A stretch of DNA of 64,000 nt from Streptomyces asoensis (GTDB lineage Bacteria; Actinomycetota; Actinomycetes; Streptomycetales; Streptomycetaceae): assembly GCF_016860545.1 (NCBI RefSeq), contig NZ_BNEB01000005.1, forward strand, positions 1,054,001 through 1,118,000. Direction: 5' to 3'. Within the stretch, counting starts at the first letter, position 1; each line of letters begins with the position of its first letter. The translations under genes were made by a program, and so were the position numbers. The notes beneath the pieces were generated by a model, which made no database searches, was not told the origin of the DNA, and worked only from the letters and a program-made list of their open reading frames with translations. This document shows, piece after piece, positions 1 through 64,000 of this stretch.

Positions 1-133
1 CCTCGTAGCCCGCCAGACGGATGGGGGCGGAGCGGGCCCACACGTCGAGGCTGCCGATCTCGCCGGGCCGGCGGCCGGCCCGTTCCAGGCGTTCCTTGGG
101 GCGTTGCTCGCGATTCGTCTTCTCCGGTGTCAC
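1..133 (-). CDS. 5'-end fragment of an unrecognised conserved protein
   Basis: Only the first 44 codons are in the window; the rest lies beyond the left edge. The reading frame begins with GTG at 131-133, preceded by a good ribosome binding site (AAGGAG, about seven bases upstream on the minus strand). The visible protein is basic and hydrophilic at the start (VTPEKTNREQRPKERLER), followed by a stretch containing SLDVWARSAPIRL. No signal peptide or membrane segment is visible. I do not recognise the family, so no function is assigned. The start codon and binding site make it likely to be a real gene. Confidence 0.6.
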   Translation of the reverse strand, partial: MTPEKTNREQRPKERLERAGRRPGEIGSLDVWARSAPIRLAGYE

Positions 134-614
134 CGCGCACTCCTTATGTGTCGGGTCACCCTCGGGGCGTGCCGCCAGTCTGCGGTCCGGCGCCTGACAT
201 TCCCTCGGGTCTTGCTCAAGTCGGTCGAGGACGCGGTGGCGCCGGCAACTCCTGGGAGGGCGAGCCGTTGTGGGCGGCTGGTCCCATGACGGACGGTGGG
301 TGTGGGTGGCACTCCGTACTGCTGTCCGTCGGTACAGGGTAACCAAATGAGCGGGTGGCCGCTCGATAGCGCTGAAAATTTGGGGTAACCATGGCAAGTC
401 ACCCACATGTCCTCGCAAGTGAATTGAACCCTTTTGCACCCTCATGCACCTTCTGAGTTCACCCGTTCGGGGGACGCAGCCCGGCGTGGCGCACTCCCGG
501 GACGGTGCCTGCGCCGGTGGTTGCGCCGCGCAGTTCAGGTGCCGTTCGTCCGGTCGCAAGCCGGCCGTGCTCTGCTGGCGTCCGGCAACGGCGGTCTCGC
601 GGAAGGGCTGACGC
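134..614. other. Divergent intergenic region, no gene seen
   Basis: This 481-base stretch separates the minus-strand gene at the left edge from the plus-strand HD-like gene. The short open frames in it lack ribosome binding sites and recognisable protein sequence. Its centre (about 330-440) is clearly more AT-rich than the coding DNA, as expected of promoters. It carries two copies of GGGTAACCA, at 337-345 and 383-391. I could not place a convincing -35/-10 pair. Confidence 0.5.
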
Positions 615-1064
615 ATGCGGCTGCGCAGTGTCGAGGAGCTGATGGACCTGCTGTACGCCTGCCGGGGCGTGCGGGACCCGACGGCCCACGGCGGGCCGGG
701 CGTCGACCTGCACGACCACGCGCTCCAGACGGCCGCGCTGCTGCGCCGGAGCCGTCCCGCCGACAAGGAACTCCAGCTCACCGGACTGGTCCACCCGGTC
801 GGCCGACTGCTGAGTCCCGGCGACGCCGCGCCCCGGCCGCAGCGGGTCGCCGACGCCGTACGGCCCCTGCTGGGCCCGCGTGTCTCCCGCCTGGTGTCCC
901 TGCACCCCTGGCACGGCGCCACCCCCGACGACGACCTGCTCAGCCTGCGCCAGGCCGACGAGGACGGCCGGGTGCCGGGCGCCGACGCGGGTGTGCTCGA
1001 GGACTGGCGCACCGTGCTGGAGCTGATCGCGGCCCGCACCTCACGTCTCGGGGCTGTTGACTGA
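615..1064 (+). CDS. Degenerate HD-domain (phosphohydrolase-like) protein
   Basis: 149 residues. The stretch around residues 33-66 (HDHALQTAALLRR, then LTGLVHPVGRLL) lines up with the metal-binding core of HD phosphohydrolases of the PhnZ/TmpB type, where the second motif is normally LLHDIGHLL. Here the metal-ligand Asp of the HD pair is Pro (H60-P61) and the following His is Arg. The fold is probably kept while catalysis by the usual di-metal site is doubtful. The start is chosen for GGAAGGG seven bases upstream. It is followed after 25 bases by a dehydrogenase gene on the same strand, a likely operon. Function unknown. Confidence 0.6.
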   Translation: MRLRSVEELMDLLYACRGVRDPTAHGGPGVDLHDHALQTAALLRRSRPADKELQLTGLVHPVGRLLSPGDAAPRPQRVADAVRPLLGPRVSRLVSLHPWHGATPDDDLLSLRQADEDGRVPGADAGVLEDWRTVLELIAARTSRLGAVD

Positions 1065-1089
1065 CGGCTCGTCATGAGACGGTACGCCG

Positions 1090-1848
1090 ATGACGCCGTC
1101 GTACGGGTTGCGGGGCAGGGCCGCCGTCGTCACCGGGGCGACGCGCGGGATCGGCCTGGCCGTGGCGCGGGCGCTCGCCGACGCCGGGGCACGGGTGTGC
1201 GTGAGCGCGCGGGACGCGGAGGGGGTGCGCCGCGCGGCCCGGGAGCTGGACGGCGTGGGGCTGGCGGGCGACGTCGGGGACCCCGGGCATCCCGGGGAGC
1301 TGACCCGGCTGTGCCTGGACTCCTTCGGGCGGATGGACATCCTGGTCAACAACGCGGCGACGAACCAGCCCTACGGACCGCTCATGGACGCCGATCCGCT
1401 CGTCTGGCGGGAGGCGTTCGCGGTGAACGTCGAGGCGCCGCTCCGACTGGTGCAGTGCGCCTGGCGGGGCTGGATGCGCGAGCACGGCGGCACCGTGGTC
1501 AACGTGTGCACGGAGGGCGCAGGACACGTCGGCCCGGACGTCGGCGCCTACGGCACCAGCAAGGCGGCCCTGCTGCACCTCACCCGGCAGCTGGCGGGTG
1601 AGCTGGGCCCCCGGGTGCGGGTGAACTCCGTCTCCCCCGGCCTGGTACGGACGCGGATGGCCCGGTTCGTCTGGGAGCCGGGGGAAGCGGAGATCGCGCG
1701 GGGGCTGCCGCTCGGCAGGATCGGGGAGCCGCGGGACGTGGCGGGGGCGGTGCTCTGGCTGTGCTCCGACGCGGCGGAGTGGATCACGGGCGCGGACCTG
1801 CTCGTCGACGGCGGCACATCCGTACGCCGGGCCCGGCGCGCCACCTGA
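1090..1848 (+). CDS. Short-chain dehydrogenase/reductase (SDR)
   Basis: 252 residues, the usual length of a classical SDR, an NAD(P)-dependent oxidoreductase with a Rossmann fold. Visible motifs are TGATRGIG near the N-terminus (cofactor binding), NNAA in the middle, and YGTSK with Y154 and K158 as catalytic pair. The position normally held by the catalytic Ser, thirteen residues before the Tyr, is Thr141. The C-terminal WITGADLLVDGG is typical of FabG-like members. The substrate cannot be told from the sequence. It sits 25 bases behind the HD-like gene, so the two are probably cotranscribed. Confidence 0.88.
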   Translation: MTPSYGLRGRAAVVTGATRGIGLAVARALADAGARVCVSARDAEGVRRAARELDGVGLAGDVGDPGHPGELTRLCLDSFGRMDILVNNAATNQPYGPLMDADPLVWREAFAVNVEAPLRLVQCAWRGWMREHGGTVVNVCTEGAGHVGPDVGAYGTSKAALLHLTRQLAGELGPRVRVNSVSPGLVRTRMARFVWEPGEAEIARGLPLGRIGEPRDVAGAVLWLCSDAAEWITGADLLVDGGTSVRRARRAT

Positions 1849-1960
1849 GCGGGCACGGGTCCGGCGCGCCATGAGCGGGCACGGGCCGGGGGTCGCGCCG
1901 GTGCGGGCACGACGGCCCGCACCCACGGCGGCCCCTACCGGAGCGGCGGACCGCCCGCGC

Positions 1961-3469
1961 CTACCACTTGCCGGGCGCGTAGTCCTTGAGGAACACCCCG
2001 TACAGGTCCTCGCCCTGCTCGCCGCGCACGATCGGGTCGTAGACCCGGGCCGCGCCGTCGACCAGGTCGAGCGGGGCGTGGAAGCCCTCCTCGGCGAGGC
2101 GCAGCTTGTCGAAGTGCGGGCGCTCGTCGGTGATCCAGCCGGTGTCGACCGAGGTCATGAGGATGCCGTCGCTCTGGAACATCTCCTGGGCGCTGGTGCG
2201 CGTCACCATGTTCATCGCGGCCTTGGCGGCGTTGGTGTTCGGGTGGCCCGCGCCCTTGTAGCCACGGCCGAAGACACCCTCCATCGCCGAGACGTTCACG
2301 ACGTACGCGCGTCCGCTCGCCGCCTTCTTGGCGGCCTCGGCCATCGCCGGGCGCAGCGCGCTGATCAGGATGAAGGGCGCCGTGTAGTTGCACAGCTGGG
2401 TCTCGAGGAGCTCCACCGGGGAGATCTGCTCGATGGTCTGCACCCAGGTGTTGCTGTCGACGACGTCGGGGACCAGACCGCCGGCGTCGATGGCGGTGCC
2501 GTCGAGGTGCCGGGCGATGCTGGCGTTGCCCGCGACCAGGGCGAGGTCGGCGACCTGCTGGGCGTCCGGGCCGCCGGTGCCCAGGGGCAGCGCGGCGAGT
2601 CCGTCGACCGCGCCGGAGCCGAAGGCGCCGATGACGTGGTGGGCGGGCAGCTCACCGGCGGGCAGCGGGGCGTTCTCGCCGCCGACGAGCGCGGCGTAGG
2701 CGGAGGGCAGACGGCGGACGGTCTGCGTCGCGTTGTTCACGAGGATGTCGAGCGGGCCCGCGTCGGCGACGCGCTCGGCGAGCGAGACGGCCTGCGCCGG
2801 GTCGCGCAGGTCGATGCCGACGATCTCCAGCCGGTGCAGCCAGTCGGACGAGTCGTCCATGGCCTTGAAGCGGCGGATGGCGTCCTTGGGGAAGCGCGTG
2901 GTGACGGTCGTGTGGGCCCCGTCGCGCAGCAGCCGCAGGGCGATGTACATGCCGATCTTGGCGCGGCCGCCGGTGAGCAGCGCGCGCTTGCCGGTGAGGT
3001 CCGCGCGGGCGTCACGGCGGGAGCGGTTCTCGGCGGCGCAGTCCGGGCAGAGCTGGTGGTAGAAGTAGTCGACCTCGACGTACCGGTTCTTGCAGGTGTA
3101 GCAGGAGCGCGGGCGCTGGAGTATTCCCGCGATCCGGCCCTCCTCGGTGGCCGAGGACGGCAGGATGCCCTCGGTCTCGTCGTCGATGCGCTGGGCGGAG
3201 CCGGTCGCGGTGGCCTCGGTGACCGCCTTGTCGTGGGCGGTCTTGGCGGCCCGGCGGTCCTGGCGGCGGCGCTGCTTGACGGTGCGGTAGATCCCGGCGG
3301 TGGCCCGGCGCACGGTGATCGCGTCGGGGTGGTCGACGTCCAACCGGTCGAGCTCGTCCAGCACGGCGAGGCAGACGGCGAGCCGCTCCGGGTCGATACC
3401 GGGGCCGTGCACGACCTCGTCCACGACCTCCTGCGTGATCGCCGCCGAGCCGTCCTCTGTCACCGTCAT
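1961..3469 (-). CDS. SDR-like oxidoreductase with N-terminal zinc ribbon
   Basis: 502 residues, about twice a normal SDR. Residues 1-115 look helical and charged. C123-x2-C126 and C141-x2-C144 form a probable zinc ribbon. From about residue 155 an SDR domain begins: LLTGGRAKIG for the dinucleotide, LDILVNNATQTVR, and VVNVSAMEG in the catalytic region. The YxxxK motif reads TNAAK, so the catalytic Tyr is Thr, and a long insertion lies between the NNA and Ser motifs. It may bind NAD(P) without acting as an ordinary reductase. The ATG at 3469 has a GGGAAG-type binding site. It converges with the SDR at 1090-1848 and stands alone as a unit. Confidence 0.8.
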   Translation of the reverse strand: MTVTEDGSAAITQEVVDEVVHGPGIDPERLAVCLAVLDELDRLDVDHPDAITVRRATAGIYRTVKQRRRQDRRAAKTAHDKAVTEATATGSAQRIDDETEGILPSSATEEGRIAGILQRPRSCYTCKNRYVEVDYFYHQLCPDCAAENRSRRDARADLTGKRALLTGGRAKIGMYIALRLLRDGAHTTVTTRFPKDAIRRFKAMDDSSDWLHRLEIVGIDLRDPAQAVSLAERVADAGPLDILVNNATQTVRRLPSAYAALVGGENAPLPAGELPAHHVIGAFGSGAVDGLAALPLGTGGPDAQQVADLALVAGNASIARHLDGTAIDAGGLVPDVVDSNTWVQTIEQISPVELLETQLCNYTAPFILISALRPAMAEAAKKAASGRAYVVNVSAMEGVFGRGYKGAGHPNTNAAKAAMNMVTRTSAQEMFQSDGILMTSVDTGWITDERPHFDKLRLAEEGFHAPLDLVDGAARVYDPIVRGEQGEDLYGVFLKDYAPGKW

Positions 3470-3572
3470 CGCGCTGCCGCTTCCCTGATCACCCGTGCGG
3501 CGCTCCGACCGAGTCCGCTGCTGAAGGGTGAATTTTACGGAGCGCCGGGCCCGTCCTCCAAACCCGTTCCCG

Positions 3573-4931
3573 TCAAGAGCCGCAGGCCGTGATGAGCGTC
3601 TCCACCTCGGCGGTCAGGGCCCGCGCGAACCGGTCGAGGTCGGGCACCGCCTCGGCGTCGGCGACGAGCCCGTAGTGCACCCCGCCGCGGTAGGTAGAGA
3701 CGGCCACCGCCAGGGCCTGGCCGCGGGCGAGCGGAGCGTAGGGGAAGACCTCGGTCACCGGGTTCCCGCCGAGCTTCAGGCCGAGGCTGGGCAGCGGCAC
3801 GCTGGTGACGAGGATGTCGAACCAGAGCCGGGCGGCCTGGCTGACCAGCGGGCCGCCCAGCCGGTGGCCGAGGGCCGGGACGTGGTCGGCGAGCAGGGCG
3901 ACGGCGCCGGCGCCCCGGCCGGGCCCGGCGTCCTTGTTGCGGTCCATGGCGGCACGGACCGTGCCGAGGCGGCGCAGCGGGTCCGGGTCGTCGACCGGGA
4001 GCCGCATGAGGTACCCGGAGAGCCGGTTGCCCTGGGGGTGGGCGGTGCGCGGGCGGCGCTTGGAGACGGGGATGAGCGCGCGCGGCACGACGCCCTCGCT
4101 GCCGTCGCCGCGTTCGTCGAGCCAGCGGCGCAGCGCCCCGGCGACGACCGCGATCAGCACGTCGTTGACGGTGCCGCCGGCGACCTTGCGGATGCGGTGC
4201 ACGTCGTCGAGGTCGATGACGACACCGGCGGTGCGGCGGGTGCCGGTGGGCGCCGCGGTGAGGGCGGGGGTGGGCCGCATGCCCAGGGTGTGCACGGCGA
4301 CGGAGGCGCCGATGTCGAGGGCGCGGCCCACGTCGGAGACGGCCCCGCGCAGCAGGTCGGGCAGCCGGCGCACCTGCGGGAGGCGCCCGCGGGCCGGCTC
4401 GGCGGGGCGGGGCCGGGGGGCGGGCAGGTCCATCGGGTCGAGGACGGCCGCGGCCAGGGTCAGCGCGCGCAGCCCGTCGGCGAGGGCGTGGTGGAACTTG
4501 AAGAGCACGGCGAAGCCCGCGCCGTCCGCACCGGGCAGGACGTGGGCCTCCCACGGCGGGCGGCCGCGCCGCAGGGGCCGCTCCATGAGCCGGCCGGCCT
4601 CCGCCTGGAAGTCGGCGGTGGGCACGTGCAGCGTGACGTGGTGGAGCGGGTCGAAGGCCGGGTCGCTCTCGCGGGTCGCGCCGCCGAAGGCGAGCGAGCG
4701 GCGCAGGTCGAAGGGCTCGGCGGGGTCGAAGGGCCGCCACACGTCCCGGATCCGCATGCGCAGTCCGGGGACCGCGGCGGCCCGGGCCGCCAGCAGGTCG
4801 GCCGCGTGGGCGGCCGCCGCGGGCGACTGCGCCGTGAACACGCCGAGCGCGCCCAGGTGCATGGGGTGCTCGGCGGACTCGAGGTTCCAGAACGCCAGGT
4901 CGAGGGGTGCCAGCAGATCATCAGCAGTCAC
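3573..4931 (-). CDS. Wax ester synthase/diacylglycerol acyltransferase (WS/DGAT)
   Basis: 452 residues, the normal size of the bacterial WS/DGAT family that makes triacylglycerol or wax esters from acyl-CoA on the cytoplasmic side of the membrane. The active-site motif HHxxxDG is present as HHALADG (H147, H148, D152, G153). The N-terminus (LDLAFWNLESAEHPMHLGAL) and a C-terminal LVTSVPLPSLGLKLGG block are also typical. I start at GTG 4931, preceded by GAGG; a longer frame exists up to 5015 but its extra residues do not resemble the family. The gene appears monocistronic. Streptomyces usually has several such genes for storage lipid. Confidence 0.9.
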   Translation of the reverse strand: MTADDLLAPLDLAFWNLESAEHPMHLGALGVFTAQSPAAAAHAADLLAARAAAVPGLRMRIRDVWRPFDPAEPFDLRRSLAFGGATRESDPAFDPLHHVTLHVPTADFQAEAGRLMERPLRRGRPPWEAHVLPGADGAGFAVLFKFHHALADGLRALTLAAAVLDPMDLPAPRPRPAEPARGRLPQVRRLPDLLRGAVSDVGRALDIGASVAVHTLGMRPTPALTAAPTGTRRTAGVVIDLDDVHRIRKVAGGTVNDVLIAVVAGALRRWLDERGDGSEGVVPRALIPVSKRRPRTAHPQGNRLSGYLMRLPVDDPDPLRRLGTVRAAMDRNKDAGPGRGAGAVALLADHVPALGHRLGGPLVSQAARLWFDILVTSVPLPSLGLKLGGNPVTEVFPYAPLARGQALAVAVSTYRGGVHYGLVADAEAVPDLDRFARALTAEVETLITACGS

Positions 4932-5034
4932 GGGCTTGCCTCGCGTCGACGAAGGGTGAGGCAAGCAGTCAAGCCGGTCCGGGCGATTACGGTCAAGTAC
5001 GATCAGGCTACACACAGTTAACAGCGCATTAAGT

Positions 5035-6255
5035 TCACGACACCAGCTGGCCCTTTCCCAGGGCGATGACGCCGTTCCGGGACACGGTGTACAGCTCCGC
5101 GTCGCGCTCCGGGTTCACGCCGATGGTCGCACCCGGCGGGACCTCCACGTTCTTGTCGAGGACCGCCCCGCGCACCACCGCACCCCGTCCGATGTGCACG
5201 TTGTCGTGCAGGATCGACCCCTGCACGACCGCTCCCGGGTCGACCACCACACCCGGCGACAGCACCGAGCGGGTGACCTGACCGCGGATCAGGCACCCCG
5301 AACTGATGATCGACTCTCCGGCGATGCCGCCCGCGTTGAAACGCGCCGGGGAGAGCTGGCCCGAGTGGGTGTAGATGGGCCAGCTGCGGTTGTACAGGTT
5401 GAACGCGGGACGCTCCGCGATCAGGTCCATGTGGGCGTCGTAGTACGCGTCGAGCGTGCCCACGTCCCGCCAGTAGCCCTGGTCGCGCGAGGTCTCACCG
5501 GGCACGTGGTTGTCGTGGAAGTCGTAGAGCTGGGCCTCGCCGCGCCGGGTGAGCTGCGGCAGGATCGAGCCGCCCATGTCGTGGACGGAGTCCTCCTCCT
5601 CGGAGTCCCGCTGGAGCGCCTCGATGAGCGCCTTGGTGGTGAAGATGTAGTTGCCCATCGACGCGAACACCCGGTCCGGGTCGTCGGCCAGACCGGGCGG
5701 GTCGGCGGGCTTCTCCAGGAAGCTCTCGACCGTCAGCCCGTCCGAACCCGGGGTGATCACCCCGAAGGAGGACGACTCGGCACGCGGGACCCGGATCCCC
5801 GCCACGGTCACCCCCGCGCCGCTGTCGATGTGCTGGGTCAGCATCTGGCGCGGATCCATGCGGTAGACGTGGTCGGCGCCGAAGACGGCCACGTACTCGG
5901 GCCGTTCGTCGTAGATCAGGTTCAGCGACTGGAGGATCGCGTCGGCGCTCCCGAGGTACCAGCGCGGGCCGAGCCGCTGCTGCGCCGGGACCGGGGTGAT
6001 GTAGTTGCCGAGCAGGCTCGACATCCGCCAGGTGGTGGTGATGTGCCGGTCCAGCGAGTGCGACTTGTACTGCGTCAGCACACAGATGCGCAGGATGTCG
6101 GCGTTCACCAGGTTGGACAGCACGAAGTCCACCAGCCGGTACGTGCCACCGAAGGTGACCGCCGGCTTGGCGCGGTCGGCGGTCAGCGGCATCAGCCGTT
6201 TCCCCTCACCGCCCGCCAGCACGATCCCGAGCACCGAAGGCCCACCGCGTCGCAT
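5035..6255 (-). CDS. glgC: Glucose-1-phosphate adenylyltransferase
   Basis: 406 residues. It makes ADP-glucose from ATP and glucose-1-phosphate, the committing step of bacterial glycogen synthesis. The nucleotidyltransferase domain begins [18 protein letters not shown] and includes [24 protein letters not shown] and [10 protein letters not shown]. The C-terminal third is a left-handed beta-helix of hexapeptide repeats ([16 protein letters not shown]). A GTG at 6270 is in frame, but the AGGGGAG binding site lies inside those extra codons, so ATG 6255 is preferred. It follows glgA by 50 bases on the same strand, so substrate-making and polymerising enzymes are probably cotranscribed. Confidence 0.96.
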
Positions 6256-6305
6256 GGCCGCTCCCCTCACCCTGGTTGAACCATGGTTGCCCCCGACCGG
6301 GGGAA

Positions 6306-7466
6306 CTAAGCCTGTTTGACGATCTCCTCGTAGAGCCGGACCGTACGCCTGGCGACCGCGTCCCAGCCGAACTCCTCGACGGCCCGCGCCCGCCCGGCCG
6401 CGCCCATGCGGCGCCCCGTCCCAGGGTCGCCGAGAACCGCGTCCAGCGCACGGCCGAGCTCCGCCTCGAAGACGTCCGCCTCGTCGTCCACGGTCACGAG
6501 CGTGCCGGTGACGCCGTCCTCGACGACCTCCGGGATACCGCCGACACGCGAGGCCACGACGGGGGTGCCGCAGGCCATCGCCTCCAGGTTCACGATGCCC
6601 AGCGGCTCGTACACCGACGGGCAGACGAAGACGGCGGCGTGCGTGAGGAGCTGGATCACCTCGGGGCGGGGCAGCATCCGCGGGATCCAGTGCACCCCGT
6701 CCCGGGCACGGCTCAGCTCCGCGAACAGATCACGGAACTCCCGGTCGATCTCGGGGGTGTCCGGCGCCCCCGCGCAGAGCACGACCTGCGCCGCGGGGTC
6801 GATGCCGCGCACGGCGCGCAGCAGGTGGGGCACGCCCTTCTGACGGGTGATGCGGCCGACGAACAGCACGAACGGCCGGTCCGGGTCCAGGCCGATCCGG
6901 GTCAGCGCGTCCGTGCCGTGGTCCGGGCGGTACAGGTCGGTGTCGATGCCGTTGTGGACGACGTGGACCCGTTCCGGGGCGAGCGCCGGGTAGCAGGTGA
7001 GGATGTCCTCGCGCATCGCGCCCGAGACGGCGACCACCGCGTCGGCCGCCTCCACCGCGGTCCGCTCCGCCCAGCTCGACAGGGCGTAGCCACCGCCCAG
7101 CTGCTCGGCCTTCCAGGGCCGCAGCGGCTCCAGCGAGTGCGCCGTCACCACGTGCGGCACGCCGTACAGCTCCTTGGCGAGGTGCCCGGCGAGATTGGCG
7201 TACCAGGTGTGCGAGTGGACGAGTTCGCGGCCCTCGAGGGCGGCCGCCATGGCGAGGTCCACGGAGAAGGTGCGCAGCGCGTCGTTGGCTCCGTCGAGCG
7301 CGGACCACGGGCGGTGCCGCTGCACCCCGTCGGCGCGGCCCTCGCCCCAGCAGTGCACGTCGAGGTCGACGAGCCGCCGCAGCTCGCGGGCGAGGAACTC
7401 CACATGGACCCCGGCCCCGCCGTACACGTCCGGGGGATATTCCCGGGTCAGCAGTCCCACGCGCAC
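6306..7466 (-). CDS. glgA: Glycogen synthase / glycosyltransferase of the GT4 type
   Basis: 386 residues. It transfers glucose from ADP-glucose to an alpha-1,4-glucan or, in actinobacteria, to glucose-1-phosphate. Motifs of the GT-B fold are [15 protein letters not shown] at the N-terminus, [10 protein letters not shown] before the second domain, and the nucleotide-binding [20 protein letters not shown] with the E-x7-E pattern. Length and motifs fit the actinobacterial GlgA/GlgM group rather than the 470-residue enterobacterial enzyme. I start at GTG 7466, giving [12 protein letters not shown]. An ATG at 7502 is also in frame and would place the start two bases after the stop of the upstream gene. 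Next gene downstream is glgC. Confidence 0.92.
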
Positions 7467-7504
7467 CCGCAACCCCCATCTCGGCGACCGGTTCCCTTTC
7501 ATGG

Positions 7505-8290
7505 TCACCCAGACGGGGCGCGCGGGGAAGAGCGCGGGGATCGTGTGAAGCAACAGTCGCCGCAGACGCCCCCGCCGGGCACCCGGTAGTACAGACAGCA
7601 GCTCCGGCGGCGGAACCCCGTACCGGACGCGGTACCGGTGCCGGTGTCGGCGAGGAGCGGGTGGGTGAACAGCTCCGCGGTGAGGGCACGCGCGCGTGCG
7701 GCGACGTCCGGGCGGCCGTGCGTCCGGGCCCATCCGTCCAGCTGACGAGCCGCTCCGGCCAGCGCCGACGCCGCGTTGCCCCGCAGCAGGCCGGGCGCGA
7801 TCCGGTGCCGGGCGCGCAGCGCCGCGGCGAGCGGCCCGAGGTGCCCGTCCAGGACCGTCGCGGCGACGGCCGCGGCGTCCCCCGGCAGCACCCGGCCCAC
7901 GGTCAGCCACAGGTCGTCCGGGGCGCTCGCCTCCGGGTCCCAGCGCAGCAGCTCCGGGGCGAGGTCGGGAACGTACCCGTTGAGCGCGGCGCAGCCCAGC
8001 GTCACCGACCACAGCCGGGCGGCGAGCCCCTGCTGCGCCACGGAGGCGCCGATCCGGTCCTCGGGGGCGCGCAGGGCTTCGGTGACCTTGCGGACACGGT
8101 GGGCCAGCGGGTCCGGGCGCCCGTCGGGCGCCGCAGGTCCGGGGGGCCATGCGTAGGCCAGGGCCAGGGTCGGCAGGGCCCGCGCCGGGTCGGCCGGGCC
8201 GGCCGGCAGCGGGCGCAGGGCGAAGAAGGGCCCGAGCGGGCGGAGCGCGTCGAGATCGGGGGCGAGGTCCACGAGGTGCAGTAGTACCAA
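7505..8290 (-). CDS. (2Fe-2S) FhuF-like ferric siderophore reductase
   Basis: About 261 residues. The C-terminus carries CC-x10-C-x2-C (SCCLYYRVPGGGVCGDC), the cluster-binding signature of the FhuF family that reduces ferric iron released from siderophores. The body is an Ala/Leu-rich helical domain as in other actinobacterial members. The start is uncertain: the frame opens with TTG at 8290 and the next plausible start is GTG at 8272. Its stop is immediately upstream of glgA, and with the ATG start of glgA the gap would be only two bases, so they probably share a transcript despite the unrelated roles. The region upstream shows no clear 19-bp iron box. Confidence 0.82.
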   Translation of the reverse strand: MVLLHLVDLAPDLDALRPLGPFFALRPLPAGPADPARALPTLALAYAWPPGPAAPDGRPDPLAHRVRKVTEALRAPEDRIGASVAQQGLAARLWSVTLGCAALNGYVPDLAPELLRWDPEASAPDDLWLTVGRVLPGDAAAVAATVLDGHLGPLAAALRARHRIAPGLLRGNAASALAGAARQLDGWARTHGRPDVAARARALTAELFTHPLLADTGTGTASGTGFRRRSCCLYYRVPGGGVCGDCCFTRSPRSSPRAPSG

Positions 8291-8500
8291 GGGCGGTAGG
8301 GGGCCGGGATCGGGGGGATCCCTGGTCCGTCACCCGCCTGAGGGAGGACACGGGGCCCGCCGTACTCCATCGGCAGTAGGACTTATTGCGTGCTTAGGTA
8401 CGACGACGGGAACAGATCGACAAGGCATCGTGGTTGTCATGAGAGCCGACCGTTCGCCGCGCCGGGCCCCGCGCCCCCGCCTCACGCAGAGGAGCAGCTC

Positions 8501-12780
<4,280 letters not shown>

Positions 12781-12810
12781 AGCGCGCAGGCCCGCGGCGG
12801 GCACACGTGA

Positions 12811-12846
12811 GCGGCGGCGGGCGGTGTCGACACCGCCCGCCGCCGC
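12811..12846. terminator. Bidirectional hairpin terminator after gnd
   Basis: A perfect 16-bp stem (12811-12826 pairing with 12831-12846) with a TCGA loop, no U-tract, as is usual in Streptomyces. It lies between the convergent ends of gnd and the proline-rich gene and can serve both. Confidence 0.85.
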
Positions 12847-12870
12847 GCGTCCGGGCCGTGTGGTGCCCGG

Positions 12871-13110
12871 TCAGCTCAGAGGCGGGCCGGGCTCCGGTGA
12901 GGGGACCGGCTCCGGTCCCGGCGGGACCGGGGACGGTGACGGATCCGGGGCCGGTACGGGCTGCGGGGGCGTCGGGCCGGGACCGGGCGGCGGAGGGCCG
13001 GGCGGCTGCGGCTCGGGCATGGGCACCGGGCTGGGGAACGGGTCCGGCGGGACCGGATCCGGGCCGGGCGTGGGCCCGGGCGGGACGGGGTCGGGATACG
13101 GGTCGGTCAT
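12871..13110 (-). CDS. Proline-rich low-complexity small protein
   Basis: 79 residues, around half of them proline, with Gly, Asp, Ser, Glu and Val filling PxPxP-type spacing (begins MTDPYPDPVPPGPTPG). No signal peptide, membrane segment or Lys/Arg. Such a chain would be an extended polyproline-II, acidic, disordered peptide. The ATG at 13110 is supported by a GGAGG site eight bases upstream and by the terminator behind the gene, which argue that it is translated. A longer frame to 13146 is possible. Function unknown. Confidence 0.6.
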   Translation of the reverse strand: MTDPYPDPVPPGPTPGPDPVPPDPFPSPVPMPEPQPPGPPPPGPGPTPPQPVPAPDPSPSPVPPGPEPVPSPEPGPPLS

Positions 13111-13210
13111 CGTGTCCTCCGGCCGCTTGGGGGCTTGACTCTGCACTGATCCCCCGCGTACCCGTGGCCGCCCCGCGCACTCACCCGGACGGCCCGGCCT
13201 CCGCCTCCGA

Positions 13211-13234
13211 TGCGCCTGCGCCTGCGCCTGCGCC
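13211..13234. repeat. Hexanucleotide simple repeat (TGCGCC)4
   Basis: Four perfect tandem copies of TGCGCC, followed by a partial fifth copy, in the short gap between the GNAT gene and the proline-rich gene. It may be a slippage-prone tract; no function is evident. Confidence 0.7.
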
Positions 13235-13272
13235 TGCGGAGCGGTCGGGGCGGTCCGGGTGCGCTCGGGGCC

Positions 13273-13620
13273 TCAGAAGCGGCCGGGGTGGGCCCGCAGC
13301 CAGTCCTTCGCGGCGCGGAGCAGCGCCGGGTCCGCGGCCGGGGCCTCGTCGGGGTGCCGCTCGGCCCACTTGACGACGTACGGGCAGAGCGGGGCCACCG
13401 GGACGCCCTCGCGCGCGGAGATCGTGTACAGCTCCCGCGCCAGCGAGCCGGCGATGCCCTTGCCCTCGTGCTCGGGCTCCACGATCGTGTGCACCGGGAC
13501 CAGGGCGGCCGCCGGCGACTCCAGGACGAAGTACTCGATGCGGCCCACGACCTCGCCGCCGTCACCGAGGGCTTCGAGGCGGCCCGCCGCCCGGTCGTCG
13601 CGGATCTCGATGTCGCTCAT
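13273..13620 (-). CDS. GNAT-type N-acetyltransferase (small, YjdJ-like)
   Basis: 115 residues, the length of the minimal GNAT family that comprises little more than the acetyl-CoA core. The motif HTIVEPEHEGKGIAGSLARE contains the pyrophosphate-binding G-x-G/A signature, and APLCPYVVKWAERHPDE is the usual C-terminal block of this subfamily, which acetylates unknown small molecules or protein N-termini. ATG 13620 is preferred over 13626 for its GGGAG site at about seven bases. It lies downstream of panD on the same strand, 32 bases away, and is probably cotranscribed with it. Confidence 0.85.
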   Translation of the reverse strand: MSDIEIRDDRAAGRLEALGDGGEVVGRIEYFVLESPAAALVPVHTIVEPEHEGKGIAGSLARELYTISAREGVPVAPLCPYVVKWAERHPDEAPAADPALLRAAKDWLRAHPGRF

Positions 13621-13652
13621 GGGCACTCCCGGTGCTGCGAGGGCTGCTGCGG

Positions 13653-14072
13653 TCAGACCGACACGGCCTGCGGGCTGCGCTCCTGGTCGGAGCCCGGCAC
13701 CGGCTCCGAGGGGTCCGCCCCCAGGGCGACGATCCGGTTGTCGCGGTCCACGTGCACGACCCGCGGCTCCAGGGCCCTCGCCTCCGCGTCGGTCACCTGA
13801 GCGTAACTGATGATGATCACCAGATCACCGGGGTGCACGAGGTGGGCGGCGGCACCGTTGATCCCGACCACCCCCGAGCCGCGCTCGCCCTCGATGACGT
13901 ACGTCTCCAGCCGCGCGCCGTTGGTGATGTCGACGATGTGGACGAGCTCGCCGGGCAGCAGATCGGCGGCGTCCAGCAGATCGGCGTCGATGGTCACCGA
14001 CCCCACGTAGTGCAGGTCGGCCTGTGTGACGGTGGCACGGTGGATCTTGGACTTGAACATGGTGCGCAGCAT
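13653..14072 (-). CDS. panD: Aspartate 1-decarboxylase precursor
   Basis: 139 residues. It makes beta-alanine from aspartate for pantothenate and CoA synthesis. The protein is a zymogen that cleaves itself at Gly24-Ser25 (HYVGSVTID), leaving a pyruvoyl group on the new N-terminus; both residues and their surroundings are intact. N-terminal [16 protein letters not shown] and the GINGAAAHL block are characteristic. The C-terminus is about 15 residues longer than in E. coli, as usual in actinobacteria. ATG 14072 is preceded by TAGGAG. The GNAT gene follows on the same strand. Confidence 0.97.
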
Positions 14073-14348
14073 GTCGGACTCCTAGAGGGCGGCTCCCTGC
14101 CTGCTCTGTGCAGGTCAAGGGCGGTCCACACTGTACATGGGCACACCTTCCGCTCGAAGGCCCTGCGGTACATCGTGCGCCGTGACAGCAGGCTTCTCAC
14201 ATGGCCGTCGGTCCGCCGTCGCACCTCCGGCACCGCGTCCGGCGACAGGCCGGCCCGGACCGCCGCGGCCCGGTGACAGCGTGTCACCGGGACCGCGGCG
14301 ACGGCACTCCGCACCGGGACGCGCACGTCGCCTCGTGCGGCGGAACGG

Positions 14349-15317
14349 TCAACCGCTCAAGGCCTCGTCGGCGTCCCGCCGCGTCGGCCAGTTCTCCCGC
14401 CGCTCCCGAGCCACCTCGGCACGGCTGACGATCCGCTCCCCGGACAGGGAGACCGACGGCGGCGGGGTGGCCGGCTCGGGGATCGCAGCGCCGGTGGACA
14501 GTGCGGGGCGCCCGGCGGTCCGGTGCACCCGCCGTCCGGCGGACTCGTCGCCGCTCTCTTTGCTCTGGTGCTCGAAGAAGCGGAGCATCTCCACGGGAAA
14601 CGGCATCACGAGGGTGCTGTTCTTCTCGGCGGAGACGTCCACCACGGTCTGCAGCAGCCGCAGTTGGAGTGCACCGGGGGTGTCGGCCATCGTCGCGGCG
14701 GCGTCGGTCAGCCGCTGGGACGCCTGGAACTCTCCGTCGGCCGCGATGACCCGCGCACGACGTTCCCGCTCGGCTTCGGCCTGCTTGGACATGGAGCGCA
14801 TCATGGACTCGGGAAGGGCGATGTCCTTGATCTCGACGCGTTCGATGCGCAGCCCCCAGGGCTCCTCGGTGGGGGCGTCCATCACCTTCTTGAGTTCCGC
14901 GTTGATGTGGTCGCGGTCGGAGAGCAGGGTGTCCAGGTCGGCCCTTCCGATGACCGAGCGGAGTGACGTCTGGGCGATCTGGGACACGGCGGCGGGATAG
15001 TTGCGCACGTTCACCAGGGCCTTGACCGGGTCGATGACCTTGAAGTAGACGACCGCGTCGACGGTGAGCGTCACATTGTCGGCGGTGATGGACCCCTGTG
15101 GCGGGATGCCGAGGACCTCGGTCTGGACGGAGACCTTCCGCATCCGGTCCCCGATCGGCCGGATGACCCGCAGGCCCGGCCCGCGGATGTCCGGCAGCAG
15201 CCTTCCGAAACGGAACACCACGCCCTTCTCGTACTGCTGGACGTTGCGCACGCTCAGGGCGAGCAGGACCAGCCCGGCCACGGCGCACACCGCCAGCACG
15301 GTGATCAGAACACTCAT
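14349..15317 (-). CDS. Slipin/stomatin-type SPFH membrane protein
   Basis: 322 residues. A single N-terminal membrane anchor (residues 3-22) is followed by the SPFH/Band-7 domain (QQYEKGVVFRFGRL, NYPAAVSQIAQTSLRSVIG, LPESMMRSMSKQAEAERERR), a coiled-coil stretch and a hydrophilic C-terminal tail rich in Arg and Pro. Slipins form oligomeric membrane microdomains that organise other proteins. ATG 15317 follows AAGGAA. Upstream on the same strand is a frameshifted DUF5994 gene; DUF5994 and CorA genes surround it, suggesting a stress- or membrane-related cluster. Confidence 0.92.
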   Translation of the reverse strand: MSVLITVLAVCAVAGLVLLALSVRNVQQYEKGVVFRFGRLLPDIRGPGLRVIRPIGDRMRKVSVQTEVLGIPPQGSITADNVTLTVDAVVYFKVIDPVKALVNVRNYPAAVSQIAQTSLRSVIGRADLDTLLSDRDHINAELKKVMDAPTEEPWGLRIERVEIKDIALPESMMRSMSKQAEAERERRARVIAADGEFQASQRLTDAAATMADTPGALQLRLLQTVVDVSAEKNSTLVMPFPVEMLRFFEHQSKESGDESAGRRVHRTAGRPALSTGAAIPEPATPPPSVSLSGERIVSRAEVARERRENWPTRRDADEALSG

Positions 15318-15603
15318 GGTTCTCACATTCCTTACGTCGACGACGGTCCCGGACCGGGCGGTCGGGGAAGTACACGGCGCGGGAGGACCCCGGCCTGTCG
15401 TCCGCGGTGCGGCCGGGTCTCGGGCTGCTGCCGCGGCTCTGGTGGAGCGGCCCGGCACGGCCGGGAGGACTGTGCGGTACGGCGGTCCGGGCACCGCCGA
15501 CCGTGGCCCCGACGGCCGCTGGAGCGCGCACGATCCCCACCTGGCCGTCGTCGGAGCGGAAGGGCCCGGCACGGACCGGGGGATTCCACTGCGACGGCCG
15601 GCG

Positions 15604-16039
15604 TCAACGGACTGCGGCTCCCCGGCCCACGCCGTCCTGCACAACGGTGACCATGTTCTGCATGAGCCGCCCGACCTCCGCGTCCGTGGCGGCGGGCGGC
15701 ACCACCAGCAGGTCCCACCAGCCGCGGCCGGGCGCCAGCAGGCACACGGTGGTCGGGAAGCGCTGGGTGGTCGTCCGGCGCAGGCGTACGACCTGGTTGG
15801 CGATGAGAAGTCGGCCCGGGAACGGCGACCATGCGGGCGTCCACGAGGGCACTGGTGATCTGTCCCCAGGCGTGCGGCAGACCGGCCAGCAGCTGGGGCA
15901 GTTCTGACGCCAGATCGGGCGAGTGGGGCCACCAGGCGCCGTCGATACGCAGGGCCGTGCGCCCCCGTGCCGGCTGGGACACCAGGCGCAGGCGAAGGAC
16001 GGACGACGAGGTGAGCAGGGGTGGTGGGGCGAGCGTCAT
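15604..16039 (-). pseudogene. DUF5994 gene broken by a frameshift
   Basis: The first part (start 16039; contains RIDGAWWPHSPDLASELPQLL) is in one frame and the second part (RLLIANQVVRLRRTTTQRFP to DLLVVPPAATDAEV, stop at 15604) is in another. Together they cover a complete DUF5994 protein like the paralogues at 18247 and 19012. The frames must switch between about 15815 and 15850, by one extra base or two missing bases. Without correction, the first frame runs on into unrelated sequence to 15332. Either a true pseudogene or a sequencing error. DUF5994 is an actinobacterial family of unknown function. Confidence 0.75.
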
Positions 16040-16600
16040 CGGAACTCCTGAAGGGGATGCGGTCGTTCGGGTTCACACACGGCCGGGCGGCGGGGTGCAG
16101 GATGTGCCGGCTCTCGTCGAACGGAAGCGGGAGCTGCGGGCAGAGGCCGGTGGCGCGGTGGTGACGACGGGTGCGGAACGGGCGGTGTCCGATCGGACGG
16201 CAAGGGGAGTCCGCGCTCCACGTGGCGTGCGGGAGCAGGGCCATACGGACAGGTCCCGCCCGCGACGGACCGGGACGCCGAGGCCAGTGACGGTGCGGGA
16301 GCACCGCGGCGAACGGAACATCGCCGGGACGGATCAGGCGCCCTCGCAGCAGCCGAGCGGCCGGACCGAGGGCCGCCCTGCCGTCGTGCTCCGTGGACGG
16401 CGGGACGGCTGACGGGGGACGGGGTATCCGGCGAGACATGCGCGGTCCTGACCTCGGTGACGGCAGTGCGGCCGGGGTCTAGGGCTGCGCTTCTTCGATG
16501 TGGGTGTGCAGGGGCATCGCCGAGAGCGGATGCGCGTCGCACGGACGGTGGCTACGGGAGCCGGTCGGGTCGGTGGGGGCGTGGAGCGGGGGTGGGGCCG
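16040..16600. other. 561-base stretch without a convincing gene
   Basis: It lies between the start of the frameshifted DUF5994 gene and the stop of the small protein at 16601. Short open frames exist in several phases, but none has both a binding site and a recognisable sequence. It probably holds the promoter for the minus-strand DUF5994-slipin pair. I see no clear operator, RNA or repeat. Confidence 0.4.
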
Positions 16601-16897
16601 TCAGGCGGTCTCGCCCGGGTGGGTGCGATCGGCGGCCGGTCTGCTCGACTTGAGCCAGGAGGCGAGTGGACCGGCGGCACGCGATGCGTCCACGGTGAGG
16701 TGCAGCCGCGTCCCGGTTCCCGAGGCGCTGGGATAGCTGCGCTGTTCATCGGCGGCGAATAGCAGCCGGAGGGCGTCCGCGACACGTCGGGCGGCTTCGG
16801 GGTCCGCGGAGACCAGGCGGACCTCCACCCGGTCCTGGCCGCTCGGTTCGTGCTCGGCCTCGGGACGGCGTGCGCGGTGCGGAGCTTCGGATGTCAT
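16601..16897 (-). CDS. Small hypothetical protein
   Basis: 98 residues, no membrane segment. The first 22 residues are charged and disordered. The centre (VEVRLVSADPEAARRVADAL then TRLHLTVDASRA) reads like two beta-strands around a helix. I recognise it only as similar in style to conserved Streptomyces hypothetical proteins, not as a named family. The ATG is supported by codon pattern, but its binding site is weak. It lies in the slipin/DUF5994/CorA cluster on the same strand. Confidence 0.55.
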   Translation of the reverse strand: MTSEAPHRARRPEAEHEPSGQDRVEVRLVSADPEAARRVADALRLLFAADEQRSYPSASGTGTRLHLTVDASRAAGPLASWLKSSRPAADRTHPGETA

Positions 16898-17133
16898 AGG
16901 GCGGAACCTGGCCCGGACCTGAGCGGCCCACGTCGTCGTGCGACGAGGACGAGACCGGACCGGACACCGGCTTACGAGGTGCCCTCGACGTTGTCAGCCT
17001 ACTCCTGCTCGGGGCTGCCGCTCCTGGGCGGGCGTGGTGACCGTGCTCGCGCGACCTGCGCGCGTGCGCGAACCGCGCGCGCCGACGGACGCGTTGGGCC
17101 GCCCCGGGCGACGAGCGCGCAGGAGGTGTGCGA

Positions 17134-18180
17134 TCAGAGCCAGTCCCCGTGCTTGAAGGCGAAGTACAGCGTCAGGGAGGCGACGACGATGACGGCGCTG
17201 GAAACGATGAAACCCGACTGGTGAGCGAAGCCGGGGTAGGGAAGGTTCTGCCCGTAGAAGCCGGTGATCGCCGTGGGCACGGCGATGATCGCGGCCCAGC
17301 TCGTCACCTTCTTCATGATCAGGTTCATCCGGTTCGCCTGCACCGACAGGTTGGTCTCCATCACCGAGGCCACGAGGTCGCGCAGCGACTCCGTCCACTC
17401 GCCGGCACGCAGCACGTGGTCGTACACATCCCGGTAGTACGGCAGCAACGGCCCGTCGACGACGTCGAGGTCGGGGCGCATGAGGGCGTTGACGACCTCC
17501 CGCATGGGCAGGACCACACGGCGGAGCCGGACCAGTGATTTCCGCAGGGCGTAGGACTGGCGCTGTACGGTCTGCATCTGCCGGCCGCCTTCGGCGAAGA
17601 GCAGAGCGTCCAGTTCCTCGATACGTTCGTCGAGCCGGCGTACCGCGGCGAAGTGCCCGTCGACGACATGGTCCAGCAGGCCGTGGAGCAGAAAAGCGAC
17701 ACCGTGCGCGGCATGGGCCGGGGTGCGGTCCCAGCGGGCGACCAGGTCGTCGAGGGCGAACGCGGCGTCCTTGCGGACCGTGATCAGCGCCTGCGGCGTG
17801 AGGATGACCGCGAGCTCGCTCATCGTCAGCCCCGCGCTGTCCGGGTCGACGGCGACCGCGTAGACACTGAGGAAGTGATGGGTGCGGTAGGTGTCGAGTT
17901 TCGCCCGCTGCCCCTCGTGCAGAGCGTCCTCGAGAGCCAGCTCGTGCAGACCGAGTTCCTCGCCCACGGCCGTGAACTCGGCGCGGTCCGGGCGGTACAG
18001 GTCCAACCACACGGTGGTGGACGGATCCTCCAGATGCCGGGAGATGTCCCGGACCGGGAAGTCCTCCTCGGCCAGGGAGCCGTCGCGGTACAGCCGGGTA
18101 CGGGCCACGTCGCGCACCCTAACGGCACCGGCGGACCCTCCGCGGACACCACGACCGGGCAGCCACTCCGACGGGCGCAC
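17134..18180 (-). CDS. corA: CorA family magnesium/divalent cation transporter
   Basis: Up to 348 residues. A large N-terminal cytoplasmic alpha/beta domain and long helices (RLDERIEELDALLFAEGGRQ) lead to two C-terminal membrane helices. The first ends in the ion-selectivity loop TGFYGQN, where the canonical motif is YGMN, so Met is replaced by Gln. The C-terminal FKHGDWL is also typical. The frame opens at GTG 18180; an in-frame GTG at 18117 begins closer to the conserved sequence, and neither has a strong binding site. It is followed downstream by a small unknown gene and preceded by a DUF5994 gene. Confidence 0.92.
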   Translation of the reverse strand: MRPSEWLPGRGVRGGSAGAVRVRDVARTRLYRDGSLAEEDFPVRDISRHLEDPSTTVWLDLYRPDRAEFTAVGEELGLHELALEDALHEGQRAKLDTYRTHHFLSVYAVAVDPDSAGLTMSELAVILTPQALITVRKDAAFALDDLVARWDRTPAHAAHGVAFLLHGLLDHVVDGHFAAVRRLDERIEELDALLFAEGGRQMQTVQRQSYALRKSLVRLRRVVLPMREVVNALMRPDLDVVDGPLLPYYRDVYDHVLRAGEWTESLRDLVASVMETNLSVQANRMNLIMKKVTSWAAIIAVPTAITGFYGQNLPYPGFAHQSGFIVSSAVIVVASLTLYFAFKHGDWL

Positions 18181-18246
18181 CGCCTCGACCGCCTCGAAGG
18201 CACCGCCCGGCGCGTACGGCCCCGAGGGCGCCCGGAGCTCCCGACG

Positions 18247-18777
18247 TCATTCCTCGGGCTCGTGGCGTTCCTCACCGCTCGCAGGGCCATCCTCGGGGAC
18301 CGTGTATGCCCGACGCGTGCCGGTGTCGATGAGGATCTGTGCGGCATCGGTGACGTTGCCGGCCCGGACAGCCCTGGCCATCGCGGCGCGGGCGGCCTCG
18401 GCCGTCGCGTGCGGCGGTACCACGAGAAGGGAGAAGTGGTCCTGGTCGCCGCGAGTGATCAGGACGGTGTCGTCACCCACCGGAAAGGAGTCGACCCGGA
18501 CGACCTGGTCGCCGACCACCAGGCGCGGGGGAAGAGCGTCCCAGGCGGTGGCGTCCAGACCGACGCGTGCGACGGGGCCGAGGTGCACGGTCAGCGCCTC
18601 GACGAGGTCGGGCAGCTCGGCACCGATGTCGCGGGAACGCGGCCACCACGCACCGTCGAGATGTCCCTTCCTGGACCGTGTCGTCTCCAGCCGCAGAAGG
18701 ACCGTCCCGGGTTTCGCGGCCCGGTGGATCGCGTCGGGCAGAAGACGGGGAGCGTGGGGGATGTCGGATTCGGTCAT
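18247..18777 (-). CDS. DUF5994 family protein (intact copy)
   Basis: 176 residues. The diagnostic LDGAWWPRSRDIGAELPDLVEAL motif spans residues 40-62, followed by the beta-rich middle (RLVVGDQVVRVDSF) and LLVVPPHATAEAARAAM. The C-terminal 20 residues are acidic. No signal or membrane segment, so a cytoplasmic protein of unknown function is expected. It is divergent from another DUF5994 gene at 19012, across 234 bases, and lies just upstream of corA on the same strand. Confidence 0.85.
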   Translation of the reverse strand: MTESDIPHAPRLLPDAIHRAAKPGTVLLRLETTRSRKGHLDGAWWPRSRDIGAELPDLVEALTVHLGPVARVGLDATAWDALPPRLVVGDQVVRVDSFPVGDDTVLITRGDQDHFSLLVVPPHATAEAARAAMARAVRAGNVTDAAQILIDTGTRRAYTVPEDGPASGEERHEPEE

Positions 18778-19011
18778 GGTGTGTCCGCCCGTCTGCGGGA
18801 ACGGTACCGCCGCCGAACGCGGGACCTCGTTCTCTCACCGTAAGCCGTGCCCCGCGGCAGCACGCCTGCTCACGCGGAGGTCCCGGGACCTGCGCAGCGG
18901 CGTACAGTGAGAGTACCGGGAGTACTTCGCACGCCGGCCGCCAAGTCGGTGCCGTTCCCGGCGAGCGACAACACCGGCCTCCGAGAGGAGGCCCGGGGAC
19001 AGGTCCGCGTC

Positions 19012-19572
19012 ATGACCGCGACCATCGAACCCACGATCACCAAAGAGCGCCTGCCTTCGGCGTCGGCCCGGCTGTCCCTGACCCCGGCCGGTTCGGTTCC
19101 AGGTCTCCTGGACGGCGCATGGTGGCCCCGCTCCCGTGATCTCCTCCGCGAGATCCCCGCTCTGACCGACGCACTGGACGCGTGCTGGGGCCGCATCACG
19201 CACGTCACCGTGAACCCGACCCACTGGCCCGTCATCCCCCGCAAGGTCCCCGTCACGGGCCACACGGTGCATGTCGGCTGGTTCGCCGCCGAGCAGGACC
19301 CGAACAAGGTGATCCTCCTCTCCTACTCGGTGGGCCGCCTGGACCTGCTGGTGATCCCTCCGGAGACGGACCCGGCCGCCGCCGCCCGGCTGGCGGCAGC
19401 GGCGACCTCTCCGGGAGGTGTCCGCACCGCCGGCGCTCTGATCGCCGACGAGGCCGCCATCCACAACGCGGCACAGACGCAGAGCCGGGAAGAGGAATGG
19501 GAGACCGACGGCGGAGCCGCTTCGGCCGGCGGAGCCGCGATCGCAGTCTCGCGTTCCGCCCCGAGGCGGTGA
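19012..19572 (+). CDS. DUF5994 family protein (plus-strand copy)
   Basis: 186 residues. It contains LLDGAWWPRSRDLLREIPAL, the WGRITHVTVNPTHWP strand region and RLDLLVIPPETDPAAA, the most regular version of the family in this window. The C-terminal 35 residues are low in complexity. The ATG at 19012 is chosen because the family motif starts 20 residues later; an extended frame to 18847 has no supporting sequence. The small membrane protein gene begins four bases after its stop, so they form a two-gene operon. Confidence 0.83.
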   Translation: MTATIEPTITKERLPSASARLSLTPAGSVPGLLDGAWWPRSRDLLREIPALTDALDACWGRITHVTVNPTHWPVIPRKVPVTGHTVHVGWFAAEQDPNKVILLSYSVGRLDLLVIPPETDPAAAARLAAAATSPGGVRTAGALIADEAAIHNAAQTQSREEEWETDGGAASAGGAAIAVSRSAPRR

Positions 19573-19576
19573 GGAC

Positions 19577-19801
19577 ATGGAGACCGTCGTCACCGTCGCC
19601 GGGATCATTCTCGTGATCATCGCCGGAATGATCCTGATCCACCGGCTCAACGCACAGCACGACGACAGGATCGGGGCGTTCCACTACAGCGACACCCTGC
19701 CGGGAATCGGTCGGCGGACCCGTAAGGGCCCACGTGCCGCCGTACCGAAGGGCCCTCCTGCCGACGCCGCACGCAATGAGGATCGGCAGGGGAGCGGCTG
19801 A
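19577..19801 (+). CDS. Small single-pass membrane protein
   Basis: 74 residues. One membrane helix at residues 3-23 (VVTVAGIILVIIAGMILIHR) is followed by a basic, Pro/Gly-rich cytoplasmic tail. The ATG has GTGAGG immediately upstream and lies four bases after the DUF5994 stop, so translation is probably coupled. No family recognised; it may anchor or regulate a partner in the membrane. Confidence 0.6.
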   Translation: METVVTVAGIILVIIAGMILIHRLNAQHDDRIGAFHYSDTLPGIGRRTRKGPRAAVPKGPPADAARNEDRQGSG

Positions 19802-19861
19802 TGCCGCGGACCTGCTTCCAGCCGTCCGGGGGCCCCGCGCCTGTCTCCCGCCCGCGCGGGG

Positions 19862-20820
<959 letters not shown>

Positions 20821-20850
20821 GCCGCCGGGCCGTGGGGGCCATAGGGGCCG

Positions 20851-21597
20851 TCATCGCAGCGCGTCGATCATCATGAAGGCCGCCACGGCCAGCAGCACCA
20901 CGGCGAAGATCCGTTGCAGCGTCTGCCCCGAGATCTTCGCGGCCAGCCGCTTGCCGTCCCACGCGCCGAGGATCGCGGCCCCGACGAAGGGGCCGACGAC
21001 CGTCCAGTCGAGCTCCTCGACCGTACCGGCCCGCATGGTCAGCGCGGCCAGGGAGTTGACGGTGATGACGAGCAGGCTGGTGCCCACCGCGTGGCGCATC
21101 CGCATGCCGAGGACCCCGACCAGCGCCGGTACGGCGAGGAAGCCGCCGCCGACGCCGAGGACTCCGGTGACCGCGCCGAGGCCGGCACCGGCCGCGGCCG
21201 CCCGCCCCGGCCGGACGGTCACCACGCCCTGTGCCGCCGGGGCCGCGCGCAGCATACGCACGGCGGCCGCTCCCGCGACCACCCCGAACGCGGCCGTGAG
21301 CGCCCCCGCCGGGAGGCGTCCGGCGAGCAGGGCGCCGGCCATCGCCGGGCCGGTCCCGGCCGCCGCGAAGAGCAGGCCGGTGCGCCACCGCGCGTGTCCG
21401 TCCCGGGCGTGCGCGACGAGGGCGGTGACCGAGGTGATGCTGACGATGACCAGGCTCGCGGTCGTCGCGCCGACGGGGGAGAAGCCGAGCAGGTAGATCA
21501 GCGCGGGGACGGCCAGGACGCTGCCACCGCCGCCCAGCGCGCCGAGCGCCAGGCCGATCGCGGCCCCGGCGGCCAGGGCGAGGACGACGGCGCTCAC
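20851..21597 (-). CDS. TauE/SafE (TSUP) family sulfite/thiosulfate exporter
   Basis: 248 residues with seven to eight hydrophobic segments. Both TSUP half-motifs are seen: GALGGGGSVLAVPALIYLLG near the N-terminus and GVLGVGGGFLAVPALVGVLG in the middle. In cst-type operons this protein exports sulfite or related oxyanions made by persulfide oxidation. The GTG start at 21597 overlaps the stop of the upstream rhodanese gene (GTGA), indicating translational coupling. Last gene of the three-gene minus-strand operon. Confidence 0.93.
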   Translation of the reverse strand: MSAVVLALAAGAAIGLALGALGGGGSVLAVPALIYLLGFSPVGATTASLVIVSITSVTALVAHARDGHARWRTGLLFAAAGTGPAMAGALLAGRLPAGALTAAFGVVAGAAAVRMLRAAPAAQGVVTVRPGRAAAAGAGLGAVTGVLGVGGGFLAVPALVGVLGMRMRHAVGTSLLVITVNSLAALTMRAGTVEELDWTVVGPFVGAAILGAWDGKRLAAKISGQTLQRIFAVVLLAVAAFMMIDALR

Positions 21598-21980
21598 GCG
21601 ACGGTGCCGTCCTGTCCGCGCGCGTCCACCACCGGCAGCCCGGCGGCGGACCAGTCCCGCATCCCGCCGACCACGTCGACGGCGTCGGCGCCGCGGGCGA
21701 GGAGCAGTTCGGCGGCCTGCCGCGAGCGGTTGCCGGAGCGGCAGATCACGACCAGCGGCCGTGCCTGGGCGGGTGCGGGCAGCCCCGCCCCGGCGGCCAG
21801 GGCGGACAGGGGAAGGTGCACCGCTCTAGGTGCGTGGCCCGCCTGCCACTCGTGGGGCTCGCGTACGTCCAGCAGTACGGCGTCGGCGCCGCCCCGGGTG
21901 TCGGCGTGCCCGGTGCGCCGGGCCGCCTCCCCCACGCTCACGCGCCCCGGGCCGACCCGGTCCCGTCGGAAGATGCTCAT
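21594..21980 (-). CDS. Single-domain rhodanese
   Basis: 128 residues, a complete rhodanese domain with DVREPHEW and the active-site loop VVICRSGNRSR (C80). It would pass sulfane sulfur between low-molecular thiols and the dioxygenase fusion encoded just upstream. ATG 21980 is preferred over a longer frame to 22343 because the extra residues are non-native in composition; GGAG lies upstream. It follows the CstB-like gene by 67 bases and overlaps the exporter gene by four bases. Confidence 0.92.
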   Translation of the reverse strand: MSIFRRDRVGPGRVSVGEAARRTGHADTRGGADAVLLDVREPHEWQAGHAPRAVHLPLSALAAGAGLPAPAQARPLVVICRSGNRSRQAAELLLARGADAVDVVGGMRDWSAAGLPVVDARGQDGTVA

Positions 21981-22047
21981 CTCGGTGTGTCGCTCCTGTT
22001 CGTGATGCGGCGCCGGGGAGGGCCGGCGCTCCGGGGTGGCGGTACCG

Positions 22048-23412
22048 TCACGGGGTCCGGACGGCGAGTCCCGCCCTGCCGGCCGCGTCGAAGGAGTCGT
22101 CCACGGCGACGACGCGCCGGCCGGCGGCGTCCAGCAGGGAGGCGGCGATCGCGGCGCGCATGCCGCCGGCGCAGTGCACCCAGACCTCGCCCTCGGGAAC
22201 CTCGCCGAGGCGTCGGTGCAGGGTGTGGACCGGGATGTGGACCGAGCCCTCGACGAAGCCGCCGGCCCGTTCCGAGGCCCGGCGCACGTCCAGGACGACG
22301 ACGCCGTCACGGAGGCGCTCCGCGAGACCGGCGAACGTCGCACGGGGGAAGGAGGCGGGCGACTCTCCCGGGCGCAGCCAGTCGGCCGGTCCCCCGGTGG
22401 CCGCCGCGGCCGGGCGGTCGATCCCCACTTGGACCAACTCCCGCTGTGCGGAAGCGAGTTGTTCGGGTGTGTCGGCGAGCAGGGTGACGGGCTTGCCCCA
22501 CGGGACGAGCCAGGCCAGGTAGGTGGCGAGCTGTCCGTCGGCCTCGAAGTTGAAGGAGCCCGCCAGGTGGCCCTCGGCGAAGGCGACGCGGTGGCGCAGG
22601 TCCACGACCCACTCCCCGGCCGCCAGCCGCTCCGCCAGTTCGCCTGCGTTCGCGGTGGCGGGCGGGGTGAGGTCCACGGGAGCGGCTCCGGCGGCGTTGG
22701 CCGGGCCCATGTGGGTGTAGTAGGCGGGGACGTCGTCGAGGCCGGCCAGCAGATCGGCGACGAAGGCGTCGGCGTCGCGGGTGAGTGCCTCGTTGGACGC
22801 CTTCTCCTTGCCGATGGTCGTGTCGCCGCCGCCGGCTCTGCCCGAGGAGCAGAAGCTGCCGAAGCCGTGCGTGGGCAGCACGGCCGTCTCGTCGGGCAGT
22901 TCGGCGGCCAGCCGGTGGGCGGAGGCGTGCTGGGCGCGGGCCAGTTCCTCGGTCAGTCGCGGCTCCACCAGGTCGGGGCGGCCGACGGTGCCGATGAGCA
23001 GCGAGCCGCCGGTGAACACCGCGACGGCGGTGCCCTCCTCCTCCAGTGCGTAGGAGGTGTGGTGCGGCGTGTGTCCGGGGGTGGCGATCGCGCGCAGGGT
23101 CAGGCCGTCGGCGGGGTCGATCCCGGCGCGGTCGCCGTCGCTCACCGGGGTGTGCGCGAAGCGGACGCGGGCCGCGGCGGGCACCAGGTGGGCGGCGCCG
23201 GTGAGCCGGGCGAGTTCCGGGCCGCCGCTCACGTAGTCGTTGTGCACGTGCGTCTCGACGACGTGCGAGATCCGCACCCCGCGCCGCGCGGCCGCCGCGA
23301 GGACCCGGGCGGCGTCGCGCGGCGGGTCGACCGCGACCGCCGCGCGGGCGCCGCCCGCCAGGTAGCTGCGGTTGCCGAGTCCGGACACCTCGATCGTGTC
23401 GACGAAGAACAC
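22048..23412 (-). CDS. CstB-like persulfide dioxygenase-rhodanese fusion
   Basis: 454 residues. Residues 1-240 are a metallo-beta-lactamase-fold persulfide dioxygenase (ETHE1 type) with HVHNDYVSGG (H55, H57, D59), ATPGHTPHHTSY and THGFGSFCSSG. Residues 250-350 are a rhodanese fold that lacks the catalytic Cys. Residues 360-454 are an active rhodanese with VHCAGGMRA (C414). This dioxygenase/pseudo-rhodanese/rhodanese order and length match CstB of Staphylococcus aureus, which turns low-molecular persulfides into thiosulfate and thiol. It leads the minus-strand operon, with two operators upstream. Confidence 0.93.
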   Translation of the reverse strand: MFFVDTIEVSGLGNRSYLAGGARAAVAVDPPRDAARVLAAAARRGVRISHVVETHVHNDYVSGGPELARLTGAAHLVPAAARVRFAHTPVSDGDRAGIDPADGLTLRAIATPGHTPHHTSYALEEEGTAVAVFTGGSLLIGTVGRPDLVEPRLTEELARAQHASAHRLAAELPDETAVLPTHGFGSFCSSGRAGGGDTTIGKEKASNEALTRDADAFVADLLAGLDDVPAYYTHMGPANAAGAAPVDLTPPATANAGELAERLAAGEWVVDLRHRVAFAEGHLAGSFNFEADGQLATYLAWLVPWGKPVTLLADTPEQLASAQRELVQVGIDRPAAAATGGPADWLRPGESPASFPRATFAGLAERLRDGVVVLDVRRASERAGGFVEGSVHIPVHTLHRRLGEVPEGEVWVHCAGGMRAAIAASLLDAAGRRVVAVDDSFDAAGRAGLAVRTP

Positions 23413-23436
23413 GCCGTACTCCTTCCAGTCGAGAAT

Positions 23437-23450
23437 TACCCCCCGGGGTA
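23437..23450. promoter_or_regulatory. CsoR/CstR-type operator 2
   Basis: TACCCCCCGGGGTA, the half-sites TACCCC and GGGGTA separated by two bases exactly as in operator 1. It begins 25 bases upstream of the CstB-like gene start, where a repressor would block transcription. Confidence 0.75.
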
Positions 23451-23471
23451 TATTTTCGACGGTACCACGGA

Positions 23472-23485
23472 TACCCAGGGGGGTA
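23472..23485. promoter_or_regulatory. CsoR/CstR-type operator 3
   Basis: TACCCAGGGGGGTA, one mismatch from the TACCCC-N2-GGGGTA pattern, centred 35 bases from operator 2. All three sites have ATTTT close by on the same side. Confidence 0.65.
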
Positions 23486-23717
23486 TTTTTCGCCGCTTCC
23501 GGAGGGCGCAGGCCACCGCGGGGCCGCGGAAAAAGGGTTGGGGGGCGCCGCGACGCGGTGCTACGTTCTCGGTGGACCGTGCAGTCGTCGCTTGGAGGTG
23601 AGCCCCCGTGAACACAGTTACCCGTGGGTGCTCCCCCAACCCGTCACGGTCCGGCGGCTGACGTCCGGTGTCGCCGGGAGCGCCTGAGATCCAGGCACTC
23701 CCGGAAGGGGATTTCCG

Positions 23718-24509
23718 ATGGACACCAAGCCCTTCACCTCCGGCCCGGGCGAGAGCGCGGTGCTGGTCACGCGCGTCGCGGACAGGCAGTGGCACGCGCT
23801 GGAGGACGACCTGGTGGTCGGCCGCGGGCACGCCCAGCACCGGCCCGACGGACGTCTGTTCGTCAGCGTCGACGCCTGGCACGACACCGCCTTCGACCGG
23901 CTCGCCGCAGCCCTGGTGGCGCACCTGCCCGCACCGCTGCACACGGTGGTCGACGAAGCCGACACCGCATTGACGGCCCGCTGGCTGCGGGCCGGTTTCA
24001 CGGTCCGGCGCCGCGAGGGGGAATACGCCGTCCCGACCGACCCGGAGGTCACGGGGCTCGGAGCGGTCCTGCCGCCCCCGGGTGTGACGATCGTGCCGGC
24101 CGGGCGGACCGACGAGGCTCTGCTGCGGGCCGTGGACCGGGCGATCCGTGACGAGGTCAAGGCGAGCGTCGGCTGGTGGTCGATGCCCGCGGAGGTGATT
24201 CCTCGTCCCGGGGGCGACACCCTCGTCGACCCCTCGAAGTACACGGTGGCGGCCTCGCCGGACCGTTACCTCGGCCTGATCCGGGTGGCGCCGGTGAAAC
24301 GGCCGCGCATCGGCCTCGTCGCGGTGCGGGCCGGCGAGCGGCGCCGGGGCCTCGCGCGGGCCCTGCTCGCCCACGAGCTGGGGAGGCTGCACGACTGCGG
24401 GGTCGGCACGGCCTGGGTCGAGATCCAGGAGTCGAACCGGGCGGCGGCCGCGCTCTTCGAGGGCATCGGCGCGCGGCAGCAGAGCAGCAACCTGGAGCTG
24501 GTGCGATGA
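23718..24509 (+). CDS. GNAT family N-acetyltransferase
   Basis: 263 residues. The N-terminal half (residues 1-120) is an unusual domain containing [21 protein letters not shown], which resembles the extra domain of some two-lobed GNATs. The catalytic acetyl-CoA-binding motif is in the C-terminal half: [20 protein letters not shown], followed by [19 protein letters not shown]. The substrate is unknown. ATG 23718 follows GGAAGGGG. Its stop overlaps the start of the IF-1 gene by four bases (ATGA), so their translation is coupled and an effect on translation machinery is conceivable. Confidence 0.88.
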
Positions 24510-24730
24510 CGAAGCACAGGAACGTCGTCGAGGTCGAGGGCAGGGTCGTCGAGTGCCTGCGCAGCGCCATGTTCACCGTGGAGCTCGAGAACGGCCACCA
24601 GGTGCTCGCGCACATCAGCGGGAAGATCCGCAAGAACTACATCAAGATCATGCTGGAGGACCGGGTGCTCGTGGAGCTGCCGCCGTACGACCTCACGCGC
24701 GGCCGGATCGTGTTCCGCTACCGCAACTGA
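24506..24730 (+). CDS. infA: Translation initiation factor IF-1 (second copy type)
   Basis: 74 residues, a single OB-fold S1-like domain. [20 protein letters not shown] and [15 protein letters not shown] are the IF-1 signature; IF-1 binds the ribosomal A site during initiation. It differs from the usual Streptomyces housekeeping IF-1, which I recall as starting MAKKQGAIEIEG and sitting in the ribosomal protein region; here it starts [12 protein letters not shown] and follows an acetyltransferase. It is therefore probably a paralogue for special conditions. ATGA overlap with the upstream gene. Confidence 0.93.
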
Positions 24731-24797
24731 CCGCCACCGGCGCCTCCCGCACCGCCTGATCCGGGGCTCCGGTCACCACCTCCGCGTGCCCGGAGCC

Positions 24798-24843
24798 CCG
24801 ACTCCGCCCGCGGCGGCCCTCAGGGCTCCGCGGGCGGAGTCGG
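24798..24843. terminator. Bidirectional hairpin terminator
   Basis: A perfect 16-bp stem (24798-24813 with 24828-24843) and a 14-base loop, between the convergent IF-1 gene and the toxin-immunity locus. No U-tract. Confidence 0.85.
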
Positions 24844-24859
24844 CGAGGGGTCGGGCGGG

Positions 24860-25357
24860 TCAGACCTCGGGCAGCCCCGGGTCCTCGTCGATGGCCCGCA
24901 GCAGCCCGCGGGCCGCCTCGGCGACCTCGGGCTGCACGGAGCCGGCCAGCCCTTCGATCCTGTGCCGCCCGGCGAGGACCGCGGCCCGCGCGGCGACCTC
25001 CCACCCGGGCTGCTCCTGGAAGTTCTTCCGCCTCGGCCCGCCGGCCGCGGCCGCCGAGGAGTGCCACGTCCGCGTGCGGTAGATCTTCTCCAGCAGTTCC
25101 AGCAGTTCCGGCGTGCACGGCACCTGAGGAGCCTCGGCCAGTTCCAGGAGGAAGGGCACGGTCGGGGCCGTGGCCTCGCCCACGACGAACCCCAGGGCGC
25201 AGACGCAGTCGCCCAGGTCGTCGACGGCGAGCCGGGCGACCTCCTCTCCGCCGTACGCGATGCGGGAGAGCAACGCGGGAATGTCCCTGGCGGGGGCCTG
25301 CGCACCGCGCAGGTCCCCCCAGCGCACTCCAGGAACGCCCTTCAGCAGGCTTCCCAT
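24860..25357 (-). CDS. Candidate immunity protein of the Rhs toxin
   Basis: 165 residues, no signal or membrane segment. The middle (ALLSRIAYGGEEVARLAVDDL, then PTVPFLLELAEAPQVPCTPE) and the end (RIEGLAGSVQPEVAEAARGL) read like paired amphipathic helices of an alpha-solenoid, HEAT-like protein. ATG 25357 has AGGAG at eight bases. It begins 14 bases after the stop of the polymorphic toxin, the classic place for a cognate immunity gene. I do not recognise a named immunity family; the role is inferred from position. Confidence 0.7.
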   Translation of the reverse strand: MGSLLKGVPGVRWGDLRGAQAPARDIPALLSRIAYGGEEVARLAVDDLGDCVCALGFVVGEATAPTVPFLLELAEAPQVPCTPELLELLEKIYRTRTWHSSAAAAGGPRRKNFQEQPGWEVAARAAVLAGRHRIEGLAGSVQPEVAEAARGLLRAIDEDPGLPEV

Positions 25358-25371
25358 GACCCACACTCCTG

Positions 25372-28300
25372 TCAACCGATGTCGAAGTACGTGTCCCTGA
25401 TGCCGAGCCGGGACATGACCTGCTGGCAAGAATCGCACCCGGGCAGGAGTTCCCTGTTGCGGGCGTTGCCGAAGGGCTTGTGCACCATGGCGAGGCTCCG
25501 GCTCCCGCGGATCGTGTCCCCGGCCTCGAGTGCCTGGGTGATGCAGCCGATCTCGGCGCAGCCGGCGTGGTGGTCCGTCTGGTTCACCACCCTGCGCAGC
25601 ACCAGCGGCAGGTTCGACTTGTCGTGGTCGGACCGGTTGCGGCTGAGGTCGAAGTACGTGTTGCCCTCGGGCGTCCAGAGCGCGCTGGCCGCCCCCTCGT
25701 TCTTGCCGGGTCCGAGCCGTCGCAGGTCCGTGTAGGCCCGCAGTGGGCAGAAGAGCGGATTCTTGCGGGCGCTCTCGTTGTGGACGAGCACGGTCGCGGC
25801 GCCGGCCCGGACGAAGTACGTGTGGGCCGTGTCGACCGTGAGGTTGTGGACGGCTGCCTGCTGGGTCCAGGCGGTGACCGCGTCCACGCGGACCCAGGAG
25901 CCGGAGCCGGTGCGCAGCCACTGGCCGGGCTTCAGCTCGCCGGCCTTCAGCCACTTCCGCAGGTCCGGGACCCAGAAGGGGTGGCCCTCGGTCGCGGTGA
26001 TCGTGCCGGTGGCGTGACCCGCGTCGCCGTCCGTGTCGATCGTGAGCCTGACGAGGTGCTTCTCCCCCTTGCCCTCGATCGTGCCGGTGACCTTCTGCTT
26101 CGAGGTCTCGCCGGTCGTCGGGTCGGTGGCGAGGACCTCGTCGCCCTCCTCTACCTTCTCGATCGGTTTGCGGCTGCCGTCGGCCATCACGACCTCGGTG
26201 CCGGGCACGAAACTGTTGCCGGTGGCGAGGGAGGCCACGTCCCGGGCGGTGGAGACGCAGTCCGCCACCGACTCGGCCTCTTCGAGGACCTTCTTGCCCT
26301 TCTCCGCCGCCTTCGCGATCTCGTCGGCGTACTTCGCCGCCTTCGCCGCCATCCGCCCGGCCTTCGCCGCCCGGACCGCCGCCGCGCCCGCGCCGCCGAG
26401 GACGATGCCGCCCACGGTCGCCGCCGCCCAGGCGCAGGACTCCATGTCGCCCGTGGTGACGCAGTTCTTGATGTCGTTGAAGCCGGTGACGTCGCCGACG
26501 ATGTTGCCGACCGCCTTGACGTCGTCCCAGACCTCGCCCCAGTCGACCGCGTCCGAGACGGTCTCCACGACGCTGCCGACCTGCTTGACGACCTCGTCGC
26601 GGATGGCGTCGGCGGCCCTGGCCGCGTCGGCGACCACCTGGACGGCCGCGCCGACGACGATCGCCGGGAGGTTCGGGTCGGCCGTGACGATGGCCTTGCC
26701 GATGGCGATCAGCGGTTTGGTGGCCGCGAGGACCGCCGGGATCGGGTTGTGCCGCGCCGCGAACGAGGCGGCCTGTCTGGCCTTCTTCGTGAGGTAGACC
26801 TTGGCCTGGTAGGCGGCCCTGGCGGCCTGTCTCGCCTTCTCGCGGGCCCATTCGGTGACGCCGGTCTTCTGGCCGACCCACTTGACGGCGTCGACGGTGG
26901 CGTCGACGACCGTCTTCAGACCCGACTTGCGGTAGACCCAGTTGGCGGCCTTGCCGACGTAGCTCAGCGCCAGCCTGAAGGCGGCCCCCGGGTTGTTCCA
27001 CGCCCACTGCACGCCGTGCCACACCGACTGGGCGGTCTTGGAGACGTACCCCACGCCTTGGCGCAGCTTCTTGCCGGTCCAGCTCACGGCCTTCTTGCAC
27101 CAGCCGCAGCTCGGCCAGTGGCCGTCGGGGTCGGAGTAGTCCAGCGGGGCGCCGGCGCCGTAGGTGTAGCGGTTGGCCAGGATCGAGGCGCCGGAGCCGT
27201 AGTCGTAGGAGTCCCGGGAGTCGAACGTGCCGGTCCCCGGGTCGTACCAGCGGGCCCCCATGGCGACCTGGCCGGTGTCCGGGTCGGTCCAGTCGCCCTG
27301 GTACCCCGCGTTGCCGTGCAGTCCGTCCGTGCCGAGCACCTTGCCGAACGGGTCGAAGGCGGTGGACTCGTCCAGGGCGGACGCGGCGCCGTTCGCCGCG
27401 GACATGGCGCCGACGACGTCGCCGTGCCGGTCGTCCAGGGTGAGCCGGGCCGTACCGCCGTTCTCGGCGATCGAGAGGAGTTCGTCCGCCGCGCCCCGGC
27501 CGTAGGTGGAGTTCTGGTCCTTGACGGGGTCGGGGGCGAAGCCCGCGTAGGAGAAGCCCACGCCGTTGCGGTCCGCCGTGCGGTCCAGCGAGTCGTAGGT
27601 GTACGTGGTCCCGGACTCGCCCGCCTTCACCAGCCGGTCGAAGGCGTCGAAGGTGAAGTCCTCCTTCAGACCGGAGCTGGTGCGTGAGGCGAGCGTGCCG
27701 CGCGAGGTGTAGTCGTAGGTGTAGTCGCCGTCGGACAGCAGCCGGTTGCGCTGGTCGAAGGTGGCGGTCTTGGCGCCGTTGCGCACCCGGTTGCCGCTGT
27801 CGTCCCAGCCGTACGCCGTCGTCGTGCCGTCGGCCGTCCAGGAGGTGAGGCGGCCGGCCTGGTCGTAACCGTAGGTGCTGGTACCGGCCTTGGCGGTGCC
27901 GACCGTGGTCTTGGACGCCAGCCGGTCGTTGGTGTCGTAGCCGTAGTCGGTGGAGGCCATCGTCCGGCCGGCGCTGTTCTTGAGCGTGTCGGTGTCGAGG
28001 CGGCCCAGTTCGTCGTAGGTGAAGCCGCGGGACTGGCCCGCGCCGTAGTCGATCTGCTTGATCGCGCCGGCGCCGTCGTAGGTGTAGCTCTGCCGGACTC
28101 CGGTCAGCGGGTCGGTCGCCGAGGTGAGCTGCTGTTTCGCGTAGCTGAAGCCCGCGGTGCCGGCCGCGTCGGTGCGGCTGGTGAGCAGGCCGTCGTTGTC
28201 GTAGGTGTACGTCGCGTCGCCGGACGGGCCGGTCGCCTTCAGCAGCGCGCCCCGGTCGTCGTACTCGTAGGTGTCGTCGCCCTTCGGGGAGGAGGCCCGG

Positions 28301-31300
28301 ACGAGCCGGCCCGCCGGGTCGTAGCCGAACCGCTTCTCGGGTGTCGTGACGCCGGCGCCCGTGCCGGTCTCGCGCACGCGCTGTCCGGCCTTGTCGTACT
28401 CGCGCTCGCGGACCACGTCGCCCGGCGCGGTGAGTCTCACGGCCTGGCCGTCGGCGTCGTACGCGTTCGTCCAGGTGCGGGCCGCCAAGGACGGGTCGCG
28501 GTCGGTCGCCGGTTCGATCACCGACTCGGCGAGACCGAGGGTGTTGAAGGTGTAGACGGTGGAATTGCCGCGGCCGTCGGTGTAGCGGGTGCGGTTGCCC
28601 AGCGCGTCGTACCCGAAGGACGTGGTGAGGGACTTGGTGTCCGAGACCGGCTCGGTCTGGCTGGTCAGCCGGTTGAGGGCGTCGTAGGCGTAGGTCGTCG
28701 TGCGGTTCAGCGGGTTGGTGGAGCCGATCAGGTTGCCGGCCTTGTCGTAGGAATAACTGACCTTGCGCAGCTGGCTGTTGAACGGGTCCAGGTCCTGGTC
28801 CTGGACGAGCTGGCCGAGCTGGTCGTAGATCTTCGCCGAGGCGCGGCCCATGCCGTCCGTGCGGCGCACCTCGCGGCCCGAGGCGTCGTAGCCGAGCTGG
28901 GTGACGACACCGCTCGGCTCCTGGAGCCGGGTCAGCTGGCTGAGGTTGTCGTACGTGAACTGGCTGGTGGCGCCGCTCGGTGCGGTCTGGCGCACCACGT
29001 TGCCGGAGTCGTCGTACTCGCTGCGGGTGGTGAACGCGCCCGGCTGCGGCCTGCGTTCGATCTGGGTGGTGGTGACCGGCCGGTCCAGGTCGTCGTACGT
29101 CGTCTCGGCGCGGGCGCCGTTCGGGTCGGTGACGGACAGCACCTCGCCGGTGCGGGTGTAGGTGTACTTCCACTGGCCGCGCTCGTCGTCCGTGCCGACG
29201 GGCACGTCCTTGACCGTGACCCGGTTCTGGCGGTCGTACCGGAACCTGGTGACACGGCCGAGCGGGTCGGTGCTCTCGGTGACGTTGCCGAGCGCGTCGT
29301 ACGTGCTGGTGACGGTCGGCGCGACGGTCTTGGTGGACCCGGGCGCGGTGTAGGAGGGCGCGGTCGCGGTGACCGCGCGGCCCAGCCGGTCGTAGGCGGT
29401 GCGGTTGACGTTGCCGAGCGCGTCGACCGACTCCGTGACCGCGCCGAAGGTGTCGTGACCGGTGAACGTCGTGGGCCGTGAGGTGACGGGGGCGGCGCCG
29501 CCGGACTCGGTCCGCACGGCGGGCGCGGTCACGGAGGCCGCCCGGCCCAGCTCGTCGTACCCGTACTCGGTGGTGTTGCCCGCCGGGTCCGTCCTGGAGG
29601 TGGTGAGCCCGCGGTCGTCGTAGGTGTAGTCGGTGGTCCGCGAGTCGGTGCCGTTCTCGACCGTCTCGTGCAGGACGTTGCCCGCGTCGTCGTACTCGTA
29701 GCGCACGGAGTCGCCGCTGACGCTCACCGGCCAGGGGACGTTGGAGGGCGCGCCGCCGGAGGCCGTCGTCAGCACGTTGCCGGCGGGGTCGTAGGTGTAC
29801 GTCGTGCGCCGCGCGAGTCCGTCGGGGTCCATGACCTCGGACTTCACCCGGCCGACGGAGTCGTAGGTGTACGCGGTGACGAGCTTGCCGTTGCCGCTCG
29901 TCTCGGTCAGGACGTTGCCGGCGCCGTCGTAGGTGCTGGACTCCACGACGACGTCGCGCTTGGTGCCGTCGGGGTTGTGGAAGTCCTTGAGCGTGATCGA
30001 CCTGACCAGGTCGTCGCCGTAGTACTGGTAGACCAGCGAGCGGCCCATGGAGTCGGTGTGCCGGGCGAGCCGGCCGCCCATGTCGTAGGCGTACGACTGG
30101 AGGACGGTGAAGTCCGGGTCCCCGCCGTCGTCGTCCCCGTCGCGCAGGCGGGTCTCGGCCATCATGTTGCGCGCGGTGTAGACGTAGTCGTAGTGGTTGC
30201 CGCCCGCGTCCACCATCGACGTCTTGTTGCCGAACACGTCGTAGACGTACGAGGTCTCGTTGCCCTCGGCGTCGGTGACCCGCTCCGGGCGGCCGTGGTC
30301 GTCGAGGTCGAAGGTCATCACCCGCGCGGCGTCGCCGCCCAGCAGGTCGCCGATCTCGGTGCGCACCACGTTGCCGTCGGCGTCGTAGTCCGTGGTGGTG
30401 CGCTGCTGGTGCCGGCCGGAGGTGACGGCGTTGGTCGCCGCGGGGTCGGTGAGGGTGCGGACCCGGGAGAGCTTGTCGTAGGTGAAGGTGGACGTGGTGC
30501 CGGCGGGCTGGGCGTCGGTGACGACGGTCTCGGCCAGCTTGCGGCCCAGCGTGTCGTACGTGTACTTGGTGACGGCGCCGGACGGATCGGTCACCCAGGC
30601 CAGGTCGCCGTTCTTGTAGTACTGGTAGCGGGTGATCTTGCCGCGGGGGTCGGCGGTGGTGAGCGGCAGGCCGGTCGGGGTGTTGCCGCCGCCGACGGCC
30701 GGTTCGGCGCCGGTGGTGTAGGTGTTCCTGGCCGTGCCGCCGTCGGGCGCCGTCTGGGTGAGCAGCGCGCCGTTGGTGTTGTAGGTGTACTTGGTGAGGA
30801 AGCGGTCGTCGGTGGGGCCGGTCGAGCGGCCGTCGCGGGTCTCGGAGGGCTGGTCGCCGCGCAGGTCGAGGTCGCCGGCCGGGGTCGGGTAGGTGGTGTA
30901 CGAGGTCTGGCAGTCTCCGGCCGAGCGGCAGGTCGTCCGGCTGGTCACATTGCCGCGGGCGTCGTAGCCGAGGGTGACCTTCTCGCCGTTCTCGCTGGTG
31001 ATCCCGGTCTGGAAGCCGTTGTCGTCGTAGGTGAAGGAGCGGATGGCGACCCCGTCGACCGGGTACCGGACGAAGTCCGGCCCGTCGCCGCCGTGTCCGG
31101 GCGGATTGGTGCAGAAGGCCGGGTCGCCGGGATCGGGCTGGGTGCAGACCTCGCCGGGGCCGGTCGTCGACGGGGACGGGGATCCGGTGCCGGACTCGCG
31201 GGCGCCGAGGGCCATGGGCTCGCCGTAGCGCAGCAGCCGCGACGACAGCCCGTCGTACTCGTAGAAGTAGGGGGCGTCCATCGGGTCGCGGACCTCGACG

Positions 31301-34300
31301 GTGCGGCGCAGGTCCCTGTCGTTGCCGAAGACGGCGGGTGTGCCGATCCGCCAGGTGCCGCCGTTGCGGTCGGTGTACTCGCGGACGCGGTCGCGGGCGG
31401 TGTCGTACTGGACCTCGGAGGCGGTGCGGCCGCTGGGCAGGGTCGTCCGGGTCAGGACGTCGGCGGTGCGGCCGCCCTCCCGGTAGTGGGCGGTGACGGC
31501 CGCCGTGCCCAGCGGGTGATGGTAGACGGCGACGTCGTCGATGGTGCCCGCGAAGGACCTGGCGGCGGTCGTTCCCCAGCCCGGCCAGGAGGCGGGTGCG
31601 CTGGCGTGGGCGGCGCCGATCTGGTTGTGGGTGAGGGTGGTCTGCGACGGCTGCTTGCCCGTGAGGGTCCCGGAGAGCCGGCCGTCCAGGTAGAGGCTCT
31701 GGCCGGAGCCGGAGAGCGAGAGCACCGCGTGGTGCCACTGGCCGTCGTTGACGTTCTTGGTGGTGTCGGTGATCGGCGCGGCGGTGCCGGTCCAGAACTG
31801 GCCGCGGAGCTTGCCGTCGGTGCCGACGTACAGCAGCGGGACACCGGTGCCGGGCGTGGTGCCCCAGGCCTTGTCCTGGTACCCGGCGAGCGGGCCGCCG
31901 ACGCCACCGGCGATGGTCTTGAACCACACCTCCACCGCCGCGTCACGGCTCTTCTTCAGCGTGCCGGCGGGCAGGTCGACGCGTGAGCCGGCGCCGTCGA
32001 AGGACGCGGCGGTGCCGGGGTCGCCGGTGATCGCGCCCGCGGCCTTCAGGGTGACGTTCTGGTAGGTCCCGCGGTCCTTGCCGAGGTTGGCCTCGTTGGC
32101 GCTGCCGGCCGCGGTGCCCTCCTCCTCGCCGAGGCGCCAGTAGGACTCGGGGCGGGAGTCGAGCACGGTGGTCGCGTAGTGGCTGCCGGTGCCGTAGCCG
32201 TACTGGGTGCAGCCGTTCAGCGGGTCGCAGACCCGGTCCAGCAGATCGCCGGTGTAGCTGTACGCCCAGGCCAGCGGGGCGCCGTCGACGGCGGTCGTCC
32301 GGACCCCGGTGACGTGCGCGCCGGTCCAGGTGAAGGTCAGCGAGCGGGAGGTGCGGTTGTTGGTCGCGGTCGTGAGCCGGCCGGCGCTGTAGGTGTAGGT
32401 GACCGAATTGGAGTACGCGTCGGTGGTCCTGGACAGGAGGCCGGTCGTGCTGAAGTCGTACGTCGTCCCGGACTTGTCCTGGAGCGAGTAGCCGCCCGTC
32501 GCGGAATCGGGGGTCAGCTTGGCGAAGCGGCCGGGCGGCGGGGCGTACGTGCCGTCCGCGTTCTTGCCGAAGCGCACGTCCTGGCCGTCGGGGTAGCGGA
32601 TGACGACGTTGCCGCTGCCGTCGTCGTCCGGGGTGAGCCGCATGTCGAAACGGGTCGTCCAGCCCGCGCCGAAGGCGAGGTCACGCCGTGGGTCGAGGCT
32701 GTTGTAGGTGCGGATCACCGTCAGGTCGGGGCCGACCCCGGCGAGGGACGCGTCGGTCGCGCTGGAGGTGAAGTTGCCGACGTTGGGGTCGAACTCCTTG
32801 CCCTGCGCGCCGGAGAGCCGCGAGGTGATCTCGGGCTGCGGAACGGCGGCGACCAGCGCCACCTGCTGGGTGGGCACCTCGTTGGACGCGTCCTTGACGA
32901 AGCCGCGCCACAGATAGGTCTTGCCCCACTTCAGCCGTCCGGAGGGCACCGGGTAGGCCGAGCCCGTCTGGTAGGCGGAGGTGGTGCAGGCGGCCGGCTT
33001 GCCGTCCTTGTCCGACTCGCAGATCTCGAACTTGTACTGGAGCGTGGAGCCGGGGGGCGCGTCGATGTCGGTGCCGGCCGCCCACAGCTGCGGGGTCAGC
33101 GTCTGGGCCTGGTAGCCGTTGGGCGGGAACTGCTCCTTGACCACCGGCGCGATGTCGAAGACCTGGATGGTGAGGCGGCCCGGCGGCACCTGCTCGTCCG
33201 TGAAGACCTTGCCGCCCTGGCGCACCATCGTGAAGTCGAGCAGGTAGACGCCCGGCGGGAGGGCCTTGATGGTGGCGTCGACCGTCGCCTTGGCGCCGTG
33301 CGCCACGTTCCCGGTGAGACTGCCCGCCCGCTGCTGTGTGACCAGCTTGCCCTTCTTGTCGTAGGCGCGGTAGGCGAGGTAGTAGGTGGACGGCGTCCAG
33401 GTCTCGGCGCCCTTGTTGGTGACGGCGACCTTGACCTTCCCGGCCTGGTTCTGGAGCACCGGCGGGTCGGGGACAGGCTTGGGGAAGCTGTAGGAGGCGT
33501 TGTACGGGGAGTGGGTGACGTACAGCTTGGGCGGGTTGGCCGTGGCGTGGCCGGTGAACTTCTTGTACGCGAGCGCGTCGGTGGCCGAAGCCCGCAGGGA
33601 CAGGCCGTAGTTGGCCTGGGTGCCGTCGACCCAGCGCTGCACCAGGTCGCGGCCGCCCTTGCCGAGGTCGAAGAGCTCACCGGCGGTGGGGCAGGCGGAG
33701 TTCGCCTGGCCGAGGCCTATGTAGCCGTAGGCGAAGGACTTCGAGGCGAGGGCGCCGCCGACCGGCGGGCCGGGGTAGGCGGTTCCGGTGCCGGCGGTCC
33801 ACGCCCCGGTCACGGGATGCACCGAGACCGAACGCGGTTTGCAGGAGGCCGAGTCGAAGTTCACGACCTGGAGCTGCACGCCGAAGATCTGGTGGTTCCT
33901 GAGCTCCTCGTCGAGGCCGGGGAAGCCGAGGTAGGCGGCGGAGGCGCCGTCGGGGCCCTTGCCTACTTGGAGTTCGCCGGAGCCGACGACGGATCCGCCG
34001 CCGCGGACCGTCATGGAGGTGGAGGCGGAGGTGGTGTCGACGGAGGGGTCGAGGCGGACGGGGTAGACCCGGGCCGGGTCGGCGAGCCAGTCCCGGTCGG
34101 CGGTCACCTTCAGGGCCTGGCCGCCGTCCGGCAGCGGCACGAGCGTGTAGGTCACGGCGTGCGAGACGGCGTGGTCGGTGTCCTCCATGAACCCGGCCGG
34201 GACGACGGCGCGGGTACGGCCCCGGGCGTCGGTCAGCAGAATCGATCCGCCGTCGGCCTCGGCGGTGAGGCCCCGCAGGTGGAGCGGGAAGACGAAGCTG

Positions 34301-35076
34301 TTCGGGGCGGTGGCGGACTTCAGGACGAGGGTCTCCTTGACCCCGCCGGCCTGCGAGTCGAGCCAGAGGTCGGTCCCGGGGAACACCTGGGGGTAGGCGA
34401 CCCGGGCGCCGTCCGCGGCGCCCGCCACCGGGGCGGCGCCGCTCAGTCCGTAGCCGAAGGACTCGCCGGACGGCAGGGTGACGGAGGCGACCTGGTCGGC
34501 GTCGGCCCGTCGGGCCAGGCGCAGGTCCACGGAGTCGGCGGTGTTCGCCCAGCCGCCGTCGCGCTCGACCAGGCCGCTGTCGATGGGCTGCCAGGTGCCG
34601 TTCCGGTCACGGTAGTTGACCGGGTCGGTGGAGATCTCGCTGGTGCGGGTGCCGTCCTCGTTGGCGTACGTACGGCTGTCGGCGTCCCGTTCGGAGACGA
34701 TCTCCTTGCTCGTCGCGCGGTCGAAGCCCTTGACCCGCGCGGGGGCCGGCGTGCCGACCTCGACCGTGTTCTTGCGGACCGCGGGCCGGGCGGCGGGCGG
34801 GCTCTTCAGCGGGTACGTGGCGCGCAGGGAGCGCGGCGCGTCGTCGTTGCGCTTGCCACCCGATAAGTGGCTGAGGCCCTCGGCACTGCCCCAGCGCTGG
34901 CCGGGCCCCTCGGCGGGGGCCGGCTCCCCGGGGAAGAGCGGGATGCCCATCCCCGCGACGGCGAGCGAACCGACGGCGATGACCGCGATCACCGCGAGTG
35001 CGACGGCCTTGCCCCAACCGGAGCGCAGGAGTCTTGCGACCAAGAACTTGCGCGCGAGTGTCCGGTACGTCGGCAC
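25372..35076 (-). CDS. Rhs/YD-repeat polymorphic toxin with HINT and YwqJ-like deaminase tip
   Basis: 3234 residues. Order: one N-terminal membrane/signal segment (about 20-42), a DNRLRE-like beta domain (near 350-500), an entry to the Rhs shell (DLTVIRTYNSLDPRRDLAFG), a LamG/concanavalin-like module (about 1020-1170), dozens of YD repeats to about 2560, the Rhs core end (DPFGKVLG, GYQGDWTDPDTGQVAMGARW), a long helical segment, a HINT self-splicing/cleaving domain from S2955 to N3100 (SFVPGTEVVMADG to VLVHN), and a 134-residue toxin. The toxin has HHAGCAE (H3170, C3173, E3175) and C3214-x2-C3217, the zinc-deaminase signature, closest to YwqJ-like deaminases. GTG start. Probably acts on competitors' nucleic acid or nucleotides. 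Confidence 0.93.
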   Translation of the reverse strand: MPTYRTLARKFLVARLLRSGWGKAVALAVIAVIAVGSLAVAGMGIPLFPGEPAPAEGPGQRWGSAEGLSHLSGGKRNDDAPRSLRATYPLKSPPAARPAVRKNTVEVGTPAPARVKGFDRATSKEIVSERDADSRTYANEDGTRTSEISTDPVNYRDRNGTWQPIDSGLVERDGGWANTADSVDLRLARRADADQVASVTLPSGESFGYGLSGAAPVAGAADGARVAYPQVFPGTDLWLDSQAGGVKETLVLKSATAPNSFVFPLHLRGLTAEADGGSILLTDARGRTRAVVPAGFMEDTDHAVSHAVTYTLVPLPDGGQALKVTADRDWLADPARVYPVRLDPSVDTTSASTSMTVRGGGSVVGSGELQVGKGPDGASAAYLGFPGLDEELRNHQIFGVQLQVVNFDSASCKPRSVSVHPVTGAWTAGTGTAYPGPPVGGALASKSFAYGYIGLGQANSACPTAGELFDLGKGGRDLVQRWVDGTQANYGLSLRASATDALAYKKFTGHATANPPKLYVTHSPYNASYSFPKPVPDPPVLQNQAGKVKVAVTNKGAETWTPSTYYLAYRAYDKKGKLVTQQRAGSLTGNVAHGAKATVDATIKALPPGVYLLDFTMVRQGGKVFTDEQVPPGRLTIQVFDIAPVVKEQFPPNGYQAQTLTPQLWAAGTDIDAPPGSTLQYKFEICESDKDGKPAACTTSAYQTGSAYPVPSGRLKWGKTYLWRGFVKDASNEVPTQQVALVAAVPQPEITSRLSGAQGKEFDPNVGNFTSSATDASLAGVGPDLTVIRTYNSLDPRRDLAFGAGWTTRFDMRLTPDDDGSGNVVIRYPDGQDVRFGKNADGTYAPPPGRFAKLTPDSATGGYSLQDKSGTTYDFSTTGLLSRTTDAYSNSVTYTYSAGRLTTATNNRTSRSLTFTWTGAHVTGVRTTAVDGAPLAWAYSYTGDLLDRVCDPLNGCTQYGYGTGSHYATTVLDSRPESYWRLGEEEGTAAGSANEANLGKDRGTYQNVTLKAAGAITGDPGTAASFDGAGSRVDLPAGTLKKSRDAAVEVWFKTIAGGVGGPLAGYQDKAWGTTPGTGVPLLYVGTDGKLRGQFWTGTAAPITDTTKNVNDGQWHHAVLSLSGSGQSLYLDGRLSGTLTGKQPSQTTLTHNQIGAAHASAPASWPGWGTTAARSFAGTIDDVAVYHHPLGTAAVTAHYREGGRTADVLTRTTLPSGRTASEVQYDTARDRVREYTDRNGGTWRIGTPAVFGNDRDLRRTVEVRDPMDAPYFYEYDGLSSRLLRYGEPMALGARESGTGSPSPSTTGPGEVCTQPDPGDPAFCTNPPGHGGDGPDFVRYPVDGVAIRSFTYDDNGFQTGITSENGEKVTLGYDARGNVTSRTTCRSAGDCQTSYTTYPTPAGDLDLRGDQPSETRDGRSTGPTDDRFLTKYTYNTNGALLTQTAPDGGTARNTYTTGAEPAVGGGNTPTGLPLTTADPRGKITRYQYYKNGDLAWVTDPSGAVTKYTYDTLGRKLAETVVTDAQPAGTTSTFTYDKLSRVRTLTDPAATNAVTSGRHQQRTTTDYDADGNVVRTEIGDLLGGDAARVMTFDLDDHGRPERVTDAEGNETSYVYDVFGNKTSMVDAGGNHYDYVYTARNMMAETRLRDGDDDGGDPDFTVLQSYAYDMGGRLARHTDSMGRSLVYQYYGDDLVRSITLKDFHNPDGTKRDVVVESSTYDGAGNVLTETSGNGKLVTAYTYDSVGRVKSEVMDPDGLARRTTYTYDPAGNVLTTASGGAPSNVPWPVSVSGDSVRYEYDDAGNVLHETVENGTDSRTTDYTYDDRGLTTSRTDPAGNTTEYGYDELGRAASVTAPAVRTESGGAAPVTSRPTTFTGHDTFGAVTESVDALGNVNRTAYDRLGRAVTATAPSYTAPGSTKTVAPTVTSTYDALGNVTESTDPLGRVTRFRYDRQNRVTVKDVPVGTDDERGQWKYTYTRTGEVLSVTDPNGARAETTYDDLDRPVTTTQIERRPQPGAFTTRSEYDDSGNVVRQTAPSGATSQFTYDNLSQLTRLQEPSGVVTQLGYDASGREVRRTDGMGRASAKIYDQLGQLVQDQDLDPFNSQLRKVSYSYDKAGNLIGSTNPLNRTTTYAYDALNRLTSQTEPVSDTKSLTTSFGYDALGNRTRYTDGRGNSTVYTFNTLGLAESVIEPATDRDPSLAARTWTNAYDADGQAVRLTAPGDVVREREYDKAGQRVRETGTGAGVTTPEKRFGYDPAGRLVRASSPKGDDTYEYDDRGALLKATGPSGDATYTYDNDGLLTSRTDAAGTAGFSYAKQQLTSATDPLTGVRQSYTYDGAGAIKQIDYGAGQSRGFTYDELGRLDTDTLKNSAGRTMASTDYGYDTNDRLASKTTVGTAKAGTSTYGYDQAGRLTSWTADGTTTAYGWDDSGNRVRNGAKTATFDQRNRLLSDGDYTYDYTSRGTLASRTSSGLKEDFTFDAFDRLVKAGESGTTYTYDSLDRTADRNGVGFSYAGFAPDPVKDQNSTYGRGAADELLSIAENGGTARLTLDDRHGDVVGAMSAANGAASALDESTAFDPFGKVLGTDGLHGNAGYQGDWTDPDTGQVAMGARWYDPGTGTFDSRDSYDYGSGASILANRYTYGAGAPLDYSDPDGHWPSCGWCKKAVSWTGKKLRQGVGYVSKTAQSVWHGVQWAWNNPGAAFRLALSYVGKAANWVYRKSGLKTVVDATVDAVKWVGQKTGVTEWAREKARQAARAAYQAKVYLTKKARQAASFAARHNPIPAVLAATKPLIAIGKAIVTADPNLPAIVVGAAVQVVADAARAADAIRDEVVKQVGSVVETVSDAVDWGEVWDDVKAVGNIVGDVTGFNDIKNCVTTGDMESCAWAAATVGGIVLGGAGAAAVRAAKAGRMAAKAAKYADEIAKAAEKGKKVLEEAESVADCVSTARDVASLATGNSFVPGTEVVMADGSRKPIEKVEEGDEVLATDPTTGETSKQKVTGTIEGKGEKHLVRLTIDTDGDAGHATGTITATEGHPFWVPDLRKWLKAGELKPGQWLRTGSGSWVRVDAVTAWTQQAAVHNLTVDTAHTYFVRAGAATVLVHNESARKNPLFCPLRAYTDLRRLGPGKNEGAASALWTPEGNTYFDLSRNRSDHDKSNLPLVLRRVVNQTDHHAGCAEIGCITQALEAGDTIRGSRSLAMVHKPFGNARNRELLPGCDSCQQVMSRLGIRDTYFDIG

Positions 35077-35674
35077 GGCCCCCCCAGGACGAAAAACGAT
35101 CAGATGTGAGCCTGACGGTTCACCGGAGCCTTTGTCGACTCGTTGCCCAGTCCATTCATCTGAGCGTTATCCCATCGTGATCATCTCCCTTAGGCCCCGA
35201 ACGTAGGCTTCCTGACCGCCAGTTACGGATCGGGCTCACGGGGGACTTCCGCCGGAAGCCACGAAACGGGCTGCTCCGGAACCCTTTGTTCGACGGAAGG
35301 ACGCGACGAATCCACATGGCATTAACTCCATACCGCAGAGCCGACCTGCCGATCTCGGTGGCTGCGGCCGGTGAGCTTCTTCAACGCACGCGGGTCGATT
35401 CGCTGACCGGTTCGGTCTTCTCCCCCTACCCGAGGGTGGGCACGGTCCGAGGGCCGTACCGAATCGTGCTCGCCGGCCCGGACGGGCAGTGCATGCTCAT
35501 GCCGGACGGCACCTGCCGGGCGCGCCGCACGGGGTGCGGCACCCGAGGCGTGGCCCCCCGGCACATCGGCGCCGACCTCGTGCCCCGCGTCCTGTGCGCC
35601 GACGGCGGGTCCCTGGCTCGCGCCGCGTGCAGCCTGTCCGCGGCCCGCTGACACCCCTTCCGAAAGGACCGACC
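35077..35674. other. 598-base divergent region between toxin and lectin genes
   Basis: The part next to the toxin start (35100-35260) is comparatively AT-rich and should contain the toxin promoter. An open frame at 35316-35651 on the plus strand (MALTPYRRADLP start, Arg- and Cys-rich end) has GGAAGGA too far upstream to be convincing and matches no family I know, so I do not call it as a gene. No hairpin or operator stood out. Confidence 0.45.
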
Positions 35675-37660
35675 ATGACCTTCTTCTCGCACGCCGGAGC
35701 AGCTCGCCTCACGGCCATGGCGGTGGCCGCACTGCCGCTGGTCATCGCCGTGCCGGGTACGGCGCACGCAGCCGATGCCGCGACCTGCAGGACCAACGGC
35801 CCGACGTACGGCGTGAACAGCGCCGGCTCCCTGCTGGAGTACAAGCTCAAGTCGCCCGTCAACGGCGCCGGCGGATTCATCAGCCCCACCACGATCGGCT
35901 CCAGCTGGGACACCTATCCGCTGGTCGTCTCCGGCCCGGACGGTAAGTTCTACCTGCTCAAGTCGGACGGCACCTGGTACGGCCGACGTGACGTCAGCAC
36001 CGGCACCTGGGCGGTGAGTCCCAGGAAGATCACGACCGCCTTCGGCTGGCTGGCCGATGCCGCGGACCGCAACCAGGTGACCGTGGACCGCTCCGGCCGC
36101 ATGTGGGTGCTGCTCGACAACGGCAGCCTGTACTCGTACAAGTACGACGGCTCGGGCGGCGCCTGGACGCCAGCCGACACGAGTTTCCTCCATGACACGG
36201 GCTGGAACCGCTACGACCTGATCACCGCCGCGGACGACGGTGTGATCTACGGCCGTGCCGCGTCGGACGGCAAGCTCTACCGCTCCCGCTTCGACGCCAC
36301 GAGCCAGCGTTGGATCGAGCGCCACGTGCTGGTCAGCTCCAGCGACTGGCGCCCGTTCAAGAGCATCACGTCCAACGGCGGCGACACCCTGATGGGTGTC
36401 CAGAGCTCCACCGGCCAGCTCTTCTACTACCGCTTCGACGAGAACACCAGGACCTGGCCGGTGAACCGGGTCGAGATCGGCACCGCCGGCTGGCAAAACC
36501 TGCTCAGCGTCTCGGGCGCTCCGGACAACTGTGGCATCGTCGCGAGCCACACGCCCGCGTCTCCCGCCCTCCCACTCGAGTCGTACAGCCGGAGCTCGGT
36601 GATGCAGTCCTCCACCGGATCCATCGAGTTCGCCTACACCGACAACATCGGACGGCTCGTGCACGGACGCATGGCCGACCCGTCCGACGTCAACGGCGTG
36701 CAGTGGACCACCGTCTCCGGCAACGAGGCGTTCACCGGTCAGCCGTCGCTCGTCGAGCAGGCGGACGGAAGGATCTCGGTCACCGCGCACAACACCTCGG
36801 GCAGCGTCTGGCAGCGCAACCAGGTCGCCAAGTCCAGTGCGGACTGGGCGGCCTGGAACGACCAGGCCGGAGCGATGCAGCAGCACGCCACCACCGCGAA
36901 GCTGCCCTCCGGGCAGCTGGTGCAGTTCGCGGCCGACGCGAACGGCGCACCCTGGTACCGCCAGCAGGCCTCGGCCAACGGCGACTTCCTGGGCTGGCTG
37001 CCGCTGTCCGGCACAGGCTTCTCCGGTCCGTTCACGGCCGTGACGGTGCGGGACGGCCTCCAGCTGCTCGGCAGGAATGCCTCCGGCGTCCTGAGCACCG
37101 CGCTGTTCAAGGCGGACGGCACACTTTCCGCCTGGGCTTCGATCGGCGCGCAGGCCATCTCCGGCACCCCGTCCGCCGTGGTCTACCCTGGTTACCGCAT
37201 CCGCCTCTTCGCGACCGACAGGAACGGCGCAGTCATCACCGCCTCCCAGTCCGTCGAAGGCGGAGCGTACAGCGACTGGACGCAGGTGGCCGGGCTCACC
37301 GTGCAGGGCTCCCCCAGCGCTGTGATCTCCCCACTGACCGGCCTCACCGAGGTCGTCGTCCGCGGCACCGACGGCTACATCCACAACACCGGCGAGACCA
37401 TCCAGGGCAGCGGCGTGTGGCGCGCCTGGCAGCAGACGAGCTTCGAGACCTCCGCCACCGAGCCCACGGCCGTCACCTATACCAACGCCAACGGCCCGAC
37501 CTGGGCGTACTCCTTCCGCACCGCGGACAACCAGACCCGGTTCTACGCGGTCCAGCAAACCGCGTCCCTCTCCGCCATGAAAGCCACTCAGGAGGCCCCG
37601 GACTTCACGGGTCGCGGCCTCCCCACGGCTGACGGGCACCACCCCGAACCCCGTAGGTGA
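35675..37660 (+). CDS. Secreted beta-propeller lectin-like protein 1
   Basis: 661 residues. A signal peptide ends at AHAADA near residue 31. Residues 35-300 contain repeated WYG/LYRSRFDATSQRWIE-type blades resembling tachylectin-2-like propellers. Residues 305-640 contain a second propeller with blades such as AYTDNIGRLVHGR, NTSGSVWQRNQV, DGLQLLGRNASGVL and GYIHNTGET, of the kind seen in PLL/fucose-binding-like lectins. No catalytic motif. ATG 35675 follows GAAAGG. It is the first of three plus-strand genes for secreted glycan-active proteins. Sugar specificity is not predictable from the sequence. Confidence 0.8.
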   Translation: MTFFSHAGAARLTAMAVAALPLVIAVPGTAHAADAATCRTNGPTYGVNSAGSLLEYKLKSPVNGAGGFISPTTIGSSWDTYPLVVSGPDGKFYLLKSDGTWYGRRDVSTGTWAVSPRKITTAFGWLADAADRNQVTVDRSGRMWVLLDNGSLYSYKYDGSGGAWTPADTSFLHDTGWNRYDLITAADDGVIYGRAASDGKLYRSRFDATSQRWIERHVLVSSSDWRPFKSITSNGGDTLMGVQSSTGQLFYYRFDENTRTWPVNRVEIGTAGWQNLLSVSGAPDNCGIVASHTPASPALPLESYSRSSVMQSSTGSIEFAYTDNIGRLVHGRMADPSDVNGVQWTTVSGNEAFTGQPSLVEQADGRISVTAHNTSGSVWQRNQVAKSSADWAAWNDQAGAMQQHATTAKLPSGQLVQFAADANGAPWYRQQASANGDFLGWLPLSGTGFSGPFTAVTVRDGLQLLGRNASGVLSTALFKADGTLSAWASIGAQAISGTPSAVVYPGYRIRLFATDRNGAVITASQSVEGGAYSDWTQVAGLTVQGSPSAVISPLTGLTEVVVRGTDGYIHNTGETIQGSGVWRAWQQTSFETSATEPTAVTYTNANGPTWAYSFRTADNQTRFYAVQQTASLSAMKATQEAPDFTGRGLPTADGHHPEPRR

Positions 37661-37664
37661 TCAC

Positions 37665-37701
37665 CGCGTCCGGGGAGGGGTATCCCACCTCCCCGGACGC
37701 G
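37665..37701 (+). terminator. Hairpin terminator after lectin gene 1
   Basis: Perfect 14-bp stem (37665-37678 with 37688-37701) and nine-base loop, four bases after the stop codon. It implies that lectin gene 2 has its own promoter. Confidence 0.88.
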
Positions 37702-37870
37702 CCCGCCTTCCGTCCCCCCGGCACCCGCGCCTGGAGACGAGTTGCCCTGCCCGCGCCTGGCCGTCAAGACAATATTCCGTCAACCGGGCATGAATAAGAG
37801 CCAGTTGATTCGACCGTTCACCTTCAAGATCCGTTAATGGAGATCTCTGTTCATCCGGCGGAAAGGGCAG

Positions 37871-37893
37871 CGTTAACCGACCGACGCTTAACG
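37871..37893. promoter_or_regulatory. Inverted repeat CGTTAA-N11-TTAACG upstream of lectin gene 2
   Basis: The arms lie at 37871-37876 and 37888-37893, ending eight bases before the ATG; another CGTTAA occurs about 40 bases further upstream. The surrounding 37760-37900 is AT-rich for this genome. It is a candidate operator overlapping the transcription start. Confidence 0.4.
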
Positions 37894-37901
37894 TCCATGT
37901 C

Positions 37902-39869
37902 ATGAAACGGATTTCACCTCGTGCACTGATCTCCGCCACCGCTCTGGCCGCGGCCCTGGCGACCGCGCTCCCGCTCACCGGCGCGCTGCCCGCCGCCCCC
38001 GCCGCGGCCGCCGTGTCGCTGACCTGCGGTGCCAACGGAGCCGCGTACACCCTGGATTCCGCCGGCAAACTCCTCAGAGCCGACATGCCGGACCCCGCGG
38101 CCGGCAACGCGCTGCCGGCCGGCAGCACCATCGACACCACCTGGACCGGCTACGGCCACATGCTCGCCGGACCCGGGGCGACCTTCTACGGCATCAAGTC
38201 GGACGGGCTGTACTACAGCCACCGGGTCAGCTCCAGCAGCACCTGGGACGTCCACCACCGGAAGATCAGCACCAGCTTCGCCCAGTTCAGGGCCGCCGAC
38301 CGGCTCGACGACATCACCATCGACCGCGGCGGCTACCTGTGGACGCTGTCGGGCGCCACCAACGACCTGCGCTGGTACCGCTACGACGCGGCGGCCGACG
38401 AGTTCGTCGAGGGCAGCGGCAAGATCGTCGACAAGGGCTGGAACTACGACGCCGTCTACGCGGGCGACCGGGGCGTGATCTACGGCCGCGACGCGACCGA
38501 CGGCAAGCTGTACCGCTCGCGCTACGACTACACCAGCCAGCGCTGGATCGAACGGCATGTGCTGGAGTCCGCCGCCGACTGGAGCGACACCAAGTTCATG
38601 CCCTCGTACGGCGGTGACACGCTGCTGCGCGTCAAGGGCAACGGCGCGGTCGCCTACTACCGCTTCGACGAGGACATCCGCGACTGGCCCGTCTACAACA
38701 AGCAGGTCGAGTCGTCCGGCTGGGCCGGCTACGTCTCGGTCTCCGCGGCGCCCGACATATGCAAGCTCAACGTGAACCACACGCCCGCGGCCACACCGGT
38801 GCCGCTGGAGTCGTACACGGCCAACTCCGTCATGCAGGCCTCCGACGGCAAGCTGGAACTCGCGTACACCGACAACATCGGCCGCCTCGTCCACGGCCGC
38901 ACCGACCCGGCCGACATCAACGGCGCCCAGTGGACGGTCGTGTCCGGCCAGGAGGCCTTCACCGGACGGCCCTCGCTCTCCGCGCACAGCGACGGCCGCG
39001 TCGTCGTCACCGCCCACAACACCTCCGGCAGCGTCTGGCAGCGCAACCAGAGCGCCGTGGGCAGCGCCGACTGGGGCAACTGGATCGACCTGGCCGGCGC
39101 CGCGCAGCAGCACGCCGTCACCGGCAAGACCTCCGGCGGGCTCATGACCCAGTTCGCCGTCGACGCGAGCGGCAAGCCCTGGTACCGCATCCAGCAGCGC
39201 GCCAACGTCGACTTCATGGGCTGGATGCCGCTCGCCGGCACCGGCTTCACCGGTCCCCTCACCGCCGTCACCGTGCGCGACGGCGTCCAGCTGTTCGGCC
39301 GGAAGGCCGACGGCACCCTGTCCACCGCCCTGTTCAAGGAGGACGGCACCCTGTCGGCGTGGGCCGCGGCCGGCACCCAGGCCGTCACCGGCACGCCGTC
39401 GGTCATCGTCTACCCGGGCTACCGCATCCGCGTCTTCGCGACGGACCCGAGCGGCAACGTGGTGACCACCGCCCAGTCCACCGAGGGCGGCGCCTACGGA
39501 GCCTGGCAGACCGTCGCCGGGCTCACCGCGCAGGGCTCCCCCAGCACCGCGATCTCCCCGCTGACCGGGCTCACCGAGGTCGTCGTGCGCGGCAGCGACG
39601 GCTACGTCCACAACACCGGCGAGACCACCCAGGGCAGCGGCGCCTGGCGCGCCTGGCAGCAGGTGAGCTTCGAGACGTCGGCCACCGAGCCGACCGCCTT
39701 CACCTACACCAACCCCACCGGTCCGACCTGGGCCTACACCTTCCGCACCGCCGACAACCAGACGCGCATCTACCAGGTCCAGCAGACCTCCTCGCTCAGC
39801 GCGATGCGCGCCGGGGCCGACGCGCCCCGCTTCCGGGGCAGCGAGCTGCCCGCGCCGCCGGCCGGGTAG
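37902..39869 (+). CDS. Secreted beta-propeller lectin-like protein 2
   Basis: 655 residues, clearly a tandem paralogue of the gene at 35675: the same two-propeller plan and nearly identical blades (LYRSRYDYTSQRWIERHVLE, AYTDNIGRLVHGR, HNTSGSVWQRNQ, GYVHNTGETTQGSG). The signal peptide ends near APAAAAVS (residue 38). Similarity is strongest in the C-terminal half. No good binding site precedes the ATG at 37902. It is followed by a terminator and then by a sialidase gene on the same strand, so it may bind the same sialylated or complex glycans. Confidence 0.8.
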   Translation: MKRISPRALISATALAAALATALPLTGALPAAPAAAAVSLTCGANGAAYTLDSAGKLLRADMPDPAAGNALPAGSTIDTTWTGYGHMLAGPGATFYGIKSDGLYYSHRVSSSSTWDVHHRKISTSFAQFRAADRLDDITIDRGGYLWTLSGATNDLRWYRYDAAADEFVEGSGKIVDKGWNYDAVYAGDRGVIYGRDATDGKLYRSRYDYTSQRWIERHVLESAADWSDTKFMPSYGGDTLLRVKGNGAVAYYRFDEDIRDWPVYNKQVESSGWAGYVSVSAAPDICKLNVNHTPAATPVPLESYTANSVMQASDGKLELAYTDNIGRLVHGRTDPADINGAQWTVVSGQEAFTGRPSLSAHSDGRVVVTAHNTSGSVWQRNQSAVGSADWGNWIDLAGAAQQHAVTGKTSGGLMTQFAVDASGKPWYRIQQRANVDFMGWMPLAGTGFTGPLTAVTVRDGVQLFGRKADGTLSTALFKEDGTLSAWAAAGTQAVTGTPSVIVYPGYRIRVFATDPSGNVVTTAQSTEGGAYGAWQTVAGLTAQGSPSTAISPLTGLTEVVVRGSDGYVHNTGETTQGSGAWRAWQQVSFETSATEPTAFTYTNPTGPTWAYTFRTADNQTRIYQVQQTSSLSAMRAGADAPRFRGSELPAPPAG

Positions 39870-39889
39870 CGCACACCGTCGAGGAGGCG

Positions 39890-39927
39890 CCCGCGGCCCG
39901 CGGATCGGTACACCGGCGGGCCGCGGG
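39890..39927 (+). terminator. Hairpin terminator after lectin gene 2
   Basis: Perfect 12-bp stem (39890-39901 with 39916-39927) and 14-base loop, 20 bases after the stop codon. Confidence 0.75.
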
Positions 39928-40085
39928 CCGGTACGCCACGCCTCCGTCCGCCGCCGCCCGCTCCGCTCGCGCTCCTTCCGCCGGCCCGCGCCGTCCACCT
40001 CGGCCGGGCCGGCGCGCAGGCGGGCCGCGGGGCGGCGGTCCGCCCGAGGCCAGATCCCCGCCGCACCAGAAAGGTCCGCACCGCC

Positions 40086-43000
40086 GTGTCCCGGTCACGC
40101 ATGCGCGCTCTCGGCGCCCTCCTCGTCACACTGCCCCTGCTGCTCCTCGCGGTCGCACAGCCCGCCGCCGCCGGCGGCACCCAGCCCTCGGCCGACGGCC
40201 TCATCGGAACCGAACAGGTCCTGCTGCGCTCCGGCACCGCCGGCTACGGCTGTTTCCGCATACCGACCGTCGTGCGGACCAAGGCGGGCACGCTGCTCGC
40301 CTTCGCGGAGGCCCGCCGCTCGCCCTCGTGCGCCGACCGGGGCGCGATCGACATCGTCGTCCGCCGCTCCACCAACGGCGGCCGCACCTGGGGCCCCGTC
40401 CGCGTGGTGCTCGCCGGCAGCGACACCGACGCGGAGACGCCCTACACCCGCGGCAACCCCTCCCCCGTCGCCGATCTGCGCACCGGTGACGTCCATCTGC
40501 TCTCCACCTCGGAACCGGCCGAGCCGGGCGGCAAGCGGCTGGCCCGGATCCAGCACAGCACGGACGACGGACTGACCTTCGGCGCACCGAAACCCCTCCC
40601 GCGGCTGTCGGACCCGCAGGACGGCTGGTTCGGCACCGGCCCCTCGCACGGCATCCAGCTCGAGCGCGGCGACAGACCGGGCCGGCTGGTGGTGGGCGCC
40701 TACGAATCCCCGCCGCGGCCCGGTCAGGACCCGCAGCTCGTCGGCGTCCTCTACAGCGACGACGGCGACACGTGGTTCCCGAGCACCACGGCCGACTCCG
40801 CCGGTCCGGGGATGTCGCCGGGCGAGCCCTCGGTGGCCGAACTCGACAACGGGCACGTCTACATCAACGCCCGCAACAACAACGGGACCTCGTCCGGGCA
40901 CCGTACGCACGCCGTCAGCACCGACGCGGGCGCCACCGTGCCCGCGCAGCAGGTCGTCCCCTCACTGACCACACCCGAGGTCCAGGCCTCGGTCCTGGCC
41001 CTGGAACGGACGTACCGCTCCACGCCCGGCGACACGCTCGTGCTCTCGGCGCCCGCGCACGCGACGGACCGCCAGGACATGCGGATCCGCTACTCCACGG
41101 ACCGCGGCACCACCTGGCACGCCGCCGCCCAGGTCAGCGCCGCGCGGGCGGGCTACTCGGACCTGGTCGAGCTGACCGACGGCGAGATCGGCCTGGTCTA
41201 CGAGGGCGGCGAGGGCTTCTCGGCGGCCAACGTCTACTTCAACCGGTTCACCCCGGCCCAGGCGGGTGTCCCGGGCACCTTCACCGGCGCGGTGCACCCG
41301 CAGGCCTCCCGGGCCGCCGGACGCACCACCCCCGACGTCACGCCCGACGCCGGCGACGCCTACCTGGCGGGGAGCGCGTCGCTCGGGACCGGCCGCTGGG
41401 GCCAGGGGCTGGCCCTGGACGCCGCCGGTGAGTACGCCGACGTGCCGTACACCCCGGGAACCGACCCGGGCGACGGGGACTTCACCTGCTCGCTGTTCTT
41501 CAGGTACCGGGCGCAGGCCGGCGACACCCAGCAGCGGGTGCTGATGTGGGGCTACGGGTCCGGCTCGGCGAAGCCGCAGGTGTGGATGCGCGCCCAGCCC
41601 GGCCAGGACCGGCTGTACGCGTGGGTGCAGGGCGCCGGCGGCACCGCCTCCGTGCCGCTGCCCGATCCCGGCCCGTCCACCGCGTTCGGCGACGACGCCT
41701 GGCACCACCTGACGCTGGTGCGCAGCGGCGGACGGATCACCCTCTCCGTGGACGGCGCGTTCTCGGCGCAGGCCACGGGAGTGGCCGGGCCGGTCACCGC
41801 GGACCGGGCCGACGGTGTCGACGGGATCCGGCTCGGGGCCAGGCCGGACGCCGCGGCCGGCGAGCCCTTCGGCGGCGTCCTGGACGAGTTCCGCCTGTAC
41901 CGCCAGGCGCTGACGGACACCGAGCTGGCCGGGTTGCGCACGGCGAACGCGGCTCCCTCCGCGGACGGTTCGCTCGGTGTGCGGCTGCCGTTCCAGGTCG
42001 TCGACACGGCCGACGTGCCCGCGCTGACCTCGGTGGCGATCGAGGACGACGTCTCGGGGCACTGCGCCGACGGCACCCTGCTCGGCGGGGTTCCCGGTGA
42101 GGTGGCGGGCCGGGTCGGCAAGGGCGCGATATCCGTCTCGGCGTCCCGGCCGGGCGTCGAGGTCCCCCATCTGCCGGCCCTCGACGTCGGGTCGGGCGAC
42201 TTCACCTACACCCTGTGGTTCCGGCACACGCTGACCGGGACCGACCCGAACGCCGCGCTGCTGTGGGCCTACGGATCGGTCTCCGGTGAACCCTCGCTGT
42301 GGGTGCGGGCCCAGCCCGCCCAGCGACGGCTGCTCGCGTGGGCCGAGACGCCCGCGGGCGCGGTGCAGGTGGCGCTCGCGGACACCGGCGCGTCGGCCGC
42401 CTTCGGCGACGGCGCCTGGCACCTGCTGGCCGTCACCCGCAGCGGGGGCACGCTGCGGCTGAGCGTCGACGCGACCCGGACCGCCGAGGCGACGGGGCTG
42501 TCCGGCGCGCTCACGTCCGCCGCGACGCCGCAGGGTCTGAGGGTCGGCTCCAAGCCGGGCACCCTCGATGTGTTCACCGGCTCCCTGGACGAGGTCCGGC
42601 TCCACAAGCGGGCCCTGACGACGGACGAGCTCACGAGGGTCGCGCAGTCGGCCGTCGGTTCCACCGGCGGCTACCCGGCCGACAGGCCCGCCGTGGCGTG
42701 GTCGATGGAGAACGGCCACACCGAGGCCCACCAGGTGGTCCGGCCGGCGCCGGGCCCGGCCACCCCGGACTCGTCGGCGCACTGCAACCACGCCTTCGTG
42801 CGGGGCGGCGCCCGTCCGGTGGCCGGGGGCGGCAGGTTCGGCGCGGGACTCGCGCTGGACGGCACGGACGACTCCGTCGAGCTGCCGTACGGCGCGGACG
42901 AGGTCCTCGGCTCCCGTGACTTCACCGTGGCGACCTGGCTGCGCTACACGGCCGACGGGAGCAGCGGCGACCAGGTGCTCTTCTGGGCGTACGGCGTCGG

Positions 43001-43454
43001 CGGCAGCGAACGGCAGCTGTGGCTGCGGGCCCAGCCGGGCCAGGACCGGCTCGCCGCCGTGCTCCAGACCGACGCGGCCGCCACGACGGTGTACCTGGGC
43101 GACGGCGGCGCGTCCCACGCCTTCGGCGACGGCGCCTGGCACCACGTGGTCCTCCAGCGCTCGGGCGGGAAGCTGAGCCTGTCCGTGGACGGCGGCCCGC
43201 CGGGCGAGGCCGCGGCCCCGGCCGGGTCGGTGACCTACGACGACGGCTTCGCCGTGCTGGGCCTCCATCTGGGGGCGCGGCCGGACGGCCAGGACCGGCT
43301 CAAGGGCTCCCTGGACGAGTTCCGTCTGGTGCGGCGCGCGCTGACGGCGCAGGAGCTGACCGCCCTGCGCACGTCCGACGCGGACACCGGGACGGCCACC
43401 ACGGTCCGGCTCCCGTTCGAGACGCTGTCGCCCCAGCCCTACGCCCGGATGTGA
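40086..43454 (+). CDS. Secreted exo-alpha-sialidase with three LamG-like modules
   Basis: 1122 residues. The signal peptide ends at about QPAAAG (residue 30). Residues 45-390 are a six-bladed GH33 sialidase: FRIP motif (R58 is the first of the arginine triad), Asp-boxes RSTNGGRTWG, STDDGLTFG, YSDDGDTW and STDRGTTW, and the VYEGGEG end region. Three concanavalin/LamG-like modules follow, about 419-620, 641-858 and 868-1118, each with GDFT...F/WxRY and DGAWHH/L-type cores and ending LDEFRLxRxALT. These would bind carbohydrate. The frame opens with GTG 40086, with AAAGG upstream; ATG 40101 is an alternative. A strong terminator follows. Confidence 0.93.
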   Translation: MSRSRMRALGALLVTLPLLLLAVAQPAAAGGTQPSADGLIGTEQVLLRSGTAGYGCFRIPTVVRTKAGTLLAFAEARRSPSCADRGAIDIVVRRSTNGGRTWGPVRVVLAGSDTDAETPYTRGNPSPVADLRTGDVHLLSTSEPAEPGGKRLARIQHSTDDGLTFGAPKPLPRLSDPQDGWFGTGPSHGIQLERGDRPGRLVVGAYESPPRPGQDPQLVGVLYSDDGDTWFPSTTADSAGPGMSPGEPSVAELDNGHVYINARNNNGTSSGHRTHAVSTDAGATVPAQQVVPSLTTPEVQASVLALERTYRSTPGDTLVLSAPAHATDRQDMRIRYSTDRGTTWHAAAQVSAARAGYSDLVELTDGEIGLVYEGGEGFSAANVYFNRFTPAQAGVPGTFTGAVHPQASRAAGRTTPDVTPDAGDAYLAGSASLGTGRWGQGLALDAAGEYADVPYTPGTDPGDGDFTCSLFFRYRAQAGDTQQRVLMWGYGSGSAKPQVWMRAQPGQDRLYAWVQGAGGTASVPLPDPGPSTAFGDDAWHHLTLVRSGGRITLSVDGAFSAQATGVAGPVTADRADGVDGIRLGARPDAAAGEPFGGVLDEFRLYRQALTDTELAGLRTANAAPSADGSLGVRLPFQVVDTADVPALTSVAIEDDVSGHCADGTLLGGVPGEVAGRVGKGAISVSASRPGVEVPHLPALDVGSGDFTYTLWFRHTLTGTDPNAALLWAYGSVSGEPSLWVRAQPAQRRLLAWAETPAGAVQVALADTGASAAFGDGAWHLLAVTRSGGTLRLSVDATRTAEATGLSGALTSAATPQGLRVGSKPGTLDVFTGSLDEVRLHKRALTTDELTRVAQSAVGSTGGYPADRPAVAWSMENGHTEAHQVVRPAPGPATPDSSAHCNHAFVRGGARPVAGGGRFGAGLALDGTDDSVELPYGADEVLGSRDFTVATWLRYTADGSSGDQVLFWAYGVGGSERQLWLRAQPGQDRLAAVLQTDAAATTVYLGDGGASHAFGDGAWHHVVLQRSGGKLSLSVDGGPPGEAAAPAGSVTYDDGFAVLGLHLGARPDGQDRLKGSLDEFRLVRRALTAQELTALRTSDADTGTATTVRLPFETLSPQPYARM

Positions 43455-43490
43455 CCCGGGGCCGGGCCGCGGGAGTCCGCCGGGACCCGG

Positions 43491-43529
43491 ACGGCCGCCG
43501 ACGTGCGGGGCGCACACGTCGGCGGCCGT
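43491..43529 (+). terminator. Hairpin terminator after the sialidase gene
   Basis: Perfect 15-bp stem (43491-43505 with 43515-43529) and a nine-base loop. Confidence 0.85.
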
Positions 43530-43545
43530 ACGGGACTGTCCAAGT

Positions 43546-43561
43546 TACCGACCGGTCGGTA
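43546..43561. promoter_or_regulatory. 16-bp perfect palindrome, TetR-type operator
   Basis: TACCGACCGGTCGGTA, a perfect palindrome ending 11 bases before the ATG of the SCO6745-like gene. Sites of this composition are typical TetR-family operators. No tetR gene lies in this neighbourhood, so the regulator would be encoded elsewhere. Confidence 0.65.
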
Positions 43562-43572
43562 TCGTGCCCGTC

Positions 43573-44442
43573 ATGACCACCGTAGCTCTGGGCCCGCGGG
43601 CCGGCCGTCACTGTCACAGCACCCTCAACTCGCTGCACGCCACGCACTACTTCTCCCCCGACCTGGGCCGCGAACTGGAGGCGCTCGGCGTCACCCACCC
43701 GCGGGCCGTCAACTTCGCCGTGCGGGCCGCGGCCCTCGGACCCGTCGGCGCGGGCGCGGTGACGGCAACGTTCTACAACTACCGGCACTCCCTCGTCGCC
43801 CGGCACGTGCCCGCCGTGTGGGAATCCGCCACGCCCGCCCAGGTCCTGGCCGCCCGCACGCGTGCCGTCGACACCACGCTGCGCCGTCAGCTGGGCGCCG
43901 ACGCGGTGACCTCCGCGGAGATGGCGGAGGCGGCCGGCCTCGCCCTGCGCGCCGCCGAGGCCTGCTCGCGCGCCGCCCGCCCCCTGTACGCGGCCCACGC
44001 CGACCTGCCGGTCCCCGAGGAGCCGCACCTTGCCTACTGGCACGCGGCCACGCTGCTGCGCGAGCACCGGGGCGACGGGCATCTCGCGGTGCTGATGGCC
44101 GCGGGACTCGACGGTCTGGAGGCGCTGGTGACGCACACGGCGACCGGCAAGGGCATGGCGCCCAAGTGGGTGTTCGCGACCCGCGGCTGGAGCCAGGAGG
44201 ACTGGGACGCGGCGAGCGGCCGGCTGCGCGAGCGCGGCCTGCTCGACGAGAGCGGGGAGCTGACCGAGCGGGGCGTGGGGCTGCGCCAGGAGATCGAGCA
44301 CGAGACGGACCGGCTGGACGAGGCCCCGTACCGCCATCTCGGCGCGGACGGGGTGGCGCGTCTGACCGAGCTCGGTTCGGCCTTCGTCCGCACCGCCCTC
44401 GCCGCCGGCGCCTTCCCGCGGGACCTGCTCGCCAAGCGCTGA
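43573..44442 (+). CDS. SCO6745 family protein
   Basis: 289 residues, mainly helical and Ala-rich. The N-terminus (HSTLNSLHATHYFSPDLGRE) and the C-terminal winged-helix-like part (WDAASGRLRERGLLDESGELTERGVGLR) are those of the actinobacterial SCO6745 family, whose function is not established. The C-terminal part looks like a MarR-type winged helix. ATG 43573 is chosen; GTG 43564 is possible. A perfect palindrome stands immediately upstream, and the short spacing allows a leaderless or very short leader transcript. It converges on the ABC transporter gene. Confidence 0.82.
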   Translation: MTTVALGPRAGRHCHSTLNSLHATHYFSPDLGRELEALGVTHPRAVNFAVRAAALGPVGAGAVTATFYNYRHSLVARHVPAVWESATPAQVLAARTRAVDTTLRRQLGADAVTSAEMAEAAGLALRAAEACSRAARPLYAAHADLPVPEEPHLAYWHAATLLREHRGDGHLAVLMAAGLDGLEALVTHTATGKGMAPKWVFATRGWSQEDWDAASGRLRERGLLDESGELTERGVGLRQEIEHETDRLDEAPYRHLGADGVARLTELGSAFVRTALAAGAFPRDLLAKR

Positions 44443-44447
44443 CCTGC

Positions 44448-44465
44448 CCCGGCGTGCGCGCCGGG
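44448..44465. terminator. Small hairpin between convergent genes
   Basis: Seven-bp stem (CCCGGCG with CGCCGGG) and a four-base loop just after the SCO6745-like gene; a weak terminator candidate. Confidence 0.4.
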
Positions 44466-44519
44466 CCGCGGCGCCGTCCGCGGTACGCGCACGTCATCCG
44501 GCGCAGGTCCACGGGGGGT

Positions 44520-46406
44520 TCACCCGACGGACGCCCCGCTCATCCCCGGCTCGTCGAACTGGGTGCGGTGCAGTTCCGCGTACCGGCCGCCGGCCGCGAG
44601 GAGTTCGTCGTGGGTGCCGCGCTCCACGATCCGGCCGGACTCGACGACGAGGATCAGGTCGGCGGCGCGCACGGTCGTCAGCCGGTGGGCGATGACCACC
44701 GCGGTGCGCCCGGCGAGGGCCTCGGCGAGGGCCTCCTGCACGGCCGCCTCGGAGGTGTTGTCGAGGTGGGCGGTGGCCTCGTCGAGGATGACGACCCGCT
44801 GACGGGCCAGCAGCAGCCGGGCGATGGTCATGCGCTGGCGTTCGCCGCCGGACAGCCGGTAGCCGCGTTCGCCGACCACGGTGTCCAGGCCGTCGGGCAG
44901 GGACCTGACGAGATCGTCCAGGCGGGAGCGGCGCAGCGCGTCCCAGAGCTCGTCCTCGCCGGCCTGCGGCCGGGCCAGCAGCAGGTTCGCGCGGACGCTG
45001 TCGTGGAAGAGGTGGCCGTCCTGGGTGACCATGCCGAGGGTGGCCCGCAGGGAGCCCGCGCTCAGGTCACGGACGTCGATCCCGCCGATCCGGACGGCGC
45101 CCTCGTCGACGTCGTACAGGCGCGGCAGGAGCTGGGCGACGGTCGACTTGCCCGCGCCGGAGGAGCCGACGAGGGCGACGGTCTGTCCGGGTTCGGCGCG
45201 GAAGGAGACGCCGTGCAGGACCTCGGCGCCGCCGCGGGTGTCGAGGGAGGCGACCTCCTCCAGCGAGGCCAGGGAGACCTTGTCGGCGGACGGATAGCCG
45301 AAGCGGACGTCGTCGAACTCGACCGACACCGGGCCCGGGGGCACCTCGCGCGCGTCGGGTTTCTCCGTGATGAGCGGCTCCAGGTCGAGCACCTCGAAGA
45401 CCCGCTCGAAGCTGACCAGGGCGCTCATCACCTCCACGCGGGCCCCGGCGAGGGAGGTGAGCGGGGCGTAGAGGCGGGTCAGGAGCAGGGCGAGCGCGAC
45501 GACGGCGCCCGGCTCCAGGGTGCCGTTCAGGGCGAGGCGGCCGCCGAGCCCGTAGACCAGGGCGAGCGCCAGGGCGGAGACGAGGGTCAGGGCCGTGATG
45601 AAGAGCGACTGGGCGGTGGCGGTGCGCACTCCGATGTCGCGGACGCGGGCGGCCCGGGCCGCGAACTGGGCTGACTCCTCCTCGGGCCGGCCGAAGAGCT
45701 TGACCAGCGTGGCGCCGGGCGCCGAGAAGCGCTCGGTCATCCGGGTGCCCATCGCCGCGTTGAGCGCGGCCGCCTCGCGCTGCATGCCGGCCATCCTGCT
45801 GCCCATGCGCCGGGCCGGGATAACGAACACCGGCAGCAGGGCGAGCGCGAGCAGGGTGACCTGCCAGGACAGGGTGAGCATCACGGCGAGGGTCAGGACC
45901 AGGGTGACCAGGTTGGAGACCACGCCGGAGAGGGTGTTGCTGAAGGCCCGCTGGGCGCCGATCACGTCGTTGTTGAGTCGGGAGACGAGCGCACCCGTAC
46001 GGGTACGTGTGAAGAACGCGACCGGCATCCGCTGCACATGATCGAACACAGCCGTGCGCAGATCGAGGATGAGCCCCTCCCCGAGCGTCGCCGAGAGCCT
46101 CCTGCCCAGGATGCCGAGCGCCGCCTCCACCACCGCGATCATCGCGATGAGCAGCGACAGCCGGACGACCGCGTCGGCGTCGCCGTGCGACACGATCGCG
46201 TCGACGACCCGGCCGGCCAGGACGGGGGTGGCGACGGCCAGCAGCGCGGTCAGCACCCCCAGCAGGACGAACTGTGCGATCCGGCGGCGGTGGGGGCGCG
46301 CGAACGCGCCGATGCGCCGCAGGGTGGCGCGGTCGAAGGGCCGGCGTTCCCGGCGGGCGTTCATGACGCTGTACAACTGCGTCCAGGCGGTGCTCTCCAT
46401 GCTCAT
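44520..46406 (-). CDS. ABC exporter, fused membrane and ATPase domains
   Basis: 628 residues, the half-transporter layout. Residues 30-330 hold six membrane helices of the type IV/MsbA exporter fold. Residues 355-610 are the ATPase: Walker A GSSGAGKST, Q-loop VTQDGHLF, signature LSGGERQRM, Walker B VVILDEATAHLD and the H-loop VIAHRLTTV. It probably works as a dimer exporting drugs or redox-active secondary metabolites. The start is ATG 46406 without a binding site; the promoter upstream places transcription initiation at or beside the ATG, so a leaderless mRNA is likely. A SoxR-type promoter controls it, as known for an ABC gene (SCO7008) of the S. coelicolor SoxR regulon. Confidence 0.93.
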   Translation of the reverse strand: MSMESTAWTQLYSVMNARRERRPFDRATLRRIGAFARPHRRRIAQFVLLGVLTALLAVATPVLAGRVVDAIVSHGDADAVVRLSLLIAMIAVVEAALGILGRRLSATLGEGLILDLRTAVFDHVQRMPVAFFTRTRTGALVSRLNNDVIGAQRAFSNTLSGVVSNLVTLVLTLAVMLTLSWQVTLLALALLPVFVIPARRMGSRMAGMQREAAALNAAMGTRMTERFSAPGATLVKLFGRPEEESAQFAARAARVRDIGVRTATAQSLFITALTLVSALALALVYGLGGRLALNGTLEPGAVVALALLLTRLYAPLTSLAGARVEVMSALVSFERVFEVLDLEPLITEKPDAREVPPGPVSVEFDDVRFGYPSADKVSLASLEEVASLDTRGGAEVLHGVSFRAEPGQTVALVGSSGAGKSTVAQLLPRLYDVDEGAVRIGGIDVRDLSAGSLRATLGMVTQDGHLFHDSVRANLLLARPQAGEDELWDALRRSRLDDLVRSLPDGLDTVVGERGYRLSGGERQRMTIARLLLARQRVVILDEATAHLDNTSEAAVQEALAEALAGRTAVVIAHRLTTVRAADLILVVESGRIVERGTHDELLAAGGRYAELHRTQFDEPGMSGASVG

Positions 46407-46413
46407 GGGGAAG

Positions 46414-46444
46414 ACCGTAGGACCTCAAGCAATGTTGAGGTCAA
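46414..46444 (-). promoter_or_regulatory. SoxR-type promoter with 19-bp spacer
   Basis: On the minus strand, TTGACC (-35, 46439-46444) and TACGGT (-10, 46414-46419) are separated by 19 bases, the hallmark of promoters activated by MerR-family proteins. The spacer carries the dyad CCTCAACATTGCTTGAGG, with arms identical to those of the E. coli soxS operator. The -10 ends seven bases before the ATG. Confidence 0.78.
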
Positions 46445-46544
46445 CCTTCTCCCCACAAGCTCTGTCCGCGTCTGCCCGGTGACGGCCTCCTCGGTGACGA
46501 AGGCCCGCGCCGGAAGCCGGACCAGGGACCAGACGAAGGACCCG

Positions 46545-47588
46545 ATGACCGTACGCAATGTTCCGTCCCCGTCCCCGCAACCCGCAGTTGGCGCCGGGCG
46601 GAGAACCTCTCCGAGTGTGACAGCGGTTCCCGTTCCCCTGCCCCCCGGCGGTCCGGCCCGGCGCGTGCCGGTGCGCCGGATCCTGTGTCTGCTTCCGCTC
46701 CTGCTCGTCACCGTGGTCGCCGTGCAGCACCGCTCGGTTCTCGTCGAGGGCTTCGCGCAGTTGCGGGGCGCGCACTGGCCCTGGCTGCTGGCCGCGGTCG
46801 GGACGACCTGTCTCACCTGGGTCGCGGCGGCCGTCACCCGGCAGGGCGCCGTGGTCGAGCGGCTGCCCGGACGGCGGCTGCTGGCCGCGCAGTTCGCCGC
46901 GGGCGCGGCCAACCACCTGCTGCCGACCGGCCTGGGCGCGAGCGCGGTGAACCTACGGTTCATGACCGTGTGCGGGGTGCCGCTGGCCCGTTCCTCCGCC
47001 GCCCTCGCGCTGTACCTCCTGGCCGAGGGAGTGGCCCGGGTGGGCCTGCTGAGCGTGCTGCTGCTCGCCTTCCCCGACGCGCTGCGGCTCGGCTCCCTGC
47101 TGCCGAAGGACGCGCTCGGCCCGCTCCTCGCCGGGCTCGGGGCGCTCGCGCTCCTGCTGGCGGGCGCGCTCGCCCTCGTGCGGCGACTGCGCTCGGCGGT
47201 CCTGTCCTTCCTGCGCACCGCGCTCGGCGAGGCGCGCTCGGTGCACGCGCGTCCGGCCCGCGCGCTCGCCCTGTGGGGCGGCTCGCTGGCGTTCCCGGTG
47301 CTCCAGGCGGCGGGCCTGGCCGCGGTGGGCCTGGCGCTGGGGCTGCCGGTGCCGGTGGCGCACATGGCGGTCGCCTATCTGGCGGCGACGGTGGCGGTCG
47401 CGCTGGTGCCGACGCCGGGCGGGATCGGCTCGGTGGAGGCGGCGCTGGTCGTGGCCCTGGTGGCGGCGGGCGGCCCGGTGGCGGTGGCCACGGCCGTGGT
47501 CCTCGGCTACCGGATCATCACGGTGTGGCTGCCGCTGGTGCCGGGTGCGCTGACGCTCGGCGCCCTGGTCCGGATGAAGGTCATCTGA
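46545..47588 (+). CDS. UPF0104/lysylphosphatidylglycerol synthase-type membrane protein
   Basis: 347 residues. After a 45-residue Pro/Arg-rich cytoplasmic start come about eight membrane helices with the family motif region AGAANHLLPTGLGASAVNLRF and ALVPTPGGIGSVEAALVVAL. This is the flippase-like half of MprF (UPF0104), here without the aminoacyl transferase domain, and may move a lipid across the membrane. ATG 46545 has GAAGGA at a good distance; longer frames overlap the divergent ABC promoter and are not credible. Confidence 0.85.
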   Translation: MTVRNVPSPSPQPAVGAGRRTSPSVTAVPVPLPPGGPARRVPVRRILCLLPLLLVTVVAVQHRSVLVEGFAQLRGAHWPWLLAAVGTTCLTWVAAAVTRQGAVVERLPGRRLLAAQFAAGAANHLLPTGLGASAVNLRFMTVCGVPLARSSAALALYLLAEGVARVGLLSVLLLAFPDALRLGSLLPKDALGPLLAGLGALALLLAGALALVRRLRSAVLSFLRTALGEARSVHARPARALALWGGSLAFPVLQAAGLAAVGLALGLPVPVAHMAVAYLAATVAVALVPTPGGIGSVEAALVVALVAAGGPVAVATAVVLGYRIITVWLPLVPGALTLGALVRMKVI

Positions 47589-47821
47589 GCCGGCGGCGGC
47601 CGCGGCCGGGGCCTCGCCCGGGCCGCGGGATCCGGTGCGCCGGGGCCGCGGCCTCGGTTACGAACTGCCGTACCGGATACGGCAGGATGGACGGTCGCGC
47701 CCCCGCTGCGGGCGGGGCGACCGCACATCCCGGAACGAACAGGTGACATCGTGACGAGACTTCACATCCGGCGGCCGTCGGCGGCTCCGAGTGCCGCGGA
47801 CCGACTTACCGGAGGTGACCG

Positions 47822-48919
47822 GTGAACCGCGCCCTGACCCTGGACGACTCGGCCGTCGCCGGAATCGCCCTCGCTACCGGTCTGCTGGCCGCCTTCCTGT
47901 CGCGCACGCTGCTGCGCTGGCTGGCCAAGCACGCCAAGCGCACCAGGTGGAGCGGTGACGACGTCGTCGTGGACGCGCTGCGCACGGTGGTGCCGTGGGC
48001 GATGATCGCCGGGGGCGCGGCGGCCGCGGCCGCGGTGCTGCCGCTGACGAAGGCCGTGCAGCACAGCGTCAACCAGTGCCTGACGGTGCTGCTGATCTTC
48101 GTGGTGACCGTGTCGGCGGCGCGGGTCGTCGCCGGGCTCGTGCAGTCGGTGACGACCTCCCGCTCCGGAGTCGCCGGGTCGGCCACGATCTTCGTGAACA
48201 TCACCCGGATCCTGGTCCTCGCGATCGGCTTCCTGGTGGTGCTTCAGACGCTGGGCATCTCCATAGCCCCGCTGCTGACCGCCCTCGGCGTCGGCGGTCT
48301 GGCCGTCGCGCTGGCCCTCCAGGACACCCTCGCGAACCTCTTCGCGGGCATCCACATCCTCGCCTCCAAGACCGTCCAGCCCGGTGATTACATCAAGCTG
48401 AGCAGCGGCGAGGAGGGCTATGTCGAGGACATCAACTGGCGTCAGACGACCGTGCGCGCGCTCTCCAACAACCTCGTCGTCATCCCCAACGGGCAGCTCG
48501 CCAAGACGAACATGACCAACTACATGCGTCCCGAGCAGCAGTTGACGATCCTGGTGCAGGTGGGCGTGGCCTACGACAGCGACCTGGAGCATGTGGAGCG
48601 GGTGACCTCGGAGGTCATCGCGGAGGTCATGAAGGGCGTCGACGGCGCCCTCCCGGACCACGAACCCGCCATCCGCTTCCACACCTTCGGCGACTCCCGG
48701 ATCGGCTTCACGGTGATCCTGGGCGTCGGCGAGTTCAGCGACCAGTACCGGATCAAGCACGAGTTCATCAAGCGCCTGCACCGCCGCTACCGCGAGGAGG
48801 GCATCCGGATCCCGGCGCCCGCCCGCACGGTGGCGCTTCAGTCCGGCACCGTCGTCATCCCGCAGCAGCGGACCGTGGACACGGTCGTGCAGGGCGAGAT
48901 GCCCGCCCTGCACGACTGA
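47822..48919 (+). CDS. MscS family mechanosensitive ion channel
   Basis: 365 residues. Four N-terminal membrane helices; the last, pore-lining one is LTALGVGGLAVALALQDTLA. Then the MscS beta-domain (GDYIKLSSGEEGYVEDINWR, VVIPNGQLAKTNMTNY) and the C-terminal cytoplasmic domain (RRYREEGIRIPAPARTV). It opens on membrane tension to release solutes. GTG 47822 has a near-perfect GGAGGTGA site. Monocistronic and convergent with the M1 peptidase gene, with only 15 bases between the stops. Confidence 0.95.
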   Translation: MNRALTLDDSAVAGIALATGLLAAFLSRTLLRWLAKHAKRTRWSGDDVVVDALRTVVPWAMIAGGAAAAAAVLPLTKAVQHSVNQCLTVLLIFVVTVSAARVVAGLVQSVTTSRSGVAGSATIFVNITRILVLAIGFLVVLQTLGISIAPLLTALGVGGLAVALALQDTLANLFAGIHILASKTVQPGDYIKLSSGEEGYVEDINWRQTTVRALSNNLVVIPNGQLAKTNMTNYMRPEQQLTILVQVGVAYDSDLEHVERVTSEVIAEVMKGVDGALPDHEPAIRFHTFGDSRIGFTVILGVGEFSDQYRIKHEFIKRLHRRYREEGIRIPAPARTVALQSGTVVIPQQRTVDTVVQGEMPALHD

Positions 48920-48934
48920 CGGCGCCCGTCGGGG

Positions 48935-50476
48935 TCAGAGCGTGGCCGAGTTCTCGTGCCACCGCGCAGCGCCCGCCGCGCGGCGCGGGGCGGTGAGGGC
49001 CGGCGGCACCGGGGTGACCGTCCAGTCCGGATGGCCGGGCATCCTCGGTGTCGTCGTGCCGTACAGCCAGTCCCGCAGGAAGCCGGAGACGTCCTGCCCG
49101 CCGACCTGCGTGGCGACGGCTATGTAGTCCTCCGTCGACGCCGAGGAGTTGCGGTGGCGGGCGAGGAAGGCCCGCTCGACCGCGTGGAAGGCGTCCTCGC
49201 CGATCAGCTGGCGCAGTGCGTACAGGACGAGGACGCCGCCCAGGTAGCGCTGGCTGTCGAAGAGGTCGGCCGCGTTCGGCGCGGCGACCGGGCCGGAGCT
49301 GCGGCGCCACTGGTCGCCGCGGGCGTAGGTGTCCTTCATCCGGGCCTCGAGCGTGGTCAGGCCCAGGGAGTCGGCCCAGCCCCGCTCGTAGCGGTACAGC
49401 AGCCCGTAGAAGTCGGCGTGGCCCTCGTTGAGCCACAGGTCGGCCCAGGTGGCGGGGCTGACGCTGTTGCCGAAGTAGGAGTGCACCAGCTCGTGCATCA
49501 TGTGCGAGCCGATCTTCGGCTCCGGCTGGAGCAGGAAGTTCGGCTTGTAGAGCGTGAGGGTCTGGGTCTCCAGGCCGGTGAAGTCGAAGGCGGCCGGGTC
49601 GTCGGAGTTGCAGGGCAGCAGCCCGTACGTCTCGAAGGGGTAGGCGCCGAGCCGCGCCTCCAGCCACTCGACCAGGCCCGGGGTGAGCGCGAGGGCGGGC
49701 TCCAGGGCCTCGGCCCGCGCGACCGGGACGACGTCGCGCAGCGGCAGTCCGTGCGGGCCGACGCGCTCCTTGACGACGTAGTCGCCGACCGTGATCTGCA
49801 CCAGCTCGGTGGCGATCGGCGACCGCGAGCAGTAGGTGTAGGCGGTGCGGTCGCCGGAGAGGTTCTCGGTGCGCACCAGCGAGCCGTTGGCGACGGCGCG
49901 CAGCGTGGCGGGGACCGTGAGGCGGAAGGTGAAGTCCGCCTTGTCCGACGGGTGGTCGTTGCACGGGAAGACCGTGTGCGCCGAGTCGGGCTGCGGGCAG
50001 ATCGCGAAGCCGTCCGGTGTGGGCACCCACGCGGTGTGCGCGAGCTTGCGGCGCGGGTCGGCCGAGTAGGTCACGCACACGGTGACCCGGGCCCCGGCCG
50101 GCAGGGCGCGGGCGGGCGTGATCCGCAGCTTCTCGTCGACCTGCTCGAAGGCCGCGGCCCGGCCGCCGACGCGGACCGTGCGGACGTCGAGGCCGAGGGA
50201 GTCGAGCGACAGCCGGGTGAGGGCCCGGGTGGTGCGCAGTTCCAGGGTCGCCGTGCCGTCGACGAGCGTGGTGGTGGGGTCGTAGGAGAGGTCGAGGTGG
50301 TAGGAGCCGACGCGGTAGCCGTCGTTGCCGAGGGCCGGGAAGACGGGGTCGCCGAGGGTCTCGGGAGCCGGTGCGCCGTCGGGTCCGGGGGCCGCGTACG
50401 CCGTGGTTCCCCCGCCCAGGACTGCTGCCGTGCCGATCAGTGCGGCCGGGGCCGTCACTCTGCTGCGATATCTCAT
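48935..50476 (-). CDS. Secreted M1-family metallopeptidase
   Basis: 513 residues. The signal peptide ends near TTAYAAPG (residue 29). Residues 50-240 are the N-terminal beta-domain. Zinc motif HELVHSYFGN near residues 327-336, with the third ligand Glu in WLNEGHAD 18 residues further, is the gluzincin HExxH-x18-E. The exopeptidase GAMEN-type motif reads GLETQT. It should trim peptides outside the cell. ATG 50476 is chosen for the signal peptide; a longer frame to 50704 has no support. Divergent from icd. Confidence 0.92.
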   Translation of the reverse strand: MRYRSRVTAPAALIGTAAVLGGGTTAYAAPGPDGAPAPETLGDPVFPALGNDGYRVGSYHLDLSYDPTTTLVDGTATLELRTTRALTRLSLDSLGLDVRTVRVGGRAAAFEQVDEKLRITPARALPAGARVTVCVTYSADPRRKLAHTAWVPTPDGFAICPQPDSAHTVFPCNDHPSDKADFTFRLTVPATLRAVANGSLVRTENLSGDRTAYTYCSRSPIATELVQITVGDYVVKERVGPHGLPLRDVVPVARAEALEPALALTPGLVEWLEARLGAYPFETYGLLPCNSDDPAAFDFTGLETQTLTLYKPNFLLQPEPKIGSHMMHELVHSYFGNSVSPATWADLWLNEGHADFYGLLYRYERGWADSLGLTTLEARMKDTYARGDQWRRSSGPVAAPNAADLFDSQRYLGGVLVLYALRQLIGEDAFHAVERAFLARHRNSSASTEDYIAVATQVGGQDVSGFLRDWLYGTTTPRMPGHPDWTVTPVPPALTAPRRAAGAARWHENSATL

Positions 50477-50684
50477 GGTCCGCTTTCGCTCGGGCGGCCG
50501 GGTGGTCGGTCCGGCCGTCGGATCAGGTCGAGGATCTACCTGAGGGACTACGAGAACCGCCGGTTCGGTTGCCGTCCGAAAAAACATGTACATGCAGAGA
50601 CGGGAGGAGACCCCTGTCGAGCCGGTGGCGGTCACGAGATATCTTGATGTCGAGCAATGTTGCAGACGTGGAGCGGAGCACCCG

Positions 50685-52904
<2,220 letters not shown>

Positions 52905-52922
52905 CGCCGCTCCGTCCGTCCG

Positions 52923-52960
52923 CCTGCGCCCCGCCCGGGTACCCCGGCGCGGGGCGCAGG
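52923..52960 (+). terminator. Hairpin terminator after icd
   Basis: Perfect 12-bp outer stem (52923-52934 with 52949-52960) with further pairing possible inside, 19 bases after the stop. Confidence 0.8.
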
Positions 52961-53029
52961 TGCGTCCGGCGCCGCGCGGTGTGGCACCGTGATCGTGCGA
53001 CACACCGCCGACGCCCCCGGAGCAGCCCC

Positions 53030-53827
53030 ATGACCTCTGCCGCGCCCTCCTTCGCCCTCCTGCCCGGGGCGGCCGCGTCGCCGGTGATCCTGCACGTACC
53101 GCACTCGGCGCGGGAGATACCGGCCGAGGTGCGGGCGGGCATCGTCCTGGACGACGGCGCGCTGGAACGGGAGCTGGACCACATCACCGACGCGCACACC
53201 GCGCGGATCGCCGAGAAGGCGGCGCGGCGGGCGGGGACGGCGCCCTGGCTGTTCGTCAACCGGCTCTCGCGGCTGGTCGTCGACCCGGAGCGGTTCCCCG
53301 ACGAACGCGAGGAGATGGGGGCCGTCGGCATGGGCGCCGTGTACACGCGGACCACGCACGGCGGGGAACTGCGGCCGCGTCAGACCGATCCCGAGCCGCT
53401 CGTCGCCCGGTACTTCCGGCCGTACGCCCGGGCGATGACCGACGCCGTCGCCGAACGGCTGGCGGCCGTCGGGCGGGCCGTGGTCGTCGACGTGCACTCC
53501 TACCCCACCGAGCCGCTGCCCTACGAGCTGCACGGCGAGGGGCCGCGCCCGCCGGTCTGTCTGGGCACCGACGCCTTTCACACCCCGCCCGAGCTGCTCG
53601 CCGCCGCGCGCGCGGCGTTCGGGGAGGTCGCGGACGTGGGGCTGGACAGCCCCTTCTCCGGGACGTACGTGCCCCTGGCCCACTACGGCAAGGACCCGCG
53701 GGTGAGCGCGCTGATGGTGGAGATCCGGCGGGACACGTACATGAGCGAGCCGGGCGGTCCGGCCGGTCCGGGACTCGACCGGCTCGCCACGGCCCTGGCG
53801 GTCCTGGTGGACGCCGTCACCGGCTGA
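53030..53827 (+). CDS. N-formylglutamate amidohydrolase family protein
   Basis: 265 residues. [12 protein letters not shown] near the start, [17 protein letters not shown] and [11 protein letters not shown] are the metal- and substrate-binding blocks of the family, which hydrolyses N-formylglutamate in histidine breakdown or related N-acyl amino acids. No hut genes are nearby, so the true substrate may differ. ATG 53030 has GGAG at eight bases. Stands alone; converges on the 179-residue gene. Confidence 0.88.
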
Positions 53828-53960
53828 CCCGGCCGGCCCTCCCGCCCGGACGCGGGCTCGGCGGCGCCCGGCCGGACAGCCGGTCACAGGCAGCGCAGCG
53901 CGCCGTGGCGCCGGCGGTGACCGGATCGGCCCCCCGCCCCGCACGGGCCGGACGGCCGGG

Positions 53961-54500
53961 TCAGGCCTTCAGCCACTCCGTCACGACCACCTCCGCGGCC
54001 GTGCGCAGCCGCAGGGCGAAGGGACCGCTCGGCGGGGCGTCGCAGGCGAAGCGGCCCAGGTCGTCCGCGGTGAGCGCGGCGCCCGCCCGGGGGCCGTGCA
54101 GGACCTCCACCGAGGCCGGCTGGGGCGGCAGCAGCTGCCCCAGCAGCCCCTCGTCGGTCACCTCGACGTCGACCGTCAGGCCACCCGTGTGGAAGGTCAG
54201 CATCCGCGGTACGTCCATCGCGCCCCGCACCGGGATGGCGTCGACCAGCGAGTCGAAGGTCAGCTCGGCGATCCGCGCGTCCAGGTCGTGCAGCGCGTAC
54301 GCCTCGATGGCGGCCCGGCGCAGCTCGGCGGGGACCGGGTCCAGGACGGCCGCGGCCTGGCGGAGTTCCTCCTCCAGGCGGTCGTGGTCGAACTCCTCGT
54401 CGACGAAGGGGACGTCGCCGAAGATGTCGTCCCCCTCGTCGTCCCTGCCGTTGGGCCGGTCGGGTCCGTAGGGTCCGTCGGGTCCGTTCATGCCGTTCAC
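53961..54500 (-). CDS. Unknown protein coupled to a sigma factor gene
   Basis: 179 residues. The first 45 residues are disordered and acidic (repeats of GPDGPYGPDRPNG, then DDEGDDIFGDVPFVDEEFD). A helical segment follows (RLEEELRQAAAVLDPVPAEL), then a beta-rich domain (LTFHTGGLTVDVEVTDEGLLGQLLPPQ, PFALRLRTAAEVVVTEWL). GTG 54500 overlaps the sigma factor stop (GTGA) and has GGGGAG upstream; ATG 54491 is an alternative. No membrane segment. Tight coupling to a sigma gene suggests an anti-sigma or adaptor role, and neighbouring proteases could act on it; both are inferences. Family not recognised. Confidence 0.7.
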   Translation of the reverse strand: MNGMNGPDGPYGPDRPNGRDDEGDDIFGDVPFVDEEFDHDRLEEELRQAAAVLDPVPAELRRAAIEAYALHDLDARIAELTFDSLVDAIPVRGAMDVPRMLTFHTGGLTVDVEVTDEGLLGQLLPPQPASVEVLHGPRAGAALTADDLGRFACDAPPSGPFALRLRTAAEVVVTEWLKA

Positions 54501-55135
54501 AGGGCTCCCCGTGCGTCGAGTCGGGCGCGCAGGCGGCGCAGACATCGCTGGCGCATCGGTCCGATGCTGCCGACGGCGATGCCCAGGGCGGCCGACACCT
54601 CCTGATAACTGGGCGGCGGCGAGGCGATCAGCACCCGCAGCAGTTGGCGGCAGCGCTCGCCGAGCGCCTCGAACTCCTGCCAGAGGAAGCGGACCCGCTC
54701 GCTCTGCGCGGCCGCCTCCTCGGAGTCCAGGACGGTCTGCTCCGGCGTCCGGTCCTCGCTGGCCCGGTCGAGCACCAGGGGATCGTCGGTCGGGGTCAGC
54801 CGCCTTAAGCTCTTGATCACTTTCAGGCACTCGTTGCGGGCCGTGCTCGCCAGCCACGAACCCGCCTTGTGGGGTTCGCGGATCCGCCCGAGGTGCTGGG
54901 CGAAGCGGAACCACACGGTCTGGTACACCTCGTGTCCGTCGGCGTCGGAGAGCCGGTGTGCGCGCACCACCGACCACACCAGCGGGCTCAACCCGTCCAC
55001 CAGCGCTTTCCAGGCCGCGGTGTCGCCGTCGACGGCGGACTGGACGAGCGCGCCGACATCAGTACGGTCCACGGCCCCACCCCTCGTGTACGGCCTGTCA
55101 TCGTACGCCGTGGCGGGGCCCCTCTCGGACGTCAT
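54497..55135 (-). CDS. Sigma-70 family RNA polymerase sigma factor (ECF-like)
   Basis: Up to 212 residues. Region 2 is seen as LVDGLSPLVWSVVRAHRLSD to VYQTVWFRFAQHL, and region 4 as LLRVLIASPPPSYQEVSAAL followed by the helix-turn-helix IAVGSIGPMRQRCLRRL. Regions 1 and 3 are missing, the ECF layout. ATG 55135 has GTGAGG upstream and lies seven bases after the subtilisin stop; GTG 55072 is an alternative start. It is the middle gene of the operon subtilisin-sigma-unknown protein. Confidence 0.9.
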   Translation of the reverse strand: MTSERGPATAYDDRPYTRGGAVDRTDVGALVQSAVDGDTAAWKALVDGLSPLVWSVVRAHRLSDADGHEVYQTVWFRFAQHLGRIREPHKAGSWLASTARNECLKVIKSLRRLTPTDDPLVLDRASEDRTPEQTVLDSEEAAAQSERVRFLWQEFEALGERCRQLLRVLIASPPPSYQEVSAALGIAVGSIGPMRQRCLRRLRARLDARGAL

Positions 55136-55142
55136 GCCGGCC

Positions 55143-56582
55143 TCACGCCGGACCCACCGGGACCGGCCGCCAGGTGGGCGGGAGCAGCGCCGGTACGTGG
55201 GTGCCCCGCACCTCCGCGAACTCGGCCCGGTCGGCGAGCAGTCGGCGGGCGGCGGCCCGCGGGTCGGTCACGCCGTTCGCGGTCATGTACGCCGCGACGA
55301 GCCCGGCCACGACAGGTGTGGCGAAGGACGTGCCGCTCCACGACGCCAGGCCCTCGAACATCACCTGGTCCGGCTTGCCCGGGCTGGTCTGCTGCGCCTC
55401 GCTCAGCACGCCGGTGTGGCGCGGGGACCGGCAGGTGCAGGTGTAGGTGAAGCCGTAGCGGCAGCTGTCGTAGGTGGAGTGCTGGTAGACGTACGGGACG
55501 GGGGTGTCGAAGCCGGTGAGGGCGCTGACCAGGCGCTCGCCGGGCGCGTAGACCTTCACCCAGGGGCCGTGGTTGCTGAAGCAGGCGCCGAACTCGCCGT
55601 CGCCGCGCAGCGCGCCGACCGACAGCACGGCGTCGGCGTACTCGGGCAGCGAGGCGTAGGCGGCGGGCCAGAACGGCGAGGAGCTGGCGTTGTTGCCGGC
55701 CGCCGCCACCAACAGGGTGTCGCGCGACCGGAGTTCCTCCATGAACGCGGCGACGCCGAGCAGTCCGTCCACGCGGCCGTTGGAGGTGCCCGCGGAGAGG
55801 CTGATGATGTCGGGCCAGCCGTCCTCGACGGCGTCGAAGAGCCGCTCGCCGAACTCGGACTCCAGGATCGCTCCGGCGTCGTGGAGGGTGCCCCGCACGG
55901 TGACGTCGGTGTGCGGCGCCACGGCCGCGACGAGCCCGGCGATGAACGTGCCGTGACCGACGTACTGCTGGAGGATCCCCTGTTCGTCGGTCTCCCTGAC
56001 CTGGGCGTCGCCCTCGGTGCGGGCCAGCAGCGGGTAGGAGCGGTAGTCGTGGGTCAGGCCGGTGTCGACGACGAGCACGCCTACGGCGCCGTCCGTGCCG
56101 TCGCCGCCGTCGGCGTTGCGCGCCGCCGGGGCCGCGGCGGGGTTGGGCTGCGCGCTGGGCGCGGCGGGCACCGGCTCGTCGCCGGGGCAGGCGTTGACCG
56201 CGATCGACACCAGGTGGTTGCGGCTGACCAGCCGGCGGCCCGCGCGTCCCTCCGCCTGGCGCAGCGCGCGCAGGGCCCCCGCCACGGTGCGGTCGGTGCC
56301 GCGGCCGCCCTCGCCCGGGTCGCCGACCCGGATGCGGGTGATGCCCGAGCGGTTGTCGCGCGAACCGGACCGGCGCACGTGCTCCGGGTCCAGGCCGTCG
56401 GTCGCGGTGAAGTGCGCGCGGACGGCGTCCTCGACGACCCGGGCCTCCTCGCCGTCCCGCGCGAGGACCACGCCCTTCTCATAGATGAACTCGGCGGAGT
56501 CGTCCGGTCCCATCGCCAACGGGACGTCGGGCAGGGCGCGTTGGAGGTGATCGAACTGCTCGTGGAATCGTTGTGGTGCCAT
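55143..56582 (-). CDS. Intracellular S8 (subtilisin-like) serine protease
   Basis: 479 residues. No signal peptide: the start MAPQRFHEQFDHLQRALPDV is soluble, so the enzyme is probably cytoplasmic. Residues 1-150 form an N-terminal domain of unknown type ending in an Ala/Pro linker. The catalytic triad is D173 (VLVVDTG), H210 (VGHGTF) and S419 (SGTSFATP). An unusual insertion near residues 370-385 contains CRYGFTYTCTC, four Cys in eleven residues. ATG 56582 has GGAGG at eight bases. First gene of the operon with the sigma factor, divergent from the TPR-CHAT protease gene. Confidence 0.92.
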   Translation of the reverse strand: MAPQRFHEQFDHLQRALPDVPLAMGPDDSAEFIYEKGVVLARDGEEARVVEDAVRAHFTATDGLDPEHVRRSGSRDNRSGITRIRVGDPGEGGRGTDRTVAGALRALRQAEGRAGRRLVSRNHLVSIAVNACPGDEPVPAAPSAQPNPAAAPAARNADGGDGTDGAVGVLVVDTGLTHDYRSYPLLARTEGDAQVRETDEQGILQQYVGHGTFIAGLVAAVAPHTDVTVRGTLHDAGAILESEFGERLFDAVEDGWPDIISLSAGTSNGRVDGLLGVAAFMEELRSRDTLLVAAAGNNASSSPFWPAAYASLPEYADAVLSVGALRGDGEFGACFSNHGPWVKVYAPGERLVSALTGFDTPVPYVYQHSTYDSCRYGFTYTCTCRSPRHTGVLSEAQQTSPGKPDQVMFEGLASWSGTSFATPVVAGLVAAYMTANGVTDPRAAARRLLADRAEFAEVRGTHVPALLPPTWRPVPVGPA

Positions 56583-56792
56583 GGCGTGTCCTCCCCATAC
56601 AGCCGGTGTCCGTGAGCAAGACCCGCGGGACGGTGGTCTGATACAGGTGGTGCGACGGCAGAAGGGGGTCGCGCGGTTGCGGCCGCACGCCCCTTCCCGG
56701 CGCCGGGTCCGTCCGTGCGACGTCCGATCGTTACTGGTGGATACGGTGCCGAACCGGTGTGGTGCGCAGGCCGGAGCACTACCATCCGTGGA

Positions 56793-59411
56793 GTGACAGC
56801 GGGAAACGACTCGGTTCTCGAACTGCTGCCGATGGTGTTCGCCGCACCGGGCGACGCGTTGTCGCGGGCCGAAGGGGTCCTGGACACCGACCCGACACCG
56901 TTGCACGCCTCGGTCGCCCACCAGGTGATCGGCATCTGGCAGCGGGACTGGGGCGACATGCGCCTCGCCCTGGACCACCTGCGCCGCGCCCGGGACCTCG
57001 CGGCGCGCGCGGAGTCGGCCGAGCGGGAGGCGGACGTCCTCGGCACCCTCGGTGTGGCGCTGGTGCACGCGGGCCGCACCCGGCAGGGACTCGCCGCCTT
57101 CGAGCGGGGTGTCGAGCGCGGCACGGGTCACACCCGCGCCCGCGTGCTCTACCGGCGGGCCTACTCCCTGTGGGTCCTCGGCCATCACCGCGAGGCGCTG
57201 GAGGACCTGCGCCGGACCATCCCCGTCCTGCGTCAGGCCGACGACGTCATCTGGACGGCGCGCGCCCTCACCCTGCGCGCCACCGTGCACCTGGCCCTCG
57301 GGGCGGTGGACCGGGCGGAGGCCGACTTCACCGCGGCCGAGACGCTGTGGGACACCACCGGCCAGGAGCACGACAAGGCGGACGCGGTGGAGAGCCGGGG
57401 GCTGGCCGCGTTCCGTTCCGGGGACGTCCCCGCCGCGCTGCGGCTCCTGGACGAGGCGGAGGAGCGGTACGCCAAGCTCGGCACCCCGACGTTCATGCTC
57501 GACATCCGGCGCTGCGAGGTCCTGATGGCGGCCGGTCTCGCGCCGGAGGCGCTGGCGGAGGCGGACGCGGCGATCGCGGTGCTCGACGGCATCGGCGGGC
57601 AGTCCACCCGCAAGGCGGAGCTGCTGCTCGCGGCGGCGAGGGCGGCCCGGCTGGCGGGCGATCCCGGAACGGCCATCGCCCGCGCGGCGGTGGCCGAACG
57701 GCTCTTCGCCGGGCAGCGGCGCACCTGGTGGGAGACGCACGCGCGGCTGGTGCTGATCGAGGCGCGGGTGGCGACCGGGCGCGCCTCGGGACGGCTGGTG
57801 GCCGACGCGGCCGGGCTCGCCGAGCGGCTGGCCGCCTTCCAGGCACCGGCCGCGCCGGAGGCGTGGCTGCTGGCGGGCCGCATCGCGCTGGAGCTGGACT
57901 GGAGCACGGACGCCGAACGGTATCTGCGGCGGGCGGCGCACAGCCGGCGCAGCGGTCCGCCGCTGGCCCGGATGACGGGCTGGGCGGCGCAGGCGCTGTG
58001 GGCGCGGGCCACCGGCTCGCGCCGGGGTGTCCTCGAGGCCTGCCGGCGCGGGCTCGACGTCCTCGACGACCACCGTACGACCCTGGGCGCCTCGGAACTG
58101 CGGGCCCGCGCCACCGCGCAGGGCGCGGAACTCGCCGCGCTGGCCCAGCAGGCCAGTCTGGAGGGGGGCGGGCCGCGGCAGTTGCTGGTGTGGAGCGAGC
58201 GCTGGCGGGCCACGGCGCTGTCGACACCGCCCACCCGGCCGCCGGCCGACCCGGCGCTGCTGAGCGGGCTGACCGCGTTCCGGGTCATCGCGGCCCGTGC
58301 GGAGGCCGCGCGGATGGAGGGCCGGCCGGTCCCGACGCTGGAGCGTGAACAACGGCGCCTGGAACGGGAGATCCGGTCCCGGACGCTGCACATCCGCGGG
58401 GTGACGCCCTGGGGCGGGGACCGGTTCGGCGGGGACCGCTTCGACGCGGCGCTGCTGCTCGAACGGCTCGGGGACGCACGGCTGGTCGAACTGGCCGTCC
58501 TGGACGGACGGGTGCAGGTGCTGCTGTGCGGGGGCGGGCGGGTGCGCCGGTTCGCGGGCGGGCTGCTGGCCGAGGCGGAGCGGGAGGCCGAACACGTCCA
58601 GGCCGGGCTGCGCCGCCTCGCGCACCCCGGTGCGGCCGGCCGGCTGCCGGTGGTGGAGGAGGCCGGACGCCGGCTGGAGGAGCTGCTGCTGGGCGACGCG
58701 GCGGGGCAGTTGGGGCCCGGTCCGCTCGTGGTGGTCCCGCCGGCCCGGCTGCACCGGGTGCCGTGGGCACTGCTGCCGTCGTTGCGGGACCGGGTGGTCA
58801 GTGTGTCGCCGTCGGCGAGCGGCTGGCTGCGCGCGCGGCAGACCGAACCGCCCCCGGGCGGGCGGCACGTCCTGGTGCGCGGCCCGGGGCTGGCGTCCTG
58901 CGGGGCGGAGGTGCCGGAGGTGGCCGGGCGCTACGGCAGGCCCGTCGTGCTGGAGGCGGACGACGCCCGGGTGCCGCGGGTGCTTCAGGAGCTGGACGGG
59001 GCGGCGCTCGCGCACATCGCCGCGCACGGCACGTTCCGCGCCGACAGCCCGATGTTCTCCTCGCTGCGGATGGCGGACGGGCCGCTGATCGTCCACGACT
59101 TCGAACGGCTCGCGCGCAGTCCGTACCGGATCATCCTCTCCAGCTGCGACACCGCGCGGCTCGCCTCCGTCGGCGCTGACGAACTCCTGGGCCTGGTAGC
59201 GGCGTTGCTGCCGCTGGGCACCGCGGGCGTGGTGGCGAGCAGCGCGCCCGTCAACGACGAGGCGGTCGTCCCGCTGATGCTGGCCCTGCACAAGGGCGTC
59301 AGCGCCGGTCTCCCGCTGGCGGAGGCGCTGCGGGACGCCCGGGCCGCGCTGCCGGACGACGCGCTGCACCGGGCTACGGGATGGGCGTTCACGGCGTTCG
59401 GTGCGGCGTGA
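56793..59411 (+). CDS. TPR-CHAT caspase-like protease
   Basis: 872 residues. Residues 40-490 consist of tetratricopeptide-like helix pairs (ADVLGTLGVALVHAGRTRQG, LYRRAYSLWVLGHHREALED). The C-terminal 330 residues are a CHAT domain with the caspase dyad H745 (AHIAAHGTF) and C785 (ILSSCDTA), and the typical end LPLAEALRDARAAL plus WAFTAFG. Proteins of this type are activated by a partner sensed through the TPRs and then cleave a specific substrate. GTG 56793 is the preferred start, though no clear binding site is seen. Divergent from the subtilisin gene, convergent with the LuxR gene. Confidence 0.92.
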   Translation: MTAGNDSVLELLPMVFAAPGDALSRAEGVLDTDPTPLHASVAHQVIGIWQRDWGDMRLALDHLRRARDLAARAESAEREADVLGTLGVALVHAGRTRQGLAAFERGVERGTGHTRARVLYRRAYSLWVLGHHREALEDLRRTIPVLRQADDVIWTARALTLRATVHLALGAVDRAEADFTAAETLWDTTGQEHDKADAVESRGLAAFRSGDVPAALRLLDEAEERYAKLGTPTFMLDIRRCEVLMAAGLAPEALAEADAAIAVLDGIGGQSTRKAELLLAAARAARLAGDPGTAIARAAVAERLFAGQRRTWWETHARLVLIEARVATGRASGRLVADAAGLAERLAAFQAPAAPEAWLLAGRIALELDWSTDAERYLRRAAHSRRSGPPLARMTGWAAQALWARATGSRRGVLEACRRGLDVLDDHRTTLGASELRARATAQGAELAALAQQASLEGGGPRQLLVWSERWRATALSTPPTRPPADPALLSGLTAFRVIAARAEAARMEGRPVPTLEREQRRLEREIRSRTLHIRGVTPWGGDRFGGDRFDAALLLERLGDARLVELAVLDGRVQVLLCGGGRVRRFAGGLLAEAEREAEHVQAGLRRLAHPGAAGRLPVVEEAGRRLEELLLGDAAGQLGPGPLVVVPPARLHRVPWALLPSLRDRVVSVSPSASGWLRARQTEPPPGGRHVLVRGPGLASCGAEVPEVAGRYGRPVVLEADDARVPRVLQELDGAALAHIAAHGTFRADSPMFSSLRMADGPLIVHDFERLARSPYRIILSSCDTARLASVGADELLGLVAALLPLGTAGVVASSAPVNDEAVVPLMLALHKGVSAGLPLAEALRDARAALPDDALHRATGWAFTAFGAA

Positions 59412-59435
59412 GCGGGGCCGCGCCGCGCCGCCGGT

Positions 59436-61526
59436 TCACGCGGGCTGTTCCACCAGCCACGGGAGGGCTCCCCGGTCGCCCGCGCCGAGCCGGGTGTAGG
59501 CGCTGTACAGGTGGTTGCCGACCGTCCGCACGGACAGGGTGAGCCGTTCGGCGATCTGCCGGTTGCTCAGACCGGCCGCGGCCAGCGTGACGATCTGCCG
59601 CTGGCGGGCGGTGAGTTCGCCGAGGACCAGGCCGGACAGGGCGGGGGTGCGGGCGCCCTGGCAGCGCCGGGCCAGGGCGACGGCACGGGTGCGGGCGGTG
59701 CGGGCCGCGCTGGGATCGCGGTGGACGCGCACCGCCTGCGCGTACGCCTCGGCCGCGAACAGCAGGAACCCCCGCTCCTCCAGCTCGGCGGCCACCGAGT
59801 CCAGCGCGGGCCCGTCGCCCCGGGCCAGCGCGCGGGCGTGACGGCCGAAGAGTCCGTCGCAGGGCAGCAGCCGGACCCCCTGCGCGACCCCGCCGAGACG
59901 GACGACGTCGTAGACGGCGTAGGGGTCATGGGCCGCGTAGGGGTCGTGGGCGGCCACGCCGGGCCCATGAGCCGCGTGGGACGTGCGGGCCGCGTCGGAC
60001 GTGCGGGCCGCGTCGCACGTGCGGGCCGCGTCGGACGCGTGGGCCGCGTGAGCCGAGTCGGACGTGCGGGCCGCGGCGGTCGCGCGGGCTGCGTGGGCCC
60101 CGGCGGTCGTGTCGGTCGCGTGGGCCGTGTCGGACGTGCGGGTCGCGCCCGGGGCGGGCCGTGGGCCGGCTCCGGGCGGGGTGGTCGGGTCCAGTGCTCT
60201 CAGGGCCGTTTCGAGGTCACCGCGGGCCGCCGGGGGCCAGGCGGCCGTGCCGGGGTGCTCGGCGAGCAGGTCGACCGGTGCGCCGGTCTCCCCCGACTGG
60301 ACCGCGGCCAGGGCGAGTTCGGTGCGGCAGGCCCGGTCGTGCGCGGCGGCGGCCAGGCCCTCCGCCGCCCAGGCCGCCGCCTCGCGCAGCTCCCCCCGCA
60401 GCCGTGAGAACCGCGCGCGGACGGCGGCGTACGGCGCGGGTACCTGTTCCCCCTCCGCCACCAGCCACTCCCCCACGGGCGTGGGCACCGTGCGGACGTC
60501 GGCCCGGTCGATGCGGCGGGTCAGCCCGGCCGCCTCCGCGTCGAGCGCGCCGTCGAGGGGGCGGCGCAGGCCGGTGAGCCGTCGCGTGCGCAGCCGGCCG
60601 GCCGCGGCGCGCAGGACCGGGCCGTGCAGGGGGTGGGCCAGGCGGACGGTCGTGTCGTCGCCGACGTCGAGGAGTCCGTCCGCCTCGAGCCGTTCGAGGA
60701 CCCGCAGGTCCAGGGTGTCCGCCGCGAGCGGCAGGGGCTCGGCGAAGGCGAGGCGGTCGAGGGTCTCGCGCTCGTCGGGGCAGGCGCGGGCGAGGACGGC
60801 GGCGGTGCGTTCGCGCAGGGCCGGGGTCACCGGGACCCGGCCGCGCCACGTCCGCTCGTCGGTGTCCGCGTCGACGGTGAGCAGGCTCCGCTCGCGCACC
60901 GCGTCCAGCAGGTCCCGCAGGAGGCGCAGGTCGCCCCCGCACAGGCGGTGCAGACGGTTGGCGGTGAGAGGCTCGAGGGGCCCGCCCGCGCCGGCCGTGA
61001 GGAGCGGGCCCACCGCCTCTCGGGACAGGGGCGCGAGGGCCAGCCGGGGCAGGAGTCCGCCGGTCCACAGCCGGGTGACGGCACCGGGTGCGGGGGCACC
61101 GTCCGTGACGAGGACCAGCAGCCGGGTGCGGCCCAGGACGGCCAGCTGGTGCAGCAGGGCGGCCGAGGCGTCGTCCAGCAGATGGGCGTCGTCGACGAGC
61201 AGCATGCGCACCCCGGTGAGGAGCTGTACGGCGCGGTGCAGGCCGACGCCCTCCGGCAGCAGGGGCGCGAAGGCGGCGAAGGGCAGGGAGCGGGTGCCGG
61301 GGGTGCCGGCCACCCGGGCGCAGTCGGCGCCGCGGACGGCCTCCATGGCCAGGCGGGTGCGGCCGCAGCCCGCCGGTCCGGTGATCACGACGCCAGGCCG
61401 GCCCGCCGCCGACGCGCGCCGGACGAGCTCCAGTTCCTCGTCGCGGCCGGTGAACGGCCAGGGGAGTCGCAGGGTCTCGGGCGGGTTCTCGATCGTCGTC
61501 ACCTCAACTGGAGCCGGTGTACTCAC
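59436..61526 (-). CDS. LuxR-family regulator with AAA ATPase domain
   Basis: 696 residues. Walker A GPAGCGRT (50-57) and Walker B MLLVDDAHLLDD (109-119) belong to a STAND/AAA-like ATPase. The middle is helical. Residues about 460-515 are a low-complexity tract of Ala-Ala-Arg-Thr-Ser-Asp repeats. The C-terminal 65 residues are a LuxR (GerE) DNA-binding domain (ELTARQRQIVTLAAAGLSNR, QIAERLTLSVRTVGNHLYSA). It probably activates genes nearby in response to a ligand. The frame opens with GTG 61526 without a separate binding site; GTG 61502 is possible. Convergent with the TPR-CHAT gene, divergent from the metalloprotease gene. Confidence 0.9.
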   Translation of the reverse strand: MSTPAPVEVTTIENPPETLRLPWPFTGRDEELELVRRASAAGRPGVVITGPAGCGRTRLAMEAVRGADCARVAGTPGTRSLPFAAFAPLLPEGVGLHRAVQLLTGVRMLLVDDAHLLDDASAALLHQLAVLGRTRLLVLVTDGAPAPGAVTRLWTGGLLPRLALAPLSREAVGPLLTAGAGGPLEPLTANRLHRLCGGDLRLLRDLLDAVRERSLLTVDADTDERTWRGRVPVTPALRERTAAVLARACPDERETLDRLAFAEPLPLAADTLDLRVLERLEADGLLDVGDDTTVRLAHPLHGPVLRAAAGRLRTRRLTGLRRPLDGALDAEAAGLTRRIDRADVRTVPTPVGEWLVAEGEQVPAPYAAVRARFSRLRGELREAAAWAAEGLAAAAHDRACRTELALAAVQSGETGAPVDLLAEHPGTAAWPPAARGDLETALRALDPTTPPGAGPRPAPGATRTSDTAHATDTTAGAHAARATAAARTSDSAHAAHASDAARTCDAARTSDAARTSHAAHGPGVAAHDPYAAHDPYAVYDVVRLGGVAQGVRLLPCDGLFGRHARALARGDGPALDSVAAELEERGFLLFAAEAYAQAVRVHRDPSAARTARTRAVALARRCQGARTPALSGLVLGELTARQRQIVTLAAAGLSNRQIAERLTLSVRTVGNHLYSAYTRLGAGDRGALPWLVEQPA
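59970..60150. repeat. In-frame degenerate 18-bp tandem repeat in the LuxR gene
   Basis: A unit close to GCGGGCCGCGTCGGACGT is repeated, perfectly at first (about 59985-60035) and then degenerate, and encodes AARTSD/AAHTSD-like hexapeptides. All copies keep the reading frame. Confidence 0.75.
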
Positions 61527-61596
61527 TCCTGATACAGGGCGACTTGAGTAGGCCCCGACTCAGGCCGTCGGCGACCGCGCACGGCAGCCTGGGCGC

Positions 61597-62682
61597 ATGA
61601 CCGCCCGATACTGCTCGCTCGCCCCGCAGTCGGTCCCCGTGTACGCGCCGGGGCTGGCCGCAGAGCGGCTCGGCGCGCTTCTGAGCGGGCGGCGGATGTG
61701 GGTCAACGGCACCGTGCTGCACTACTGCTTCTTCGACCGTGAGAGCGACGCGTCGGTGATCGCGCTGCCGGGCACCGGGGAGACCCGCCGGGTCTCGTGG
61801 GTCGGCGGCGAGGAGCAGCGGGAGGTCGTGCGGGACTGCTTCCGTGAGTGGCGGGACCTGGGCATCGGCGTGGTCTTCAGGGAGGTCGCGGACCGCTCGG
61901 AGGCGGAGCTGCGCATCGGCTTCCAGGCGGGGGGCGGCTCCTGGTCGGCGGTGGGCCGCGACGCGCTGTCGGCGGGCCTCAACGAGCGCACCATGAACTT
62001 CGGCTGGGACCTGACCGCGCCGGGCGAACGCGCGACGGCGCTGCACGAGATCGGGCACGCGCTCGGCATGCAGCACGAACACCAGAGCCCGTTCGCCGGT
62101 CTGCACTGGGACGACGAGGCCGTGTACGCCGATCTGGCGGGCCCGCCGAACTACTGGAGCCGGTCGCGCACCGACGTCAACGTCCTGCGCAAACTGGATC
62201 CGGCCGAGGTCAACGGATCGGTGTGGGACTCCCAGTCCATCATGGAGTACGCCTTCCCGGCGGGCCTCATCCTGGAGCCGGAGCAGTTCCGCGGGGGCGT
62301 GCACCCGTCGGGCGGGTTGTCGCCGATGGACAAGGAGTTCGTCCTCGGCTGGTACCCGCCGCCCGCGACGCCGCGGCCGCCCGCGCTGGTGCCGTACCGG
62401 TCGGCGGCGCTGTCGCTGGCGCCGGGGGAACAGGCGGACTTCACCGTCGAGCCGCGTGAGACCCGCGAGTACACCGTCGCCACGTTCGGTGCGAGCGACT
62501 CGATGGCCGTGCTGTTCGAGGAACGGGACGGCGAGCCCCGCTTCCTCGCGGGGCACGACGACGGGGGCACCGCGCACAACGCCACGATCCGGGCCCGGCT
62601 GGTGAAGGGCCGCCGCTACGTCGTGCGCGTACGCCTGTACTCCGGCTGGGGTTCGGGCGAGACGGCACTCATGTGCTGGTGA
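61597..62682 (+). CDS. Zinc metalloprotease (metzincin-like) without signal peptide
   Basis: 361 residues. The zinc site HEIGHALGMQHEH (H150, E151, H154, H160) fits HExxHxxGxxH of metzincins, and SIMEYA supplies the Met-turn. The preceding part (WVNGTVLHYCFF, then FREWRDLGIGVVFREV) resembles astacin/M12A-type catalytic domains. Residues 255-361 are a C-terminal beta-sandwich-like domain (ADFTVEPRETREYTVATFG) of the pre-peptidase C-terminal kind. There is no signal peptide, which is unusual for this class. The gene is divergent from the LuxR regulator, its likely controller. Confidence 0.85.
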   Translation: MTARYCSLAPQSVPVYAPGLAAERLGALLSGRRMWVNGTVLHYCFFDRESDASVIALPGTGETRRVSWVGGEEQREVVRDCFREWRDLGIGVVFREVADRSEAELRIGFQAGGGSWSAVGRDALSAGLNERTMNFGWDLTAPGERATALHEIGHALGMQHEHQSPFAGLHWDDEAVYADLAGPPNYWSRSRTDVNVLRKLDPAEVNGSVWDSQSIMEYAFPAGLILEPEQFRGGVHPSGGLSPMDKEFVLGWYPPPATPRPPALVPYRSAALSLAPGEQADFTVEPRETREYTVATFGASDSMAVLFEERDGEPRFLAGHDDGGTAHNATIRARLVKGRRYVVRVRLYSGWGSGETALMCW

Positions 62683-62726
62683 GCCGCAAGGCCACACGAA
62701 GACCGCAGTCCGGCGCCGGGGGGTGC

Positions 62727-62770
62727 GCCGGGGGCACGTCGCCTTCGGGGGAGGGAGACGTGTCCCCGGC
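62727..62770. terminator. Hairpin terminator between convergent genes
   Basis: A 14-bp stem with one G-U pair (62727-62740 with 62757-62770) and a 16-base loop, between the metalloprotease and the monooxygenase genes. Confidence 0.75.
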
Positions 62771-62818
62771 CGCACCGGCGCCTCGGCCCCGCGGCAGCCG
62801 TCGGCGGTCGGCCCGGGG

Positions 62819-63952
62819 TCAGTGGCCCCGGCGGCGCCACTCCCGCGCGAGCAGTTCGTAGGAGCGGACACGGTCCGCGTGGCCGTGGGTGAGGGTGGTG
62901 ACCAGCAGTTCGTCGGCGCCGGTGGCCTCCTGGAGCTGCTCCAGGAGGTCGGCCACCCGGGCCGGGGAGCCGACGAACCGGGTGTCGATCCGGTCCTGGA
63001 CGAGATCCCGGTCCTCCTCGGTCCAGACGTGGGCGCGTGCCTCCTCGGGCGTCGGGTAGGGGACGGCGCCCTCGGCGGTGCGGATGCTGCGCACCCACAG
63101 GCCGTAGCCGGCGGCGAGTTCGCTGGCGCGGTCGTCGTCCTCGGCGACGACGACGTCGGCGGAGACACTGACGTACGGCGTGTCCAGGGCGGCGGACGGT
63201 TTGAAGCGGGCCCGGTAGCCGTCCACCGCCTCCAGGACGGTGGCGGGGCTGACGTGGTAGTTCGCGGCGAAGCGCAGCCCCCGGTCACCCGCGACCTGCG
63301 CGCTCTGTCCGCCGCTGCTGCCCAGGATCCACACGTCGACGTCGGCACCCTCGCCGGGTACGACATGTGCCTCGACGCCCTCCGGGGAGCGGTAGGTGCC
63401 GGCCAGCAGGGCGAGGACGTCGTCGACCTGCTCGGCGTAGTCCTGCGACTCGGCGTGGGGCAGCAGGAGCAGTCTGCGGTGCAGGGCGATCCGCGGCGAG
63501 CCCAGGAGGCGTTCGAAGGAGAAGCGGGGCGGGATCAGCAGGCCGTTGGGGGCCCGGCCGTCGACGACCGGGGTGGCCGCGGGCGGCGGACTCCCCGGCT
63601 CGCCGGGCGGCCGGCCGCCCGAGCGGCCGAGGCCCAGGTCGAAGCGGCCGGGGTGCAGCGCGTCGAGCAGGCCGAACTCCTCCACCGTGGACAGGGCGGT
63701 GCGGTGGCCCAGCTGTACGGCGCCCGAGCCGAGCCGGATGGTGGAGGTGGCGGCCGCGGTCAGGGCCAGGAGGACGGCCGGGGACGTGCCCGCGACACCG
63801 GGGTTGAGGTGGTGCTCGGCGAACCAGTAGCGGGCGTATCCGAGGCCTTCGGTCCGCCGGGCCAGGTCGATGGAGTTGCGCAGGGCCTGCGCGGCCGTCG
63901 ATCCGGAGGAGACGGGCACCAGGTCGAGGACGCCGAGCGGGATCTCAGTCAC
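62819..63952 (-). CDS. LLM-class flavin-dependent oxidoreductase
   Basis: 377 residues, a bacterial-luciferase-like TIM-barrel protein using FMN or F420. Seen are YARYWFAEHHLNPGVAGTSP near the N-terminus, RLGSGAVQLGHRTALSTVEE, the VWILGSSGGQSAQVAGDRGL block and the C-terminal LLVTTLTHGHADRVRSYELL. The substrate is unknown. GTG 63952 follows GGAGG. The remaining 48 bases of the window are upstream sequence with no further gene. Confidence 0.9.
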   Translation of the reverse strand: MTEIPLGVLDLVPVSSGSTAAQALRNSIDLARRTEGLGYARYWFAEHHLNPGVAGTSPAVLLALTAAATSTIRLGSGAVQLGHRTALSTVEEFGLLDALHPGRFDLGLGRSGGRPPGEPGSPPPAATPVVDGRAPNGLLIPPRFSFERLLGSPRIALHRRLLLLPHAESQDYAEQVDDVLALLAGTYRSPEGVEAHVVPGEGADVDVWILGSSGGQSAQVAGDRGLRFAANYHVSPATVLEAVDGYRARFKPSAALDTPYVSVSADVVVAEDDDRASELAAGYGLWVRSIRTAEGAVPYPTPEEARAHVWTEEDRDLVQDRIDTRFVGSPARVADLLEQLQEATGADELLVTTLTHGHADRVRSYELLAREWRRRGH

Positions 63953-64000
63953 AGGCCGCCTCCCCCACGGCCGGCGGACGGGTGGCGGCGCGGGGCCTCA

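Follow-up and report, generated by a model that had tools for sequence, protein, structure and literature searches.

We found that a 64,000-nucleotide stretch of the Streptomyces asoensis genome (the window) most probably encodes a secreted Rhs toxin with a YwqJ-like zinc-deaminase tip, which would be released by a HINT domain and neutralised by a helical protein of 165 residues encoded downstream; we place the probability of this reading as a whole at about 87%. Our computational analysis revealed the architecture and homology of the toxin, the predicted fold of its tip, the conservation of its active site and a conserved pairing of toxin and immunity genes. The features are listed in Table 1.

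Table 1. Features of the toxin gene and of the adjoining candidate immunity gene, with positions numbered along the window.
Feature	Position	Strand	Basis
WapA-like Rhs polymorphic toxin gene, 3234 aa	25372..35076	-	ORF and Pfam/NCBIfam
Putative hydrophobic N-terminal export signal or anchor, residues ~20-45	34942..35019	-	read from the translation
DNRLRE domain, residues 365-521	33514..33984	-	NCBIfam NF033679, E=2.8e-13
DUF6531, residues 763-836	32569..32790	-	PF20148, E=1.1e-14
Laminin-G-like domain, residues 1027-1194	31495..31998	-	PF13385, E=1.1e-16
Rhs-associated core, residues 2574-2653, closing the RHS/YD repeat region	27118..27357	-	TIGR03696, E=5.6e-14
HINT autoprocessing domain, residues 2955-3100	25777..26214	-	PF07591, E=2.1e-18; residues checked
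YwqJ-like deaminase tip, residues 3101-3234 (134 residues)	25375..25776	-	homologue alignment, profile comparison, fold
CAE motif: zinc ligand C3173 and catalytic E3175	25552..25560	-	alignment: C 31/31, E 30/31
CxxC zinc ligands C3214 and C3217	25426..25437	-	alignment: 31/31
Candidate immunity gene, 165 aa, all-helical	24860..25357	-	position, co-occurrence, model

The toxin gene starts with GTG and runs to its end without an internal stop. An earlier note on this DNA had reported a protein of this length at this location without naming the strand, and an open reading frame was indeed found there on the minus strand. The same long reading frame was also open in a second species, where the tip was 97% identical to that of S. 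asoensis. The protein contained 22 RHS/YD repeats (Pfam PF05593, E=5e-104), and these repeats and the Rhs core were positioned 5' of the variable tip, as is characteristic of Rhs polymorphic toxins; additionally, a pretoxin HINT domain was positioned directly before the tip, with the Pfam match covering residues 2965-3101. The hydrophobic segment at the N-terminus of the protein suggests Sec-type export or anchoring. The HINT domain began with the nucleophile S2955 and ended with VHN followed by Glu, and both S2955 and N3100 were present where the earlier note had placed them. Since the domain has Ser instead of Cys at its start and a VHN-Glu end, cleavage without splicing is likely. The Rhs/HINT architecture, which that note had called established for polymorphic toxins, matched the Rhs-HINT-deaminase toxins described previously (PMC3482391). 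The S. asoensis genome encodes another giant Rhs protein (L046, G000:C6:21493-22275), with an open frame of 3547 aa and 47% identity in the tested part. The divergent neighbour of the toxin gene (35489-37660, plus strand) contained a Tachylectin domain (PF14517, E=1.8e-25).

In the tip, the HHAGCAE motif (C3173 and E3175) and the GCDSC motif (C3214 and C3217) described in the earlier note were all found at the corresponding residues, and together they constitute the CxE and CxxC motifs of zinc deaminases. We aligned the S. asoensis tip with 30 homologous actinobacterial tips; in the resulting 31 rows, the three cysteines were invariant, and E3175 and H3170 were each conserved in 30 rows. As the C, E, C and C residues were kept in 30 or 31 of the 31 tips, some of which were only 23% identical to the S. 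asoensis tip, the motif is not a product of chance. Position 3145 was occupied by Ser or Asn in all 31 tips. In cytidine deaminases, an Asn that closes strand 2 is known to contact the substrate, and a nucleoside-like substrate agrees with the residues at this position.

Homologous tips were identified in 18 of 393 genomes of the genus, with identities ranging from 100% to 28%, and they mostly closed open frames of 1500-3000 residues of the large Rhs type; one of these 18 matches (L020) was located inside an unrelated protein and was dropped as spurious. A profile scan of genome contigs revealed 19 further tip loci in several actinobacterial genera. The genera with homologous tips were Streptomyces, Micromonospora, Salinispora, Glycomyces, Actinocatenispora, Acrocarpospora and others, and the tips nearest to that of S. 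asoensis came from named Streptomyces. Six loci of the S. asoensis tip clade were examined (L005, L006, L007, L025, L026 and L027). Four Rhs tips of the same superfamily, L017 (1501-1674) and L072, L076 and L077 (near 1501), had CGL in place of CAE/CGE, such that the catalytic glutamate was lost and the CxxC motif was kept; judging from the sequence, these tips may be inactive or have an altered chemistry. A tip remnant with no annotated gene was also found beside an IS630 transposase on a plasmid of S. goshikiensis (L135, NZ_CP115937.1 444443-444643).

When the S. asoensis tip alone was compared with Pfam and NCBIfam, no curated family cut-off was reached; the best match was PF00383 (E=0.021), and a sub-threshold radical-SAM match (E=0.015) was discarded as chance. 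The tip showed no match to the YwqJ-deaminase family PF14431 up to E=1. Among the homologous tips, 8 of 17 matched PF14431 at E<=0.1, with a best value of E=9.5e-11. The curated cut-off of this family is 25.9 bits, which was exceeded by L009 (29.8 bits) and L012 (42.5 bits); L025, a clade member 75% identical to the S. asoensis tip, scored 17.6 bits. Profile comparison with hhalign joined the S. asoensis tip clade to the L009/L029 tips at 98.4% and to three other tip groups at 98%; the value for the L012 group was 96.6%. The whole tip alignment was linked to chromosomal PF14431 proteins at 97.8% and to cytidine deaminase at 83%, the latter over the part from CAE to CxxC only. The narrow six-sequence clade gave weak values (6% against chromosomal YwqJ proteins and 1% against CDA), so the wider tip alignment was needed. 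In addition, a profile of 17 tips matched the CDA structure 3dmo in the PDB (E=0.0045). The homology of the tip to YwqJ is therefore transitive, because its relatives pass the PF14431 cut-off and profiles join these relatives to the S. asoensis clade. This comparison agrees with the earlier proposal that YwqJ-like deaminases are the nearest group and, along with the model described below, supports the assignment of residues 3101-3234 as a predicted zinc-deaminase domain of the YwqJ-like group. Membership in the DddA-like family (PF14428) was rejected, as the tip showed no PF14428 match and hhalign gave 0.5-0.9%; a search of the S. asoensis genome for PF14428 also returned no match. The S. asoensis genome contained a chromosomal non-Rhs PF14431 protein (L044, G000:C3:658903-659292), and such a protein was present in approximately 23 of the 25 genomes of the genus that were checked; this chromosomal YwqJ-like deaminase possibly has a conserved cellular role.

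The AlphaFold2 model of the tip, generated with 31 sequences, had a pLDDT of 92.8 and a pTM of 0.88, and its elements were arranged in the order H-E-E-H-H-H(CAE)-E-H(CxxC)-h. The Foldseek search with this model revealed nine matches at E<0.001, all of which were blasticidin S deaminase, followed by CDAs. Consistent with this, VIA-align gave a Z-score of 12.4 and an rmsd of 2.8 over 105 residues for blasticidin S deaminase, and Z-scores of approximately 10 for CDAs and approximately 8 for TadA. The structure prediction that the earlier note had proposed as a check thus yielded a cytidine-deaminase fold, as a model and not as a solved structure. The nearest solved folds, blasticidin S deaminase and tetrameric cytidine deaminase, have the same CAE...CxxC arrangement as the tip; they differ in being free metabolic or resistance enzymes and in that the profile alignment covers only the CAE-to-CxxC part. 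The S. asoensis tip ended 17 residues past CxxC, and all 31 tips ended 10-19 residues past the last Cys. Of the usual fold, strands 4-5 are thus missing or rudimentary, and the predicted fold would lack most or all of the strands 4-5 that are seen in CDA. Because PF14431 matches also stop at the same place after CxxC, the short C-terminus appears to be shared by the group as a whole, rather than to result from a truncation of the S. asoensis gene.

The candidate immunity gene, which did not appear in the earlier note, starts with an ATG at 25357, 14 nt past the toxin stop, and is preceded by AGGAG. In all six clade loci, a homologue with 46-90% identity to the S. asoensis protein started at most approximately 15 nt from the tip stop; the gene is thus directly downstream of the tip and travels with it, as expected for an Rhs toxin. 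Distant versions of the protein that shared the W and WE motifs were found at L009, L029 and L010. A further pair of an Rhs gene and a small ORF was present on a Streptomyces plasmid, and the partner of that homologue was annotated as hypothetical. The 165-residue protein and its homologues matched no family in Pfam, and thus no known immunity family such as Imm6; matches to PELOTA_1 and DUF6367 were far below the cut-off and were discarded. The model of the protein was all-helical (pLDDT 84.7), and Foldseek identified only armadillo/HEAT-like helical repeats at E>0.04, from which no family was assigned. Since the profile of the immunity family matched 148 of 199 genomes of the genus, the protein belongs to a broad helical family that is not specific to the tip. 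Elsewhere in the tip superfamily, sub-clades were paired with SUKH-3 or with other unlabelled proteins; several immunity folds for one toxin fold are expected in polymorphic toxins (PMC3482391). On the basis of position and co-occurrence, the gene product probably protects the producer. Another homologue of the immunity family was found approximately 100 kb away in the S. asoensis genome (G000:C5:978603-979079); its matched region is interrupted by one stop, and the homologue is possibly an orphan immunity gene or a boundary artefact. Convergent to the immunity gene, a small IF-1-like protein (24506-24730, plus strand) was recognised by eye and not by a profile; it is possibly encoded by a second infA-type gene.

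The earlier note had also credited such domains with mutating DNA or RNA. For DNA, this is documented in other groups of toxin deaminases, as those of the SCP1.201 (DddA), DYW (SsdA) and Pput_2613 types deaminate cytosine in DNA (PMC7901873). A literature search revealed no demonstrated substrate for this group. A serious alternative, to which we give somewhat less than even odds, keeps the deaminase fold and the toxin role and takes a free nucleoside, nucleotide or other small molecule as the substrate, such that a pool would be starved or unbalanced. In particular, the nearest solved folds act on free molecules, the tip is minimal and stops soon past CxxC, and induction of YwqJ in B. subtilis is strongly toxic and stops growth with no visible effect on the chromosome or rRNA, from which its authors proposed small molecules as the target (PMC8321402). 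However, the YwqJ assay scored the loss of integrity and could have missed deamination without cleavage, TadA was also among the fold matches of the tip, and the DddA, SsdA and Pput_2613-type toxins mutate DNA. With low confidence, we consider nucleic acid a slightly likelier target of the tip than free nucleotides.

It is very improbable that the tip has decayed into an inactive domain of deaminase fold that is retained for binding. The related CGL tips without the glutamate and the fold that is short at its C-terminus are compatible with such a domain, but the C, E, C and C residues are kept in the S. asoensis tip and in its whole clade, and an immunity gene behind each clade tip is expected only if the tip is toxic. 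Least probable of all is that CAE and CxxC form a structural zinc element of another fold, such as a nuclease; no curated model recognised the S. asoensis tip alone, but the high-confidence cytidine-deaminase-fold model and the profile links to YwqJ had already made this disfavoured.

We retain the reading of a secreted Rhs toxin with an active deaminase tip. The N-terminus of the Rhs protein would direct export, and the YD/RHS repeats would enclose the C-terminal domain in a shell, from which cleavage by the HINT domain after N3100 would release the tip. After delivery to competitors and uptake, the tip would bind zinc through C3173, C3214 and C3217, with E3175 as the proton shuttle, and would deaminate a substrate that is most likely cytosine, such that growth of the competitor cell stops. 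In the producer, binding of the helical protein to the tip would provide protection.

The deaminase groups were reportedly defined by Iyer et al. in 2011. The S. asoensis system shares with YwqJ-like toxins (PF14431; YwqJ-YwqK of B. subtilis) the CxE...CxxC site, the C-terminal toxin domain and the adjoining immunity gene, and the PF14431 model likewise stops just past the CxxC helix. In contrast to B. subtilis YwqJ, the carrier is of the Rhs/HINT and not the LXG type, the tip scores below the PF14431 cut-off, and the immunity protein is helical and outside Pfam. Imm6 has been described as a partner of YwqJ deaminases (PMC3482391), and YwqJ plays a part when strains of B. subtilis compete with each other (PMC12935306). 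The Rhs repeats, HINT domain, C-terminal deaminase and downstream immunity gene are shared with the polymorphic toxins of Rhs-HINT-deaminase type (PMC3482391, Zhang et al. 2012; Iyer et al. 2011), whereas the S. asoensis clade and its immunity family carry no Pfam/NCBIfam label. DddA (SCP1.201 group) and SsdA (DYW group) are also interbacterial toxin domains of the deaminase superfamily; the S. asoensis tip differs from both in its CxE first motif and shorter C-terminus, and hhalign gave less than 1% in a comparison that covered the DddA-like group and not that of SsdA.

The Rhs-HINT-deaminase architecture is thus established, and as far as we looked, the new elements are a tip clade that current family models are not sensitive enough to recognise and an unlabelled immunity family. 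More tentatively, and in our view doubtfully, the clade may represent a minimal deaminase toxin that lacks the usual strands 4-5, has a substrate or sequence preference unlike those of DddA and SsdA and is neutralised by a new helical immunity family; if so, a base-modifying enzyme of very small size could be obtained from it. The YwqJ-type deaminases form a large toxin group, and the S. asoensis clade makes the question of their substrate directly testable, owing to the compact tip, the clear boundary at HINT N3100, the defined catalytic residue and the paired immunity gene. Should DNA prove to be its target, the tip would become a small candidate enzyme for base editing.
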